From contig NZ_AP020335.1 in the NCBI RefSeq assembly GCF_013340845.1, positions 1,736,001 to 1,800,000 on the forward strand: a stretch of 64,000 bases of DNA. Direction: 5' to 3'. The DNA is from Hydrogenovibrio marinus (GTDB lineage Bacteria > Pseudomonadota > Gammaproteobacteria > Thiomicrospirales > Thiomicrospiraceae). The translations under genes were made by a program, and so were the position numbers. The notes below the pieces were generated by a model that saw only the letters and a program-made list of their open reading frames with translations, made no database searches and had not been told where the DNA came from. Below are positions 1 to 64,000 of this stretch, piece after piece (positions within the stretch are counted from its first letter, which is position 1; every line of letters begins with the position of its first letter).

Positions 1-1969
1 CGAGCTTACCATAACCCAAAATCAAAAACGGCATACCCTGTGTTGAGTCATAACCACCAGGAAAACCATTACGTTTTTGCATATGTCGCCATGCATACTC
101 TGTGACAACCTCTACAGCAGCTTCGGCAATCCACGTCAGGTAGTCACTGACTTTCATCACAGGCACCTGCCCTGTTACATCGGCCGCTGCAACACGAAAT
201 ACTTTTTCATGACGCCACTGACGCATTTGATTCATGAACATTTCTTCATCATCTTGCGACTGTTCCAACAGGTGATAAGCCTCTTTTTTCAGCTCTTCCA
301 ACTCTAATGGCTCATAAAGTACTCTTGGGTCGAGCAATTGATCCAACAAGGCTGGGTAACGTGACAACATCTCCGTCATCCACTCGCTTAAAGAACAAAG
401 CTTCAATAGGTTATCGATAACCCCGACGTTCTCTTTCAAAAGCACGAAGTAGACGCTGCGCTTCATAATGCTTTCCACCACTTTCAGCACTCTTTCCAAG
501 GTAATTTTTGGATTATCAACCAACTTCAAGCCATTTAGAATTCTTGGTAGGACTTTCTGAAAACGTTGCAAGGACTCGCTGCTTGCATGAATATAGGATC
601 GCTCTTTTTTGAACTGCTCTAAAATGTGCGTAAGACTTTCTTCCAATGATGAGTTATCAGATTGCTGATTATCATCACGACTACTGACACCTCCCATTGT
701 CCCTTCAGCGTCAACATCCTGATCGGCAAACAATAGATCAAACTCCTGCTGAACGAAACTCAATTGTTCTTCAAGTGCACTCATGAATTCAGCATAAGTT
801 GTATAACCCGTGGCCTCAGCCAAGGCTAATTGCTGTAACTCCTCCTGAGGAAGATCATGTGTTTGCTGGTCATTCCATTCTTGAAGACGGTTTTCCGCCT
901 TGCGTAAAAACAGATAAGCCTGCTTCAGACCCTGCGCAGTAGCACTGTCGATAAACTGGTTGTTAGTCAGTTGATTCAGCATGGGCAGAAGCTCTCTACC
1001 CTGCAAATCTAAGTTTTTTCCACCGTGCACCAGCTGAAAAGCTTGCACAATAAATTCGACCTCTCGAATACCGCCCCGCCCCAGTTTGATATTTTGCTGC
1101 TTATCTTTCTTTTGAACTTCGGCGTTAATCATCGCTTTGAGTTCTCTAAGCGACTCTATTGCCGTGAAATCAACATACTTACGGAAAACAAATGGTCGCA
1201 GGATATCAAACAACTCTTTCCCTTTTGCCTGATCTCCTGCAATGATTCTTGCTTTAACCAAAGCATAGCGCTCCCACGCCCGCCCGTGGATTTCGTAATA
1301 GTTTTCCAGCTCGTTAAAGCTAACCGCCAAAGGCCCGGAATCCCCAAAAGGTCTAAGACGCATATCAACTCTATAGACCATTCCTAAATCGGTGTATTCG
1401 GTCAGTGATTTATTCAACGCCTGCCCTAGGCGGATAAAAAATTGGTCATTTGACGTCTCTTTACCTCTTTCATTAATGGCTTGTCCTTTCTCCGGGTAGG
1501 CAAAAATCAAGTCAATATCTGATGAGAAATTCAACTCTCTTCCACCCAGTTTTCCCATGCCGATAACCAACATCTTTTGAGGTTCGCCAGAGAACTGACC
1601 GATAGGCGTTCCATATCGCTTACAAGCATCTTCATAGTGCCAATCCAAAGTGCCAGAGACCAGTCCGTCAGCCAAGGAAGACAAGTCCCTCAAAGTTTCT
1701 TCTACCGACGCCAAACCTGCGAGATCCCTGATCGCAATACGCAGCATTTCTTGTAGGCGATGTTGTCTCAACTGCTGATTCAACTCAATCAAATCTTCAC
1801 AAGTAACAAGACTTTGGTGCAACTTACTGACAAGAGCACCTTCTCCATAAGAAGATTCAAAATCCACTAGATCTATCCACTCAGGAAATCGCGCTAAAGT
1901 CCGCTCAACAAAAAGGCTCCAACTTTTAACTTGGTTAATCATTTCCTGTTTGTTTTGAGCATTCGGCAT
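1..1969 (-). CDS. glnE: Bifunctional glutamine synthetase adenylyltransferase/deadenylylase, 3' end cut by window edge
   Basis: This enzyme adds AMP to glutamine synthetase when nitrogen is plentiful and removes it when nitrogen is short, taking its signal from PII protein. About 656 residues are visible, against about 945 in E. coli GlnE. The N-terminal (deadenylylase) nucleotidyltransferase motif GMGKLGGRELNFSSDIDLIF is near residue 135. The second (adenylylase) domain has just reached its own GYGKL motif when the sequence stops at the window edge, so roughly 290 residues lie outside. The reading frame is open throughout. The start at 1969 is preceded by an AGAGGAAG ribosome site. Having glnK-amtB only 1 kb away fits a nitrogen-control neighbourhood, although the two are divergent. 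The identification is secure from the paired motifs and the length. Confidence 0.95.
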   Translation of the reverse strand, partial: MPNAQNKQEMINQVKSWSLFVERTLARFPEWIDLVDFESSYGEGALVSKLHQSLVTCEDLIELNQQLRQHRLQEMLRIAIRDLAGLASVEETLRDLSSLADGLVSGTLDWHYEDACKRYGTPIGQFSGEPQKMLVIGMGKLGGRELNFSSDIDLIFAYPEKGQAINERGKETSNDQFFIRLGQALNKSLTEYTDLGMVYRVDMRLRPFGDSGPLAVSFNELENYYEIHGRAWERYALVKARIIAGDQAKGKELFDILRPFVFRKYVDFTAIESLRELKAMINAEVQKKDKQQNIKLGRGGIREVEFIVQAFQLVHGGKNLDLQGRELLPMLNQLTNNQFIDSATAQGLKQAYLFLRKAENRLQEWNDQQTHDLPQEELQQLALAEATGYTTYAEFMSALEEQLSFVQQEFDLLFADQDVDAEGTMGGVSSRDDNQQSDNSSLEESLTHILEQFKKERSYIHASSESLQRFQKVLPRILNGLKLVDNPKITLERVLKVVESIMKRSVYFVLLKENVGVIDNLLKLCSLSEWMTEMLSRYPALLDQLLDPRVLYEPLELEELKKEAYHLLEQSQDDEEMFMNQMRQWRHEKVFRVAAADVTGQVPVMKVSDYLTWIAEAAVEVVTEYAWRHMQKRNGFPGGYDSTQGMPFLILGYGKL

Positions 1970-2002
1970 ACTTCTTCCTCTTAAAAATGAAACCGGCAGG
2001 TA

Positions 2003-2021
2003 CCCCAACCTGGTAGATTTT
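2003..2021 (-). repeat. Dispersed 19-mer repeat, copy 1
   Basis: Reads AAAATCTACCAGGTTGGGG on the minus strand. It lies in the 63-base gap between the methyltransferase stop (2033) and the glnE start (1969), 11 bases after that stop and in the sense direction of both genes. It matches the consensus AAAATCTRCCAGGTTGGGG shared by nine copies in this window. Its function is unknown. Confidence 0.9.
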
Positions 2022-2032
2022 GGCTGTTTTTA

Positions 2033-2797
2033 TTAAATATGATAGATATAAAGCTTAGTCTTTCTGGAGTCGTTTAACTCCCAAACTTCAGATGGTTCAA
2101 CATCAGGCACGGCAAAACTATTAGAGACAAAAACTGATCCGCTCACCATTTCATTGGAAAGCTTTTGCCATAACTTCTCCATCGGCTCCGGTGATAAGAA
2201 AGCATAAACAACATCATAGTATTCAACTTTTGTTTTCCAAAGATCCATTGCGTAGATATGCCCACCACGGAGCAATGTGAATAGTCTTGCCACCAAATAA
2301 GGAATTGGAGCGGTTTCCACGCCATCAGAGCGTTGCACATTAGGTAACTGGGACATATAAACAACATTCCCACCTAGACCTGCTCCCAAATCGAGGAACC
2401 TAACGTTTCGACGTCTTTTGACAAGCTTCTTCAGTGCTTCTCTTGTGGTGTTATTGGTTAAGTAAAGTGGCACACGTTCCTTGATTGCATTAAAGAATAC
2501 CAGCCACAGTACAACAAAAATGCCTAGCGCCAGCCAAGGATTCACTTTATAAGTTAATCCCAAGTAGAGCCCTATAGGCAAAGCTATTTGAATGATACGC
2601 CACCAACAGGGCAAACCGATGCGACAGCTAATGAATGCAGCCAGTACACCTTGCAATATCACCAATACCCACAAAGGGTATGGAGGCGTAACAATATAGC
2701 TCGCCAATAAAACCAAACCAGCCAAGACAATCAGGGCGATTCCTTGCGCTATTAATGCCACGACGATCTTCGGAAAGCGGCTAAAAAAAGTTTTCAT
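2033..2797 (-). CDS. Membrane-anchored class I SAM-dependent methyltransferase, substrate unknown
   Basis: 254 residues. The first ~110 residues are strongly hydrophobic, with three to four predicted membrane segments (about 10-35, 40-60, 65-85 and 88-105). They are followed by a basic KKLVKRRR stretch and a soluble domain carrying the SAM-binding motif FLDLGAGLGGN near residue 135. An acidic residue in the following GVET motif fits SAM ribose binding. The combination of membrane anchor and C-terminal methyltransferase is visible directly; the substrate cannot be told. It precedes glnE on the same strand with a 63-base gap that holds a copy of the dispersed repeat, so the two may be co-transcribed. 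No clear ribosome site is seen before the ATG. Confidence 0.7.
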   Translation of the reverse strand: MKTFFSRFPKIVVALIAQGIALIVLAGLVLLASYIVTPPYPLWVLVILQGVLAAFISCRIGLPCWWRIIQIALPIGLYLGLTYKVNPWLALGIFVVLWLVFFNAIKERVPLYLTNNTTREALKKLVKRRRNVRFLDLGAGLGGNVVYMSQLPNVQRSDGVETAPIPYLVARLFTLLRGGHIYAMDLWKTKVEYYDVVYAFLSPEPMEKLWQKLSNEMVSGSVFVSNSFAVPDVEPSEVWELNDSRKTKLYIYHI

Positions 2798-2803
2798 TCA
2801 GAA

Positions 2804-2839
2804 TGCACCATAAAAAATAAAATTGCACCAAACGGTTCA
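2804..2839 (+). promoter_or_regulatory. Candidate NtrC enhancer sites upstream of glnK
   Basis: Two TGCACC half-sites occur, at 2804-2809 and 2824-2829. The second continues as TGCACCAAACGGTTCA, an imperfect inverted repeat like the NtrC consensus TGCACC-N5-GGTGCA, but with a spacer one base short. They lie about 70-100 bases upstream of the sigma-54-type promoter at 2905, the usual enhancer range. This is a pattern match only. Confidence 0.45.
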
Positions 2840-2900
2840 AATAACTTTCTAAAATAAAGTCAAAAATTAATATATCTTGTTGTTATAAAAGGGTTTTTAG

Positions 2901-3311
<411 letters not shown>

Positions 3312-3427
3312 ATAGTTCTTTTAATCATTAACGAAGTGGAATCAAAGCAGGATACTCATTCACACAATGATTTCTCTTCAAAGTTGATAACAAACTATTT
3401 GAAATTTAGTCATAAGGAAATTTAGGT

Positions 3428-4675
3428 ATGGAACAATTAATTCAAACAAATTATGCACTAGATACCTTTTACTTTTTGGTAACTGGTGCATTAGTTATGT
3501 GGATGGCAGCAGGTTTTGCCATGCTCGAAGCCGGTCTTGTTCGCGCTAAGAACACGACTGAAATCTTAGCGAAGAACGTTGGTCTTTTCGCTATCGCTTG
3601 TATTATGTACATGCTTGTTGGTTACAACATCATGTATCCTAGTGATGCTATCAATAGCTTCATTCCTGGTATCAGCTTCTTGTTGAGCCCGGATCACACT
3701 GTTGCTGACGTGTTGAAAGGTGGTGATGGTGCGCCTTACTACTCAGGTATGTCAGACTTCTTCTTCCAAGTTGTGTTCGTTGCAACTGCAATGTCTGTAG
3801 TATCTGGTGCTGTAGCTGAGCGTATGAAGCTTATGTCTTTCTTCGTTTTCGCTATCGTTTTCACCGCGTTCATCTACCCAATGCAAGGTTATTGGAAATG
3901 GGGTGGTGGTTTCCTAGATGGTTTAGGATTCCTTGACTTCGCTGGTTCTGGTATCGTTCACATGGCTGGTGGTGCAGCAGCTCTTGCAGGTGTTCTACTA
4001 CTAGGTGCTCGTAAAGGTAAATACACTCCTGAAGGTGAATCAAAAGCTATCCCTGGTGCAAACCTACCTCTAGCAACTCTAGGTACATTCATCCTATGGT
4101 TGGGTTGGTTCGGTTTCAACGGTGGTTCAGAGCTTAAAGTATCTAACGTTGATGAAGCAAACGCAGTAGCAATGGTATTCGTTAACACGCTAATGGCTGC
4201 GGCTGGTGGTGTTATCGGTTCACTTATCGCTTCTAAGTTGAAGTTCGGTAAAGCTGACTTGACTATGATGTTGAACGGTGCATTGGCTGGTTTGGTTGCA
4301 ATCACTGCAGAACCTCTAACGCCAACTGCTCTAGAAGCAACTTTGATCGGTCTTGTTGGTGGTATCATCGTAGTATTCGCAATCATCATCATGGACACTA
4401 AGTTCAAAATCGACGATCCAGTCGGTGCGATCTCTGTTCACGGTATCGTAGGTATCTTCGGTCTAATCGCTGTTACCTTCACAAACAAAGATGCAACTAT
4501 CGTAGCTCAGCTAACTGGTATTGCAGTGATCTTCGCTTGGGTATTCATTACAAGCTTGATCGTCTGGTCTATCATCAAAGCAGTTATGGGCATCCGCGTC
4601 TCTGAAGAAGAAGAGTTCGAAGGTGTTGACCAAACTGAATGTGGTATGGAAGCATACCCAGAGTTCACTAAGTAA
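3428..4675 (+). CDS. amtB: Ammonium transporter
   Basis: A 415-residue inner-membrane channel of the Amt/Rh family that takes up ammonium and is blocked by GlnK when nitrogen is sufficient. About eleven membrane segments can be followed. The twin pore histidines are present in the contexts GSGIVHMAGG (His178) and GAISVHGIVG (His338), and the DFAGSG signature precedes the first. Unlike E. coli AmtB, no cleavable signal peptide is evident: the protein begins directly with the residues leading into the first helix. Codon choice is strongly biased to GGT, GCT and CGT, unlike neighbouring genes, suggesting high expression. It is the second gene of the glnK-amtB unit and is followed at once by a strong terminator. 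Confidence 0.97.
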   Translation: MEQLIQTNYALDTFYFLVTGALVMWMAAGFAMLEAGLVRAKNTTEILAKNVGLFAIACIMYMLVGYNIMYPSDAINSFIPGISFLLSPDHTVADVLKGGDGAPYYSGMSDFFFQVVFVATAMSVVSGAVAERMKLMSFFVFAIVFTAFIYPMQGYWKWGGGFLDGLGFLDFAGSGIVHMAGGAAALAGVLLLGARKGKYTPEGESKAIPGANLPLATLGTFILWLGWFGFNGGSELKVSNVDEANAVAMVFVNTLMAAAGGVIGSLIASKLKFGKADLTMMLNGALAGLVAITAEPLTPTALEATLIGLVGGIIVVFAIIIMDTKFKIDDPVGAISVHGIVGIFGLIAVTFTNKDATIVAQLTGIAVIFAWVFITSLIVWSIIKAVMGIRVSEEEEFEGVDQTECGMEAYPEFTK

Positions 4676-4693
4676 TCTTAGAAAACTCAACAC

Positions 4694-4722
4694 AAAAAAC
4701 CCCGGCCTTCCGGGGTTTTTTT
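4694..4722 (+). terminator. Rho-independent terminator after amtB
   Basis: An A-rich stretch, then stem AACCCCGG with loop CCTT and stem CCGGGGTT, followed by a seven-T run. It lies 19 bases after the amtB stop. Confidence 0.93.
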
Positions 4723-4754
4723 ATGCCTATCATTCAACATTAACCCATTGAGTC

Positions 4755-4783
4755 AAAAGACAATTTTCATTCTTTGCCGATTA
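4755..4783 (+). promoter_or_regulatory. Candidate sigma-28 (FliA) promoter for the flagellin gene
   Basis: GCCGATTA at 4776-4783 matches seven of eight bases of the sigma-28 -10 element GCCGATAA. An A-rich AAAAGA stretch at 4755-4760 sits where the TAAA -35 element would be, with spacing slightly off. It lies about 45 bases before the flagellin start. The -10 is convincing and the -35 is weak. Confidence 0.5.
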
Positions 4784-4828
4784 AGCGTAAAATAGAAATA
4801 TAAAGTACGCAATCGGAGGAAGTTAGCC

Positions 4829-5608
4829 ATGTCTATTGATTCCATATCCAATTACAACGCAACCACCTATGCAAGCCTTCAACAAAGCCTAGCATCAGGC
4901 AGTCGTATCAATACCTCAGCAGATGACGCCGCTGGAAAAGCTGTTGTGACAGCGCTGACGACACAAATCGGTCAACAAGACATTGCCACTCGTAATGCCA
5001 ATGATGGTATTTCGGCTCTGCAAATTGCTGACAGTACCGGAGAGAATATTGGCAACCAGCTCCTTCGCTTAGGAGAACTGGCAACACAAGCTCAAAACGG
5101 CACTTACAGCGATGCCCAACGTCAGACATTAAACCAAGAGTTCCAACAAGGCTTACAGGCAATCAATCAATATGTAGGGCAAGCCAGCTTTAATGGCATA
5201 AATCTACTGGATGGTTCTCAGAATACACTTAGTATTGGGCTGGGTGACTCAACCAACGCCCTAACCTTTCCAAACCTGACAACCAATGCACAAGGTTTAA
5301 ACGGCTTGGACATTACATCCACAGCAAATGCCAGTAATGCCTACTCATCCATCACGACTGCATTAGAAAACCTATCAACCAGCCGTAGCCAGCTTGGTGC
5401 ACAACAAAACGGATTGGCAAGCACCGTTGAAAACCTAGCAACCCAAAACGTCAATGCACAAAGTAGTCGAAGCCAGATTAACGACACAGACTATGCAAAG
5501 GCGCTGACGCAATTAAGCAAGCAGCAGGTTCTTGAGCAAAGTAGTATCGCCATGCAGGCGCAAAGCAATCAAAATCGTTCAAACGTATTACAGTTGCTTC
5601 AATCTTAG
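4829..5608 (+). CDS. Short flagellin
   Basis: 259 residues, secreted through the flagellar export apparatus to form filament. The N-terminal flagellin core is clear (SGSRINTSADDAAGKAV, then RNANDGISALQIAD and FNGINLLDG). So is the C-terminal D0/D1 half (LGAQQNGLASTVENL, then DTDYAKALTQLSKQQVLEQS, ending NVLQLLQS). The variable middle is very short. The N-terminal part before SGSRIN is about a dozen residues shorter than in typical flagellins, so part of the D0 helix appears trimmed. An AGGAAG ribosome site precedes the ATG. No other flagellar gene lies in the window, so it is an isolated gene with its own sigma-28-like promoter. It could be a minor filament or specialised flagellin. Confidence 0.9.
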   Translation: MSIDSISNYNATTYASLQQSLASGSRINTSADDAAGKAVVTALTTQIGQQDIATRNANDGISALQIADSTGENIGNQLLRLGELATQAQNGTYSDAQRQTLNQEFQQGLQAINQYVGQASFNGINLLDGSQNTLSIGLGDSTNALTFPNLTTNAQGLNGLDITSTANASNAYSSITTALENLSTSRSQLGAQQNGLASTVENLATQNVNAQSSRSQINDTDYAKALTQLSKQQVLEQSSIAMQAQSNQNRSNVLQLLQS

Positions 5609-5621
5609 CCCAAGCCACTTA

Positions 5622-5650
5622 TGCCTTACCCTCAAACATTGGGTAAGGCA
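5622..5650 (+). terminator. Hairpin after flagellin gene
   Basis: Perfect ten-base stem TGCCTTACCC/GGGTAAGGCA with a nine-base loop, 13 bases after the flagellin stop. There is no continuous T run after it, so it may be a weak terminator or an mRNA-stabilising end. Confidence 0.55.
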
Positions 5651-5744
5651 CGCTCATCAACTTTCGTTCTCTTTAGCCAAAAACGCCTCAAACGATAGTT
5701 CAGCTTTTACCCAGCATCCAACCCTAAACTTTCACCAGCATAAA

Positions 5745-5753
5745 TGCTATAAT
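5745..5753 (+). promoter_or_regulatory. Extended -10 promoter for valS
   Basis: TGCTATAAT is a perfect TATAAT with the upstream TG of an extended -10. It lies about 45 bases before the valS start. No good -35 hexamer is seen at 17 bases, as expected for this promoter class. Confidence 0.5.
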
Positions 5754-5798
5754 CCGACCTATTTTTAGAAACAAAATCGTTTTATTTTAAAGGCAACA

Positions 5799-8573
5799 AT
5801 GGAAAAGCATTTCGACCCCGCATCAATTGAAAAAAAATGGTACTCAAATTGGGAAGATAAAGGTTTCTTTAAACCTCAAGAAAGTACAACTGGTCAGAAC
5901 TACAGCATTATGATCCCTCCGCCGAATGTCACCGGTAGCCTACACATGGGTCATGCATTCCAAGATACCATTATGGACACTCTCATTCGCTACAACCGAA
6001 TGAAAGGCCACTCCACGCTTTGGCAGCCAGGTACTGACCACGCAGGGATTGCAACGCAAATGGTCGTTGAGCGCCAATTAGCTGCTAAAGGCCTTAGTCG
6101 CCATGATGTTGGTCGAGATGCTTTTATTGACAAAATTTGGGAATGGAAAGCGGAATCCGGTGGAACCATCACCAAACAGCTTCGTCGTCTGGGCGCATCA
6201 CCAGACTGGAGCCGTGAACGCTTCACGATGGATGACGGCCTTTCGAATGCCGTTAAAGAAGTTTTTGTTCGCCTTTACGAAGAAGGATTAATCTATCGTG
6301 GCAAACGCCTTGTAAACTGGGATCCAGTTCTCCACACCGCCGTTTCTGATTTGGAAGTCATTTCTGAAGAAGAACAAGGCAACCTATGGCACATGCGCTA
6401 CCCACTCACAGACGGTTCAGGTCATTTGGTGGTTGCTACTACCCGCCCTGAAACACTATTCGGTGACCAAGCAGTTGCTGTTCACCCTGAAGACGAACGT
6501 TACAAGAATCTTATAGGCAAGACCGTTACCCTTCCTTTGGTGGGGCGCGAAATTCCAATTATCGCTGACGATTACGTCGATATGGAGTTCGGTACAGGTT
6601 GCGTAAAAATCACCCCTGCCCATGACTTCAACGACTATGAGATGGGGAAACGTCATAACCTGCCAATGCTGAACGTCATGACGATTGACGCTAACATGAA
6701 CGAAGGAGTTCCAGAGAAATACCAAGGATTAGAGCGTTACGAAGCACGTCGTCTAGCGGTTGCAGACCTTGAAGCTCTTGGGTTAATTGAAGACATTAAG
6801 CCTCACAAACTAATGGTTCCTCGCGGTGATCGCTCTCATGCAGTTATCGAACCTTACCTGACTGATCAGTGGTATGTTGCCGTGGAGCAATTAGCAAAAC
6901 CAGCTATTGACGCGGTTAAAAACGGCGATATCGAATTTGTACCTAAGAACTGGGAAAACACCTACTTCGAGTGGATGAACAACATCCAAGACTGGTGTAT
7001 CTCTCGCCAAATCTGGTGGGGACATCGTATTCCCGCTTGGTATGACGAAGCTGGAAATGTCTATGTTGGTCGCACAGAAGAAGAAGTCCGCCAACAAAAT
7101 GGTTTAGACAGCTCTACAGCATTGTCTCAAGATGAAGACGTGCTAGACACTTGGTTCAGCTCAGCGCTATGGACATTCTCTACACTTGGCTGGCCGGAAC
7201 AAACACCTGAGTTGGAAAAATTCCATCCGACTTCGGTTTTGGTCACTGGTTTTGACATTATCTTCTTCTGGGTTGCCAGAATGATTATGATGACCTTAAA
7301 GTTCACTGGACAAGTTCCTTTCAAACAAGTTTATGTACACGGTCTGGTTCGAGATGGTGAAGGTCAAAAAATGTCCAAATCCAAAGGTAACGTCCTAGAC
7401 CCGATTGACCTGATTGACGGTATTGACTTGGAAAGCCTGGTTTCTAAGCGTACTTACGGCATGATGCAACCAGAAAAAGCGGCGAAAATCGAAAAAGCCA
7501 CTCGCAAACAGTTTGCTGACGGTATTGATGCCTATGGAACAGATGCGCTTCGATTCACTTTCGCCTCTCTAGCCTCAACAGGTCGTGATATTCGTTTCGA
7601 TTTAAACCGCTGCGAAGGTTACCGCAACTTCTGTAATAAATTATGGAATGCAGCGCGTTATGTATTGATGAACACTGAAGGCTATGACACAGGTGTGGAC
7701 GAAAAAGCTGCATACGAATTATCTCTGGCCGACAAATGGATTGTCTCCCGTTTGCAAGAAGTGGAAGCTGAAGTTGCCAAACATATTGAATCTTACCGTT
7801 TCGACCTTGCTTCAACCGCGCTTTATGAGTTCACCTGGAATGAGTACTGTGACTGGTATCTGGAGTTATCCAAGCCTATCCTAAATAGTGACGACAGCTC
7901 AGATGAAGCTAAGCGTGGCACTCGCCGCACCTTGGTTCGCGTGCTTGAAACTCTGCTTCGCATGCTACACCCTATCATTCCATTTATCACTGAAGAAATT
8001 TGGCAGACCGTTGCTCCACTTGCCGCGAAAGATGGCCAAACCATCATGCTGCAACCTTATCCATTAAGTGACAATAGCAAAATTGACACGGCTGCTGTGG
8101 CAGAGCTGGAATGGGTAAAACAATTCATCATGGGTGTTCGTCGTATTCGTTCTGAAATGAACATCGCACCAAGCAAACAGTTACCGGTAATCTTGACCAA
8201 GCTAAGCGCAACGGATGAACTATGGTTGGAAAATAACCACCTTTACCTGTCAACACTTGCGAAATTGGAATCAATCACGGTATTATCTGACTCTGAGGAG
8301 GCGCCAGAATCAGCTGTTGCATTGGTTGGAGAAATGAACATTCTTATTCCAATGGCAGGTTTGATTGACAAAGAAGCCGAGCTAGAGCGTCTAAACAAGG
8401 AAATCAATCGCCTAGAGAGCGATATTCAACGCATGGAAGGAAAACTGTCCAACGACAGTTTTGTTGCCAAAGCGCCTGAAGCAGTTGTTGCCAAAGAAAG
8501 ACAAAAGCTGGATGAGCACAAAACTGCATTAAAAAACTTGAAGGATCAACATGAAAAAATCAGTCAAATCTAA
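5799..8573 (+). CDS. valS: Valyl-tRNA synthetase
   Basis: A 924-residue class I aminoacyl-tRNA synthetase that charges tRNA-Val in the cytosol. The HIGH-type signature is [13 protein letters not shown] near residue 42, and the KMSKS loop is [13 protein letters not shown] near residue 525. Between them lies the CP1 editing domain ([10 protein letters not shown], then [17 protein letters not shown]). The C-terminal arm ends in the coiled coil usual for ValRS ([20 protein letters not shown]). The length is normal. The end overlaps the start of the following SH3-domain gene by 23 bases, suggesting co-transcription and perhaps translational coupling. Confidence 0.98.
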
Positions 8574-9273
8574 CCTGCAAATCATTTCATCCTTAATGCT
8601 TGTCGGTGGCTTGACCATCGGTCAAACAGCTGTAGCAGAGGATTCAGGGCAACCTCAATCCGATTACACGCATTATGTGACCGATTCTGTACAAATTCCG
8701 CTTAGAACCCAACCTGGTTATAAATACAAAATTTTAAGGTTGTTGAAATCGGGCACACCAGTAACCATTTTAGAAGTGAATGATGACGGCTGGACAAAAC
8801 TGTCCTACCACTATAAAGATGAAGATATTGTTGGTTGGATGCCTTCAAGCGTGCTGTTAAACCAACCTATCGCTCGCGTTAGATTGGCTCAGCAAATTGA
8901 TAAGACCTCTCGTATCGAGAAAAAACTTAACCAAGCACTTCAAGAGAAATCTACTCTGGACTCTCGTTTCAACGACGTCAGCAACGAGTTAAAGAAAACC
9001 AAAGAAGATAACTTCAAGTTACAAAAGCAATTGGCTGAGATTAAGTCTATTTCCGGCAAGAGCATTGAATTGAATGAACAAAACCAGCAGTTCAGCCAGG
9101 AAATTGAGAAAATCAAATCTGACAATGCCATTCTGAAAGAACAAATCAGCCAAGCGGGTGATGTTGTGCAACGTCAATGGTTCCTGACAGGTGGTGGTGT
9201 ACTACTTCTTGGTTTATTGATTGGTCGCTTTTTCAGAGTGCCAAACAGACGTACCAAATGGGATTCACTATAA
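8551..9273 (+). CDS. YgiM/TIGR04211-type SH3 domain protein, membrane anchored
   Basis: 240 residues with a regular order of parts: signal peptide (about 1-28, ending TAVAED), a bacterial SH3b domain (about 38-105, with [20 protein letters not shown] and WMPSSVL), a long coiled coil (about 118-205), and a C-terminal membrane helix near 210-228 followed by a basic tail. This is the architecture of E. coli YgiM. It would sit in the inner membrane with the SH3b domain in the periplasm; SH3b domains often bind cell-wall peptides, but no ligand is known here. The start lies inside the end of valS, with AAGGAT before the ATG. Confidence 0.85.
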
Positions 9274-9295
9274 CTTGAACGCCCTGTACGGAAAT

Positions 9296-9326
9296 AAAAA
9301 ACGCGCCAAATGGCGCGTTTTTTTTA
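9296..9326. terminator. Bidirectional terminator between the SH3 gene and dsbC
   Basis: AAAAAACGCGCCA and TGGCGCGTTTTTTTT form a GC-rich hairpin flanked by an A run and a T run. It can therefore end the rightward SH3-protein transcript and the leftward dsbC transcript. Confidence 0.9.
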
Positions 9327-9366
9327 GTCAAGCAAAATTTTAATCGCTAGTGATCAAATCAATGCT

Positions 9367-10092
9367 TTAATGCGGACCAACCAGCTTTTGAATCAAGTCT
9401 TTTGACTCAACATATCCTGGAATCAACTCACCATCATCCAACAGGATATTCGGAGTGCCATTCACGCCAAACAACTCAGCAAGCTTCATATCGTTCATTA
9501 CAGGGTTCGCACAAGTCTTCATATCTACTGCTACACCCATCATCACCTTGTCCAAAGCCTTTCTTCTGTCTGAAGAACACCAAACCGCCACTGCCTTCTT
9601 ATAAGAACCAGAACCGACGCCCGCACGTGGGAAAGACAAATAACGCACCTTGATACCTGCTGCCGTCAGCTTAGGAATGTCATCATGAAGTTTTTTACAA
9701 TACGGGCAGTCAATGTCAGAGAAAACCGTAATCGTACGCTTGGTAGCGCCTTTCGCTGGATAAACAATCATCTTCGATTCATCTAAGCTGTCCAGAATAC
9801 TTTTTCTCTGTTTGTTCTCTGCTGCCGTTGTTAGGTTCTTGCGTGTTTTCAGGTCAATCAAGTCACCTGAAAAAACATAACGCGCTTTGTCATCCATCAA
9901 CAATACTCGTGTCCCTAAAACCACTTGATACAGACCCGGAATAACACTCGGGGTAATCTTGGCCTCAGCCGCATTTGGCGTAATATCTTTCAAGGTATTT
10001 CGGATCGTTTGCTCATCGGCCTGTGCCATCGCCATAAAAGCTGTCGACAACACCATCGCCAAAAGCGATTTCTTCAAAAATTGTTTTTTCAT
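9367..10092 (-). CDS. dsbC: Thiol:disulfide interchange protein DsbC
   Basis: A 241-residue periplasmic disulfide isomerase. A signal peptide ends in MAMAQADE near residue 26, followed by the N-terminal dimerisation domain and a thioredoxin-like domain with active site DIDCPYCKKLH near residue 128. The cis-proline loop is NGTPNI near residue 214. A second cysteine pair (WCSS and MKTCAN) matches the structural disulfide of DsbC. The order xerD then dsbC is the same as in E. coli xerD-dsbC-recJ; recJ does not follow here. Confidence 0.95.
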   Translation of the reverse strand: MKKQFLKKSLLAMVLSTAFMAMAQADEQTIRNTLKDITPNAAEAKITPSVIPGLYQVVLGTRVLLMDDKARYVFSGDLIDLKTRKNLTTAAENKQRKSILDSLDESKMIVYPAKGATKRTITVFSDIDCPYCKKLHDDIPKLTAAGIKVRYLSFPRAGVGSGSYKKAVAVWCSSDRRKALDKVMMGVAVDMKTCANPVMNDMKLAELFGVNGTPNILLDDGELIPGYVESKDLIQKLVGPH

Positions 10093-10198
10093 AACACCTA
10101 ATCTTTTTTAAAAACCATTGATAGAATTTTAACGGTTTCCACCTTAATTAGCACCTCGAAAACCTTAAAGAAAGCTGACTAGTACCGAGAAATCGTGA

Positions 10199-11095
10199 TT
10201 ATCCGCGAGGATGATGCTTGTGATGAAGTGCTTGCAGACGTTGCTTGGCAACGTGCGTATAAATTTGAGTCGTTGACAGATCAGAGTGCCCCAAGAGCAG
10301 CTGAACAGTTCTCAAGTCTGCCCCATGATTGATTAAATGCGTTGCAAAGGCATGGCGGAGGCCATGCGGCGATAACTGAACGCGTATATCCGCCTCAAAA
10401 GCCAAATTTTTGATTCTATGCCATAGCGTTTGGCGAGTCATAGGACGACCTAAGCGTGAGACAAACAACGTATCAACCCAACGCTTGGCAGCCAATTGCG
10501 GTCTTGAGCTTTCAATATAAACCTTTAGCGCATCTATCGCCAGCTCTCCTATCGGCACAATTCGTTCCTTATTCCCTTTCCCCACAACGCGTACCAAACC
10601 CGCCGAAAGATTGAGCTGTTCATAAGGCAGCGTCACTACCTCGGAAACCCTTAACCCAGAGGCATACATCAACTCCAAAATCGCCTTGTCACGCAACCCT
10701 AATGGCGTAGTTAAATCCGGTGCCGCAAGCAAGTCTTCAACCTGTTTTTCGGAAATGACTTTGGGAATCGAACGAGGAATGGAAGGTGACTTCAGTTTGG
10801 CCGTAGGATCAACACTAATGACATGTTGAGCCAACAAATACTGTGCAAAACGTTTGAGAGAGGAGATCAACCTAGCAATGGATTTGGCACTCTTACCTTG
10901 CTCAAATTGCTGATAGATAAAATCTTCCAACTGCTGATTGGAGACTGTTTTGAAATCCGAGAACTCAACCCCAACCTGGCAGATTTTTAAATCTCTGCGG
11001 TAAGCGGCAAGCGTGTTTTCGCTCAACCCTTCGTTGAACCTGAGAAACTGTAGAAAAGATTTTAATTGAGATTGGAATACTGTGTCGGATGCCAT
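10199..11095 (-). CDS. xerD: Site-specific tyrosine recombinase XerD
   Basis: A 298-residue recombinase that resolves chromosome dimers at dif together with XerC and FtsK. The N-terminal SAM-like domain (AENTLxAYRRDL type, here ENTLAAYRRDL) is followed by a catalytic domain with the R-H-R-Y set: ASGLRVSEV, SPHGLRHAFATHL and the tyrosine in STTQIYTHV. I prefer XerD over XerC because dsbC follows directly, as in E. coli, and the end HHKHHPRG resembles XerD. An oddity is that a copy of the dispersed repeat is embedded in frame just after YRRDL and encodes KICQVG, where other XerD proteins have unrelated helix residues. Overall length is not increased. Confidence 0.93.
   Translation of the reverse strand: MASDTVFQSQLKSFLQFLRFNEGLSENTLAAYRRDLKICQVGVEFSDFKTVSNQQLEDFIYQQFEQGKSAKSIARLISSLKRFAQYLLAQHVISVDPTAKLKSPSIPRSIPKVISEKQVEDLLAAPDLTTPLGLRDKAILELMYASGLRVSEVVTLPYEQLNLSAGLVRVVGKGNKERIVPIGELAIDALKVYIESSRPQLAAKRWVDTLFVSRLGRPMTRQTLWHRIKNLAFEADIRVQLSPHGLRHAFATHLINHGADLRTVQLLLGHSDLSTTQIYTHVAKQRLQALHHKHHPRG
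10969..10988 (-). repeat. Dispersed 19-mer repeat, copy 2, inside xerD
   Basis: Reads AAAAATCTGCCAGGTTGGGG on the minus strand, which is the coding strand of xerD, and encodes KICQVG in frame within the N-terminal DNA-binding domain. Confidence 0.9.
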
Positions 11096-11121
11096 AGCGA
11101 TGAGTTTACACTGCTACAAAC

Positions 11122-11149
11122 AAAAAAGGCACTCAAATGAGTGCCTTTC
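11122..11149 (-). terminator. Terminator after rplS
   Basis: On the minus strand, GAAAGGCACTCATTTGAGTGCC is followed by a T run. This is a perfect stem of at least nine bases. It ends the rpsP-rimM-trmD-rplS operon ten bases after the rplS stop. Confidence 0.9.
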
Positions 11150-11159
11150 ATGAAAAGTC

Positions 11160-11510
11160 TTATTTAACTTTTTCTTTGATTCTTGCTGCTCTACCAGATA
11201 GGTTACGTAGGTAGTAAAGCTTAGCACGACGAACCGCACCACGACGCTTAACTTCAACAGAATCAACCAATGGGCTGTAAGTTTGGAAAGTACGCTCAAC
11301 ACCTACACCATGAGAAATCTTACGAACAGTGAATGAAGAGTTCAAACCACGGTTTTTCTTAGCGATAACAACACCTTCATAAGCCTGAAGACGTTCGTTA
11401 GTACCTTCTTTTACTTTTACTTGAACAACAACAGTATCACCAGCTGAAAAATCTGGAAGTTGCTTGCTCATTTGCTCTTCTTCAATACGCGCAATAATTG
11501 GGTTTTTCAT
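11160..11510 (-). CDS. rplS: 50S ribosomal protein L19
   Basis: 116 residues, the normal length for L19, which sits at the interface of the ribosomal subunits. It shows the family pattern [27 protein letters not shown], the [17 protein letters not shown] block, and a KLYYLR ending. It is the last gene of the rpsP-rimM-trmD-rplS operon, 108 bases after trmD, and is followed by a terminator. Confidence 0.98.
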
Positions 11511-11618
11511 TTTTATGCTCTCTTAATCTATCAAAGTCTTTTGCTATAACTTTGAAATGCATTTTATCCAACAATACACAGACAAGCTGTCAGAGGTTGA
11601 ATCCAAATTGTCATGCAG

Positions 11619-12320
11619 TTACTTAGCTTGTTGAGCCAAGTAAGCTGCATATAGGTCCGGACGCTTCTGCGCCGTCCTTTCGAGTTTCTGCTCCATTCGC
11701 CATGCATCAATTTTTGCATGATTTCCCTGTTGCAGCACCTCCGGCACTTTCATGCCGTTGACCTCTACAGGTCTTGTGTAATGCGGACAATCCAATAAAC
11801 CATCCGAAAACGAATCTTGCTCAGCTGACTGGTTATGGCCTAAAGCCCCCGGTAGCAAACGAATCAAACCATCCATCAACATCATGGCGGGTAACTCCCC
11901 TCCACTGACGACAAAATCCCCTACGCAAATCTCTTCATCCACTTCAGATAAGATGAAACGCTCATCCAATCCTTCATAACGCCCACAAACCAGAGTGAGG
12001 TTCGGCTTTTCAACCAAAGTCTGTAACTTTGCCTGAGTCAGCGGCGTTCCTTGTGGAGAAAGATAAACCACATAAGGTTTCTCTCCGATGGTGGTTTCAA
12101 TCGCATCGACTGAATCCTTAAGAGGTTGATATTTCATCAACATCCCAGGACCACCACCATATGGTCTATCGTCTACCGTTTGATGGACATCCGTCGTAAA
12201 CTGCCGCGGATTCCAACTATGGAAGCTATACAGGCCTTGTTGTAACGCTCTGCTTGAAACCCCCGAAGCATTGATTGCTTCAAACATTTCAGGGAAAAGC
12301 GTAATGACATCAAAGCGCAT
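11619..12320 (-). CDS. trmD: tRNA (guanine-37-N1)-methyltransferase
   Basis: Methylates G37 next to the anticodon to prevent frameshifting. It is a SPOUT-family trefoil-knot enzyme: the SAM site is built by YLSPQG, VCGRYEGLDERF and the GDFVVSGGE loop, and the N-terminal part includes DDRPYGGGPGM. I use the ATG at 12320 (MRFDVITLFPEMF, 233 residues), which has GGAGCGAG before it and matches the family start. An in-frame ATG four codons upstream (12332) lacks a ribosome site. It lies 23 bases after rimM in the ribosomal operon. Confidence 0.96.
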   Translation of the reverse strand: MRFDVITLFPEMFEAINASGVSSRALQQGLYSFHSWNPRQFTTDVHQTVDDRPYGGGPGMLMKYQPLKDSVDAIETTIGEKPYVVYLSPQGTPLTQAKLQTLVEKPNLTLVCGRYEGLDERFILSEVDEEICVGDFVVSGGELPAMMLMDGLIRLLPGALGHNQSAEQDSFSDGLLDCPHYTRPVEVNGMKVPEVLQQGNHAKIDAWRMEQKLERTAQKRPDLYAAYLAQQAK

Positions 12321-12343
12321 AACTCGCTCCATAAATAGGATGC

Positions 12344-12865
12344 TTATTCTTCGATATCATCCCAGTCAACTTGGATATGTTTGTTTTCAACATCCACATC
12401 CAAAATAAACGTACCTTCGACAAATGGAATCAATATGGAATGACCATCCTTTTCTACTCTAAGAACATCATGTGCGCCTGTTTCGATCAATGCGGTCACA
12501 ACACCTAGGTCGTTATCTTCTTGATCCGTTACAGAACAACCAATCAGTTCTCTCCAGTAGTAGCCATCTTCCGCTTCAGGAAGTTGCTCTGGATTGATTG
12601 CGATTTCACACCCCATGTATAGGCGCGCTTCATCACGATCATCTATTCCTTCCAGTTTGGCAACAATTCCTTTGCCACCCTGAATTTCTTGCCCATCTTC
12701 TAAATCGAAGGTTCGCCACTCACCCTTAACTTTAACCAGCCAAGGTGAATAGCTCAAAATATTGTCGCGAGGCTCGGTATGGGAAAAAATCTTCAACCAA
12801 CCTTTTACGCCGAAAATACCACTGATTTTACCCAGAATAAGTTTTTCGCCGTCAGCCACGCTCAT
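12344..12865 (-). CDS. rimM: 16S rRNA processing protein RimM
   Basis: A 173-residue maturation factor that binds protein S19 and helps form the 30S head. It has the RimM N-terminal barrel opening LGKISGIFGVKGWLKIFSHT and the C-terminal PRC-like barrel beginning with the YYWRELIG motif near residue 103. It is the second gene of the rpsP-rimM-trmD-rplS operon, 21 bases after rpsP. Confidence 0.96.
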   Translation of the reverse strand: MSVADGEKLILGKISGIFGVKGWLKIFSHTEPRDNILSYSPWLVKVKGEWRTFDLEDGQEIQGGKGIVAKLEGIDDRDEARLYMGCEIAINPEQLPEAEDGYYWRELIGCSVTDQEDNDLGVVTALIETGAHDVLRVEKDGHSILIPFVEGTFILDVDVENKHIQVDWDDIEE

Positions 12866-12886
12866 ACCAAAAGTTCTAAGGGTTAA

Positions 12887-13126
12887 TTACTTAGCGTCTT
12901 TGATCAATTTTGCAACTCTTGGGCTCATTTGAGCGCCTTGAGACACCCAGTGCTCAACTCTCGCAGTATCAAGACGAAGCATTTCTTCTGCACCTTTAGC
13001 CGTTGGGTTATAGAAACCAACTTGCTCGATGAAACGACCAGTTGCTTTGTTGCGTTGATCCGCAACCATTACACGATAATAAGGGTTCTTTTTTGCACCA
13101 CCGCGTGCTAAACGAATAACGACCAT
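12887..13126 (-). CDS. rpsP: 30S ribosomal protein S16
   Basis: 79 residues, the usual size for S16, with the standard opening [20 protein letters not shown] followed by the [12 protein letters not shown] block. An AGGAGA ribosome site precedes the ATG. It is the first gene of the ribosomal operon, with a promoter and a leader of about 110 bases upstream. Confidence 0.98.
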
Positions 13127-13151
13127 GACTTTCTCCTATCTTGATCTGCGA

Positions 13152-13169
13152 AGGTAGGAAATCCTACCT
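13152..13169 (-). promoter_or_regulatory. Small hairpin in the rpsP leader
   Basis: A perfect seven-base stem AGGTAGG/CCTACCT with a four-base loop lies 26 bases before the rpsP start, within the predicted untranslated leader. It could influence translation or be incidental. Confidence 0.35.
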
Positions 13170-13244
13170 ACAATTTCTTCTGTTTTTATGCATCTAACTC
13201 ATTGATACATAAAAGCTATGTGTATTCCTTTTCGGAAAGCGGGG

Positions 13245-13273
13245 ATTATAAATACTTTCCCAATTAAAATCAA
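13245..13273 (-). promoter_or_regulatory. Promoter of the rpsP-rimM-trmD-rplS operon
   Basis: On the minus strand, TTGATT (13268-13273), a 17-base spacer and a perfect TATAAT (13245-13250). It is followed by a GC-rich CCCCGC discriminator, as seen at stringently controlled ribosomal promoters. The start of transcription would be near 13238. Confidence 0.7.
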
Positions 13274-13396
13274 ACACTTTGAATAAAACAACGCTTAATT
13301 ATGTGCTTTTATTCACAACCTGTAAATGCTGCCGCAAAATGACGTATAAATGTGCAGGCTTTGCTAGAATAGAGCAAGGTCTTTGAGGAATAAGTT

Positions 13397-13792
13397 ATGG
13401 CACATATTTTAGCGGTCGACGACTCTAATGTCACCCGATCGCTCATTCGGTTAACTTTGGAAACGCTAGACAATATAAAGGTCGATACCGCAAACAATGT
13501 CGAGCTTGGTCTCAAGCTGTGCCAGCAAAACCAGTACGATATTTTAATCCTTGATTACATGATGCCTGATAAAACTGGGTTAGACATGATCGACACTTTA
13601 AATGAACAACATCTACAAACAAATGTTCCCATTTTTATCTTATCTTCCGAAACCGATCACTCAACAAAAGAAATGGCACAAAGCAGACAAGTAAGGGCTT
13701 GGCTAAAAAAACCTTTCCGCCCTCAAATGCTTTTAGAACTGATTACAGAAACTTTGAAAGAAGTAAAAGCAAAACGCAATCACTCAAACTAA
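13397..13792 (+). CDS. CheY-like response regulator (receiver domain only)
   Basis: 131 residues forming a single receiver domain with no output domain. The acidic pair is Asp8-Asp9 (ILAVDDSN), the phosphorylation site is Asp53 (ILDYMMPDKTG), the switch residue is Ser83 or Ser84 (FILSSE), and the conserved lysine is in LKKPF (Lys105). It would act by protein-protein contact after phosphorylation by an unseen kinase. GAGGAAT precedes the ATG. Its 3' end overlaps the convergent rmuC gene by four bases. The neighbouring pilus cluster raises the possibility of a motility role, but nothing in the sequence fixes this. Confidence 0.9.
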   Translation: MAHILAVDDSNVTRSLIRLTLETLDNIKVDTANNVELGLKLCQQNQYDILILDYMMPDKTGLDMIDTLNEQHLQTNVPIFILSSETDHSTKEMAQSRQVRAWLKKPFRPQMLLELITETLKEVKAKRNHSN

Positions 13793-15162
13793 TCTTTATC
13801 CAACTCTGGCAAACTCACGTCCGCTTCATCAACAAGGTGCTTAGGAAGGTCTTTCTTGGTTTTACCTGCCAGATCCTTAAGCATTTGAGCTTGGTTAATC
13901 AAATTCCCTTTCCCGCTCACCATCCGTTTTTTAGCTTGATCGTAACTGGAAAGCGCACTTTCCAACTGACTTCCCACCTTTTCAAAACTCTCAACAAAAC
14001 CAACAAACTTGTCATAAACATCTGCTGCTTTTTTGATCAGGCTTGAAGTATTTTCCGAGCGCCTTTCATAACGCCAAAGCTGTTCAATGGTCTTCAAAGT
14101 GGTAAACAAGGTAGTCGGCGTCACCACCGCGATATTCTTCTCAAATGCCGATTCAAACAACGCAGGGTTCTGCTCAATCGCCATTAAATACGCCCCCTCG
14201 ATTGGAATGAACATCAAAACAAAGTCCGGGGCATTTAAAGACTCAATATGATCGTAACGTTTGATGCTAAGTGCTTCGATATGCTTTTGCAGACTCACCA
14301 AATGAGCCTTGACCTGCTCAACTCGGGTTTTATCATCTTCAGCATTCAGAGCTGATTCATAGGCATTCAATGAAACTTTTGAATCGATAATAATGTGTTT
14401 ATCATCCGGCAAATTCACAATCACATCCGGGCGCAGACGCTTGTTATCGTCTGAATAAAGGGACTTCTCCCTTTCGTACTCAATGCCTAGTCTCAAACCC
14501 GAGCTTTCCAGCATCTTTTCCAAAATCATCTCACCCCAGTTTCCTTGAAGCTTGTTATCCCCTTTCAAAGCCTGAGTTAAGCTTTTGGCTTCATTCGACA
14601 TGGTTTGGTTAAGCTCTTTCAACTGCTTGAGCTGCTCCACCAACGTAGCACGCCCTTCAATATCTGCCTTATGCGTTTGGTCGATCTTGTTCTTAAACTC
14701 TGTCAGACTTTGTTGCAGTGGGTTCAATACTGCGCCTAAAGCCTCTTTGTTCTGAGTATTTATTTGTGCTTGTTTTTCTTCAAATATCTGCGTTGATAAC
14801 AGTTTGAACTCTTGTGTCAAAGCTTGCTTTGCATTCTCAAGCAATGCCAACTTTTCCTCAAAACTCGCTCTGTCAGATTTCTGCTGCGTTTCCAAGCGTG
14901 TGATTTGTGAAACATAGTCCTTTTCATCTTCAGTCATTTTTTCGAGCTTCGCCTGCAACACACTTAGACTGTTCTCTGCCGTCATTGCAACCTGCTCAAT
15001 CTGCGCATAGCGACTGCTGAGGGTTTGATACTCTTGCTGTAACTGCTCTACCTTGTCTTTTTCCTGTTTTAAAGCCCGTGTAGCGGTATAACCAACATAC
15101 AGCCCGCCCGCCGCAATAATCGCTAATACAGGTAAAAGATATGCACTCTCAATGCCAAACAT
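13789..15162 (-). CDS. rmuC: RmuC family DNA recombination protein
   Basis: 457 residues with an N-terminal membrane helix (about 8-28), a long coiled coil (about 35-200), and the RmuC nuclease-like domain (GNWGEMILEKMLESSGL near 207, then RLRPDVIVNLPDDKHIIIDSKVSL, and MFIPIEGAYLMAI). In E. coli, RmuC limits inversions at short inverted repeats, and the domain belongs to the PD-(D/E)XK nuclease fold. It is the last gene downstream of the msh cluster, two bases after mshK, so it is probably in the same transcript. This placement looks incidental. Confidence 0.9.
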   Translation of the reverse strand: MFGIESAYLLPVLAIIAAGGLYVGYTATRALKQEKDKVEQLQQEYQTLSSRYAQIEQVAMTAENSLSVLQAKLEKMTEDEKDYVSQITRLETQQKSDRASFEEKLALLENAKQALTQEFKLLSTQIFEEKQAQINTQNKEALGAVLNPLQQSLTEFKNKIDQTHKADIEGRATLVEQLKQLKELNQTMSNEAKSLTQALKGDNKLQGNWGEMILEKMLESSGLRLGIEYEREKSLYSDDNKRLRPDVIVNLPDDKHIIIDSKVSLNAYESALNAEDDKTRVEQVKAHLVSLQKHIEALSIKRYDHIESLNAPDFVLMFIPIEGAYLMAIEQNPALFESAFEKNIAVVTPTTLFTTLKTIEQLWRYERRSENTSSLIKKAADVYDKFVGFVESFEKVGSQLESALSSYDQAKKRMVSGKGNLINQAQMLKDLAGKTKKDLPKHLVDEADVSLPELDKD

Positions 15163-15164
15163 AT

Positions 15165-15749
15165 TTATTTCGTCAACTCCGTTAAACGCTGCAAGTTTTC
15201 AATTTGCGAACTCAAATCCATTTGCTGTTCATTTGATGAAGCCGGTGAAACTTCCCTGACCGAGCTCAACTTGATCTTCTCTTGCTTTTGTTTCGGTGTA
15301 ATCAAGTAGCTTTTTACTTTTTTATCTTTCCCCGGAACATAGGTTTCACCGACCTTAAGATTAATTTCCTTACCTTTGAGCAGCACTTGTGCCGAATGAG
15401 GTTCCTGCAAGTTCTGCTTAAGCCGATAGCCGGACTTATCATGCTTAACGTACTTGCCATTTAAACGAAACAGCTGCCCTTCTGGCGTCGTAATAATAGA
15501 CGAAAGCGTCAATACTGGAGACCCCAACCTGGTAGATTTTGATGGTTTTACGGCAGCTTTTTGCTGAGATGCTGCTGGCTTAACACCTTGCTCCTTGTAC
15601 AAAAAAGCTTGGCGTTGCTGGTTAATCTGTTCGCGTTGTTGTGGGGTCAGAAACAGCTTTCCAAATGTTTCATCCGCATACACCGGCATTCTCACCAAGA
15701 CCAGTGCAATGAAAAAGACAACAGACAGCGTACTAATTTTCAATAGCAT
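15165..15749 (-). CDS. mshK: MSHA-type pilus biogenesis protein MshK (PilP-like)
   Basis: 194 residues with a signal peptide (about 1-25, ending VYADE), a Gln/Lys-rich linker, then a small domain (about 78-150) with GQLFRLNGKYV and LKVGETYVPG of the MshK/PilP kind, and a Gln-rich tail. MshK is thought to link the inner-membrane MshI-MshJ pair to the secretin MshL. The assignment leans on position after mshJ as well as on the weak similarity. The ATG at 15749 is only one base from its AGGAA; a TTG two codons later has better spacing. A copy of the dispersed repeat is embedded in the linker and encodes KSTRLG. Confidence 0.65.
   Translation of the reverse strand: MLLKISTLSVVFFIALVLVRMPVYADETFGKLFLTPQQREQINQQRQAFLYKEQGVKPAASQQKAAVKPSKSTRLGSPVLTLSSIITTPEGQLFRLNGKYVKHDKSGYRLKQNLQEPHSAQVLLKGKEINLKVGETYVPGKDKKVKSYLITPKQKQEKIKLSSVREVSPASSNEQQMDLSSQIENLQRLTELTK
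15522..15540 (-). repeat. Dispersed 19-mer repeat, copy 3, inside mshK
   Basis: Reads AAAATCTACCAGGTTGGGG on the coding strand of mshK and encodes KSTRLG in the linker. The reading frame differs from that of the copy in xerD. Confidence 0.9.
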
Positions 15750-15782
15750 TTCCTACTAGGGCATTCACGCGCCTAAACCAAC

Positions 15783-16421
15783 TCAGTCCAACTTAAAAGG
15801 CGTTGGCTTGGCTTGAAACAAAATCAAAGTACATTTTGCATCAAACAATGAACGATTTGGGGTAAATTTCGGTTTTTGGATAGCCTCATTGTGCGCAGAC
15901 ATTTCACAACCCTTCACCAAAAACAACGGGGTGATGTTTTCTCTGATCTTATCCAATACCGTCAATAAATCCAAATCCGACATCAATCCGATATCAAGGT
16001 GCAACTGGGTGAAGTAGAAAATATTCTTATCTAATTGAAGATAGGCAACACTCTTCCTAGTCAGTTGTTGCTCAGCATCAAACTGAAAATTAAATGGTAC
16101 AAGATTTAGCTGCGCCTTTATTTTCAACAATTCATCCGTCCACTTCACCCGATCTTGCTGATAGACCAACCCTTCATTCAAAAACTCTTGATACTTATCG
16201 CCATACGTCTTAAACAATTGCTCTTGAGTTCTTAAAAATTGCACTTGTTTTAGCAGGTTTCTCAAGTGATGTTCTGTTATTTGGTTATCTCGTTCCAGAC
16301 TTTCCTGATAGTTCAACAATCCAAACGCCAGCCCGCCGAATGTCAATAAAAGCACCAACAAGATCAACGCCGGCTTTTGCACATATTGTCGAATAAAGCT
16401 GTCTGCCCAGTTAAGCCTCAC
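15783..16421 (-). CDS. mshJ: MSHA-type pilus biogenesis protein MshJ (PilO-like)
   Basis: 212 residues: a short cytoplasmic N-terminus, one membrane helix (about 18-36, LILLVLLLTFGGLAFGLL), a coiled-coil stretch, then a ferredoxin-like periplasmic domain like PilO/GspM proteins. It overlaps the end of mshI by four bases (ATGA). It should pair with MshI to form the inner-membrane platform of the pilus machine. Sequence similarity in this family is low, so the call rests on architecture plus position. Confidence 0.75.
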   Translation of the reverse strand: MRLNWADSFIRQYVQKPALILLVLLLTFGGLAFGLLNYQESLERDNQITEHHLRNLLKQVQFLRTQEQLFKTYGDKYQEFLNEGLVYQQDRVKWTDELLKIKAQLNLVPFNFQFDAEQQLTRKSVAYLQLDKNIFYFTQLHLDIGLMSDLDLLTVLDKIRENITPLFLVKGCEMSAHNEAIQKPKFTPNRSLFDAKCTLILFQAKPTPFKLD

Positions 16422-17983
16422 TTGCCACCTCCAATCACCAACTTCACCTCAAAGGGAAGTACATTAATGGCTTCATCTGAAGCACTGGAAATGACGAGAG
16501 ATTTTTTCAAACTGCGATCCAAGGGCTCTTTGGTTAAAGTGACACTTTCAACATTTGGCTTAGATCGAAAATCTTGCACTAAGTCATCAACCCATTTCAC
16601 AGGCATTTCATAAGCCTCATGAAAAGGATAAACCCACCCTTTCAACGTCACCGAAATAGAGGAAGAATCAAATGTATCCAGTTTTTGCCACGCGACGGAC
16701 GACAACGCAATATGATTGTGACGACTCAACACCTGAGATAACGCCGCCATATCAAAACCAGCAATACCTCTAAGCTTAAGCTTCAACAGTGATTCTGAAA
16801 AGTTCACCGATGCTTTAATGTCTTCTGCGTCATATTGGAGATCAACCGAACGTTGCAACCGGCTCTTTTCTTCATTCAACTGCTGAATCTTTACATCCAT
16901 CAACTGGCGTTTATGACTCAACATATAGTTATCGACACCCAAAGTTAAAAGATAATAACTTGCCAACAGGAACAAGAAAATCGATAAGCTCAATAACCAT
17001 TTCTGCAACCTTGAAAACAACAGAATCTTGTTCACGAAATGGTTTTTATAAAAGGTCTGTAGGTTTGATTTATGCAAATATGCCGTGAGGAAGTCCAGCG
17101 TATTGTACAAGGAGTCGTCCCAACGACGAGTATTGGTAATCGTATAAAGATCGGAAGCGACTACGAAAAAGGCTTCCGGACTCCAATTGCTTAAGGCAAC
17201 TTTTTCCAAATACTCTGTCGCCACTTCCCCTTCATCATGACCATGGGAATTGATATAGATAAAGCTCACTTCAGAATTAAGAGGAATGAGCTTCTGGTTG
17301 TAAAGATATTTGACGGCGATCTGTGTCTCGTGGATCAACCCCGAGTTGATGGCATGGTCACTTTCCAATTCATCATCTAACTCTATATGACGACTGATGT
17401 TCAGTCGTCCGAAGTTAAAAAATATCTGGCGGAAATTCACTCTGGATTCTCGAAACACCAGCATCATGGGTCTCTCCAAATCCTTCTTCGATAAACTCAA
17501 TGCTGGCGCAAGCTTGTTGAGGAAAAAGTTTTCCAGCAGAAAGGAATAGGAGTAAATCGCCTTAACGGAAATCTGCGCCTCTTCAAATAAGTTAAACAAG
17601 GCTTCAAGCTGAGTGTTGCTGAACACACTGGAAATCATCAAAGCCTGCTCATCACGCCCTTCATCCGTTTGACGATAGTGAGCGAACCAGCTAAGACGAA
17701 CCAATATAGCACCCTCAGAGCGCGTTTTTTCTTCTAATCGCTTTTCGTAAGCTTGTTTTTCCCAAGGAAACAACTTCGCAACCCAGTGCATTTGATGGGA
17801 GTCGTCTACGAAATCTAATATGACAGCAACGCTTTTCTCCGAAGGTAGCCCGCCAACAGCCGTTTCAATTCGATCCCAATCACTCCAAGAAAATTTGGTT
17901 TCAGACAATTTATGTTGCATTGCACTGTTCACGTCAATCAACACTACGCCCGATTCATTGAGGTATAACAGTTTATCCATCAT
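16418..17983 (-). CDS. mshI: MSHA-type pilus biogenesis protein MshI (PilM/PilN-like)
   Basis: 521 residues combining a cytoplasmic actin-like PilM/GspL-type domain (about 1-315), one membrane helix (about 333-352, WLLSLSIFLFLLASYYLLTL), a coiled coil, and a PilN-like periplasmic domain ending in a beta strand (EVKLVIGGGK). It starts by ATGA overlap with the end of mshG and ends by overlap with mshJ, which indicates a single transcript. The protein would form the inner-membrane alignment complex with MshJ and MshK. Confidence 0.8.
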   Translation of the reverse strand: MMDKLLYLNESGVVLIDVNSAMQHKLSETKFSWSDWDRIETAVGGLPSEKSVAVILDFVDDSHQMHWVAKLFPWEKQAYEKRLEEKTRSEGAILVRLSWFAHYRQTDEGRDEQALMISSVFSNTQLEALFNLFEEAQISVKAIYSYSFLLENFFLNKLAPALSLSKKDLERPMMLVFRESRVNFRQIFFNFGRLNISRHIELDDELESDHAINSGLIHETQIAVKYLYNQKLIPLNSEVSFIYINSHGHDEGEVATEYLEKVALSNWSPEAFFVVASDLYTITNTRRWDDSLYNTLDFLTAYLHKSNLQTFYKNHFVNKILLFSRLQKWLLSLSIFLFLLASYYLLTLGVDNYMLSHKRQLMDVKIQQLNEEKSRLQRSVDLQYDAEDIKASVNFSESLLKLKLRGIAGFDMAALSQVLSRHNHIALSSVAWQKLDTFDSSSISVTLKGWVYPFHEAYEMPVKWVDDLVQDFRSKPNVESVTLTKEPLDRSLKKSLVISSASDEAINVLPFEVKLVIGGGK

Positions 17984-19185
17984 TGTACCTTGGAAATGGT
18001 GTCATAAATTGGTCCCAACACGGCCATCATTACCCAACCGACCATCAATGCCATTACAATCGTCAAAGCTGGTTCTACCGCTGGTTCAATCTTTTCAATG
18101 GTTTCTTTTGCTTCATTATCGTAAAACTCGCTGACATTTCTTAGCGCCTGATCCATATTACCGCTAAGCTCGCCAACCTTGACCATTCGAATCGCCATTG
18201 ATGGAAAAACCTCAGCTTCTGTAAAGGCTTCATTGATTGGCAAACCGTCTTCAATCAAACGAATGGCTCTTTCCACCTTTTGTTCGAGGTAGGCATTGTT
18301 GGCGACATTCACTGACATACGCAAACTATTGGTAAAACTCATTCCTGCCTCATACATGATGGCAAGTGAATTGGCGATTCTGGCAATCTTCAACTTATAA
18401 AGCACAGGACCAATCACTTTGACTCTAAAAATGGATGCATCCAATTTCACTCTAAAACGTTTTGATTTTTTCAGTAGATACTTGATACCGAACCACACCG
18501 CAAAAGGGAACAACAAGATCAAGATAATATTTTCTCGAACAAAATCCGAAGTCACAACAAGCGCTTTAGTCGCAAAGCCCAACTCACCGCCCATCTCTTT
18601 AACGAATTTCATCACTTCGGGCACCACAAAAACCATCGTCAACAATACAACGGCTATAACAACTGTTCCGACAATGGAAGGGTAAATCATGACTTTTTTG
18701 GCTTTCGAACTTAAGCTTTCTTCCCATTTCAGCATCTGTTCCAGATTCTCTAAAATAGTTTCCAACTGCCCTGTCTGTTCTCCGATCGCAACGAGGGAAA
18801 CATACACCTTGCCGAACTCTTTTTCATAACCTGACAAAGCACTGGAAAAACTCTCTCCTCCTTCCATTGCTTCATAGATGGAAGACAGCATTTCTTTAAC
18901 CGCATCATTCTCATAGGACTGTCTCAGGTCATCAATGATATCCATTAAAGACACTCCAGCCTTGAGCAGTTGCCGAAATTGCATGGTGATGGTGATAACA
19001 TCTCTTCGCAATATACGTTTACTGCCGACTCTAGAAAAAAATCCCGGAGAGCGCTCTTGATAAGAAATTAACTCAACCTTCGCCAGCTTTAAACGCTGCT
19101 CCAAATCCTGAGCATTTGCAGCCTGCATCTCTCCATTGACACGCTTACCAAAGCGATTGACACCGTTATAACGATACTCCAGCAT
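17980..19185 (-). CDS. mshG: Pilus inner-membrane platform protein MshG (GspF/PilC family)
   Basis: 401 residues of the GspF/PilC family, with two homologous cytoplasmic domains (about 65-190 and 268-390) and three membrane helices near 168-190, 216-236 and 372-395. Family signatures include MTITMQFRQLLKAGVSL-type and TGQLETILENLEQML in the first half, and VGELSGNMDQALRNVSEFYD in the second. It is the membrane core that the MshE ATPase drives to add pilin subunits. It lies two bases after mshE. Confidence 0.9.
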   Translation of the reverse strand: MLEYRYNGVNRFGKRVNGEMQAANAQDLEQRLKLAKVELISYQERSPGFFSRVGSKRILRRDVITITMQFRQLLKAGVSLMDIIDDLRQSYENDAVKEMLSSIYEAMEGGESFSSALSGYEKEFGKVYVSLVAIGEQTGQLETILENLEQMLKWEESLSSKAKKVMIYPSIVGTVVIAVVLLTMVFVVPEVMKFVKEMGGELGFATKALVVTSDFVRENIILILLFPFAVWFGIKYLLKKSKRFRVKLDASIFRVKVIGPVLYKLKIARIANSLAIMYEAGMSFTNSLRMSVNVANNAYLEQKVERAIRLIEDGLPINEAFTEAEVFPSMAIRMVKVGELSGNMDQALRNVSEFYDNEAKETIEKIEPAVEPALTIVMALMVGWVMMAVLGPIYDTISKVQ

Positions 19186-19187
19186 GG

Positions 19188-20870
19188 CTAAATCAGCTCC
19201 GTCAAATCAACCACGCGGCTAATTTCATCTAATGTTGTATCCCCTGAACGAACCCATTTCAAAGCATTTTGCAATATGGGACGAAACCCTTGGGAAATTG
19301 CCATTTCTAAAATCTGATGTTGCGAAGCTCGTTGCAAAATCAACTCATCCAACTCATCGGTAAATCTCAAGGTTTCGGTAATGGCAATCCTCCCCTTGTA
19401 GCCAATGTCATTACAGTGCTTACAACCTTGCGCGTGATAAAGGGTGATATCTTCTTCTGCTTTAATCCCCAAGATTTCTTTCTCAAAAGGTTCAGGTTTG
19501 TAAGGAGCCTTACAATTTGGACAAAGCCTACGCACTAAGCGCTGTGCGAGAATACCAATGATATTACCGGAAAGTATTGAAGGCTGAACGCCGATATCAA
19601 ATAATCTTGGAATAGAGCCAATCGCAGAGTTGGTATGCAAAGTTGCGAAAACTTGATGCCCTGTCATGGCGGCTCTTAGCGCCATTTCAGCCGTTTCACC
19701 ATCTCGAACCTCACCAATCAGAATAATATCTGGGTCTTGCCTCAACAGGGCTCTAACACCCGCAGCGAACGTCATCCCAATATCTTCATTAATAGATGTC
19801 TGGCGAATCATCGACATTGGGTACTCAACAGGATCTTCCAACGTCATGATATTTACACCTTCGTGATTGAGCTCATTCAACATCGAATAAAGCGTGGTGG
19901 TTTTCCCTGAACCCGTCGGCCCCGTCACCAAAAGGATACCCGTAGGACGAGACATCATCAGTTTCAAATCCTGATAACTGCCAGCATCTAAGCCAAGTTG
20001 TTCTAAAGGAACAATGCCTTTTTCCCGGTCCAAAATCCTCAATACAAAATTTTCACCATCTGTACCAGGCAGAGAAGACACCCTGAAATCAATTTTCCGT
20101 CCATGGACAATCAAGTCCATATGGCCATCTTGCGGCATTCTCTGATCGGTCAAGTCCAATTTGGCCATGACCTTCAAGCGCACTACCAAGCTTGACCATA
20201 TTGATTTGTGGAAAAGCCGAATCGTCGCCAACACACCATCAATACGATAACGAACGCGTATATAATGTTGCTCCGGCTCGAAATGGATGTCAGAAGCCCC
20301 ATTCTTAACCGCATCAGTCAAAATGGCATCGACCAACCTCACCATTGGCTGAGAGTATTCATCTTTTTCCGCTACGGAATAAAGGTCTACCTGACCGGTT
20401 TCCAACTCTCTAAGTATGCCGTCAATCGACAGTTCATAACCGTAATAATGATCTATTGCATGCTGAATATCGGTTTCTGAAACCAATACCGGTTCAATGC
20501 GAATATCTTTTTTTATGTGGCGCTTTAGTTTGTCCAACAACAAGATGTCATCGGGGCTCGCCATCGCAATTTTCAACCGATCGTCAGTTACACTAATCGG
20601 CATTACCAAATGACTTCTTGCAAAAGATTCCGAGACCAATGTTAATGCGTGGGAGTCTGGTACTACACCCTTCAAGGTCATGGAACTGTATCCGACAACC
20701 TCGCCTAAGATTTCTCTTGAGTCCTCTTCCGAAAGGAAGCCAAGTGATACCAAGATTTCCCCCAGCTTTTTCCCTGTCAGCTTTTGTTCAGTCAACGCAA
20801 TACGAAGCTGATCAGCGGTAATCACCCCTTCTAAAACGAGCTTGTCACCTAAACGCACCACTTGAGCCAA
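19188..20870 (-). CDS. mshE: Pilus assembly ATPase MshE (GspE/PilB family)
   Basis: 560 residues. The N-terminal MshEN-type domain, which binds cyclic di-GMP in Vibrio MshE, spans about 1-150 with LGEILVSLGFLSEED. The ATPase domain has Walker A GPTGSGKTTT near residue 325, an Asp box (MTLEDPVEYP), Walker B (DIILIGEVRD) and a His box (HQVFATLHTN). The zinc-binding cysteines CPNC and CKHC lie near 455-490. The MshEN arginine/leucine patterns appear to be present (VRLGDKLVLEG, then a second RSHL-type unit near residue 85), so c-di-GMP control is possible but inferred. It powers pilus extension. Confidence 0.93.
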   Translation of the reverse strand: MAQVVRLGDKLVLEGVITADQLRIALTEQKLTGKKLGEILVSLGFLSEEDSREILGEVVGYSSMTLKGVVPDSHALTLVSESFARSHLVMPISVTDDRLKIAMASPDDILLLDKLKRHIKKDIRIEPVLVSETDIQHAIDHYYGYELSIDGILRELETGQVDLYSVAEKDEYSQPMVRLVDAILTDAVKNGASDIHFEPEQHYIRVRYRIDGVLATIRLFHKSIWSSLVVRLKVMAKLDLTDQRMPQDGHMDLIVHGRKIDFRVSSLPGTDGENFVLRILDREKGIVPLEQLGLDAGSYQDLKLMMSRPTGILLVTGPTGSGKTTTLYSMLNELNHEGVNIMTLEDPVEYPMSMIRQTSINEDIGMTFAAGVRALLRQDPDIILIGEVRDGETAEMALRAAMTGHQVFATLHTNSAIGSIPRLFDIGVQPSILSGNIIGILAQRLVRRLCPNCKAPYKPEPFEKEILGIKAEEDITLYHAQGCKHCNDIGYKGRIAITETLRFTDELDELILQRASQHQILEMAISQGFRPILQNALKWVRSGDTTLDEISRVVDLTELI

Positions 20871-20872
20871 AG

Positions 20873-22714
20873 CTACTGCTCCCTACTGAGAAATTGATTG
20901 AGGACTACCAAACGTCGTTTAATGCTATTGGTATCAAATTCGGGTGAACTGACAGACGATTTCGCTAGCGCTTCATCATAGTATTGTTTCGCGAGCCGAT
21001 ACTCACCAAGCTGGTCTAAGCTAACAGCCAAATTCAACACATAAATCGGTTGAGCTGAATTATGTTGATAAGCTTTAAAGTAATAGGATTGTGCTGTTAC
21101 CCAGTCTTTTCTTTTGGCATAAGCGTTACCCAGTGCAAAGGTAGCTTCAGAATCATTTGGGCTTGCCTCTGCCAAACTTTTGAGCTCATCAATGGTTCGT
21201 TGATTACTATTTTCCAAAGATTGAATACTCAAAATCGCTTTTTGCGCCAACTGATTCCTCGGTTCCAATGCCAATACTTTTTGGTAATAAGCTACCGCCT
21301 TATTTTGTTCTCCCAGTTGCACCGCAACCGCTCCCAAACCAAAAAGAGCAGGAAGACTGCTTGAATCCTCTTCATAAGCTTGCTGGTAATAACGTCTCGC
21401 CGATTGCCAATCAGAACGCTGATATGCTTTGAATGCCATAGAGACAGCACTCTCCAGCTCTCGGCTGACGATTGTCATTTTAGGCGTGATTTGTTTAGGG
21501 AACTTTTGAGCAACTAACTCAGCTTTCTTGTGACCAGTTTGTTTTTGAGGTTTTAAAGGTGTCTTGTCAACTTTAGCCTCAACGGTCTTATTCGCCATTT
21601 TGCTTTCAATTGCTTTGCTTAAAACTGTCTCTGACTGTGTGACATCCGTTTGTTTTATATCCTGTTGATATGATGATAACGGGGTCTTTGGCTGCAATTC
21701 AGCATGAGAAAGCATTGCTGGTTCAACAACCCTAGGTTTGCTCAAAATCTGATAGCGCTGCAAATCTTCATCTATCACTGAGGATTGTTGATCAAAGTAG
21801 AGCATTGCATAATAGGCTAGTCCTAACAGCGCAAGAATGCCGCTGAAAAAATAGAGCCGCCATTTGCTTGGAAGGTGAGTTTTCTTACTGATTAAATGAG
21901 GTAAAATTAATCTGGTTTTCTTCTGCTGACTCTCAGTAGAACCGTAGCGCTGGTAACCGGGAATCTGCTCAAGACTCCAATCATGTTCATAGTGATTACT
22001 TGCTGATGCCGAAATTTCTTCCGAACCAATAATCTTAACTGAAGCTTCCAACTCATCATCATTATTTTGAGGTGAACTTTCAGAGTGCATAGTCTCCCAA
22101 GAATCTGGGATAATTTCTACAGACTCCTTGACAGGATCTTCTTCAGGAGCGCTGTCATCAAAAATAGTATTGCTTATATCGGCGGTACGTGAAGTATTAT
22201 CGGCTTCAAACTCAGATACCGCTAAGCGCGTTTCCAAATCATCTGAAATTGTCGACTTGGACTGAACAGAATCCTGTAGTCGAAATGCTAACCCATCGTT
22301 CAGTATTTCTTGACTAGGACTATCTAGATGAGCTGCATTTTCAGACACAAGCATTTCTTCTGAAAGGGAGACTTCAAAGCCCTCTGCAACCTCCAAAGGA
22401 GTTGCGGCGTGAGTAACGTCAACATGACTCACTTCCTGTGAAGCCATTGTGTCTTGCTCGACCTGACTATTGTCAATTTTCTGTGGTTGTTCTACTACCT
22501 CGAAATTAAACTTTAACGCCAATGGTTCATCAAACTCAGTGTCATTAGCCATATCTGCCGTTGCAGACAAGGAATCCGAAACAGAGGTCTCAACACTTTC
22601 TTGGCTTGGAGACATCATAACTATCGGTTCAACAGTTTCGTGATGTGTCGATTGCCCAGCCTGCTTCTTTTTCTCTTCGGCAGCTTTCTTTAAAGCTTCA
22701 AGCAAAACACTCAT
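20873..22714 (-). CDS. mshN: TPR protein MshN of the msh pilus cluster
   Basis: 613 residues. It opens with MSVLLEALKKAAEEKKKQ, the conserved MshN/GspC-like cytoplasmic motif, followed by about 260 acidic, low-complexity residues. One membrane helix lies near 287-307 (FFSGILALLGLAYYAMLYF), and the periplasmic part ends in at least four TPR units (about 430-605). MshN is thought to connect the pilus machine across the periplasm. The long acidic cytoplasmic region is unusual in size. It starts directly after the mshL stop (TAAATG). Confidence 0.8.
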   Translation of the reverse strand: MSVLLEALKKAAEEKKKQAGQSTHHETVEPIVMMSPSQESVETSVSDSLSATADMANDTEFDEPLALKFNFEVVEQPQKIDNSQVEQDTMASQEVSHVDVTHAATPLEVAEGFEVSLSEEMLVSENAAHLDSPSQEILNDGLAFRLQDSVQSKSTISDDLETRLAVSEFEADNTSRTADISNTIFDDSAPEEDPVKESVEIIPDSWETMHSESSPQNNDDELEASVKIIGSEEISASASNHYEHDWSLEQIPGYQRYGSTESQQKKTRLILPHLISKKTHLPSKWRLYFFSGILALLGLAYYAMLYFDQQSSVIDEDLQRYQILSKPRVVEPAMLSHAELQPKTPLSSYQQDIKQTDVTQSETVLSKAIESKMANKTVEAKVDKTPLKPQKQTGHKKAELVAQKFPKQITPKMTIVSRELESAVSMAFKAYQRSDWQSARRYYQQAYEEDSSSLPALFGLGAVAVQLGEQNKAVAYYQKVLALEPRNQLAQKAILSIQSLENSNQRTIDELKSLAEASPNDSEATFALGNAYAKRKDWVTAQSYYFKAYQHNSAQPIYVLNLAVSLDQLGEYRLAKQYYDEALAKSSVSSPEFDTNSIKRRLVVLNQFLSREQ

Positions 22715-24424
22715 TTAACTCGACTTCGTCTTAAGAAACTTTCTGACTGATTTCAGGTCGCCATTATCAATATCAGGATTATTCACAATAATGGGACGGA
22801 TAAAGATAATGAGTTCTGTCTTCTTCACCGTATCATCTCGGTAGGTAAACAAATCCCCTAACCACGGAATTGAGCTTAAAAATGGCACTCCCTGTTTTTG
22901 ATTATCGTGCGTATCTTGAATCAAGCCACCGATAATCGCTGTTTGTTTATCTCTAAGCTTCAGAACCGAGTCCATTTCTCGCTCCTGAACGACAGGAATT
23001 TCGCTTTTTACATTTTGCTTGGCAAGTTCAGGGTTCGGATCATTTACATAGCCTACAATTCTTGAAAGTGTTGGGCGCACATTAATCGAAATCTTGCCAT
23101 CATCTGAAATAAACGGAGTCATGTTCATCATAAAGCCCACTGGAACAGTGTGCACAGTCGTTTCAAAAGTCGTACTCTGTAGGCCATTACTGATTTGCGA
23201 ATCTACTTCAACCGTGAAATACACTTGGTTTTTAACCACTTTCAACATAGCTGACTGGTTGTTCATCGCCATAATCTTCGGACTGGAAAGCACCTTGGTA
23301 TTACCAAACTGTTGCAACATCTTCAAATCAAACATTCCATTGGACAACGAGAGATTAAAGAAAGGTGCATTAGACAGATTCAATCCCAACAATTTCTGTG
23401 ATGCGGAATTGCTGCCACTCACTGCCGACCAGTCGACACCCGCCTGATATTGATCGTTCAACTCAACTTCAACGACCGTAGCTTCAATCAACACTTGTTT
23501 GGAAGTGCGATGCATCACTTTATCCAGATAATGTGAGATCCTTTGTTGACGATTTCTCGTGGTGTAAACTGATACAAGCCCAGCTTCCTTATTAACAACA
23601 ACATTGTCCGTATTCTTAACTTTAATATCAGTCACAGAATCAGTGTCTCCACCCGAAGCACTTGTATTTTTAGTCAACGAACCGCCATCTATTCCAGCGG
23701 AGGATTCAGCGTTATGATTGCTATTGCGAACCCGAACGTTTTTGGTAACTTCGGATCCCAACTGAGCCATTGAAGAAATATTACTCACCAATGCCCCCCA
23801 AAAATCGTTGGTCGTCTCTACATTCATACGAAACTCACTGGCTTTCGCATCACCAGAATCAGAACCGTTACCAATATCTCCTACTGACATTTTCATCACG
23901 GTAGAGTCTTTGACCTGTTTTCTTACATTGACGTAGTCCACACGATAGGTGTGCCAGTATGGAGTATCTGGTCGGATACTAATGGTTCCATTCGACAACT
24001 CATAAACAGCCCCCACCTGCTCGGTAATTCTTTTTAGAATTTCGTCCAAAGGTTGATTAAGCGCATTGATCGTAACCTCTCCTTTTACTTCCGAAGATAA
24101 ATCAAGTTGTTTCTTGGCATCCACTGATAAGTTATAGAGCAGGTCATTCACGGGAACCTTTACCGCAGACACACTGTAAAGCTTTTTGACGACACCAGTA
24201 TCTGGGTTGATGTTAATAGCCTGTACGCCCACCAAGCTAGGAATTGGCGCGTCCATTTGGGCACTTCCGTCACTCTTCAGCGTTGGTCTCGTGGTCAAAT
24301 GCCCTTCAAGATTAAAATCTTTGGATAATGGTGGCGCAACCGGATCCCGCTTTACGGTTTGTGACGTACTGCATGACTGCAACCCAAAAAATAGAATGGA
24401 TAGTGCAAAAATTTTCGTTTTCAT
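22715..24424 (-). CDS. mshL: Outer-membrane pilus secretin MshL
   Basis: 569 residues. A lipoprotein signal ends in the lipobox LQSC near residue 18. An N-terminal secretin/TonB short domain follows (about 85-165), then a Ser/Asn/Gly-rich stretch, and the conserved secretin pore domain (about 310-555) with VEVELNDQYQAGVDW, VLSSPKIMAMNNQSAMLKVV and GLIQDTHDNQKQGVPFLSSI. It forms the ring through which the pilus leaves the cell. The start overlaps mshM by four bases (ATGA). Confidence 0.92.
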   Translation of the reverse strand: MKTKIFALSILFFGLQSCSTSQTVKRDPVAPPLSKDFNLEGHLTTRPTLKSDGSAQMDAPIPSLVGVQAININPDTGVVKKLYSVSAVKVPVNDLLYNLSVDAKKQLDLSSEVKGEVTINALNQPLDEILKRITEQVGAVYELSNGTISIRPDTPYWHTYRVDYVNVRKQVKDSTVMKMSVGDIGNGSDSGDAKASEFRMNVETTNDFWGALVSNISSMAQLGSEVTKNVRVRNSNHNAESSAGIDGGSLTKNTSASGGDTDSVTDIKVKNTDNVVVNKEAGLVSVYTTRNRQQRISHYLDKVMHRTSKQVLIEATVVEVELNDQYQAGVDWSAVSGSNSASQKLLGLNLSNAPFFNLSLSNGMFDLKMLQQFGNTKVLSSPKIMAMNNQSAMLKVVKNQVYFTVEVDSQISNGLQSTTFETTVHTVPVGFMMNMTPFISDDGKISINVRPTLSRIVGYVNDPNPELAKQNVKSEIPVVQEREMDSVLKLRDKQTAIIGGLIQDTHDNQKQGVPFLSSIPWLGDLFTYRDDTVKKTELIIFIRPIIVNNPDIDNGDLKSVRKFLKTKSS

Positions 24425-25761
24425 AGTGCAGCCTTTAACTGTTGAACAGTTAGTACGCGTGAAGCCAGCTGTGGCATTTCATTGGAGAATTGTTCTTGTA
24501 GCGTCTTAACCGCTTCTTGTGAGAGGTTGCTAACATCAAAGAATGTCAAGGTTTCAAAAAGATTTTTAGCAGGATTAAGGTTCAACAACACATACACTTT
24601 AGATTGTTGGGCTTGAGAGATTTTTGACGTGACTTCTTTATACATAGACTGAAAATCATGAATATGGTCTCGTGACAACAGAAGCAATTCACCACTATTG
24701 GGTAACTGCTGGAGATACTGAAATGCCGACATGTTTAATCGGTATAGCACTTTGATGGTTTTGATGTTCGTATCAGTCTTCTCGGACAGCTCTTTGATTG
24801 ATAAAGTGTTTGACGTAATTGGCATTTGACTGGCATTTTTCGGAATGACAACCATTCCTTGCCCTTTCTGCCATACGAAAGCCATCACACTTAATGAAAT
24901 CAGCAAACCACCAAAAACAACCGCGTATCTTGGCCAGATACCTTTGCCTTTATTAGAGGTCGATGATGAATAACCTAATGCTTTAAGATGCTTTTTCTTA
25001 ACTTGCATATCGCCATCACTAAACGCCGCCATCAAAAGCTTATCGGCTAGCAAATTGATCGCTCTTGGAAAGCCCCCTGATATCTTCCATACTTGCTTCG
25101 CAAGCTTGCTGGTAAAGACATCTTGATCCAGTCGCCCGGCAACGCGCATTCGATAGTTCAGATACATGAACACTTCATTAGCATTGAATGGAGGAAGCGT
25201 TAACTCCGCTGCAATACGATCTTTTAGAGGCTTGACTCGCACATCATTAAGCGTGACATCCAACTCGGGCTGACCAAACAAAACCATTTGTAAGAGTTTA
25301 TCGGTTTCGGTTTCCAAGTTACCGAGCAAGCGCACCTCTTCTAATGCATCTAAGGTCATTGACTGAGCTTCATCGACCAACATGACAACTCGTTTACCTT
25401 GTGCATAAGCTTCAATCAAACGTGCCTGCAAACGTCTAACAAGATCATGCTTTGTATCCGTTGAATCATAAGGAATTTGTAATTCACTACAAATGAACTT
25501 CAAGAAGTCGATTGGAGATAAATTAGGGGAAGAGATATAGATATTTTGGTAGTGCTTGGGAAGCTTTTCGACCAGCATGCGTAACATCATTGTTTTGCCG
25601 ACGCCGACTTCACCCACTACCTTTACAATGCCATCCCCCCTGAGAATCGAGTACAACAAGGCTTCAACCATTTCTTCTCTGGATGCTTGCTTGTAAAAAT
25701 ATGACAAATCTGGGGAAATTTTAAAGGGAAGTTCTTTTAAACCGAAAAAAGATCGATACAT
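24421..25761 (-). CDS. mshM: AAA ATPase MshM (ExeA/GspA family)
   Basis: 446 residues. The start MYRSFFGLKELPFKISPD is typical of ExeA/MshM. Walker A is GEVGVGKTMM near residue 52, and Walker B is VVMLVDEAQSM near residue 130. A membrane helix lies near 290-310, and the periplasmic C-terminus has Gln-rich strands. The family uses ATP to help place or assemble the secretin through the cell wall. It is the first gene of the cluster; 146 AT-rich bases separate it from the ilvC terminator, and the promoter should lie there. Confidence 0.88.
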   Translation of the reverse strand: MYRSFFGLKELPFKISPDLSYFYKQASREEMVEALLYSILRGDGIVKVVGEVGVGKTMMLRMLVEKLPKHYQNIYISSPNLSPIDFLKFICSELQIPYDSTDTKHDLVRRLQARLIEAYAQGKRVVMLVDEAQSMTLDALEEVRLLGNLETETDKLLQMVLFGQPELDVTLNDVRVKPLKDRIAAELTLPPFNANEVFMYLNYRMRVAGRLDQDVFTSKLAKQVWKISGGFPRAINLLADKLLMAAFSDGDMQVKKKHLKALGYSSSTSNKGKGIWPRYAVVFGGLLISLSVMAFVWQKGQGMVVIPKNASQMPITSNTLSIKELSEKTDTNIKTIKVLYRLNMSAFQYLQQLPNSGELLLLSRDHIHDFQSMYKEVTSKISQAQQSKVYVLLNLNPAKNLFETLTFFDVSNLSQEAVKTLQEQFSNEMPQLASRVLTVQQLKAAL

Positions 25762-25907
25762 GCGCTCATTTACATATAGGTATCAGGCCTTGGAAATTAA
25801 ACCCGGCCCAAAATAATTATAATTTTATACGTCAATTTACCCTAAAGTGAGGGTGCTTTCAATCCTTCTTTGTGAGCAATTAAATTAACTTCATAAACAC
25901 TAGACAC

Positions 25908-25931
25908 AAAAAAACCGCCCGTAGGCGGCTT
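25908..25931 (-). terminator. Terminator after ilvC
   Basis: On the minus strand, AAGCCGCC, loop TACG and GGCGGTT are followed by a run of eight T. It lies about 22 bases after the ilvC stop. Confidence 0.9.
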
Positions 25932-25952
25932 TCGCAAAGCATTGATAAGAGA

Positions 25953-26978
<1,026 letters not shown>

Positions 26979-27001
26979 TTAACTTACTCAATTGTTAAAA
27001 T

Positions 27002-27493
27002 TTATAAATGTAATGATTTTTCACCACGCATCAGACCAACGACGCCGGAACGAACTGTCTCGACAATCACACCTTGATCCAACGCTTCGATAAACGCGTC
27101 TAGTTTTTGGCTTTCACCAACCAACTGAACCGAATAAATATTGGCTGTAACATCCACAATGGTGCCACGGAAAATATCCGCCAAGCGTTTTACTTCTTCA
27201 CGCATTGCACCTGTTGCTTTGACTTTCACCAACATCAACTCCCTTTCAATATGAGAGCCTTCGGTGATATCGACAACCTTGATAACGTCGACCAAGCGAT
27301 TCAAATGCTTGACGATTTGTTCAATCTGGTAGTCGTTACCGTATGAAACCAACGTTAAACGCGAAATGGTTTCATCTTCTGTGGGTGCGACAGTCAAAGT
27401 CTGGATGTTGTATCCACGAGCAGAAAACAACCCGGCAACACGAGATAGTGCACCAGATTCATTTTCCATTAACATCGAAATAATATGCTTCAT
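27002..27493 (-). CDS. ilvH: Acetolactate synthase small subunit
   Basis: A 163-residue regulatory subunit that stimulates the large subunit and carries valine feedback inhibition. The N-terminal ACT domain is clear (ISMLMENESGALSRVAGLFS, then RGYNIQTLTVAPT), followed by the ALS-SS C-terminal domain (about 80-160). It lies ten bases after the large subunit gene on the same strand. Confidence 0.95.
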   Translation of the reverse strand: MKHIISMLMENESGALSRVAGLFSARGYNIQTLTVAPTEDETISRLTLVSYGNDYQIEQIVKHLNRLVDVIKVVDITEGSHIERELMLVKVKATGAMREEVKRLADIFRGTIVDVTANIYSVQLVGESQKLDAFIEALDQGVIVETVRSGVVGLMRGEKSLHL

Positions 27494-27503
27494 CTTATCA
27501 CCC

Positions 27504-29207
27504 CTACACCAAGATCATTTCATCTAGCCCAGCACCAGCAGGAACCATCGGATAAACGTTTTCCTGTTGATCGGTGATAATATCGACAAATACAAATTTA
27601 TCTTTGTTCTTATCTGAGAATACTTCTTCCAATTGCGCTCTCATGGTTTCAGGGTTATCAATGCGAACACCGACATGCCCGTAAGCTTCTGTCAGCTTCA
27701 CAAAATCAGGCAATGAATCCATATAAGACATTGAATAACGTCTGTCATAGAAGAATTCCTGCCATTGCCGAACCATTCCCAAAAAGCCATTATTCAAACA
27801 GATGACCTTGATAGGCAAACCATACTGCATACAAGTGGACATTTCTTGGATGTTCATTTGAATTGAACCTTCACCCGTCACACAAATAACAGTGTCATCA
27901 GGAAACGCAGCCTGCACACCCATTGCCGCAGGCAAACCGAATCCCATTGTTCCCAGACCACCGGAATTAATCCAACGTCTTGGTTTATTGAAACGGTAAT
28001 ACTGCGCGGCAAACATTTGGTGCTGACCGACATCAGAAGTAACGTAGGCATCACCATTCGTCACTTCCCATACGGCTTGCATAGCTGCTTGTGGTTTGAT
28101 CTTGTTACCAATTTGCTCATAACGCAAACAATCCGTCGAGCGCCAAGTGTTGATTTGCTCCCACCAAGATGCCAATGCTTCAGCATTAGCTTCTACAGGG
28201 TGCTTGCTCAACAAGTTCAGCATTTCGCTTAGCACTTGTTTAACAGGGCCAACAATTGGAATATCTACGGCAACATTTTTTGAAATAGAAGCCGGATCGA
28301 TATCAATATGAATAACTTTAGCATCCGGGCAAAACTTCTCAAGATTGCCCGTTACTCGGTCATCAAAACGCGCGCCAATCGCAATAATCAAATCAGAGTT
28401 ATGCATGGCCAAATTCGCTTCATAAGTACCATGCATTCCCAACATTCCGACAAATTGAGAATCATCTGCTGGGAAAGACCCCAACCCCATCAAGGTATTG
28501 GTTACAGGGAAGTTCAACTTACGAGCTAACTCCGTCAACTCATAGGAAGCATCCCCCAAAACGACGCCGCCACCGGTGTATAAAATCGGTCTTTCAGCCG
28601 ACATCATCATCTCGATGGCTTTTTTAATCTGTCCACTATGGCCTTTCGTCACAGGTACGTAGGAGCGCAAACTAACTTCTTGTGGATATTCATAGTTGCT
28701 TTTGGCGTTTTGTACATCTTTCGGGATGTCAACGACAACAGGGCCAGGTCGGCCTGTCGTGGCGATGTAAAAAGCTTTTTTGAGCGTCATCGCAAGATCA
28801 TTAACATCCTTGACCAAGAAGTTGTGTTTGACGATCGGTCTTGTAATCCCAACCGTGTCGATTTCCTGGAATGCATCCAGACCAATCAACGCAGTCGGCA
28901 CCTGCCCGGTAATAACAACCAACGGAATCGAGTCCATAAATGCCGTCGCGATTCCCGTAACGGTATTGGTTGCTCCCGGACCTGAAGTCACAAGCGTCAC
29001 TCCTGGCTTACCTGTAGAACGAGCGAAGCCATCCGCAGCATGTACGGCAGCTTGTTCGTGACGCACCAAAACGTGTTTCAGTTTTTTAGCGTCAGTATCA
29101 AGAGCATCATAGATAGGCAATGCCGCACCACCAGGATACCCCCAAATATACTCTACTCCCTCATCTTCTAGGTAATGCACTAGAATCTGAGCACCAGTTA
29201 ATTCCAC
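27504..29207 (-). CDS. ilvI: Acetolactate synthase large subunit
   Basis: 567 residues. This thiamine-diphosphate and FAD enzyme makes acetolactate, the first common step of branched-chain amino acid synthesis. The catalytic glutamate lies in RHEQAAVHAADGFAR near residue 50. The central FAD/ROK-like domain spans about 190-345. The diphosphate-binding motif is VTGEGSIQMN near residue 440, followed by NNGFLGMVRQWQ. A GGAGG ribosome site precedes the ATG, just after a structured leader. I use ilvI because of the adjacent ilvH; ilvB would be equivalent. Confidence 0.96.
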   Translation of the reverse strand: MELTGAQILVHYLEDEGVEYIWGYPGGAALPIYDALDTDAKKLKHVLVRHEQAAVHAADGFARSTGKPGVTLVTSGPGATNTVTGIATAFMDSIPLVVITGQVPTALIGLDAFQEIDTVGITRPIVKHNFLVKDVNDLAMTLKKAFYIATTGRPGPVVVDIPKDVQNAKSNYEYPQEVSLRSYVPVTKGHSGQIKKAIEMMMSAERPILYTGGGVVLGDASYELTELARKLNFPVTNTLMGLGSFPADDSQFVGMLGMHGTYEANLAMHNSDLIIAIGARFDDRVTGNLEKFCPDAKVIHIDIDPASISKNVAVDIPIVGPVKQVLSEMLNLLSKHPVEANAEALASWWEQINTWRSTDCLRYEQIGNKIKPQAAMQAVWEVTNGDAYVTSDVGQHQMFAAQYYRFNKPRRWINSGGLGTMGFGLPAAMGVQAAFPDDTVICVTGEGSIQMNIQEMSTCMQYGLPIKVICLNNGFLGMVRQWQEFFYDRRYSMSYMDSLPDFVKLTEAYGHVGVRIDNPETMRAQLEEVFSDKNKDKFVFVDIITDQQENVYPMVPAGAGLDEMILV

Positions 29208-29226
29208 AACAACGGTCCTCCATATA

Positions 29227-29330
29227 AAAGTATTCCGACCTGACTTTTAAGTGCTTGTTTTGCAAAGCAAGCCGAATACTTTCAACTAAAAAAATTTTCG
29301 AACGAATTCTTACAAAAATTTGTGTAAGAA
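29227..29330 (-). promoter_or_regulatory. Structured leader of the ilvIHC operon
   Basis: On the minus strand, the predicted untranslated leader contains a perfect eight-base hairpin TTCTTACA/TGTAAGAA (29307-29330). A nine-base outer stem AAAGTATTC/GAATACTTT follows (29274-29282 with 29227-29235) and encloses an inner GCTTG/CAAGC stem (29253-29272). The outer stem closes six to seven bases before the GGAGG of ilvI. There is no T run, so it does not look like a simple terminator, and I find no Leu/Ile/Val-rich leader peptide. Confidence 0.5.
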
Positions 29331-29339
29331 AAGTAAGCG

Positions 29340-29368
29340 ATTATATAACAAAACCTTATGACAGGGAA
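29340..29368 (-). promoter_or_regulatory. Candidate ilvI promoter
   Basis: On the minus strand there is a perfect TATAAT (29340-29345), with TTCCCT 17 bases upstream (29363-29368). The -10 is strong and the -35 is poor. Transcription would start near 29333 and include the structured leader. Confidence 0.4.
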
Positions 29369-29509
29369 CGGCAAATTGGACAGGAATGTGCTTAACCAAG
29401 CATTTTTTAATGCTCAGTTCAAAATTCCTGATTCCAATCCTTACCAGAAGTGAAAAATAGCCAAATAGATTTCCGTAGTCAAGAAAGCTATTTTCTCTTG
29501 ATTATGAGG

Positions 29510-30070
29510 TTATTCAGCGCCACGCGCCTCTTCGATAAACATATGTTTTCGATAATGTTTTAACTCATCAATCGATTCATAAATGTCATCCAACGCTAAG
29601 TGAGCCCCTTTCTTTTTGTGCGATGAGTAAACTTGAGGAATCCATCGTCTAGCAAGCTCTTTCAGCGTTGAAACATCTAAGTTTCGATAATGGAAGAAAC
29701 TTTCCAGTTCAGGCATCTGTTCAATCATAAAGCGACGATCCTGACAGATACTGTTTCCACACATCGGTGACTTTCCTTTTGGTAACCAGTCTTTAAGAAA
29801 CTCCATCGTCATTTGCTCTGCTTGCGCCATGGAAATCTTGCTGTCCTGTACACGCTTGGTCAAACCTGAGTTTCCATGGTGGGTAGTGCACCATTCATCC
29901 ATACCGTCTAAATAGCGTTGTTCAGTTTGAATGGCAATTACAGGGCCTTCTGCCAACACCCTGAGTTCAGCATCCGTGACAACCGAGGCAATCTCCAGAA
30001 TTTGATCGGTTTTATGATCCAACCCCGTCATTTCTAAATCTATCCATATCAGATTGCTTTCAGACTTCAT
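29510..30070 (-). CDS. orn: Oligoribonuclease
   Basis: A 186-residue 3'-5' exonuclease that degrades two- to five-base RNA fragments, including pGpG from cyclic di-GMP turnover. The DEDDh active-site residues appear in [11 protein letters not shown], then the [10 protein letters not shown] and FLKDW-type middle, and the [11 protein letters not shown] end. Full family length. It is divergent from the M48 protease gene. Confidence 0.97.
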
Positions 30071-30283
30071 GATCTACCATCCACTTTTGAATCCCTATTT
30101 TCTTCACGCTCACAGGGCTTTTAAACTAAAATAAGTCAAATATTAAACGCTATTGTACTTTCTCTCAAGGAAGCATTAGCCTTATAAAACGAAATCTCCA
30201 GTTAATCTGAAGGTTATCTTGAAAAAAATTTTCTTATCACTATAAGAAAATAGTCTTTAAAACTAAACAATTAAACAATCATT

Positions 30284-31534
30284 ATGACCACTTGGATAAC
30301 AATCACTTTTCTACTCACACTTTCTTTGAATTTTTTAATTGAGCTTTGGCTAAACGTTAAAAATCAGTTTTATATCTCTTCACATAGCTCAACCGTGCCC
30401 GAAGAATTCAACGAAGTCGTTAACCTTGAAGCGCATCAAAAAGCGGCCAACTACTCAAGAGCCAAGTTACAACTTAGTCGATTCATCTTGTTTTTTGATG
30501 CTGCGGTGCTACTTTTCATGACATTGGGTGGAGGATTCCAAGAAATATACAACTACTGGCTTGGAACGGGGCTTTCTCCAATTTGGCGTGATACGGCCTT
30601 CTTACTTTCCACCTTCTGGTTCTTGTCTTTGCTTCACTTACCTTTTAGCTGGATTTCAACTTTTAAAATCGAACAGGAATTCGGGTTCAATAAAATGACA
30701 CCGATGAAGTTTGTGAGCGATCTTCTGAAACAATGGGCGTTAATGCTGGCGCTAGGTATTCCACTTATTTGGGTTATCTTAAAAATTATGACCGCCTACT
30801 TTAATGAAGCATGGTGGCTATATACTTGGATTATCTGGATTGCTTTCAACCTTACCCTTATGTGGGCATACCCTAAATGGATTGCGCCTATTTTCAACAA
30901 ATTCACGCCTCTTGAAGAAGGTGAAATGAAACAGAGAATAGAAGCGTTGTTACAAAAAACAGGTTTTGAATCCAACGGAATTTTTGTCATGGATGGTTCA
31001 TCTCGCTCCGGGCATGGCAACGCTTACTTCACTGGTTTTGGTAAAAATAAACGCATCGTATTTTTCGATACTTTATTAGAAAAACTATCACCCGATGAAG
31101 TTGAAGCCGTACTTGCCCATGAACTTGGACACTTCAAACACGGTCACATCAAAAAAATGATGGCAGAATCCTTCATCCTTAGCCTTGTTGGTTTGGCATT
31201 ACTTGGCTGGCTTGTACAGCAATCTGTTTTCTATACCGGATTAGGCATGACCTCACAAACACCTGCTGCTGCACTGCTGTTATTTGCGACCGTGGTACCG
31301 ACTCTATTCTTCTTTTTAGGACCTATCAGTGCCATCAAAAGTCGTAAAAACGAATTTGAAGCCGATGCTTTTGCTGCCCAACATGTAGGGGCGGAACACC
31401 TGATTTCCGCTCTATTGAAAATGTACCGTGACAACGCCAGCAGCTTGACACCTGACCCCAGCTATTCGGCTTATCACGATAGCCACCCACCGGCTAAAAT
31501 CCGTATCGATCACTTGAAGTCTTTACAAAAATAA
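30284..31534 (+). CDS. M48 family integral-membrane metallopeptidase (Ste24/CAAX protease type)
   Basis: 416 residues with about six membrane segments and the zinc site HELGHFKHGHI near residue 285; a third ligand is probably in KNEFEADAFA near 355. The C-terminal DPSYSAYHDSHPPAKIRI block is characteristic of Ste24-type members rather than the shorter HtpX. Bacterial members are thought to act in membrane protein quality control; no CAAX substrate is expected here. It is followed by phhB at 36 bases. Confidence 0.9.
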   Translation: MTTWITITFLLTLSLNFLIELWLNVKNQFYISSHSSTVPEEFNEVVNLEAHQKAANYSRAKLQLSRFILFFDAAVLLFMTLGGGFQEIYNYWLGTGLSPIWRDTAFLLSTFWFLSLLHLPFSWISTFKIEQEFGFNKMTPMKFVSDLLKQWALMLALGIPLIWVILKIMTAYFNEAWWLYTWIIWIAFNLTLMWAYPKWIAPIFNKFTPLEEGEMKQRIEALLQKTGFESNGIFVMDGSSRSGHGNAYFTGFGKNKRIVFFDTLLEKLSPDEVEAVLAHELGHFKHGHIKKMMAESFILSLVGLALLGWLVQQSVFYTGLGMTSQTPAAALLLFATVVPTLFFFLGPISAIKSRKNEFEADAFAAQHVGAEHLISALLKMYRDNASSLTPDPSYSAYHDSHPPAKIRIDHLKSLQK

Positions 31535-31570
31535 AAACCATAAACTCTACACAACAGGAATTTGAACGCG

Positions 31571-31912
31571 ATGCAAAACGATATCCCATTAAAAGATCAA
31601 TCTTGTGAAAACATTGCACCGGGCAGCAAAGCGCTGATTATCCCTACTATTGAGAGCCTGGTTGCTCAAATGAGTGGCTGGGAAGTTCCTTTGAACTACA
31701 TCACGCTGGAAAAAACCTTTAAGTTCAAGAACTATCATCAAACGGTTTCTTTTGTAAACGCCGTCACCTGGATTGCGCATAAAGAAGACCATCACCCTGA
31801 GATTTGCTTTGGCTACAATGAATGTAAAATTGTACTGACAACTCACACGGTAAAAGGTCTCAGCCAAAACGACTTCATCGTTGCCGCAAAGATTGACGCC
31901 CTATTGGATTAA
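31571..31912 (+). CDS. phhB: Pterin-4-alpha-carbinolamine dehydratase
   Basis: 113 residues. It recycles the carbinolamine form of tetrahydropterin after aromatic amino acid hydroxylation. The family motif is visible as KFKNYHQTVSFVNAVTWIAH followed by EDHHPEICFGYNECKI and THTVKGLSQNDF. I use the ATG at 31571 (AGGAA 11 bases upstream) rather than a TTG three codons earlier. No phenylalanine hydroxylase gene is in the window. Its stop is five bases before the rsgA start. Confidence 0.9.
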   Translation: MQNDIPLKDQSCENIAPGSKALIIPTIESLVAQMSGWEVPLNYITLEKTFKFKNYHQTVSFVNAVTWIAHKEDHHPEICFGYNECKIVLTTHTVKGLSQNDFIVAAKIDALLD

Positions 31913-31917
31913 TTCTT

Positions 31918-32970
31918 TTGTCAAAACGCAAACTGACCAAACAGCAACAAAAGCGAGTCAAAGAAAAACGACTTGAGCCTTTAACTGACTCGCAAGCTGC
32001 CAGTTCTAAATCAACCCAAAATGAAAATAATGTGTTACTTGGGGTTCCAGAACAGGGATTGGTCATCACAAATTTTGGTAAACGCATATTAGTGGAAGCC
32101 AATAACGGCAGTCTGGTCAATTGTGCAGTTCGTCAACACCTTGGCAAATTAGTTGCCGGTGACATTGTGACTTGGCAAACCGACATTGAAGAAAATACGG
32201 GGGTTGTAACCTCTCTTACCCCAAGAAAGCAAGAGCTCAGTCGTCCCGGCTTTCGTGGCCAAACACGAATGGTGGCATCCAACATTGATTTATTGGTAAT
32301 TGTCGCGCCCATCACGCCAGGCATTCACCCTGACATGATTGACCGGTATCTGGTGGTTGCTCATCAACTTCAACTTCCTACAATTCTCGTCATCAATAAA
32401 ACTGACTTGATTCAATCAGATGAACAATGGGAGATGATTGCTGAAACCCTAATTCCTTATGATGAGTTGAATATAGAAATCTACCCGGTTTCAAGCGAAA
32501 CGCAAGACGGGCTAGAAGATTTAAGAGAGGCGTTAATCGCCAAAAACAGCGTTTTTGTTGGGCCGTCTGGCGCAGGTAAGTCTTCATTAATCAAAGCACT
32601 GATTCCAGACATAGAAATCAAGGTGAACAACCTGTCCGAGTCAACCGGGCTAGGTAAGCACACAACCACCAACAGTATCTTGTATCACTTGCCGCCAGTG
32701 CATGGTGAAGAGAATGCCGGTAACATCATCGACTCTCCAGGCGTCAGGCTCTTTAGCCCTGCACCCTGTGAGTTACATGAATTGGAACAGGCTTACCCGG
32801 ATTTCCAACCCTTTCTAGGCAAATGCAAATTCAACAACTGTACCCATCAGAACGAACCGCAATGCGCCATTCGTGATGCTGTAGAAAATGGCGGCATTCA
32901 CTACAGTCGATACCACAGCTTCCAGCGATTATTGGAAGAGTTTTCCAATAGCGACAATCAAGGTCGATAA
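31918..32970 (+). CDS. rsgA: Ribosome small-subunit biogenesis GTPase RsgA
   Basis: A 350-residue circularly permuted GTPase that checks 30S assembly. The N-terminal OB fold is followed by G4 (NKTD near residue 160), the P-loop GPSGAGKSSLIKAL near residue 215 and G3 (DSPGVRLF). The C-terminal zinc site is FLGKCKFNNCTHQNEPQCAI. The start is a TTG: it gives MSKRKLTKQQQKRV, which matches the family N-terminus, and lies five bases after the phhB stop without a clear ribosome site, suggesting translational coupling. Confidence 0.95.
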   Translation: MSKRKLTKQQQKRVKEKRLEPLTDSQAASSKSTQNENNVLLGVPEQGLVITNFGKRILVEANNGSLVNCAVRQHLGKLVAGDIVTWQTDIEENTGVVTSLTPRKQELSRPGFRGQTRMVASNIDLLVIVAPITPGIHPDMIDRYLVVAHQLQLPTILVINKTDLIQSDEQWEMIAETLIPYDELNIEIYPVSSETQDGLEDLREALIAKNSVFVGPSGAGKSSLIKALIPDIEIKVNNLSESTGLGKHTTTNSILYHLPPVHGEENAGNIIDSPGVRLFSPAPCELHELEQAYPDFQPFLGKCKFNNCTHQNEPQCAIRDAVENGGIHYSRYHSFQRLLEEFSNSDNQGR

Positions 32971-33006
32971 ACTCCATTAAAGCCGCCTTCAAAAGGTTTT
33001 ATAGCC

Positions 33007-33192
33007 CTAAAAGTTATTCGAGTTCGCCACCAAAATTGAAATTCCATAGAAAGCAAACATCACTCCCAAAAGCCCTAAAATCGAGCCTATCAGCACTATT
33101 CCAAAGTTAAATTTTTTGCCTTGAATACGAAGAACCAGCCAAGTTATCAACGATAAAACCAAAGCCAGCACCAAAAACCTAAAAACCATCAT
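33007..33192 (-). CDS. Small two-helix membrane protein, unknown function
   Basis: 61 residues starting MMVFRFLVLALVL, with two membrane helices (about 2-20 and 30-55) separated by RIQGKKFNFG. A strong GGGGAGGC ribosome site stands just before the ATG pair at 33192/33189. The frame stays open 18 codons further upstream, but that would run into the divergent promoter region. It is convergent with rsgA and divergent from the YedE pair. I do not recognise the family. Confidence 0.6.
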   Translation of the reverse strand: MMVFRFLVLALVLSLITWLVLRIQGKKFNFGIVLIGSILGLLGVMFAFYGISILVANSNNF

Positions 33193-33309
33193 CTTGCCTC
33201 CCCTTCCCTTATGGGTATAATCAAGTTTTTCATAATATTCTTGCATGCTAATACAAGAATACGCTTGATAAAAACTATTATTGATATTTTAAAACAAAGG
33301 GTTCACATA

Positions 33310-33894
33310 ATGATTCGACCTGGTGAATTTACCTGGCTTAAAGGCGGGATTGCACTAGCACTTGTTGCCGCGATTGCGACCATTCTGGTCAAACCAATTG
33401 GCGTCTCCACTCAATTCGTTGTTACCGACACTATTATTTGGAAAACATTCGACAAAGACATTGTCCAAGTGACTGAAAAAGATGGCAAACAACATTATTC
33501 AAGTCCCAACGACTATATCAATAAAGCGAGAGGTAGCTACGCTCATAGCGCAAGCAATCCTATCAATTACAGCTTCGTCTTTGTATTGTCTATGATGCTT
33601 GGCGCAATGTTGTCATCGATTTTTGGTGGTCCAAAAGCAACCAAAGAAGAAAAACAAGTTCCTGAAGCCTTTCAAAAGCGCTATGGCTTCAACCCGAAAA
33701 AACGTTACCTGTTTGCTTTTATCGGCGGCGTATTTACCCTCTTCGGCGCGCGTATGGCTGGCGGCTGTACCTCCGGCCACATGATTAGCGGAATGCTACA
33801 AACCGCTGTCAGTGGTTATGTATTTGCATTCGGCGTTTTCTTGGTAGCGATTCCTACCGCATTGCTGGTTTACGGCATGAAGAAAAAAGCTTAA
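33310..33894 (+). CDS. YeeE/YedE family transporter subunit, first of pair
   Basis: 194 residues. The family motif GARMAGGCTSGHMISG lies near residue 143, with membrane segments before and after it and a hydrophilic loop near 40-75. I use the ATG at 33310 (MIRPGEFTWL), preceded by AAAGGG. The family moves small sulfur compounds such as thiosulfate (TsuA), and the split two-subunit form is known as PmpA/PmpB. The substrate here is inferred only from the family. It overlaps no neighbour; its partner follows after 12 bases. Confidence 0.82.
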   Translation: MIRPGEFTWLKGGIALALVAAIATILVKPIGVSTQFVVTDTIIWKTFDKDIVQVTEKDGKQHYSSPNDYINKARGSYAHSASNPINYSFVFVLSMMLGAMLSSIFGGPKATKEEKQVPEAFQKRYGFNPKKRYLFAFIGGVFTLFGARMAGGCTSGHMISGMLQTAVSGYVFAFGVFLVAIPTALLVYGMKKKA

Positions 33895-33906
33895 GGAGAG
33901 GCAGCA

Positions 33907-34482
33907 ATGGAAATTTTACTAGCTATCATTCTAGGTGCTGCTTTTGGTGCGGTACTTCAGCGCATCGGAGCAACTAACCCGAACCATATTATCGACATGT
34001 TAAAACTGACTGATATGAAACTGGCCAAAACCATTTTTATGGCAATCGGTCTTGCTTCTATTATCGTATTCACAGTTAACGCGATTTCACCACAAACTGT
34101 TCATTTTAGTGTTAAAGCGGCCTACTTGGGTGTATTAGTCGGTGGGATGATTTTCGGTATCGGTTTTGCCGTAGGTGGACTCTGTCCTGGTACTTCTTTG
34201 TCTTCGGCAGCAGAAGGACGTAAAGACGCGGTGTTTTTCATTATCGGTGGACTACTAGGTTCATGGCTATTTGCCATCGCTTATGAACACATCAAAACCA
34301 CAGACATTTATCGTACCAGTTTGGGCGGTAAGTCTGCATTGGCTGAAGGCGTTTTTCGCCATGGACATGAATACAATGCCATCTTCGGTTTCATGTCTGG
34401 AACAGTGACCGCGGTGGTAATCGGCATTATCTTCATCATTATTGCCGCCAAACTACCTAACGCACTACGTAAAGAAGACTAG
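33907..34482 (+). CDS. YeeE/YedE family transporter subunit, second of pair
   Basis: 191 residues with about five membrane segments and the second family motif FAVGGLCPGTSLSSAAEG near residue 92. The conserved cysteine of this motif and that of the first subunit are thought to carry the sulfur substrate across the membrane. An AGGAGAGGC ribosome site precedes the ATG. Together the two genes are a two-gene operon ending at a hairpin. It fits a sulfur-metabolising host but does not prove one. Confidence 0.82.
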   Translation: MEILLAIILGAAFGAVLQRIGATNPNHIIDMLKLTDMKLAKTIFMAIGLASIIVFTVNAISPQTVHFSVKAAYLGVLVGGMIFGIGFAVGGLCPGTSLSSAAEGRKDAVFFIIGGLLGSWLFAIAYEHIKTTDIYRTSLGGKSALAEGVFRHGHEYNAIFGFMSGTVTAVVIGIIFIIIAAKLPNALRKED

Positions 34483-34495
34483 TCTTCAATCCCCA

Positions 34496-34527
34496 CTAAA
34501 CCCGTGCTGGTTCAAGCATGGGTTTAG
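34496..34527 (+). terminator. Hairpin after the YedE pair
   Basis: Thirteen-base stem CTAAACCCGTGCT/AGCATGGGTTTAG with one wobble pair and a six-base loop, 13 bases after the stop. No T run follows, so its strength as a terminator is uncertain. Confidence 0.55.
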
Positions 34528-34586
34528 CACAAACCCTCGCGACTCCCTCTTTCACCTTATATTAAAGATTGCTTAATACTTCAATC

Positions 34587-34615
34587 TTGACTAGAATCCC
34601 GTTTTCGTATGTAAT
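34587..34615 (+). promoter_or_regulatory. Promoter of the cytochrome c gene
   Basis: TTGACT (34587-34592), a 17-base spacer and TGTAAT (34610-34615), about 50 bases before the start codon. It is a good sigma-70 match. Confidence 0.6.
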
Positions 34616-34667
34616 TACGGTCAGGGTAAAACCCGAATACTTTTTAAGTGCTTAGGAGAGTACAATT

Positions 34668-34979
34668 ATGAAAAAACTATTGGTTGCTTTAGCTACTACT
34701 GGTGTAGTAATGTTCGGCGCCACTGCACAAGCGGCTGGTAACGCTGCTGCTGGCGAAGGTACTTTTGGTACTTGTGCTGGTTGTCACGGTGCAGACGCTC
34801 ACGGTGGTGTAGGTCCAAAATTGGCTGGTTTGAAAGCTGATGAAATCGTTAAATTGCTTCACAAATACAAAGCTGGTGAGCAAATGGGTCCTATGACTTC
34901 TATGATGGCTCCAATGGCTGCTGGTCTTTCTGATGCAGACATCGAGAACGTAGCTGCTTACATCGCAACTCTAAAATAA
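34668..34979 (+). CDS. Periplasmic monohaem cytochrome c (class I, c553-like)
   Basis: 103 residues: a signal peptide (about 1-23, ending AQAAGN), haem site CAGCH near residue 36, and an axial methionine in the MGPMTSMMAPMA stretch near residue 80. It would carry electrons in the periplasm, for instance to a terminal oxidase. The gene stands alone between its own promoter and a strong terminator. Codon use (GCT, GGT) suggests high expression. Confidence 0.93.
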   Translation: MKKLLVALATTGVVMFGATAQAAGNAAAGEGTFGTCAGCHGADAHGGVGPKLAGLKADEIVKLLHKYKAGEQMGPMTSMMAPMAAGLSDADIENVAAYIATLK

Positions 34980-35003
34980 TATCGTTATTTTAGATGCTAC
35001 GAG

Positions 35004-35029
35004 AAAGCCGCTTTTTAGCGGCTTTTTTA
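35004..35029 (+). terminator. Terminator after cytochrome c gene
   Basis: AAAGCCGCT, loop TTTT and AGCGGCTTTTTT: a GC-rich stem with a six-T tail, 25 bases after the stop. Confidence 0.92.
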
Positions 35030-35051
35030 TTACCTGAAATTTAGGAACTAT

Positions 35052-35501
35052 ATGCTTCAAAAACTTGCGCACCCATTCATCTCATACAGTCTTGTCATCG
35101 GTCAATTGGCCTGTATTTTCGCACTGCTTGAGTTAGAACCTTGGTTCAGCGCGAACCTATGGCTATTGCTGCAATTCATGGGCGTTGGTTTAGGACTTTG
35201 GGCCGTCACAACCATGCATTTAGGACGATTCAATATCGTTCCAGATCCTATGCCTGATGCTCAACTGGTGATGAAAGGCCCTTATCGCTGGATTCGCCAC
35301 CCCATGTATTCGTCGCTACTCTACTTCTTCTTCCCAATTGCCGTGCAAAGCCAGAACCCAATTACTTGGTTATGCTACGGTTTGTTACTTGTAGACCTTG
35401 TGCTCAAACTTCACTACGAAGAAAGGCTTCTCAAACAAAAGTTTACGAACTATCCTGACTATCAAACCAAGAGCAAAAAGTTGATACCCTACCTTTTTTA
35501 G
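35052..35501 (+). CDS. ICMT/PEMT-family membrane methyltransferase
   Basis: 149 residues with about four membrane segments and the family signature KGPYRWIRHPMYSSLLYF near residue 75. The signature is followed by the EERLLKQKFTNYPDY end that completes the SAM-binding site in isoprenylcysteine methyltransferase-like enzymes. Bacterial members have diverse, mostly unknown substrates. The gene stands between the cytochrome terminator and trpS. Confidence 0.78.
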   Translation: MLQKLAHPFISYSLVIGQLACIFALLELEPWFSANLWLLLQFMGVGLGLWAVTTMHLGRFNIVPDPMPDAQLVMKGPYRWIRHPMYSSLLYFFFPIAVQSQNPITWLCYGLLLVDLVLKLHYEERLLKQKFTNYPDYQTKSKKLIPYLF

Positions 35502-35616
35502 TTTTGCTTGTTTTTCACGCCTGACACAAACTCAACAAGCTTTCAAAAACCCTATAAACATGCGAAAATAGCCGCTTTATTTTTGTAGCATTTGACCAAA
35601 ATAAGTGAGATAAATC

Positions 35617-36621
35617 ATGAGCAAACCTATTTTATTTAGTGGAATCCAGCCCTCAGGCGATTTAATGATCGGTAATTACATCGGTTCCATTAAAAACTGG
35701 GTAAAAATGCAAGATGATTACAACTGCCTTTTCTCTTTGGTCAACATGCATGCCATTACAGTTGAGCAAGACCCCGCCGTCTTGTCAAAACGTACATTGG
35801 ACTTTGTCGCACTTTACTTGGCCTCAGGTATTGACCCAAACAAAAGCACGGTCTTTATTCAGTCTCACGTACCTGAACATGCCGAACTGGCTTGGGTTTT
35901 GAACTGCTCAACCTACATGGGTGAACTGAACCGCATGACGCAGTTTAAAGACAAATCTCAAAAACACGCCCAAAACATCAATGTCGGATTGTTCGACTAC
36001 CCGGTATTGATGGCGGCAGACATCCTACTTTACCAAACAGAAATGGTTCCAGTCGGTGCAGACCAAAAGCAGCATTTAGAGTTAACGCGTGATTTGGCTG
36101 TGCGTTATAACAACCGTTTTGAAAAAGAAATCTTCAAGATTCCTGAGCCATTTATTCCACCTGCAACTTCCGGTGGTCGTATTATGAGCTTGCAAGACCC
36201 AACCTCTAAAATGTCTAAATCGGATGAAAACAAAAATAATTTCATCGCGCTGTTAGACGACCCGAAAACCATCGTTAAAAAGTTCAAGAAAGCGCAAACG
36301 GACTCTGGAACAGAAATCACCTATGACGTGGAAAACAAACCGGGTGTATCAAACCTGCTGACAATCTATTCAGTTATCAGTGGAAAAACCATTGATGAAG
36401 TCATTCAGCACTTTGACGGCAAAATGTACGGTCATTTGAAGGTAGAGTTAGGTGAGTTGGTCGCAGAATACCTAAAACCTATTCAAGATGAGTTCTATCA
36501 CTTACGCAATCACGAAGACGAACTGAGAAATATCCTGCGCAAAGGTGCGGAACAAGCGCGTGAACAAGCACAGCAAACGTTGAAAGCTGTTCATGAAGCC
36601 ATCGGCTTCGTATTACCGTAA
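35617..36621 (+). CDS. trpS: Tryptophanyl-tRNA synthetase
   Basis: A 334-residue class I synthetase charging tRNA-Trp. It shows [18 protein letters not shown] at the N-terminus with the HIGH-equivalent MIGN, the conserved [17 protein letters not shown] block, and the KMSKS loop SKMSKSDEN near residue 196. Normal length. A copy of the dispersed repeat begins 18 bases after the stop. Confidence 0.97.
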
Positions 36622-36638
36622 CGACTCGCTAATACCTT

Positions 36639-36657
36639 AAAATCTACCAGGTTGGGG
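36639..36657 (+). repeat. Dispersed 19-mer repeat, copy 4
   Basis: AAAATCTACCAGGTTGGGG on the plus strand, 17 bases after the trpS stop and before a small membrane protein gene. It matches the consensus exactly and is in the sense direction of trpS. Confidence 0.9.
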
Positions 36658-36700
36658 CATGATGGTTCATCACCTAACAAAATATTAGGAGAAGATAAGT

Positions 36701-36838
36701 ATGGGTTGGTCTGCTTGGGCTTTAGACCATATCTGGTTAGTCGCCGGCGGGAGTTTGGCGATTAGTATCGCGCTCCATTTCGTCATCGTTTGGTTGTTCA
36801 AACGCTCCGGAGTGAGATCTCCTACCTCAAATAAATAA
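36701..36838 (+). CDS. 45-residue single-helix membrane protein, unknown
   Basis: The peptide starts MGWSAWALDHIWLVAGG, has one membrane helix (about 11-33, rich in I, L, V and A), then a basic KRSGVRS tail. A strong AGGAGAAG ribosome site is placed eight bases before the ATG. The stop codon TAA runs directly into a strong terminator, so the gene is neatly framed by translation and transcription signals. It lies downstream of trpS and converges with the sulP gene. I do not recognise it; it could be a small regulator or subunit of a membrane complex. Confidence 0.7.
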   Translation: MGWSAWALDHIWLVAGGSLAISIALHFVIVWLFKRSGVRSPTSNK

Positions 36839-36862
36839 AAAGCGGGCAATGCCCGCTTTTTT
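36837..36862. terminator. Bidirectional terminator between the 45-residue gene and sulP
   Basis: AAAAAGCGGGC, loop AAT and GCCCGCTTTTTT: a symmetric hairpin with an A run on one side and a T run on the other. It serves the rightward small gene and the leftward sulP gene. Confidence 0.93.
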
Positions 36863-36879
36863 AATGTCTATCAGAAGCC

Positions 36880-38457
36880 TTACTTACCAAGTGATACATG
36901 GTAATGCGGGTCTTCAGACACATTCACTTCAATCAGTTCTTGTGCATCTGACAACAACTCCTGACACTCTGGGCTCAGGTGCTTCAATACCAATTTTTTA
37001 TTGGCTTCTTGGTAACGTTTCGTCAGGCTATCTATCGCCTCAACCCCTGTGTGGTCATAAACACGAGAGTGCTGGAAGTCGATTTGTACGCACTCAGGAT
37101 CGTTATTCACATCAAACATCTCAACAAAGTTTTGTGCTGATGCAAAGAATAGCGGGCCATGCACTTTATAGATTTTTGCAGTTTTACCGTCTTTTTCGAC
37201 AATAGAACTTTCTAGCATGATTCGTTGCGCATGTTGCCAAGCGAATACCAATGCCGACACAACCACTCCGGCAATCACTGCAACGGCCAAATCGAAAATC
37301 ACCGTCAAAGCCGTTACCAATAACATGATGAACGCATCGGCTTTGCTCATACCACGCATGATATTCCAACTTGACCAGTTGAAAGTTGCAATCACCACAA
37401 AGAACATCAAACCAACCAATGCGCCAATCGGCACATCTTCAATCAACGGCGACGCCACCAGCACGATAATCAACAAGCCTAAAGCCGCAGAGATACCAGA
37501 CAAGCGTCCAATGCCACCTGAGTTGACGTTGATCATAGACTGACCAATCAAAGCACAACCGCCCATTGTACCAACCGCACCAGACACACAGTTTGCCGCA
37601 CCTAAAGCAATGGCTTCTTTATTCCCTTTACCTCGTGTTTGCGTAATGTCATCAATCAATGTCATTGTCAGTAGAGACTCGGTTGTCCCGACAATGGTTA
37701 AAATAATGGCATAAGGCAAGATGATCCAAAGTGTGTTAAGGCTAAAGAAATCTGCAGGAAGCAATCCCCACCAACTTGCACCTTGAAAACCACCCTCGAT
37801 ACCATCACCAAAAATCAGAGACTCTATCGTACCCTGCACCGATGCTCTATCCCCCACAGTCACCGCATGAATATCAAACAGCATCACCGCAGCAGACACT
37901 AGAATAATCGCCGCTAACGCTGATGGGATCGCTTTGGTAAAACGTGGAAGGATATAAATAATTGCCATGGTCGCAGCGATAATGGCGCCCATCATATAAA
38001 GGTCATTACCCGTCAACCAGTTTCCTGACGCGTCCTTAAACTGGGTGAATTGCGCCATGAGAATGACCAAAGCCAAACCATTTACAAACCCGAGCATAAC
38101 CGGACTGGGCACCATGCGGATAAAGCGCCCCCACTTCATCACCCCGATAATGATTTGAAAAATCCCCATCAGGATAACCGCTGCAAACAGATAATGTGCA
38201 CCATGCTCCATGACCAAATGCATCATGACTACCGCCAGTGAACCGGCTGCGGCAGAAATCATCCCAGGACGCCCACCAAAAATAGACGTAATGAAACCAA
38301 CGATAATCGCTGCAAAAAGCCCTACCAAAGGATGCACACCTGCAACAAAAGCAAATGCAACGGCTTCTGGCACCAAGGCCAAGGAAACGGTTATCCCGGA
38401 TAAGGTGTCGGCTTTATACTTACGCCAGTCAAAGCCATTCGCGACTGCATCACTCAT
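36880..38457 (-). CDS. SulP family anion transporter with STAS domain
   Basis: 525 residues. The SulP core of about 10-14 membrane segments (about 15-410) opens with the family sequence DTLSGITVSLALVPEAVAFA, and a cytoplasmic STAS domain follows (about 425-510, with FQHSRVYDHTGVEAIDSL). SulP proteins carry sulfate, bicarbonate or other anions; in cyanobacteria (BicA) and in Thiomicrospira-type autotrophs some members take up bicarbonate. The GGCALIGQSMINVNSGGIGRLSG block is typical of the bicarbonate/sulfate clade. I use the ATG at 38457, which has AAGGA at good spacing, rather than one three codons upstream. The substrate is not decided by the sequence. Confidence 0.85.
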   Translation of the reverse strand: MSDAVANGFDWRKYKADTLSGITVSLALVPEAVAFAFVAGVHPLVGLFAAIIVGFITSIFGGRPGMISAAAGSLAVVMMHLVMEHGAHYLFAAVILMGIFQIIIGVMKWGRFIRMVPSPVMLGFVNGLALVILMAQFTQFKDASGNWLTGNDLYMMGAIIAATMAIIYILPRFTKAIPSALAAIILVSAAVMLFDIHAVTVGDRASVQGTIESLIFGDGIEGGFQGASWWGLLPADFFSLNTLWIILPYAIILTIVGTTESLLTMTLIDDITQTRGKGNKEAIALGAANCVSGAVGTMGGCALIGQSMINVNSGGIGRLSGISAALGLLIIVLVASPLIEDVPIGALVGLMFFVVIATFNWSSWNIMRGMSKADAFIMLLVTALTVIFDLAVAVIAGVVVSALVFAWQHAQRIMLESSIVEKDGKTAKIYKVHGPLFFASAQNFVEMFDVNNDPECVQIDFQHSRVYDHTGVEAIDSLTKRYQEANKKLVLKHLSPECQELLSDAQELIEVNVSEDPHYHVSLGK

Positions 38458-38569
38458 TAAAGTCATCCTTTTTTAAATTTTATTGGCTGCAAATTCTAAC
38501 AGAAAGCAGGTAGACTAGCGAATCAAGAGGGAAATAAGCCTGTAAATTCGATAGGTGAAGAGATTTTTT

Positions 38570-38734
38570 ATGGAATACATCAATGAGATTGCAATCGGCG
38601 CCGTAGTAGTACTGTTAGGCGCACATTTTGGTCTGCACTTATACTTCAAGGCCGCCAAGAAAAAGCAGGATAAACAGCGTGCCGCAAAACGAGCTGCTGA
38701 ATCGAAAGAGACCCAAGCGGACAAATCAGAGTAA
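38570..38734 (+). CDS. 54-residue small membrane protein, unknown
   Basis: The peptide starts MEYINEIAIGAVVVLLGAHF, with one membrane helix (about 6-28), and ends in a highly charged tail rich in Lys, Arg, Gln and Glu. AGGTGAAGAG lies before the ATG. It is divergent from sulP (112 bases between starts), which would suit co-regulation. A dispersed repeat copy begins three bases after its stop. An 88-codon open frame lies opposite it on the minus strand, but its protein has no recognisable character, and I favour the plus-strand gene. Function unknown. Confidence 0.6.
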   Translation: MEYINEIAIGAVVVLLGAHFGLHLYFKAAKKKQDKQRAAKRAAESKETQADKSE

Positions 38735-38737
38735 TCT

Positions 38738-38756
38738 CCCCAACCTGGCAAATTTT
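38738..38756 (-). repeat. Dispersed 19-mer repeat, copy 5
   Basis: Minus strand AAAATTTGCCAGGTTGGGG, one base different from consensus. It lies between the 54-residue gene and the ppnP terminator, and is sense with respect to ppnP. Confidence 0.85.
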
Positions 38757-38770
38757 GATCGCCCAAAAAC

Positions 38771-38798
38771 AAAAAAGGCAAATCAATTGATTTGCCTT
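38771..38798 (-). terminator. Terminator after ppnP
   Basis: A perfect 24-base palindrome made of AAGGCAAATCAA and its complement TTGATTTGCCTT, followed on the minus strand by a T run. It lies 26 bases after the ppnP stop. Confidence 0.85.
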
Positions 38799-38823
38799 GA
38801 AGATGCTTTACAGCGTGTGAAGA

Positions 38824-39135
38824 TTACAAATAAGAACAGCAGTAATCCGCAACGGTCTTCACTTTAATACCAAACTTAGAGTTTGCCGGCACTTCAAAAG
38901 TTTCACCTACTGGAATCGCCTTCCACTCAGTTTCGCCCGGCAACAGTACTTCAACATCACCTGCCAACATTTCCATGATTTCAGCCGCTTCAGTACCGAA
39001 TTCATAATCACCAGGCATCATAATACCCAGCGTTTTTTGACTCCCATCGGGAAATAAAACTGTGCGACTAGTGACTTTTCCATCATAGTAAATATTGGCT
39101 GCTTTGACCGCTGTCACATTTTCAAATTGAGACAT
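38824..39135 (-). CDS. ppnP: Pyrimidine/purine nucleoside phosphorylase PpnP
   Basis: A 103-residue single-domain cupin of the PpnP (YaiE) family, which splits nucleosides to base and ribose-1-phosphate. The family pattern is visible: [19 protein letters not shown], then [19 protein letters not shown] and an ending [14 protein letters not shown] followed by YCCSYL. An AAGGAA site precedes the ATG. It is a single-gene unit with its own terminator. Confidence 0.92.
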
Positions 39136-39398
39136 TGCTTTTCCTTTTTAAATTGAAACATAAAGTAATGAAAGCGAACTTCTTTGGAAGTACGACAAAT
39201 TGCACGCATTATAACGAAACTACTACCCGCCCATTAACTTTTACAATGTAGCTATTTAGCAACGGCTTAAGCGGTCTTGTGTTCATACCTTAAGAGCTGT
39301 GTATTGAGCCACAACATCTTTAGCTTACAAGAATGATATCAGCACAAATTCAATTACAACTTCCTAGCCTGTTCCAACGATAATGTATTGATGAAAGC

Positions 39399-39426
39399 GT
39401 CACCTTAGCCAAAACTAAGGTGACGA
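39399..39426 (-). terminator. Hairpin ending the copper operon
   Basis: A perfect 11-base stem CGTCACCTTAG/CTAAGGTGACG with a six-base loop, just after the SHOCT gene stop. Only a short T stretch follows on the minus strand. Between this hairpin and ppnP (39136-39398) I see no gene, only AT-rich sequence. Confidence 0.6.
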
Positions 39427-39432
39427 CACAAA

Positions 39433-39666
39433 CTAATCATTTTCTAAGGTTTGCTTCATACTTTTATACTCATCTTCATTGATTTCACCTCTGGCAAACC
39501 TTTTTTCCAATATTTCCAACGCACTGTCTTTTGGTCGACTATTTTGCACAGAATTGTTTCTAATCAAAGGAACCAGGAATAAAACCACTACTAAAATGAT
39601 CAATAAAAACCATAGCCACATGAATCCACCTCCGTAATATCCATGCATATTCATAAAATCCCACAT
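39433..39666 (-). CDS. Small membrane protein with C-terminal SHOCT domain
   Basis: 77 residues from the ATG at 39666: a Gly/Tyr/Met-rich start (HGYYGGGF), one membrane helix (about 16-36), and a SHOCT motif ALEILEKRFARGEINEDEYK near the end. SHOCT domains are short oligomerisation modules often found next to metal-resistance genes. The start has AGGAG seven bases upstream; an ATG two codons earlier is too close to it. It is the last gene of the copper operon, 18 bases after copB. Confidence 0.8.
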   Translation of the reverse strand: MWDFMNMHGYYGGGFMWLWFLLIILVVVLFLVPLIRNNSVQNSRPKDSALEILEKRFARGEINEDEYKSMKQTLEND

Positions 39667-39684
39667 ATCCATTCTCCTTTTTAA

Positions 39685-40389
39685 TTAAAACCAAATACGT
39701 AAACCGGCAACAGCACTTAACTCTGAAGCTTTTCCATTTTCTGCCTTAATGTAATCAGCCGTTTTGCCGTAAGCTTCATTCCATTTAACGCCAATGTATG
39801 GGGCAAACTTGCGACGTATTTCATATCTCAGCCTTAAACCAACTTCGGAAGATGAAATTCCTGAACCTTGTCCGATTTTTTCATCATTATTGGTGTATGC
39901 ATTCAACTTGATACTTGGCACAAGAATCAGCCTTTGTGTAATCAGCGCATCATAAGATGCATCAAATCTGGCACCTACATTATGGTCATTAGCCATTAGC
40001 GCTGCTCTAACTTCAAAGAAGTACGGTGCAAGACCTTGAACACCAATTACTCCCCAGCCTTGAGAAGCACTTTGATTCTGGTCATATCCAGCACCTGCTT
40101 GAATATCCCATAATCTGGAAATTGGACGGCTATATAACAGCTGGTTTTCTGATTCAGTCGTACCTGAAGTACTTTGACCTTCTGTATTCAGATACACTTT
40201 ATTCCAGTTGGTACCAATCCATGCTTGTGCATCCCAAGACATAGGGGTTTGCTGCTGTGTGGATGCTTCAAGTTGATCAATCCACAATGACGGAATCACC
40301 GGATCATACTCTCCACTGGCACAGGCCAACGTTGGGGCTGTTAACATTAAAAACAATGGCAATTTAATTTTTTGAGTAAAACGTTTCAT
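39685..40389 (-). CDS. copB: Outer-membrane copper resistance protein CopB
   Basis: 234 residues. A signal peptide ends in LACASGEYD near residue 24, and the rest is beta-barrel-like and ends in phenylalanine (GLRIWF), as outer-membrane proteins do. Family features include the WDAQAWIGTNWNKVYLNTEG block near residue 52, SEVGLRLRYEIRRKFAPYIG and WNEAYGKTADY. CopB acts with CopA in sequestering or exporting copper. The His/Met-rich N-terminal segment seen in Pseudomonas CopB is missing here. It lies 38 bases after copA. Confidence 0.92.
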   Translation of the reverse strand: MKRFTQKIKLPLFLMLTAPTLACASGEYDPVIPSLWIDQLEASTQQQTPMSWDAQAWIGTNWNKVYLNTEGQSTSGTTESENQLLYSRPISRLWDIQAGAGYDQNQSASQGWGVIGVQGLAPYFFEVRAALMANDHNVGARFDASYDALITQRLILVPSIKLNAYTNNDEKIGQGSGISSSEVGLRLRYEIRRKFAPYIGVKWNEAYGKTADYIKAENGKASELSAVAGLRIWF

Positions 40390-40427
40390 TTTAATTTCTC
40401 CTATGATGTGTCAGTCCTTTCTAAAAG

Positions 40428-42470
40428 TTACGCAGGTGTTTTGCGAACTTCGACTTTTCTAAACATACCCATCATGTGGTAAAGCATGTGGCAGTGATAT
40501 GCCCAGTCCCCCTCAGCATCCATCGTCACGCGATAGCTGATTTTGGAACCAGGTTGAACAATCACGGTGTGTTTTCTTGGAATGTGATTTTCATCACCAG
40601 TCTCCAAGTCACTCCACATACCATGCAAGTGCATAGGATGGTTCATCATAGTGTCATTAATAAACGTAATACGTACTCGTTCTCCATATTCGAAACGCAG
40701 CGGTTCAGCATCAGGGTATGGAATGCCGTTAATCGACCACATGTACCGCTCCATATTTCCTGTAAGATGAAGCACAAGTTCTTTGGTCGGTTTTGGTTCA
40801 CGCATGGTTGGGAATCTGTTTTTCAGATCCGCATAAGTCAACACTTTACGCCCGTTATTTCGAAGACCAACTCCCGGGTCGTCTAGTCGATACTTCGGAT
40901 CTTGAGCACGCATTTCAATTTGAGGCCCATCCTTGGCAGGAACATGTATTTGAGGCAAATCAGGGTTCATATCCATAGGAATAACGACATTATCCATTCC
41001 CATGCCGCCGCCAGACATTCCAGATTGTGCTCCCATATTCATGGAAGTACTTGAGCCTTTGTTCGAGTTCATATTCATACCATTCATACTTGAACTTGAG
41101 TTCATATTTGAATTATTAATGCCAGAACTCATATTCATACCGTTCATATTCGAGCCTGAATGCATATTTGAATTGTTATTTCCTGAATCCATATTCATGC
41201 CATTCATGCTTGAAGCAGCATTCATATCCATAGTCGAATTATTAGAACCTGAACTCATATCCATTCCCGACATATTCATAGACATCCCCATATCCGCCAT
41301 ACTTAGTATTGGCAAAGGATCCATTTCTGGTGCTTCAGCAAGGATTTTGGGATCGGTTGTAATGGAGCCTAAAGCGTAACCAGAACGATCTATCGCTTGT
41401 GCAAAAATTGCATATGCAGGTTGTTTTCCATCTGGTTCAACAATAATGTCGTAGGTTTCAGCAACACCAATACGGAACTCATCAACCGTCACAGGCTGAA
41501 CTAAATGACCATCTGCGGCAATCACCGTCATTTTCAAACCGGGAATTCTGACATCAAAGAAGGTCATAGAAGAACTGTTGACCACTCTCAAACGGATTTT
41601 CTTATTCGGTTGCGTAACGACTCTCCAATGGGCATTTGGAGACAGTCCGTTCATTAAGAAGGTGTAATCTGCACCAGTAACATCAGATAAGTCACGGTCA
41701 CTCATGACCATGTCATTCCACATCTTGCGCTTGTTCCAAGCATTGAAAAAGCCATACTTCTTAACCTCAGAAAAGAAGTCACCAACCGTTCTTTGGTTAT
41801 AGTTGTAGTAATCGCCCATCTTTTTGAGGTTGGTATAGATAGTTTCAGGATCGGTATCTGACCAGTCTGTCAACTGGACAACATAATCATGATCATATTC
41901 CACGGGATCCGGCATCTTTGGCAGGATCACTATTACGCCATATAGACCTGTTTGCTCTTGGAATCTTGAATGGCTGTGATACCAGTAGGTTCCATGTTGT
42001 TTGACGGTAAATTTATACTCAAAGGTTTCACCTGGCTTTATCCCAGGGTAGCTTAAGCCGGGTACACCATCCATGCCCGTTGGCACAACCATGCCATGCC
42101 AATGAATAGACGTATCAACATCCATTTCATTCTTTACACGAATGGTTACTTCATCTCCTTCACGCCAAACAAGTGTTGGGGCAGGTAATGAACCATTAAC
42201 CAATGTTGCTTTTGAAGGCGTTCCGGTGATATTGACTGTTTTTTCTGCAATGGTTAAATCAAACTCCGTACCCATCAGCGCTGGGCGCCCAGGCCCCATC
42301 TCAGAGGATTTAGGGGGGGTGTAAGACCTCATTAATCCCATAGCCATATTTCCGGCTTGAGCTAAAGGTATGTGTGTTGCAATTGCAGCAGTCAAACTGC
42401 TTAAAGCAAAGCCTTTTACAAATTGTCTGCGATTCATTTCTGAATTAGGTTGTGAGTTAGTTTTCATCAT
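40428..42470 (-). CDS. copA: Periplasmic multicopper oxidase CopA (PcoA type)
   Basis: 680 residues. A Tat signal (NRRQFVKGFALS) is followed by three cupredoxin domains. The copper ligands are in IHWHGM, WYHSHSRFQ, HPMHLHGMW and the C-terminal HCHMLYHMMGM. Between the second and third domains lies a Met/Asn/Ser-rich insert (roughly residues 395-500) built from tandem 20-residue units, likely binding Cu(I). It would oxidise Cu(I) to Cu(II) in the periplasm; some relatives oxidise Fe(II). I use the ATG at 42470 (CAGGAG five bases upstream) over a TTG nine codons earlier. Confidence 0.95.
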   Translation of the reverse strand: MMKTNSQPNSEMNRRQFVKGFALSSLTAAIATHIPLAQAGNMAMGLMRSYTPPKSSEMGPGRPALMGTEFDLTIAEKTVNITGTPSKATLVNGSLPAPTLVWREGDEVTIRVKNEMDVDTSIHWHGMVVPTGMDGVPGLSYPGIKPGETFEYKFTVKQHGTYWYHSHSRFQEQTGLYGVIVILPKMPDPVEYDHDYVVQLTDWSDTDPETIYTNLKKMGDYYNYNQRTVGDFFSEVKKYGFFNAWNKRKMWNDMVMSDRDLSDVTGADYTFLMNGLSPNAHWRVVTQPNKKIRLRVVNSSSMTFFDVRIPGLKMTVIAADGHLVQPVTVDEFRIGVAETYDIIVEPDGKQPAYAIFAQAIDRSGYALGSITTDPKILAEAPEMDPLPILSMADMGMSMNMSGMDMSSGSNNSTMDMNAASSMNGMNMDSGNNNSNMHSGSNMNGMNMSSGINNSNMNSSSSMNGMNMNSNKGSSTSMNMGAQSGMSGGGMGMDNVVIPMDMNPDLPQIHVPAKDGPQIEMRAQDPKYRLDDPGVGLRNNGRKVLTYADLKNRFPTMREPKPTKELVLHLTGNMERYMWSINGIPYPDAEPLRFEYGERVRITFINDTMMNHPMHLHGMWSDLETGDENHIPRKHTVIVQPGSKISYRVTMDAEGDWAYHCHMLYHMMGMFRKVEVRKTPA
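41060..41270 (-). repeat. 60-base tandem repeats encoding the Met-rich insert of CopA
   Basis: Two in-register units at 41148-41207 and 41088-41147 each encode a 20-residue block starting MNGMNM and containing NNSNM. A partial third unit follows from 41087 down, and a more diverged unit precedes at about 41208-41270. Repeat number could vary between strains by slippage or recombination. Confidence 0.8.
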
Positions 42471-42556
42471 TGAACTCCTGACTGACTTACTGGTCAAATA
42501 ATTTCTACAAAAGATATTTCTAGTGTATTTGGAGCGAAACTAACGAATGTTTTGAA

Positions 42557-42577
42557 ATTGATCGAAAAGCGATCAAT
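42557..42577 (-). promoter_or_regulatory. Inverted repeat upstream of copA
   Basis: ATTGATCG, five bases, then CGATCAAT. The octamer TAACGAAT lies on both sides (42541-42548 and 42577-42584) and again inverted at 42661-42668. It sits in the 195-base gap between copA and the preceding gene. It could be an operator or an mRNA hairpin. No clear T run follows. Confidence 0.4.
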
Positions 42578-42665
42578 AACGAATATAAGGCCTGAATAAC
42601 TGGAAAGATATTAAGTAATTAAACTACCAGTTTTAAAAAAGAACATATATCAAATTTAACATTCG

Positions 42666-43076
42666 TTAAATTGATATCGTATTAGGGGGAGGAAGTTCAG
42701 GTTGAACCGTTGTTGTTGTTAATGGAACAACAAAAATCACGTTTGAATCGATTTGAAGAGGCTGCAAATTGACTTTAAATGTATCTACTAAATTAAAAAC
42801 AGGTGCCGCATGAATAGATGCACATAAAAGATTATGACAACTAGTCGTATTACATTGATCACAAGAAAGCATTTGTGGATTACTAACGCACTGACCAGCC
42901 TGATAAGCTTTCACCTTAAAGCCATTCATGACTGCAGAATCTAAGTGCATTACATGATGCATAACTTTCATCTCAATCTGCTCCGACGGAGTGAACACCG
43001 GCGCTCCTACAGCTCCCCACGCGGCTGAAGCCAAGGTTTGAACAAGAAATAAGATTAGAAAAAGTTTTTTAAACAT
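42666..43076 (-). CDS. Secreted Cys/His/Met-rich protein, first gene of the copper operon, unknown
   Basis: 136 residues. A signal peptide (about 1-22, ending AAWGAVG) is followed by a stretch dense in possible metal ligands: VMHHVMHLDSAVMNG near residue 40, then CVSNPQMLSCDQCNTTSC, CHNLLC and SIHAAP. The end is rich in Thr and Pro. I do not recognise the family. The signal peptide and ligand-rich centre, placed just upstream of copA, point to a periplasmic copper-binding or copper-handling protein, but this is inference. The ATG at 43076 has only a weak ribosome site. Confidence 0.6.
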   Translation of the reverse strand: MFKKLFLILFLVQTLASAAWGAVGAPVFTPSEQIEMKVMHHVMHLDSAVMNGFKVKAYQAGQCVSNPQMLSCDQCNTTSCHNLLCASIHAAPVFNLVDTFKVNLQPLQIDSNVIFVVPLTTTTVQPELPPPNTISI

Positions 43077-43228
43077 CAAGCCACATCGTCGTACGTAATA
43101 TCTTCTAATTAACGAGTCTACTCTTTTTTCAAACTGAAAAAAAGATAAGTTTAAAGTTGAAGTATGACGAAATACTTAATTACAGCTAACCACTATCTGC
43201 TTTAAAAAGCTATTTTCTTCATCATTTT

Positions 43229-43281
43229 AAAAAAAAAAAAAAGCAATTGACTTGTTAATACAAATCATTATCATATTCATT
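43229..43281 (+). promoter_or_regulatory. Fur-type promoter of the iron-uptake operon with A14 tract
   Basis: TTGACT (43247-43252) and TATCAT (43269-43274) are spaced by 16 bases. The -10 lies within AATACAAATCATTATCATATTC and neighbouring bases, which resembles the Fur box GATAATGATAATCATTATC (imperfect match, with repeated ATCATT-type hexamers). An uninterrupted run of 14 A (43229-43242) stands just upstream of the -35. Confidence 0.55.
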
Positions 43282-43309
43282 AAGTTAATTATTAGGTAAT
43301 GGTAATAAT

Positions 43310-43654
43310 ATGAAGCCGCTTGCACACATACAAACACTCTTTTCTATTTTTTTGATTTTAGCATTTCCACCTTTGGCATCAGCTGCACCGATATCGCAAA
43401 TGGTTATGACAATAAAAAACCACCAGTTTTCGCCATCTGAAATAAAAATCCAACCCGGTCAAAAAGTTCTTCTAATTATTAAAAATGAAGATCACACGCC
43501 TGAAGAGTTTGAAAGTTATAGCTTAAACCGCGAAAAGCTAATTAATGGGAATAGCACAGCAAAAGTATACATTGGTCCACTTGAGCCAGGCTCTTACAAG
43601 TTTTTTGGGGAATTTTTTCCAAAAACGGCTAAAGGTACAATTCTAGTTAAATAA
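43310..43654 (+). CDS. Periplasmic cupredoxin-like protein (EfeO/P19-associated type)
   Basis: 114 residues: a signal peptide (about 1-25, ending LASAAP) and a single cupredoxin-like domain with NHQFSPSEIKIQPGQKV, NEDHTPEEFES and LEPGSYKFFGEF, ending GTILVK. The usual blue-copper Cys is absent, as in the cupredoxin domain of EfeO proteins that assist FTR1 iron permeases. The FTR1 gene follows after ten bases. It probably binds or oxidises ferrous iron for uptake; this is inferred from the domain and the partner. Confidence 0.82.
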   Translation: MKPLAHIQTLFSIFLILAFPPLASAAPISQMVMTIKNHQFSPSEIKIQPGQKVLLIIKNEDHTPEEFESYSLNREKLINGNSTAKVYIGPLEPGSYKFFGEFFPKTAKGTILVK

Positions 43655-43664
43655 GGAAAAACGC

Positions 43665-44489
43665 ATGTTTGAAACCGCCATTATTGTTTTCAGAGAAGTA
43701 TTAGAGGCCGCTATCGTAATCGGAATTATCGCTGCTGCAACGAAAACAATTCCCAACAAAAGTAAGTGGTTAGTATCTGGAATTTTACTCGGAATTTCCG
43801 GGGCTGTTCTTATTGCATATTTAGGCAACGAACTGAGCCAACTTGCCAATGGTATAGGACAAGAATTATTCAACGCTTCTATCATGAGCATTGCTGTTGC
43901 TATGCTTGGATGGCAAACAGTTTGGATGTCAACTCACGGTGCAGAACTAGCACAATCCGCCAAAGAAACAGGCATGGCTATCCGAGATGGAAAAAAAGCA
44001 TTATCGGTTTTATTAATTATTGTTGGGGTTGCTATTTTGAGAGAAGGGTCAGAAGTCACCGTTTTCCTATATGGCATCTCAGCTTCGGGAATCGGCTCCT
44101 TATCGATGCTCATGGGAGGTGTAATAGGTATTCTTCTTGGCATCCTTATTGGATACATCATCTACTCTGGTTTATTGCGCTTGCCGGTTCAGTTCTTCTT
44201 TAAAGTCACAACTATTTTAATCGCATTTTTGGCTGCGGGCATGTCATCACAAGTAGCCAAATATCTAGTTCAAGCCGACAAAATTCCAAGTTTGGCTACC
44301 CCTTTATGGGACCTATCAACTTTATTGTCCAATCAATCAATATTAGGCAAATTTTTAGAAGCGTTGTTTGGCTATAGCGCAAGACCAGATGGCATTCAAG
44401 TTGTATTTTACCTTGTAACTCTGCTCACTATTTTTCTTTCAATTAAATGGATAAAAAAAACAAACCAACCAAACAAGGAAGTCATGTGA
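43665..44489 (+). CDS. FTR1 family iron permease
   Basis: 274 residues with seven membrane segments and the two REXXE motifs that define FTR1/EfeU: REVLEA near residue 10 and REGSEV near residue 126. It carries iron across the inner membrane, coupled to oxidation of Fe(II). An AAGGAAA-type ribosome site precedes the ATG. It lies between the cupredoxin gene and a beta-barrel gene whose GTG start overlaps its stop. No EfeB peroxidase gene is present. Confidence 0.92.
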   Translation: MFETAIIVFREVLEAAIVIGIIAAATKTIPNKSKWLVSGILLGISGAVLIAYLGNELSQLANGIGQELFNASIMSIAVAMLGWQTVWMSTHGAELAQSAKETGMAIRDGKKALSVLLIIVGVAILREGSEVTVFLYGISASGIGSLSMLMGGVIGILLGILIGYIIYSGLLRLPVQFFFKVTTILIAFLAAGMSSQVAKYLVQADKIPSLATPLWDLSTLLSNQSILGKFLEALFGYSARPDGIQVVFYLVTLLTIFLSIKWIKKTNQPNKEVM

Positions 44490-45226
44490 AAAAACTTTTA
44501 AAATCTATCCCATTGTATTTTTGTTTAGGAACAATGCATTCCAGTCTTGCACATGCGGGAGCTGCCGATTATATCTATACACCAACGGTCGAAAATGGTG
44601 AGTTCGAAATTGACTTTAAATATGGTTTTAGTGGCAAAAGCAAAGCTGTACAGGATTACAGTCAGAACGTGACTAGTCTTGGGTTTGGTTATGGTGCCAG
44701 TGAAAGATGGTTTACCGAGCTATACCTAAAATCTGAAAAAGAAAATGGAAAACCTGGACTTAATATTCTGGAGTTCGAAAACAAGTTTCAATTAACTGAA
44801 ACTGGACGCTACCCGGTAGATGTCGGCCTTATTACCGAATTAGAGCTCCCTTCAAATGGAAAGGAACCATCCGAATTTAAAGTAGGCCCCTTGTTTCAGA
44901 CAAATTCAGGGAAAATGCAATATAACTTTAACGTCCTATTTGAAGCTAAAATCGGAGGAAGCACACCCTCTTCAAATATAGTCGCGGGACAATATCAACT
45001 GCAGGCCAAATATCGCTTACAAAAAAGCTTCGAATTCGGCGTGCAAAGTTTTGGTGAAGTTGGAGCGTGGGATAATTGGTCACCTGCATCTGAACAAGAA
45101 CACAAAATTGGACCTGCCATTTTTGGAAAAATTGGACATTTAAAGTACAACGCTGCATATCTTTTTGGACTAACCCGATCTACCTCAAACGGTACTGCTA
45201 GATTGCAGGTTGAGTACGAGTTCTAA
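44486..45226 (+). CDS. Outer-membrane beta-barrel-like protein, third gene of the iron operon, unknown
   Basis: 246 residues from a GTG start at 44486, which overlaps the FTR1 stop (GTGA) and has AAGGAAG upstream. An ATG 13 codons earlier lies inside FTR1 and lacks a site. A signal peptide (ending LAHAGAAD) is followed by alternating beta-strand sequence and a final phenylalanine (RLQVEYEF), typical of outer-membrane barrels. I do not recognise the family. Its coupling to FTR1 suggests a role in bringing iron or another metal through the outer membrane. Confidence 0.7.
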   Translation: MKKLLKSIPLYFCLGTMHSSLAHAGAADYIYTPTVENGEFEIDFKYGFSGKSKAVQDYSQNVTSLGFGYGASERWFTELYLKSEKENGKPGLNILEFENKFQLTETGRYPVDVGLITELELPSNGKEPSEFKVGPLFQTNSGKMQYNFNVLFEAKIGGSTPSSNIVAGQYQLQAKYRLQKSFEFGVQSFGEVGAWDNWSPASEQEHKIGPAIFGKIGHLKYNAAYLFGLTRSTSNGTARLQVEYEF

Positions 45227-45238
45227 GGATCATAACTT

Positions 45239-45265
45239 CCCTTGCTTATTGCCAACAAGCAAGGG
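45239..45265. terminator. Hairpin between the iron operon and gloA
   Basis: Nine-base stem CCCTTGCTT/AAGCAAGGG with a nine-base loop, between two convergent genes. The T runs are weak on both sides. Confidence 0.5.
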
Positions 45266-45300
45266 TGGTTAGATAGTTACCAATCCCTTTTGACTCAGAA

Positions 45301-45696
45301 TTAATTTCGGATATGATTTTCGCCAATAAATTCAATTTGATAGCCATCTGGGTCTTCAATAAAGGCAATAATAGTTGTACCTGCATTCATTGGTCCAGCT
45401 TCGCGAATCACTTTACCGCCCGCAGCTTTAACCGCCTCGGTGGTTTTGTAAACATCTGGCACCTCAATTGCAATATGCCCATAGCCGGCACCTAAATCGT
45501 ATGACTCCACACCCCAATTATAGGTTAGCTCCAATACGGTGTTTTCGTCCTCATTGCCATAACCTAAAAATGCCAGCGTAAACTCTCCCGCAGGGTAATC
45601 ATTTTGACGCAACAACTTCATACCCAACACTTGAGTGTAAAAGTCGATGGATTTTTGTAAATCGCCTACTCTTAACATCGTATGCAACAATCTCAT
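45301..45696 (-). CDS. gloA: Lactoylglutathione lyase (glyoxalase I)
   Basis: 131 residues. It converts the glutathione adduct of methylglyoxal to lactoylglutathione. The metal ligands are His5 (RLLHTMLRV), Glu in VLELTYN, His in YGHIAIEV and Glu in YQIEFI. The length is that of the short nickel-type bacterial enzyme. The ATG at 45696 has AAGGAG; the frame is open for 44 codons upstream but overlaps the MFS gene. It lies 19 bases after the MFS gene. Confidence 0.96.
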
Positions 45697-45715
45697 AACA
45701 ATCTCCTTGGTGTGA

Positions 45716-46888
45716 TTAATGACTAGATTGTACCCATTTCTGAGTGATAAAAAGTGCAAAAGAAATAGAAATAGCACTGATGGAAAATGCCAAACTCGCA
45801 CCACCGGCTTGCCAAGCATAACCCGCAACCAGCATCCCTATGCCGCCGCCAAAACCGTGACTGACTGAAGCGTAAATAGCCTGACCTCTGCTTTGATTGA
45901 CACCGTGAAAGTGCTCATCAATCAAATGAATCGCAGCAGCATGAAACAGGCCGTAGCTTGCTGCATGGAAAGTTTGCGCCAAAATCAATAGACTAAGCCA
46001 GTCCGCTACGTAAGGAATCATCATCCAACGAATAAACGTTAATAACAAACTAATCAACAACAATAGCTTGACGCTGAAAGAACGAAACAGCCTCGGCATA
46101 AAGAAAAACACGCCAATTTCCGCAATGACACCAACTGACCAAAGCCAAGCAATCGCAGTTTGGCTATAACCGTGTTGTTGCAAAAATATGCTATAAAAAC
46201 TGTAGTAAGCACCATGTGAGAACTGCGCCAATATAGTCACTAACAATAAGCTGATAACCCATGGTCGCTTAATAATCGAGAGAAAACTCAAAGGCGTTTC
46301 TGTAGTCTTTTCTGTTGGAGTAGATTCAAAATCTTGCACCCAAAACATTGTCAAAAAAACAATTATCGAAGTCCCCCATAACACCACAGGATAAATTTGA
46401 TAGGCATGCGTCGTAAATACTTGTAATTGCCAACCAACACCTAACACGGCAGCAATAAACCCTATCGACCCCCATAAGCGTATTTGTCCATAACGCTCTT
46501 TGAGTCCTGCAAGGTTTGAAAACGTATAGGATTCAAACAAGGGCAAAGCGGCATGAAAGAAAAAACTGAAAAAGAAAACCGTTAGCAACAAGCCGGAAAA
46601 GCTCTGAAAGAACAAAAAACCCGTTGCCGACACTAGCGTAAGAAAGCCGGTCCAACGCAACCAATAAACGGTTTTTCCGGTTTTATCTGCCAGCCAACCT
46701 AATAAATTAGGCGCAATCACTTTGGTTCCGACAAATACCGCCATCAACTGCCCAATTTGGATCGCGTCCATCCCTAAGGATTGATAGTACAAGCTGATAT
46801 ACGGAATCACAGCACCAAATAAGGTGAAGTAAAAGAAATAGAATCCCGACAGTTTAGGATAGGCTTGTTTATAGGCGGCTTGCGGCAT
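45716..46888 (-). CDS. MFS transporter of the phenylpropionate (HcaT-like) type
   Basis: 390 residues with twelve predicted membrane helices. The N-terminus ([20 protein letters not shown], then GWLADKTGK) and the [17 protein letters not shown] block match the MFS_1-like family that includes E. coli HcaT. The substrate is unknown; in this family annotations as 3-phenylpropionate carriers are often transferred without evidence. It lies between aroC and gloA, on the same strand. Confidence 0.8.
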
Positions 46889-46930
46889 GAGCTAAAACCT
46901 TAAAAACAGACAAAGGAAGGCAAATCAAAT

Positions 46931-46959
46931 AGCCGACAATTTTTAGAAATTTGCCGGCT
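46931..46959 (-). terminator. Hairpin after aroC
   Basis: AGCCGGCAAATTT and AAATTGTCGGCT-type arms on the minus strand form a stem with one or two mismatches. The T tract is weak. It lies 28 bases after the aroC stop. Confidence 0.45.
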
Positions 46960-46986
46960 TGAGTTTCAGTTGATTTCTAGATGGCT

Positions 46987-48087
46987 TCAGCGCTCTGCGT
47001 TGGCTAAATCCATAACCGGCGGCACCACATCGCCATTTTGAGCGCGGTTACGCATGAAATGATCCATCAACACCAATGCGACTTTTGCTTCGGCAATAGG
47101 CGTAGCACGGATTCCCACGCAAGGGTCATGGCGACCTTTAGTCACCATTTCAATTGCTTCGCCATCACGGTTGATGCTCTTGCCCGGCGTCATAATGCTC
47201 GAAGTCGGCTTTAATGCGATGTGAGCAACGATATCTTGTCCGGTTGATATCCCACCCAAAATCCCACCAGAGTGGTTGGACAAGAAACCTTCCGGTGACA
47301 TCTCATCTCTGTGCTCAGTGCCACGCTGAGCCGCAACGGAAAAACCATCTCCAATCTCAACACCTTTCACAGCATTAATGCTCATTAAAGCATGTGCCAA
47401 ATCGGCATCCAAACGATCAAAAACAGGCTCACCCAATCCTACTGGGACATTTCTGGCAACAATCGTAATTTTCGCACCCACAGAGTCTTTTTGTTTCAGC
47501 AGGTTGTCCATATATTCACGGATTTCTTCGCGTTTCTCAGGGCTTGGGCAAAAGTATTCGTTGTCATTATCAAACGGCCAAGTGACATTCTCGACTTTAA
47601 TGGGACCTAGCTGTGACAAATAGCCTTTGATTTCGATCCCCAAGCGTTCTTTCAGATACTTTTTCGCAATCGCTCCGGCAGCAACACGCATCGCCGTTTC
47701 ACGCGCAGATGAACGCCCGCCACCTCGGTAATCGCGGATGCCGTACTTTTGCGTGTAGGTGTAGTCAGCATGAGAAGGACGGAAAGTTTCCGCCACTTTG
47801 GCATAATCTTTTGAACGTTGGTCAGTATTGTGGATGATCAATCCAATCGGCGTACCGGTCGTTTTACCTTCAAACACACCCGACAAAATTTGAACTTTGT
47901 CATCTTCACGGCGCGCAGTAGCATGCTTTGAAGTACCTGGTTTACGACGATCCAACTCAATTTGAATATCTTCTTCCGTCAGTTCCATGCCTGGAGGACA
48001 ACCATCGATAATCGCACCCAATGCGATACCGTGACTTTCTCCAAAAGTGGTTACACGAAAATTTTGTCCTAATGTATTACCCGACAT
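46987..48087 (-). CDS. aroC: Chorismate synthase
   Basis: 366 residues. It makes chorismate, the last common step of aromatic amino acid synthesis, with reduced flavin. The family opening is [20 protein letters not shown], followed by [27 protein letters not shown] and [15 protein letters not shown]. The ATG at 48087 agrees with the family start; a TTG three codons earlier is less likely. It is the first gene of a leftward set with the MFS gene and gloA. Confidence 0.97.
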
Positions 48088-48259
48088 GAAACTCAAAATC
48101 CTTACTTTTTTATTTCAACACCCAGTATTTAGCCTGAGTACTTCAACTTGCCTAATCTTTGTTGAGCATTATACTAAAGCCCTTGGATTTCGTCGAAATT
48201 CATTGCTATATAAGATTTAAGGGACATTACACAAACAACTATCCCTACAGAGATTCAAT

Positions 48260-48682
48260 ATGATTGCATGGCCGCACCCAAACCCTTTTATTCTGGAACA
48301 CCAAGTCAAACCCGAAGAATTGGATTTCCTCAAACACGTCAATAACAAGGTGTACCTGGCTTGGATGGAACATATCGCTTGGCAGCACAGTTTATCTGTC
48401 GGTATCGACTACGACCAACAGAAAGAACAAGGCAAGATTATGGTGGTGAAGCAACACGAGCTGAATTACCTCGCCCCCTGCTTTCTTGACGACAAACTTG
48501 TGATGGGTACTTGGATAGGCGAGCGCATCGGCTGTTGCCAACGCAAACGCCATTATGAAATCTATCGCGAAACGGATGGGAAAAAAATCTTTTCAGGCCA
48601 TACTATTTGGGTCTGCATGGATCTGCACACCCAAAAAGCCTGTAAAATCCCAGACCTGTTTATCGACGCTTACAATCAATAA
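48260..48682 (+). CDS. Acyl-CoA thioesterase of the hot-dog (4HBT/FadM-like) family
   Basis: 140 residues forming one hot-dog fold. The family motif appears as LDFLKHVNNKVYLAWMEHIA near residue 22, where LDFLKHVNN replaces the usual D-x-x-G-HxNN; the His and Asn are kept. The C-terminal strands carry FSGHTIWVCMD. It would hydrolyse an acyl-CoA or acyl carrier protein thioester; the exact substrate is unknown. A dispersed repeat copy begins six bases after its stop. Confidence 0.8.
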   Translation: MIAWPHPNPFILEHQVKPEELDFLKHVNNKVYLAWMEHIAWQHSLSVGIDYDQQKEQGKIMVVKQHELNYLAPCFLDDKLVMGTWIGERIGCCQRKRHYEIYRETDGKKIFSGHTIWVCMDLHTQKACKIPDLFIDAYNQ

Positions 48683-48687
48683 GTATC

Positions 48688-48706
48688 AAAAATCTGCCAG
48701 GTTGGG
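48688..48706 (+). repeat. Dispersed 19-mer repeat, copy 6
   Basis: AAAAATCTGCCAGGTTGGG on the plus strand, five bases after the thioesterase stop, in the sense direction. The last G of the consensus is T. Confidence 0.9.
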
Positions 48707-48721
48707 TAACTCAACTGAGCT

Positions 48722-48967
48722 TTAGCTGTGATGAGGATGCTCAACCGCACGGACAAGTTTATTGACGATACGTCTCACCATCGGTGCCACAAATAGCACG
48801 ATAGGAAACGCAATCACAAACGCTGTCCACCAAGCGTGAAACCAAACCTTCAAAAAGTTCTCAGGCAAGCCTACGTTCATATAGCTGATCACGCCTGACA
48901 TCAGAAACGACATGAAAAGCGCCATAAAAAATGCAAACAAAATATGTTGGTGTCTTGGGTGAAACAT
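48722..48967 (-). CDS. DUF2798 small membrane protein
   Basis: 81 residues with two membrane helices (about 8-30 and 44-66) and the DUF2798 pattern of MSFLMSGVISYMN followed by FLKVWFHAWWTAFVIAFPIV and PMVRRIVNKLV. The function of this family is unknown. The His-rich ends (HPRHQH and EHPHHS) could bind metal. It lies downstream of the aldo/keto reductase gene on the same strand. Confidence 0.8.
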   Translation of the reverse strand: MFHPRHQHILFAFFMALFMSFLMSGVISYMNVGLPENFLKVWFHAWWTAFVIAFPIVLFVAPMVRRIVNKLVRAVEHPHHS

Positions 48968-49066
48968 AACACTCCTAACTCATAAATTTTTATTCATGGG
49001 CGTTGACCGGATTGCCAGCCCCATACTTGTTACTATAACTTTAGAAATCGGCACAAGCCCATCACC

Positions 49067-50110
49067 CTAAGGTGCAGGAATGGTGTATTGTGCATGAATC
49101 CGTTCGATTTGGTACAGCACTTCGTCATCCAAGGTGATATTGATGGAGTCAATATTCTCTTTCAACTGTTCCATGGAGGTTGCTCCGATGATGTTCGCCG
49201 ACAGGAATGGACGTGAGTTCACAAACGCCAGTGCCAATTGAGTCGGGGTCAAACCATTGCCTTTTGCCAACGCCGCGTAAAGCTCTGTGGCTCTGACAGC
49301 ATTTGCTCCCATATAGCGATCATAGTTAGGGAACAATGCCAAACGCGAGCCTTCTGGCTTAGCACCGTTCAGATACTTTCCGGACAATGCGCCAAACCCA
49401 AGCGGTGAGTAAGCCAACAACCCAATGCCTTCATGGCGAGAAACCTCTGCTAAACCGACTTCGTAGCTGCGGTTCAACAAGCTATATGGATTTTGCACGG
49501 TGACGATTTTCTGCAAGCCTTTCGCTTCGGCAATCTGCAAAAACTTCATCGCCCCCCAAGCCGTTTCATTCGACAACCCGATTTGACGGATTTTGCCTTG
49601 CTTGACGAACTCAGTCAGCACTTCCAATGTTTCTTCAAAAGACGTTAAATTCTGAGGTTCATCTACCCACTCATAATTCAATTTACCAAAGTAGTTGGTT
49701 GGTCTTTCCGGCCAATGCAATTGATACAAATCCAAATAATCGGTTTGTAAACGCTTAAGGGATGCTTCCAACGCTTGAGTGATCTGCTCTCGATTAAAAC
49801 GCCCTTGCCCATCACGAATGTGTGACGCTGGTCCCATTGGCCCGGCGATTTTAGAGGCCAGCACCACATCGTCGCGTCGACCGTTCTTGGCAAACCAATT
49901 ACCAATCATGATTTCGGTTGCGCCGTAAGTTTCGGCACGTGGTGGTACGGAATACAGCTCTGCTGTATCCCAGAAGTTCACGCCTTGATTCAGCGCATAA
50001 TCCATTTGCTCAAAGGCCTCTGACTGAGTGTTTTGTTCACCCCAAGTCATGGTACCTAAACAAATACGACTGACTTGAATATCGGTATTTCCAAGACTGT
50101 TGTATATCAT
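49067..50110 (-). CDS. Aldo/keto reductase (Tas-like)
   Basis: 347 residues forming an NADPH-dependent barrel enzyme. The catalytic set is visible: Asp and Tyr in NFWDTAELYSV, Lys in VVLASKIAG and His in YQLHWPER. The C-terminal nucleotide-binding part is IIGATSMEQLKENI. The start MIYNSLGNTDIQVSRICLGT and the length match E. coli Tas. AAGGAA precedes the ATG at 50110; upstream codons in frame lack a site. The physiological substrate is unknown. Confidence 0.9.
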   Translation of the reverse strand: MIYNSLGNTDIQVSRICLGTMTWGEQNTQSEAFEQMDYALNQGVNFWDTAELYSVPPRAETYGATEIMIGNWFAKNGRRDDVVLASKIAGPMGPASHIRDGQGRFNREQITQALEASLKRLQTDYLDLYQLHWPERPTNYFGKLNYEWVDEPQNLTSFEETLEVLTEFVKQGKIRQIGLSNETAWGAMKFLQIAEAKGLQKIVTVQNPYSLLNRSYEVGLAEVSRHEGIGLLAYSPLGFGALSGKYLNGAKPEGSRLALFPNYDRYMGANAVRATELYAALAKGNGLTPTQLALAFVNSRPFLSANIIGATSMEQLKENIDSINITLDDEVLYQIERIHAQYTIPAP

Positions 50111-50203
50111 CTGAATTCCTTTTGAATCGGTTCGTAAAGTCGAAGTCTGGTTAAGTAAGCAAGTCGCTAGCGGTTGTTTACTCAATAACTTAATAGAAAG
50201 GAC

Positions 50204-50692
50204 TTACTTAGAAGCTTCGTCCATGACTTTCGGTTCTTTTTCTCGCCATTGTCTCATCAAACCATGAATGTAAATAATCAACGCAAAGAAGACCGCTGAG
50301 ATACCACCCAAAATCAACAGGGTTCCGTTCTCGTCTGGTGTCGTGTCCAAAAGAATCAATTTTCGAATCACCACCACAAAAGCGATTTCCAAGAAGGTTA
50401 AGGCGTAATCAAAGCTGTTTCTGATGAACAAAGCATTGACGATTGCCAGCACGATCAGGGTGAAAAGTGCATCGGTCAACAGAACCTTCATTGACGGAAA
50501 GTTCAAAGCACCTTGATGCATCAAGAAATCAAACAACTTGTTGGAAATACTGAACAAGCACGCCGCCAAATAAACAATCATAAACACAACCAAAACAACT
50601 CTCAGCATCTTCACTAGATTGATGAGCCTTTTATCCAGATCATAATCTAGGATTTGAGAGATTTTTTTGGATAAATGATTTGAAGTCGACAT
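50204..50692 (-). CDS. PsiE family phosphate-starvation-inducible membrane protein
   Basis: 162 residues with four membrane helices (about 30-52, 70-90, 95-115 and 125-145). The central NSFDYALTFLEIAFVVVIRKLIL region matches PsiE family proteins. The function is not established; in E. coli the gene responds to phosphate starvation. It lies between the aldo/keto reductase and ovoB genes, separated from the latter by a repeat copy. Confidence 0.78.
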   Translation of the reverse strand: MSTSNHLSKKISQILDYDLDKRLINLVKMLRVVLVVFMIVYLAACLFSISNKLFDFLMHQGALNFPSMKVLLTDALFTLIVLAIVNALFIRNSFDYALTFLEIAFVVVIRKLILLDTTPDENGTLLILGGISAVFFALIIYIHGLMRQWREKEPKVMDEASK

Positions 50693-50754
50693 AAAACATC
50701 ACGCCTTTACGAGAAAATAGAAAAAATTAACGAGTCATGACAATCCAAGTTACA

Positions 50755-50774
50755 CCCCAACCTGGTAGATTTTT
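50755..50774 (-). repeat. Dispersed 19-mer repeat, copy 7
   Basis: AAAAATCTACCAGGTTGGGG on the minus strand, 69 bases after the ovoB stop and in its sense direction. It matches the consensus exactly. Confidence 0.9.
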
Positions 50775-50843
50775 ATCGCTTGTCTGCGTTTGGTGCTTTG
50801 CGCACTCTTTTTGAATTTCAGTCGGTAAGAATAGCACTAAATC

Positions 50844-52040
50844 CTACAATTTAGGCAGCTGATTTAATCCCATTTTGAAATGACTGAAGGCTTGTTGCAG
50901 CACTCTAGGCGGAACGGCTAGGTTCATTCGCATGAAACAGGTTCCGGCATTGGGCTTGTCGGTTTTTACATCAAACGATTCGCCATCGTTCAATCCCAAC
51001 TTTGCATCGTTGATAATCCAGTTTTTCAAAGCGGCATGGTCCGAACATAAGGTCGAAAAATCCAACCAGACAAGATAGGATGCCTCCGGGCGCATAACCG
51101 TCACTTGTGGAAAATGCGTTTGAAAAAAGTCGACCGTCTTGTCGATATTCTGTTGCAGGAACTGGTTTAACTCCTGCACATAGCGTCTGCCCTTCTCGCT
51201 GTATGCGGCTTCAAGCGCAACGGTAGCAAATAAGTTCAACCCTTTTACACTCACCGACTGACTCACCTTCAAATACGCCGCTTTCAATTTGGGGTTGGCA
51301 ATGATGGCATAGCCTATTTGCAACCCGCCAAGATTAAAGGTTTTGCCTGGCGAACTCAAGGTAATCGTTTGTTGTCGAATGGCATCCGAAATCGTCGCCA
51401 GAGGGATATGTTTGCCGGAAAAAATCATGTCAGAGTGAATCTCATCGGAAACGATTGTCACTTTGTGCGTCACACAAATCTCAGCCAACTTTTTCAGCTC
51501 ATTTTCTGTCCACACTCTACCGGACGGATTTTGCGGATGGCAAAACAAAATCAGCTGAACCTTGTTCTCAACAATTTTACTTTCCAACAAATCAAAGTCG
51601 ATTTCATAACGTCCGTTTTTTAGCACCAAAGGCGCAGTCACCAGCTTTCTGCCATTCAACTCTGGCGCAGTCAAAAAAGGTGGGTAAACCGGCGGCATCG
51701 CCAAAACAGCTTCTCCCGCTTTGGTAAAGGCTTGCACTGCCATGAAAAAGCCATTGGCAACATTATGGGTGAAAACGATTTCTTCGGACTTCACCTCATA
51801 TTCATGAAACGCTTGCCAATCGATAATGGCTTGGTAAACCGCTTCAGACATATGGGTATAACCCAAAATCGGATGCTCAAGACGCGTCTTGATGGCTTGC
51901 ATGATAAAGTTCGGCGTCGGTAAATCCATATCCGCCACCCACATAGGAAGAATATCCTCCCGGCCGAACAATGCCTTTCGCAACGCATACTTTTCTGCGT
52001 CTGTGTCCTCACGGGGAAACACTCTATTAAAATCTGCCAT
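50844..52040 (-). CDS. ovoB: PLP-dependent C-S lyase, probable OvoB (MalY/PatB family)
   Basis: 398 residues of the MalY/PatB fold-type I aminotransferase class. The start resembles PatB (GREDILPMWVADMDLPTP). The PLP lysine is in SSPGKTFNLGGLQIGY near residue 235, with the SDEIHSDMIF Asp motif before it. On its own it would be called cystathionine beta-lyase. It lies 34 bases after ovoA on the same strand, and the known ovothiol pathway needs exactly such a lyase to split the 5-histidylcysteine sulfoxide made by OvoA. I therefore call it OvoB by context; a general cystathionine lyase is the alternative. Confidence 0.78.
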   Translation of the reverse strand: MADFNRVFPREDTDAEKYALRKALFGREDILPMWVADMDLPTPNFIMQAIKTRLEHPILGYTHMSEAVYQAIIDWQAFHEYEVKSEEIVFTHNVANGFFMAVQAFTKAGEAVLAMPPVYPPFLTAPELNGRKLVTAPLVLKNGRYEIDFDLLESKIVENKVQLILFCHPQNPSGRVWTENELKKLAEICVTHKVTIVSDEIHSDMIFSGKHIPLATISDAIRQQTITLSSPGKTFNLGGLQIGYAIIANPKLKAAYLKVSQSVSVKGLNLFATVALEAAYSEKGRRYVQELNQFLQQNIDKTVDFFQTHFPQVTVMRPEASYLVWLDFSTLCSDHAALKNWIINDAKLGLNDGESFDVKTDKPNAGTCFMRMNLAVPPRVLQQAFSHFKMGLNQLPKL

Positions 52041-52074
52041 AATCCATTAGCCTTGTTTAAATCCCTTCAACACC

Positions 52075-54213
52075 CTAACGTTTTTTCCATAAAGTGACTT
52101 GAGACAACGTATGTTGGTATTTACGCTGTGTCTCTCGAATCACGAACGGAATATCGAAAGGTTCACGAATCATTGTAAACTCATCTTGCAATAAGGCGGT
52201 AATGCCTTCTAATGTGGTGACGTTTTCACCGCTCTGTTCATCTTTATATCCACCCAACCAATTGGCCTTTTCGGTAAACGCTTCCAACCAGGTATAAGGT
52301 GAAGCCAGCATCAACAACCCACCCTCATTCAGTCGATGCGCCAAATCCTTCAAGAACTTGGTCGGATCATACAAACGATCAATCAGATTCACCGCCACAA
52401 TCATGTCATAGCCGGTGAAAATCGGTTTCAGGTTACTTGCATCTTGCTGCAAAAACTCACACTTATGAGCGACATCCGCCAAACCATATTCGGCGAGGGT
52501 TTTCTTCTTGAAGTCGACAATCTCACCTTCTATCGGCAAGGTGTATAACACCGACCCGGTTGTTTTGAGCTGGTTGGCAATCTGGATAAATCTCGCAGAA
52601 AAATCCAATCCCATTACCTGCTCAAAACCTAACGCCAACTCAAAACTGGCCCGCCCAACGGAACAACCAACTTCCAAAACAGACAAATCGTTGCGACCTG
52701 CAAAATCCTGGTCTTTCCGAATCGCTTCTATAGCAGTACGCGCATAGCGTTGGGCAAAGTTCTCTACATCGAAATAACTTTCACCATAATGGAATTCACA
52801 ATATTGCGCCACCGCAGCATCGGTTTCATAAGTGGAAAACTGCGTTTGCACCTCATGGTCTGACTCGATATAACGGAATCCGGCGTGCTGGAAAAAATGG
52901 CGGCGGAAGGCATAGCGAGAATATCCGTTGATTTCATTTCCGGTCGATATCCAGCAACCACCTTTAAAAATGTTGTGATTGTTATCAAAAGTCGGCGTGG
53001 TGAAATCATCATACAACGGGTGCACCTTGAAGCCTTCAAAAGGATAAATTGGCGTTTGCGTCCATTGCCAAACATTGCCGATAACATCGAAAAAATCTCC
53101 CGTCTGGTTCCAATTCACCGGCATGGAAGACGCAAAACGTTCCAGGTTGATATTGGCAAGGCCGGGATGTTTGTCATGATGCACTAAGGCATCGGTATGA
53201 TCTCTCAAACGTAGATACTCATCTTCACTTGGCAAGCGGATAGCTTTGCCCGTCTCATGAGATTTCCAGCGACAAAAAGCATCCGCTTCCAGATAATTGA
53301 CTTCTACCGGCCAGTCCCAAGGCATCTGGATTTCTTCTGTCATGCAGCGCAACCACCATGCATCGCCCTTTTTCACCCAAAAAGTCGGATGTTTGTCCGG
53401 CGTAAACTGGCGCCAACGGTTACCTTCCTCATCCCAGTAAACTGGGTTGTCGTAGCCTCCTGCTTCAACAAACGCCAAATACTCTTTGTTGGAACACAAA
53501 AATGCTGCCGCCTTGAATTCTGTCACCTCGGCTTTGTGCGTGCCATACTCATTGTCCCAGCCATAAAATTCTGCGGGATCCTTATGGTCGATAGCTACTT
53601 CGCCTGCTGGAACCGGAAAAAGAACATTTTCAGGTGCTTCGTCACTCTCACGACAAATCGTGAACAATGGATGTGGCTTCACTTGCTCTAAAGGCAGCTG
53701 GCGAATCAACACAGATGAGGTTTCTAAATGAATGCGCTCATGTTCGATGCCCATGATCACTGGCCACATCGGACTTTGCCAATCAATCGGCAGATGAAAT
53801 TCCATGGTATCGATCAAATGATTAACCGCATCTCTGACCTGCTGGCGATACTCGCGCACCGCACCGACACTCGGCCAGTCATAATGCTCGTCATTAAGGT
53901 CGTCCCACGACATTTCATCCACACCAATTGCGCACATAGATTCAATTTTTGAATTGATGCGATTCGGCAGTAATTTCGCCAACACCAGCTTATTGGTAAA
54001 AAAAGTGGCAGTATGACCAAAATAGAAAATCAGTGGGTGGCGTAGCGAACAAGGACGCAGATAAAAGGCATCCTCCGACACAAGCGTTTCAAACAGGGTT
54101 TCATAGAGCGTGTAAGTTTGGTTAAAATACGCTTTAATCTCAACGCGCTTCTCCTCTACTTCCCCACTGTTCAAAACGACATTGTGCGACACGATACTTT
54201 CCAAACCCTGCAT
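52075..54213 (-). CDS. ovoA: Ovothiol synthase OvoA (5-histidylcysteine sulfoxide synthase/methyltransferase)
   Basis: 712 residues with three parts in order: a DinB-like helical domain with the iron site HERIHLE near 158-164 and an upstream RHPLIFYFGH; an FGE-sulfatase domain (about 205-465, with GGCWISTGNEINGYSRYAFR); and a C-terminal SAM methyltransferase (about 485-710, VLEVGCSVGRASFELAL). EgtB has only the first two parts; the third is diagnostic of OvoA. It joins cysteine sulfur to histidine C5 with oxygen, and later methylates the thiolhistidine. The ATG at 54213 has GAGGGAAG; a GTG five codons earlier is weaker. Confidence 0.93.
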   Translation of the reverse strand: MQGLESIVSHNVVLNSGEVEEKRVEIKAYFNQTYTLYETLFETLVSEDAFYLRPCSLRHPLIFYFGHTATFFTNKLVLAKLLPNRINSKIESMCAIGVDEMSWDDLNDEHYDWPSVGAVREYRQQVRDAVNHLIDTMEFHLPIDWQSPMWPVIMGIEHERIHLETSSVLIRQLPLEQVKPHPLFTICRESDEAPENVLFPVPAGEVAIDHKDPAEFYGWDNEYGTHKAEVTEFKAAAFLCSNKEYLAFVEAGGYDNPVYWDEEGNRWRQFTPDKHPTFWVKKGDAWWLRCMTEEIQMPWDWPVEVNYLEADAFCRWKSHETGKAIRLPSEDEYLRLRDHTDALVHHDKHPGLANINLERFASSMPVNWNQTGDFFDVIGNVWQWTQTPIYPFEGFKVHPLYDDFTTPTFDNNHNIFKGGCWISTGNEINGYSRYAFRRHFFQHAGFRYIESDHEVQTQFSTYETDAAVAQYCEFHYGESYFDVENFAQRYARTAIEAIRKDQDFAGRNDLSVLEVGCSVGRASFELALGFEQVMGLDFSARFIQIANQLKTTGSVLYTLPIEGEIVDFKKKTLAEYGLADVAHKCEFLQQDASNLKPIFTGYDMIVAVNLIDRLYDPTKFLKDLAHRLNEGGLLMLASPYTWLEAFTEKANWLGGYKDEQSGENVTTLEGITALLQDEFTMIREPFDIPFVIRETQRKYQHTLSQVTLWKKR

Positions 54214-54258
54214 TTCTTCCCTCTTCACTCACTTAATTCCGATTGCGTATCCAACTGT

Positions 54259-57216
54259 TTACATAGATAAGGAGACGCCTGTGACTTTCTCTTGCTCTAG
54301 TTCTGGATGACAGGTCGTCAATCTTGACGGATCAATACCGTCCTTTTCCACCAACCAATCTTTCACCAGTCTTTGTCTGGATTTTGCCAAATCATATAAC
54401 TGTTGATTCAGCTCTACTTGTGCCTCAGCACTGAGCGGTTGTTGCCCTGCCTGTTTTTGTTGTTGAGGCAGGCCGTTGTCTTCATTATCCGTTTTGTTTG
54501 CGTCATTTACTCTTATCGCCTCGGTCAAAAGATCAACATCCTGCTGGGTGTAATAGCCACAAACCTTCAAGGTAATTTGCTTCTTCTCTTTCAGCAATTT
54601 GCCCATCTTGTCGAGATACTCTGTCATCCCAGCAGAAAGCTCATTTTTTCCGGCGACAAACGATACGGATTGGAATTGGATCTTATTGGCTTGGTTATAG
54701 GCGTAACTGGTCGCCATTGCAATTGCGCCATAAGGTTGCAATGCCAAAGTTAATGCTAGCTTGGTTCCACCCGTCAATGCGTTTCTCAATGCAATATTGA
54801 TGGCACTGGTGGCATCAAACCCCGGATCAGATAAATCGCCATTAACCGGCAAATCCAAATCTATGTTGTCTCGACTGTCGCGCAACATGTTCAAACCAAA
54901 CTTCAATGCAGTCGCGCTCATTAAACCACTCGCTTCATTAGCTGTTTTTTCAACGGCATTCTCAGTGCCCTGAGCTTTCGGCTGTGTTTGGTCACTGTCA
55001 TCTGCTTCCATGTCAAAGCCTACTAGCAAGACATGGTTTTTCGAGGTCAACATGTCATCCTTAACCTTAACATCGGATGTCAGGTTCAAAGATCCACTCT
55101 GAATTCGGTAACCCAAATCCCGTTTAATCAAAGGCGAGAAGGAGTACAAATCCATGTCATGAATATGCGTTGTTACATCCATATTCACTTTTTTCGTCAA
55201 TGGTTTTGCCTTGCCCTTGATGTCGACTTTAGTATATTTATCAATGGTCGCAAGCAATCTGATTGGCGTATTTCTATTTGGGTGGTGATAACTCAGCTTA
55301 CCGATAGATAAGGTACGAATATCGATGTTTTTATGCATCGCAGGTTGAGTGGCATGCGTCAGCAACTCAACGCGGTTATAACCTTTGAAATCCAAGCCAT
55401 CAAACATCAACTGCAATGAGGATGGCTTCGCTTTTTTATCTGTTTTTGAGTGCGTCGTAGTTTGTTTCTTCGCCGGTGTTTTCTGATCTATTGGCAAAGA
55501 AGCCATCAAAGCATCAAACTGATGAATGTGCTTGTTCTCATCGAAATCCAAATTAACTTTCAGGCTGTTGACATCCATCTTTCCAACATTGATTTTATTA
55601 GTTCCTACAAGGTTAAAGTGTTTCAGGTTAAAACTTTTCAACTGAGCCAACGGCAAATGTTCTTGCTTAGTCTTACCGTGCTTAAACTGCGCAACAGTGA
55701 CTTCATCCAAACTAAAATCTTTCACGGACACCGACAAAGGCAATGCAAAGCCAACTTGCGAATCCAAGCTATCGAAGCTCGACATCAACAGGTCTTTTCG
55801 AGTATTCGTCAATGTCCACTTGTCCAAGGCAACCTTACCTTGAGTTTTCACTTTCAACTTTTGCTTTGATTCAGAAGGAATATCAAGATCGGTATTCCCC
55901 TGCCAAGATAATGTCTTTCCATAAAGCACTAAGGCTTTTTGAGACAGGTTAATGCCTGCCAATTGCAACGTGCCGTCCACATTCAAAGCCGTCTTTGTAT
56001 CTTTTTGCGTCTCGACATGACCTTTCCATTGCAGGTCATCAAACGACAACTGGTTGCCCTTCTGTTTTAATGCAGTGTGCTGGATGGTAAGACTTTCATT
56101 CGCCTTGACTTGTAAGGACTGGTCTTTATGCAACACGTTTCTTGTGCCTTCCAAAGTTAGGCCACCGACTTTCAGTGACACATCAGAAGTGTTTAGACCA
56201 GCGTTTTGTATAGACAACTTAGCATCGTTTTGCAGCTTCAGTTCACCGGAAAGTAAAGAGACATCCGACTCGCCATTAAAGGTAATTTTACCAACATCCG
56301 CCTGCAAGTCCTTTGTTTGAACGATGCCGTTTTCTAACTTCAAGTCACTGTTGACCTTGGCTTGCACGTCACCATATTTATTGAAAGCTGAAACATTAAT
56401 CTTGCCGCCGACCTTCGCTGCCAATTGCTCGACTTCAGGGGGTAAAAACTTCTCATAGGCTTGCAACAGCAGGTTATTGATTTCAACCTGCCCCACCAGC
56501 TTTTGTGTCTCTGAAAAGGCATTGACCTTCATGTGCCCTTTGAAACCGCCATATTCTTTGCCCTTACCGACCTCAAGCTTGAAGGTCATGTCAGCTGGCA
56601 TAGATGGCTCCCAGTTCTGTAGGTGGTTCAATGCAACTTCTTCAAAACGGACATCTTTATCAATGTTCGGGGCAATGACGCTCACCACGGTATTTTTCAG
56701 CACCAGACTATTAATACCCAATTTCCAGGTCAACCCGCCGTCTGCTGGCTCTTCCTTAGGTGTTTCCTTATTCAAAGGAATGATAATCCCGGCAACATCC
56801 AGAAATTTCTTAGGTTGAAAGTCGACATGGACGTGAGTTTTCAGCAGAATGAGTTTATCGACCACCAAGTGCTTTTCAAATAACGACGGCCAGTCAAAGT
56901 CGAAGAAAAATTCACCCAGTTTCAAAGGCTCTTTTCCTGCCTTTTTCAACAGCATGTTTTCGACTTTGAAGCGCCCGGTGAATAAATTGAAAGACACATC
57001 TTCGATATGGACTTCTTCCAACCCTTGCTTGAGCAGGGCTTGTTTCATACCCCACTTAATGCCATAAGGTAAAACGGTTAGGAAAATGCCAAAAAACAGT
57101 AACGTAATGATGAAAACACGCATCTTTAACGAAAAAGACTGCCAATATTCGAAGGCTTTCAAGGATTTTTCACTAAGGGGTTTCAAGCGAGACTTAAAAC
57201 GTGATTTCAGGTCCAT
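54259..57216 (-). CDS. DUF748/AsmA-like membrane-anchored periplasmic protein
   Basis: About 985 residues. A basic cytoplasmic start is followed by one membrane helix (about 33-53) and a very long beta-rich periplasmic region. AsmA/DUF748-type repeats are seen near the N-terminus (VSFNLFTGRFKVENMLL) and in the last third (NIDLDLPVNGDLSDPGFDAT). The C-terminal part resembles an OmpA-like region (AGKNELSAGMTEYLDKMG, then SRQRLVKDWLVEKDGIDPSR). Relatives form lipid-conducting bridges between membranes; the role here is inferred. The ATG at 57216 has AGGAAG five bases upstream; one seven codons earlier is possible. It precedes ovoA by 45 bases and may be co-transcribed with it. Confidence 0.82.
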   Translation of the reverse strand: MDLKSRFKSRLKPLSEKSLKAFEYWQSFSLKMRVFIITLLFFGIFLTVLPYGIKWGMKQALLKQGLEEVHIEDVSFNLFTGRFKVENMLLKKAGKEPLKLGEFFFDFDWPSLFEKHLVVDKLILLKTHVHVDFQPKKFLDVAGIIIPLNKETPKEEPADGGLTWKLGINSLVLKNTVVSVIAPNIDKDVRFEEVALNHLQNWEPSMPADMTFKLEVGKGKEYGGFKGHMKVNAFSETQKLVGQVEINNLLLQAYEKFLPPEVEQLAAKVGGKINVSAFNKYGDVQAKVNSDLKLENGIVQTKDLQADVGKITFNGESDVSLLSGELKLQNDAKLSIQNAGLNTSDVSLKVGGLTLEGTRNVLHKDQSLQVKANESLTIQHTALKQKGNQLSFDDLQWKGHVETQKDTKTALNVDGTLQLAGINLSQKALVLYGKTLSWQGNTDLDIPSESKQKLKVKTQGKVALDKWTLTNTRKDLLMSSFDSLDSQVGFALPLSVSVKDFSLDEVTVAQFKHGKTKQEHLPLAQLKSFNLKHFNLVGTNKINVGKMDVNSLKVNLDFDENKHIHQFDALMASLPIDQKTPAKKQTTTHSKTDKKAKPSSLQLMFDGLDFKGYNRVELLTHATQPAMHKNIDIRTLSIGKLSYHHPNRNTPIRLLATIDKYTKVDIKGKAKPLTKKVNMDVTTHIHDMDLYSFSPLIKRDLGYRIQSGSLNLTSDVKVKDDMLTSKNHVLLVGFDMEADDSDQTQPKAQGTENAVEKTANEASGLMSATALKFGLNMLRDSRDNIDLDLPVNGDLSDPGFDATSAINIALRNALTGGTKLALTLALQPYGAIAMATSYAYNQANKIQFQSVSFVAGKNELSAGMTEYLDKMGKLLKEKKQITLKVCGYYTQQDVDLLTEAIRVNDANKTDNEDNGLPQQQKQAGQQPLSAEAQVELNQQLYDLAKSRQRLVKDWLVEKDGIDPSRLTTCHPELEQEKVTGVSLSM

Positions 57217-57397
57217 ACACTTCCTGCTACTAAACATCTTTCTACTTTGACAAGACTTTAACTATCGGGAAATGCTGCAGATAAGTCAAGTAAAGTTCTA
57301 TGACAAAACCGTGATTATTGCCATATCACAGCAATTTTTGGGGTAACTTTTGTGTCAAACTTGATGGAAGGCTTTGTCGGTAAAATACCGTAGAAAC

Positions 57398-57433
57398 AAA
57401 AAAGCGCCTCAAGGCCTTGCCTTAAAGCGCTTT
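57398..57433 (-). terminator. Terminator after the alpha-carbonic anhydrase gene
   Basis: AAAGCGC and AAGGC pair with GCGCTTT and GCCTT around a small internal mismatch, followed on the minus strand by a T run. It lies 22 bases after the stop. Confidence 0.8.
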
Positions 57434-57455
57434 AACGACTTAGATGTAATTGCTG

Positions 57456-58427
57456 TTAGTAATATTGATAGTAACGGTGATCCTGACTATCGTTTTTAGG
57501 ATTGCTCCAAGATTTCAACAACGAGCGAGCTTCCAAATCCTGAACAGGACGAGCATTCGCCCCCATTAATTCGTTCATCTTTTCAAGTTGCTCCGCCGAC
57601 GCTTCGATTGGTTGTTTGAACACCATCCAATAAACCCCTTCCGTACAAGGCGGTGTGGTTAAAGAGCCGCTGTATTTAAAGAATTTTTTACTTTCAGGGA
57701 AAAAGACATTTGGATTAAATTCAATGCCATTAAAAATTTCCTGTTTACCGACTTTTTTAGGCAAGTGGTTCAGGATAGTTTGCAACGCATCGTTCTCTTT
57801 ACCCTCTCTGAACAAAATACCAATTACCAGATAATGCCCACGACCATCTCGGTGAACCAAATGCAACTCCATCGGATAATTGAAACCGTTCAACTGATGT
57901 TCTGAGGGGGTATGAAAATGATACTGCAACAGCTCATAACGCTGATTTTTGATTTTGATATAGCTACCCAAAGGCACGTTGGCTTGCAGCGTGTGGCCGT
58001 TGTTGATGACTTTAAGAACCGTATCACGGTAGTGCACATCAAAGCCCGGTAGTGAAGTGGTGCCAACGGCATCATCTGCCATCAAGTTAATTGGTGACTG
58101 ATTTTTGCCGGTTTTACAGGTTGCATAATCAGGCGACAAGTCTCCCCAATGGTCGGGGCCTTCTTCTCCCGAATAAGACCAATGTGGGTTATGCACAACG
58201 GGTTTTGGTTTAGGTGCTTCTTCTTTTTTGGCTTCCGCGGCAGGTGCCTTACCTTGAGCCGGCGCAGCGCCTTCGGGAGCTGCCTCCTTGTGCTGTTTTT
58301 TCATTTCCGCGCCCAAGTCAATCAATGGGGCATTGCTATGTTGAACAGCGGCAGACCAACCTTGTGGTGCCACCAAACATACGCCAAACGAAATGAATGC
58401 TATCAACAACCTTTTTAACGCTTTCAT
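57456..58427 (-). CDS. Periplasmic alpha-carbonic anhydrase
   Basis: 323 residues. A signal peptide (about 1-26) is followed by an unusual Ala/Lys/Glu/Pro-rich linker (about 42-80) and a full alpha-CA domain (about 82-310). The zinc histidines are His170 and His172 (QYHFHTPSEH) and His189 (MELHLVH). The proton-shuttle histidine is His145 (NNGHTLQ), and the QSPINL signature is near 110. Two cysteines (TCKTGK and PPCTEG) can form the usual disulfide. It interconverts CO2 and bicarbonate in the periplasm, which would support carbon uptake in an autotroph. The lysine/proline linker may hold the enzyme near the membrane or cell wall. Confidence 0.95.
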   Translation of the reverse strand: MKALKRLLIAFISFGVCLVAPQGWSAAVQHSNAPLIDLGAEMKKQHKEAAPEGAAPAQGKAPAAEAKKEEAPKPKPVVHNPHWSYSGEEGPDHWGDLSPDYATCKTGKNQSPINLMADDAVGTTSLPGFDVHYRDTVLKVINNGHTLQANVPLGSYIKIKNQRYELLQYHFHTPSEHQLNGFNYPMELHLVHRDGRGHYLVIGILFREGKENDALQTILNHLPKKVGKQEIFNGIEFNPNVFFPESKKFFKYSGSLTTPPCTEGVYWMVFKQPIEASAEQLEKMNELMGANARPVQDLEARSLLKSWSNPKNDSQDHRYYQYY

Positions 58428-58682
58428 AAAAGTTTTCCTAACGTCTTGACTGTTTCGGCCCCGCTATTAAACATAGCCTTTGATGTCAAAAAACAGACAG
58501 TTTCCTTCTTGAATTATTCGATTTTACAGGTCTTTCGACCCAGGATTTGCTCATCCTTTACTGAATAGTCAGCTTAAAGCAAATAATCAACCAACTTTTA
58601 AAATTAAACGTTTATAGCAGAGAAAAGACACTCGTCTAAGAATGGAACTATGCTATTAAACCGAGCTGAGCGGTGTTCGACA

Positions 58683-59618
58683 TTAAATCAACGCTGCAGC
58701 GGCATCAAACACTTCTTGAAAAACATCCAGCTCCGACTTCTGAAGGGCAAACACCCCTTCCCCGCCGTTGTCGAACTCAAACCAATAAAAAGGCACTTCA
58801 GGATAAACCTGCTCCATGTAGTACTGTGATACACCGACCTCGACAATCAAGGTACCATCTTCATTCAAGTGCTGAGAAGCTTGAGCGAGAATCTTGCGAA
58901 CCAAATCCAAACCGTCCTCTCCTGCCGCCAGCCCTAAAGCCGGTTCACACTGAAACTCTTCCGGCAAGGCCTCCATCTCGATTTGGTCAACATAAGGCGG
59001 GTTAGAAACAATCAAGTCATATTTACGCCCTTCCAATGCTGAAAACAGATCTGACTGAATGGCAACAGCAGAATCTTCTAGGCCATACAAAGCAATATTC
59101 TTCTCCGCAACCGCCAAGGCATCCGTGGAAATGTCCACCAAATCAACCGTGGCATTAGGGCAGGCTTGCAAACTGGCAATACCGATACATCCTGATCCCG
59201 TGCACATATCCAAAATGCGCTCAACGTTTTCCGGCTCAACCCAAGGACGATATTCTTTTTGAATCAACTCGGCAATCGGCGAGCGTGGCACCAAGGTTGA
59301 CTCGTTGACAATAAAACGCAATCCGGCAAACCAGGCTTCACCTGTTAAGTAAGCAGAGGGTTTTCGGGTTTCGACACGTTGGCGGAACAACTCGGTGACC
59401 TGTTGTTTTTCCGCTTGCGTCAATCTCGCCAACAAGTAAGACTCAGGCAATTCCCAAGGCAATTTCAATGCAAAGAATACCAATACCTTGGCATCGTCAA
59501 ATGCATTGTCCGTGCCATGACCAAAAAACAAATCTGCCTTCTGAAACAGCGTACCGCCCCAACGGATAAAGTCTCTGACCGTTTCCAAGCCATCATATTG
59601 ATAATTGAAGTTACTCAT
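58683..59618 (-). CDS. prmB: Ribosomal protein L3 glutamine methyltransferase
   Basis: 311 residues. It methylates a glutamine of ribosomal protein L3. SAM-binding motif LDMCTGSGCIGIASLQ lies near residue 138, and the catalytic NPPY motif VSNPPYVDQIEMEALP near 207. The upstream KPSAYLTGEAWFAGLRF block (the PrmB/PrmC family signature) and the LVPRSPIAELI motif favour PrmB over PrmC. Normal length. mogA precedes it on the same strand by 29 bases. Confidence 0.93.
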   Translation of the reverse strand: MSNFNYQYDGLETVRDFIRWGGTLFQKADLFFGHGTDNAFDDAKVLVFFALKLPWELPESYLLARLTQAEKQQVTELFRQRVETRKPSAYLTGEAWFAGLRFIVNESTLVPRSPIAELIQKEYRPWVEPENVERILDMCTGSGCIGIASLQACPNATVDLVDISTDALAVAEKNIALYGLEDSAVAIQSDLFSALEGRKYDLIVSNPPYVDQIEMEALPEEFQCEPALGLAAGEDGLDLVRKILAQASQHLNEDGTLIVEVGVSQYYMEQVYPEVPFYWFEFDNGGEGVFALQKSELDVFQEVFDAAAALI

Positions 59619-59647
59619 AAATATCGCCTTTGTATTCAGAGTCTAAA

Positions 59648-60193
59648 CTAAGACTTACGTACAGCATGTTTTGGACGGAATCCTTTGATGAAATCATCAT
59701 TGGTTTCCAGATAAGGACCATCAATCAAATCAATGCAATATGGCACGGCAGGAAAAACCGCTTCCAAACACTCACTAATCGCTGAAGGTTTACCCGGTAA
59801 ATTGATAATCAGGCAGCTACCACGAGTACCGGCAATCTGACGAGATAAAATCGCTGTCGGCACATATTGCAAAGACACCGCGCGCATCTGCTCGGCAAAA
59901 CCATCCAAAATCTTATCGCAGACCGCTTCGGTCGCCTCAGGCGTGACATCACGTTTCGCAGGCCCAGTTCCTCCAGTCGTGACCACCAGACAACACCCCT
60001 CATCATCCACCAACGCTTTCAGGGTTGATTCGATAATCGGCTGCTCATCTTCAATCAAGCGTACCACCGGCTCCCACTCAGAGGTAAGCGCCTCCGTCAT
60101 CCACTCACGCATGGCTGGCCCACCTAAATCTTCATATTCTCCACGACTGGCCCGGTCGGAAACCGTGACAAATCCTATTTTTATTTTTTGCAT
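59648..60193 (-). CDS. mogA: Molybdopterin adenylyltransferase
   Basis: 181 residues. It activates molybdopterin by adenylylation before molybdenum insertion. It begins KIGFVTVSDRASRGEYEDLGG and contains the TTGGTGPAKRDVTPEAT motif near residue 72 and NLPGKPSAISECLEAV near 131. A single MogA domain, as in E. coli. It is divergent from lon, with 90 bases between the starts. Confidence 0.95.
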   Translation of the reverse strand: MQKIKIGFVTVSDRASRGEYEDLGGPAMREWMTEALTSEWEPVVRLIEDEQPIIESTLKALVDDEGCCLVVTTGGTGPAKRDVTPEATEAVCDKILDGFAEQMRAVSLQYVPTAILSRQIAGTRGSCLIINLPGKPSAISECLEAVFPAVPYCIDLIDGPYLETNDDFIKGFRPKHAVRKS

Positions 60194-60209
60194 TTTTTAC
60201 TTCTCAATT

Positions 60210-60238
60210 CTTGAAAACCGCTAAAACAATCCCCATAT
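60210..60238 (+). promoter_or_regulatory. Sigma-32 heat-shock promoter of lon
   Basis: CTTGAAA (60210-60216), 14 bases, then CCCCATAT (60231-60238), which is a full match to the sigma-32 consensus. Transcription would start near 60245, 39 bases before the lon start. Confidence 0.8.
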
Positions 60239-60283
60239 GATAACTCAAATAGACCTCAAAATATTAGCAACCATGAGCGACAC

Positions 60284-62992
60284 ATGAGCGAAAAAACAGA
60301 ATTAGACCCTATCACCGAAACTCTTGAGAATGAAATCTCGGATCAAACGCCAGCCGATCACGAAGCGGAGAATCAGGCTCAATCCGACGATCATCAAGAA
60401 ATCGAATTCGTTGCGTTTGAAGATCATATCGACGACTACGTCGAAGATTCGTTGCAAGCAAACGAAATAGAAGATACTGATGCAGACGAAAACTTGATTC
60501 TCGAACACGGTGAATTGATCACTGACGAAGATGACGATGTCAAAATGGCAGAAGTCGAAGATGCCGTCAAAAAAGTCACGCAAGGCTTTGCCAACCTGAT
60601 TAAAGTCAACAGCAGCAAGCCGAATCACCTATACCTGCTTCCAGTGAAAGAACGTCCATTCTTCCCTGGGCAAACCCTCCCTGTCTTGCTGAACAAAGAC
60701 CTTTGGGAAAAAACTATCAAACGCGTTATCGATGCCAAACAACGTTACATCGGTATTATTTTTGTCGATAGCGACGAGCACAACAAAGCCAAGCCAGAAG
60801 AATTTGCCAAAACGGGAACGCTGGTGCGTATCCACGACCCGAAAGTGCGTGAAGACTACATTCAACTGGTTGCCGAAGGGATTTGTCGCTTCCAAATCAG
60901 CGATTGGCTGTCTTCTGAAGAGCCTTACCATGCCAGCGTAGTCTATCCAAAAGATATCGTCAAAGGCAACGAAACCGAATTGAAAGCCTATGGCTTGGCA
61001 ATTATGAACGCCTTTAAAGAGTTGCTACCGCTGAACCCGCTTTACAGCGAAGAATTGAAATACTTCCTCAACCGCTACAGCGTGACCGACTCTGCACAAT
61101 TGGCGGATTTCGCCGCAAGTATGACGTCTGCCAGCAATGACAAGTTACAAGACATCCTCGACACCTTGGATTTGGTTGAGCGTATGGAAAAAGTGCAAAC
61201 CCTTTTCAGACACGAAATCGAAGTCACTAAATTGCAGTTCAATATTCGTGAGCGTGTGGAAGAAAACATCAGCGACCAACAGCGCGATTTCTTCCTGCGC
61301 CAACAATTGAAAGAAATCCAAAAAGAACTGGGCATGGTCAAAGATGACCGCGATGCTGATGCAGACTTGTTCCTCGACCGTATCGAAAAGCTTTCATTAA
61401 GTGAAGAAGCGGAAACCAAAGCGGAAGAAGAACTGAATAAAATCACCACGCTTGATCCACAATCGGCCGAGTATGGTGTCTCTCGCAACTGGCTAGATTG
61501 GCTGACGCAGTTGCCTTGGGGACAACACTCCAAAGACATTCTCGACCTGAAACGTGCCCAGAAGATTTTGGATAAAGGGCATGATGGCTTGGACGATGTT
61601 AAAGACCGTATTCTCGAGTTCTTGGCAGTTGGCGCGTTGAAAGGTGAAGTATCCGGTTCTATTATCTGTCTGGTTGGGCCTCCAGGTGTGGGTAAAACCT
61701 CTATCGGTCGCTCTATTGCCGACACCCTTGGGCGTAAATTCTATCGTTTCTCGGTGGGTGGTATGCGTGACGAGGCAGAAATCAAAGGACACAGACGTAC
61801 CTACATCGGCGCTATGCCGGGTAAATTCATCCAAGCCTTGAAAGACTGCGGCACCGCAAACCCGGTCATCATGCTTGATGAAATCGACAAAATTGGTTCT
61901 TCCTACCAAGGCGACCCTGCGTCTGCTTTACTGGAAGTGCTTGACCCTGAACAAAACCACGAGTTCATGGATCATTATATGGATGTACGCTTTGATTTAT
62001 CCAAAGCCGTGTTCATCTGTACCGCCAACACGCTCGACACTATTCCCGGGCCGTTACTTGACCGTATGGAAGTGATTCGCCTGTCCGGCTATATCACTGA
62101 AGAGAAAATGCAAATCGCCAAACATCACTTGTGGCCTGCACTACTTGAAGAAGCAGGTATGAACAAGAAACAGGTGCAAATCACCTTGCCTGCCATCCGC
62201 CACGTCATCGACGGCTATGCGCGTGAAGCAGGTGTTCGTAACCTAAAAAAACAACTGGCAAAAATTGTCCGTAAACTGGCGATTCGTTTCGTCAGAGAGG
62301 ATGTTAAAAGTGCGACGATTCATGTGCAAGATTTGGAAGACATGCTAGGTCAACCACGCTTTACCGAGGAAAAAACCAACTTGCAGATCGGTACCGTGAC
62401 TGGACTTGCCTGGACATCCATGGGCGGCGCAACCCTTACCATTGAGGCTAGCCGAGTGCACACGCACAACCGCGGGTTTAAGCTCTCCGGTCAGTTGGGT
62501 GAAGTCATGCAGGAATCCGCAGGCATTGCTTACAGCTATATTTCATCCTCCTTGGAAAAATACAAAGCCGACCCTGAGTTTTTTGACAAAGCTTTCGTCC
62601 ACTTGCATGTACCAGATGGCGCTACACCAAAAGATGGTCCAAGTGCCGGTGTCACCATGGCAACCGCACTCTTGTCCTTAGCGCGTAACGAACCTATCAA
62701 AACGCCTTTGGCGATGACAGGTGAGCTGAGTTTGACGGGGCTAGTGTTACCAGTCGGCGGGATTCGCGAGAAAGTCATTGCGGCCAAACGTATCGGCATC
62801 AAAACCTTGATACTGCCGGACGAAAACCGCAAAGACTTCAACGAATTGCCAGATTACTTGAAAGAAGGTGTGGAGATTCACTTCGCAAAACACTTCGATG
62901 ACGTGGCAAAACTGACATTCAATATCCGCAGCAAGTCAAAGGCATTGAAAGACTACCTTGATCGCCAAGTAACCAACATCAACGAAGCGTGA
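60284..62992 (+). CDS. lon: ATP-dependent protease Lon with acidic N-terminal extension
   Basis: 902 residues, about 115 more than E. coli Lon. The extra part is an N-terminal, strongly acidic segment (about 1-105), followed by the usual LON domain (starting YLLPVKERPFFPGQTLPVLL), a coiled coil, the AAA module (Walker A GPPGVGKTSIGRSI near 466, Walker B VIMLDEIDKIGSS) and the serine-lysine protease domain (PKDGPSAGVTMA with the catalytic Ser; Lys in GGIREKVIAAKR). It degrades damaged and regulatory proteins in the cytosol. The heat-shock promoter upstream fits this role. Whether it is the only Lon in the genome cannot be told. Confidence 0.95.
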   Translation: MSEKTELDPITETLENEISDQTPADHEAENQAQSDDHQEIEFVAFEDHIDDYVEDSLQANEIEDTDADENLILEHGELITDEDDDVKMAEVEDAVKKVTQGFANLIKVNSSKPNHLYLLPVKERPFFPGQTLPVLLNKDLWEKTIKRVIDAKQRYIGIIFVDSDEHNKAKPEEFAKTGTLVRIHDPKVREDYIQLVAEGICRFQISDWLSSEEPYHASVVYPKDIVKGNETELKAYGLAIMNAFKELLPLNPLYSEELKYFLNRYSVTDSAQLADFAASMTSASNDKLQDILDTLDLVERMEKVQTLFRHEIEVTKLQFNIRERVEENISDQQRDFFLRQQLKEIQKELGMVKDDRDADADLFLDRIEKLSLSEEAETKAEEELNKITTLDPQSAEYGVSRNWLDWLTQLPWGQHSKDILDLKRAQKILDKGHDGLDDVKDRILEFLAVGALKGEVSGSIICLVGPPGVGKTSIGRSIADTLGRKFYRFSVGGMRDEAEIKGHRRTYIGAMPGKFIQALKDCGTANPVIMLDEIDKIGSSYQGDPASALLEVLDPEQNHEFMDHYMDVRFDLSKAVFICTANTLDTIPGPLLDRMEVIRLSGYITEEKMQIAKHHLWPALLEEAGMNKKQVQITLPAIRHVIDGYAREAGVRNLKKQLAKIVRKLAIRFVREDVKSATIHVQDLEDMLGQPRFTEEKTNLQIGTVTGLAWTSMGGATLTIEASRVHTHNRGFKLSGQLGEVMQESAGIAYSYISSSLEKYKADPEFFDKAFVHLHVPDGATPKDGPSAGVTMATALLSLARNEPIKTPLAMTGELSLTGLVLPVGGIREKVIAAKRIGIKTLILPDENRKDFNELPDYLKEGVEIHFAKHFDDVAKLTFNIRSKSKALKDYLDRQVTNINEA

Positions 62993-63001
62993 TGTCACAT
63001 T

Positions 63002-63052
63002 AAAAATCTGCCAGGTTGGGTTCCGCCTTCCTCCCCAACCTGGTAGATTTTT
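63002..63052. repeat. Inverted pair of the dispersed repeat after lon, copies 8 and 9
   Basis: AAAAATCTGCCAGGTTGGG (63002-63020) and its complement form, reading CCCAACCTGGTAGATTTTT (63034-63052), face each other across 13 bases. They make a stem of about 19 bases with one G-T or A-C mismatch and end in five T, about ten bases after the lon stop. This can act as a terminator. Confidence 0.9.
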
Positions 63053-63140
63053 CCCTTTCATTTCCGCAAATCACTTCTCAAGATATATTTCGTTCCCATT
63101 CTTTGCTATGCTAATGGCACGATTCTTTGAAGGGATGGTT

Positions 63141-64000
63141 ATGAAGTCGAAAAGTCTGTACATTGCTTCTCGTGAGCGTCATGCCGGAAGCTTGGCTATT
63201 TCTTTCGGGTTGATGACTTTGCTTCACCAAAAATTCGAAAAAGTGGCTTTTTTCCGCCCGGTGGTGGAAGAAACACAGGATGCGGACTGCCTCTTCATGC
63301 AATCCGTCTTCGACCTCCCGCAATCAATGGATGAAATGGTTGGTTTCACGCTTGATAAAGTGATTCGACTATTGAGCGAAGGCCATAAACACGAGCTTTA
63401 CGAAAAGCTCATCGCTCAGTACCAAAAGCTATTGCAACAATACGATTTTGTTTTGGTACAAGGCATGGAGTTGAGCCGAATGGCTTCCACCATCGACTTC
63501 GACCTGAACCTGAACCTCTCGAAACATTTCAACGCCCCTTTCGTGCCGGTACTTAACGGTAAAGATAAAACCCTACAAGATGTCGAAAGCGACATAGAAA
63601 TGGAAATCCAAGCCGCTCATGATGAGGGCATCACCCCGTTTGCCGTATTCGCAAACCAAGTGAAACGCTCTGAAGATGCCGAGGCGAAAAAGATTTTCAG
63701 TTGCGACAGCCCGAAGCTCATCACCAAAAATGGTGAAGATTCGTTAATCTTCTATTTACCTTACCTGCCGGATTTGGACACGCCGACCGTCAAAGAAACT
63801 TACGAGGCATTGAATGGTCGTTTATTGCTCAACGACAAAGTGCCTTTGACTCGTCTTGTCAAACGCCCGGTGGTTGCCGCGATGACGGCGGAGAATTATT
63901 TGAGCCGAGTACAAGAAGGTGATTTGATTATCGTACCCGGTGACCGAACAGATATTTTGACGGTATCGGTCATGAGCCTCTACTCCAGAAGTTTGCCGAA
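63141..64000 (+). CDS. pta: N-terminal part of phosphate acetyltransferase-like protein, cut by window edge
   Basis: 286 residues are visible before the window ends. The start SLYIASRERHAGSLAISFGL and FFRPVVEE match the BioD-like N-terminal domain of long-form phosphotransacetylase, though the P-loop is degenerate compared with a true Walker A. The following part, with LTRLVKRPVVAAMTAENYLS and EGDLIIVPGDRTDI, is the DRTGG domain. The catalytic PTA_PTB domain would lie beyond the edge. Long Pta converts acetyl-CoA and acetyl phosphate. The ATG at 63141 has AAGGG; one two codons upstream is possible. Confidence 0.75.
   Translation, partial: MKSKSLYIASRERHAGSLAISFGLMTLLHQKFEKVAFFRPVVEETQDADCLFMQSVFDLPQSMDEMVGFTLDKVIRLLSEGHKHELYEKLIAQYQKLLQQYDFVLVQGMELSRMASTIDFDLNLNLSKHFNAPFVPVLNGKDKTLQDVESDIEMEIQAAHDEGITPFAVFANQVKRSEDAEAKKIFSCDSPKLITKNGEDSLIFYLPYLPDLDTPTVKETYEALNGRLLLNDKVPLTRLVKRPVVAAMTAENYLSRVQEGDLIIVPGDRTDILTVSVMSLYSRSLP

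Follow-up and report, generated by a model that had tools for sequence, protein, structure and literature searches.

Uptake sequences have been described, in the literature surveyed, in the Pasteurellaceae and Neisseriaceae only. The USS of Haemophilus and other Pasteurellaceae (AAGTGCGGT) is dispersed in hundreds of copies, fewer than expected of them in genes, and is preceded at its core by an A-tract; close inverted pairs occur in both orders, with use as terminators (PMC1852404, PMC2346458). The DUS of the Neisseriaceae exists as species dialects around a shared core, each uniform within its genome (PMC3630211). Inverted pairs in the +- and -+ orders number 50 and 25 in H. influenzae, and 226 and 5 in N. 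meningitidis (PMC1852404), and a 2026 terminator survey (PMC13020248) puts the share of terminators containing uptake words at up to 22% and 37% in some species of the Pasteurellaceae and Neisseriaceae.

Downstream of lon in Hydrogenovibrio is a hairpin that we interpret, with a probability of roughly 0.7, as an intrinsic terminator whose arms are two opposed copies of a word resembling an uptake sequence, which would add a third bacterial family. From the sequence, the terminator reading of the hairpin is likely, and the uptake-sequence reading of the word is probable but unproven. Our literature search, outside which most subscription journals lay, found no report of uptake sequences in Hydrogenovibrio, Thiomicrospira or Thiomicrorhabdus, and text searches with the bare word returned unrelated papers only.

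The hairpin downstream of lon

The window, that is, the whole 64-kb stretch of DNA analysed here, contains the lon gene for endopeptidase La (60284–62992, plus strand, 902 aa; NCBIfam TIGR00763, 952.8 bits against a cut-off of 608). Beginning 9 nt past the lon stop codon, which ends at 62992, is a segment (63002–63052) that on direct reading consists of two opposed copies of the repeat word AAAAATCTRCCAGGTTGGG. The 5′ arm (63002–63020, plus strand) is a forward copy in the G variant, AAAAATCTGCCAGGTTGGG, and fits the genome-wide consensus; the 3′ arm (63034–63052) is a reverse copy on the minus strand in the A variant, reading CCCAACCTGGTAGATTTTT on the plus strand. The 13-nt loop between them (63021–63033, as delimited by the fold) differs in the relatives G001 and G004 and is unconserved across species. 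The likely start of the next gene, phosphate acetyltransferase (63141–63998, plus strand, running off the window; NCBIfam NF004167, 173 bits for the partial protein against a cut-off of 418), lies 88 nt past the hairpin.

The RNA is predicted to fold into a 19-bp stem (−29.5 kcal/mol, z −8.06; 0 of 200 shuffles equally good), with one G–U pair on the lon strand where the R position is G in one arm and A in the other. The first-pass annotation had described an inverted pair acting as a terminator after lon and ending in T5, and the structure bears this out, termination itself being predicted: a G+C-rich stem-loop with a direct T-run stands at the 3′ end of a gene, as in intrinsic terminators, and the segment is annotated here as the predicted intrinsic terminator hairpin of lon (plus strand). 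The T5 was correctly read; these Ts, at the 3′ edge, are base-paired to the A5 that opens the hairpin, an arrangement known from bidirectional terminators, and the shape fits the minus strand too. The lon hairpin is alone in the window among stems of at least 14 bp with a loop of up to 25, of which order-3 Markov copies contained 0–2. A strict terminator scan of the window did not pick it up because only loops of 3–8 were permitted, and an Rfam scan of 62800–63300 gave no match.

The word and its dialects

Motifs and pairs were counted by pattern searches of the whole host genome (G000, a 2.49-Mb chromosome), and gene context was taken from a 464-kb sample, about a fifth of the genome, with home-made gene calls. 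The word is roughly 18 bases long, with the conserved stretch AAAATCTRCCAGGTTGGGG, and conservation beyond it is nil. Allowing one mismatch, AATCTRCCAGGTTGGG occurs 354 times genome-wide (reversed-pattern control, 0), divided 160/194 between the strands, at a density of about 140 per Mb that is several times under that of known uptake sequences. The two strands are alike, with no bias by replichore (p 0.40); identity with Chi or KOPS was rejected on the lack of strand bias.

Placement of the word is far from even. Only 24 of the 81 sites in the sample (30%), in both orientations, are coding, whereas 88% of the DNA is; the remaining 70% are intergenic, and convergent genes flank 32 sites, divergent genes a single one. 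Where single sites stand between tandem genes, their orientations are 11 to 4 (p 0.12), for which no bias is claimed. With up to two mismatches allowed, the window has nine matches, where simulation gives 0.2 on average. Single copies are intergenic at 2004–2019 (minus strand; kept in G001 and G004) and 50756–50771 (minus), within genes at 10970–10985 and 15523–15538 (both minus, and both changed in dialect from T to C in G004), and between convergent genes at 36641–36656 (plus), 38739–38754 (minus, one mismatch) and 48691–48706 (plus; an inverted pair occupies this place in G004). Two other words over-abundant in the host-genome sample, ACCACAGCGGA and GCCGGCTCCGA, are unrelated to the motif and perhaps come from a repetitive gene.

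Relatives carry the word in species-wide dialects: CCAGGTTGGG, CCAGGCTGGG, CCAGGGGTGG and the palindromic CCAGGCCTGG. Within Hydrogenovibrio, G001 has the same word as the host genome, G004 has CCAGGCTGGG, G008 has CCAGGGGTGG, and seven others have the palindrome CCAGGCCTGG; other genera of the family have ACCAGGCCTGGT, ACAGGCCTGT, ACCGGCCGGT and similar words, and a core, CCAGG, is common to most dialects. The palindromic ACCAGGCCTGG, with 437 strand-counts in G016, does not exceed 14, a background level, in any of 112 other gammaproteobacterial families and is absent from the host genome. A member of another genus in the family (G032) has a strongly different palindromic dialect, TACCGGCCGGTA, for which a 60-kb sample gives 58 strand-counts of ACCGGCCGGT, and samples of two further family members (G019 and G025) are without such a word, possibly through loss of the system.

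We know of no precedent for a palindromic dialect among known uptake sequences. HIP1 of cyanobacteria is a highly repeated short palindrome, as is the word in most Hydrogenovibrio relatives; unlike HIP1, the Hydrogenovibrio-type word is concentrated at gene 3′ ends, is flanked by A/T-tracts and is asymmetric in the host species.

The dialects are nearly pure, with CAGGT:CAGGC at 95:1 in G000 and 0:20 in G004, and uniform across the genome, as are those of uptake sequences. In alignments of these two genomes, all 15 sites are in the same place with T in G000 and C in G004, coding sites included; the remaining motif positions are 96.7% identical and the flanks 64.4%. Biased uptake with recombination would be expected to change the sites together at fixed places in this way; a spreading mobile repeat or a set of separate terminators would not.

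Inverted pairs at gene 3′ ends

The lon pair is one of 24 tail-to-tail pairs genome-wide. The possibility raised in the first-pass annotation, that no other inverted pairs exist and the terminator reading would fall with them, is thus removed by the 23 further tail-to-tail pairs found in the genome search, all of them intergenic at 3′ ends. Another 19 pairs are head-to-head. All 43 close pairs lie outside genes, next to a gene 3′ end and never between divergent genes, and 14 of the 24 tail-to-tail pairs sit between convergent genes; direct close pairs number 0 in the sampled part of the genome. In tail-to-tail pairs the A-tract and T-tract face outwards, the layout required of a terminator, and head-to-head pairs are arranged otherwise; since these 19 lack a T-run, not all inverted pairs are classical terminators. 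The 24:19 ratio brings the pair pattern nearer to Haemophilus (50:25) than to Neisseria, where the +-/-+ ratio in N. meningitidis is 226:5 (PMC1852404). Judged by their loops, which are mutually unrelated in sequence, the pairs would have arisen independently.

Across the 24 tail-to-tail pairs, the R base forms 10 G-C, 6 G-T, 7 A-C and 1 A-T combinations, with 10.4, 5.4, 5.4 and 2.8 expected under independence. The arms are therefore kept as copies of the word and not through pairing at that base. It had been argued earlier, from the purine variants at lon, that the two arms were probably not made by one recent duplication. The arms do differ, G against A, but this says nothing on their origin, because the R base changes freely between orthologues (flipped in 6 of the 15 orthologous sites) and is independent between arms.

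Such a placement could also be expected if the word were primarily a terminator or RNA 3′-end element, REP-like, spread by copying and unlinked to uptake. The predominance of intergenic sites, almost never divergent, the location of every close pair at 3′ ends and the terminator-like hairpins often formed by single palindromic sites of relatives all fit this explanation. It does not account for the 30% of sites that are coding, in both orientations, and that switch dialect as well, nor for arms without covariation at the R position and the lack of conserved DNA outside the word; a need for terminators would not impose a single-base dialect on each copy. We regard it as improbable, although it survives best among the alternatives.

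The lon locus can be followed through the genus. In 8 of 11 members, a word in the species' own dialect lies no more than about 60 nt from the lon stop codon, as inverted pairs in G000, G001 and G004 and, in five others, as a single palindromic site, which is terminator-shaped in three. The lon pair is judged to be old, as three species share it; their loops are unrelated. More generally, sites at gene 3′ ends are common to different dialects more often than expected (G000–G002, p 0.005; G004–G010, p 0.0004), the sharing with G008, G003, G006 and G007, where orthologues are few, being not significant.

The persistence at lon bears on a slightly less probable alternative, in which two uptake-like copies pair neutrally at lon and leave transcription unaffected. 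Arms kept as independent copies, R mismatches at chance frequency and head-to-head pairs without a U-tract nearly as frequent as tail-to-tail ones would agree with neutrality, but a pair that persists in three species despite unrelated loops, and the terminator-shaped sites that three palindromic-dialect species have at this position, would not.

The occurrence of close pairs follows the symmetry of the word. The seven species with palindromic dialects, in which a single site can suffice for a hairpin, show none among 156 sites, and tail-to-tail pairs occur in all four asymmetric-dialect species. Loss of palindromy may therefore have made inverted pairs necessary for a hairpin.

A putative uptake-sequence system

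Part of the machinery of natural competence is found in Hydrogenovibrio. ComEC and ComEA are each present in 12 of 12 genomes of the genus, and a PilT-family ATPase scores above its cut-off in a profile search. Neither the ComP-type receptor (PF16732, whose control likewise matched nowhere) nor the FimT/GspH receptor (PF12019) gave a match. Located on the minus strand of the window is an MSHA-type pilus cluster (13789–25761), with a GspE/PilB/MshE-like ATPase (19191–20870) and an MshL-like secretin just below its cut-off (22718–24256). Elsewhere in the host genome (G000:C1:650001-670000), two seemingly identical two-gene insertion-sequence-like units, at 650505 and 660818, flank a surface-polysaccharide gene cluster together with comEA.

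The word has copies far above chance, no replichore bias, an excess of inverted pairs at gene ends and few direct pairs, which are among the properties by which uptake sequences are recognized. The analogy with Neisseria and Haemophilus drawn in the first-pass annotation gains support from the dialects, their concerted change, the 3′-end excess and the absence of direct pairs. As in the Neisseriaceae, inverted pairs occur, here in every asymmetric-dialect species; unlike there, no ComP_DUS match was found in Hydrogenovibrio, and the dialects include perfect palindromes. With the Pasteurellaceae USS, the word has in common hundreds of scattered copies, depletion in genes, an A-tract in front of the core, close inverted pairs in both orders and, as predicted here, a role in terminators. 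It is nevertheless a word unrelated to the USS and differs from it in a longer core, in having about 140 copies per Mb, in conserved bases upstream with no long 3′ AT extension, and in that uptake is here a matter of inference.

Least probable of the alternatives is that a chromosome protein binds or modifies the word, in the manner of HIP1, Chi or methylase sites, and that its hairpins are accidental: the word of most relatives, CCAGGCCTGG, is a short palindrome of the kind recognised by protein dimers and methylases, but replichore strand bias is absent, the asymmetric form, at about 18 bases, exceeds the usual length of a methylase site, and inverted close pairs limited to gene 3′ ends would be unexpected.

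Under the uptake-sequence reading, a competence system of a type IV pilus with ComEA and ComEC would prefer DNA bearing the word; biased uptake and recombination would maintain the hundreds of copies and shift them jointly into species dialects, with copies tolerated at gene 3′ ends. Two facing copies with their A-tracts outward would form a ready-made hairpin ending in U, which could be retained as a terminator. We lean, somewhat less firmly than for the lon terminator itself, towards a broader proposal: that Hydrogenovibrio and related genera have a third, independently evolved uptake-sequence system with palindromic and asymmetric dialects, in which, once the word of a lineage had lost its palindromy, inverted pairs such as that at lon replaced single-site terminators.

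If true, the occurrence of a third system in sulphur oxidisers of the environment, distant from the other two, would indicate that tagging of self-DNA evolves repeatedly, and closely related species with differing dialects would provide a test of how dialects change and how the receptor follows. How uptake sequences relate to terminators can be tested by comparing palindromic with asymmetric words, as the construction of the hairpin follows the symmetry of the word.
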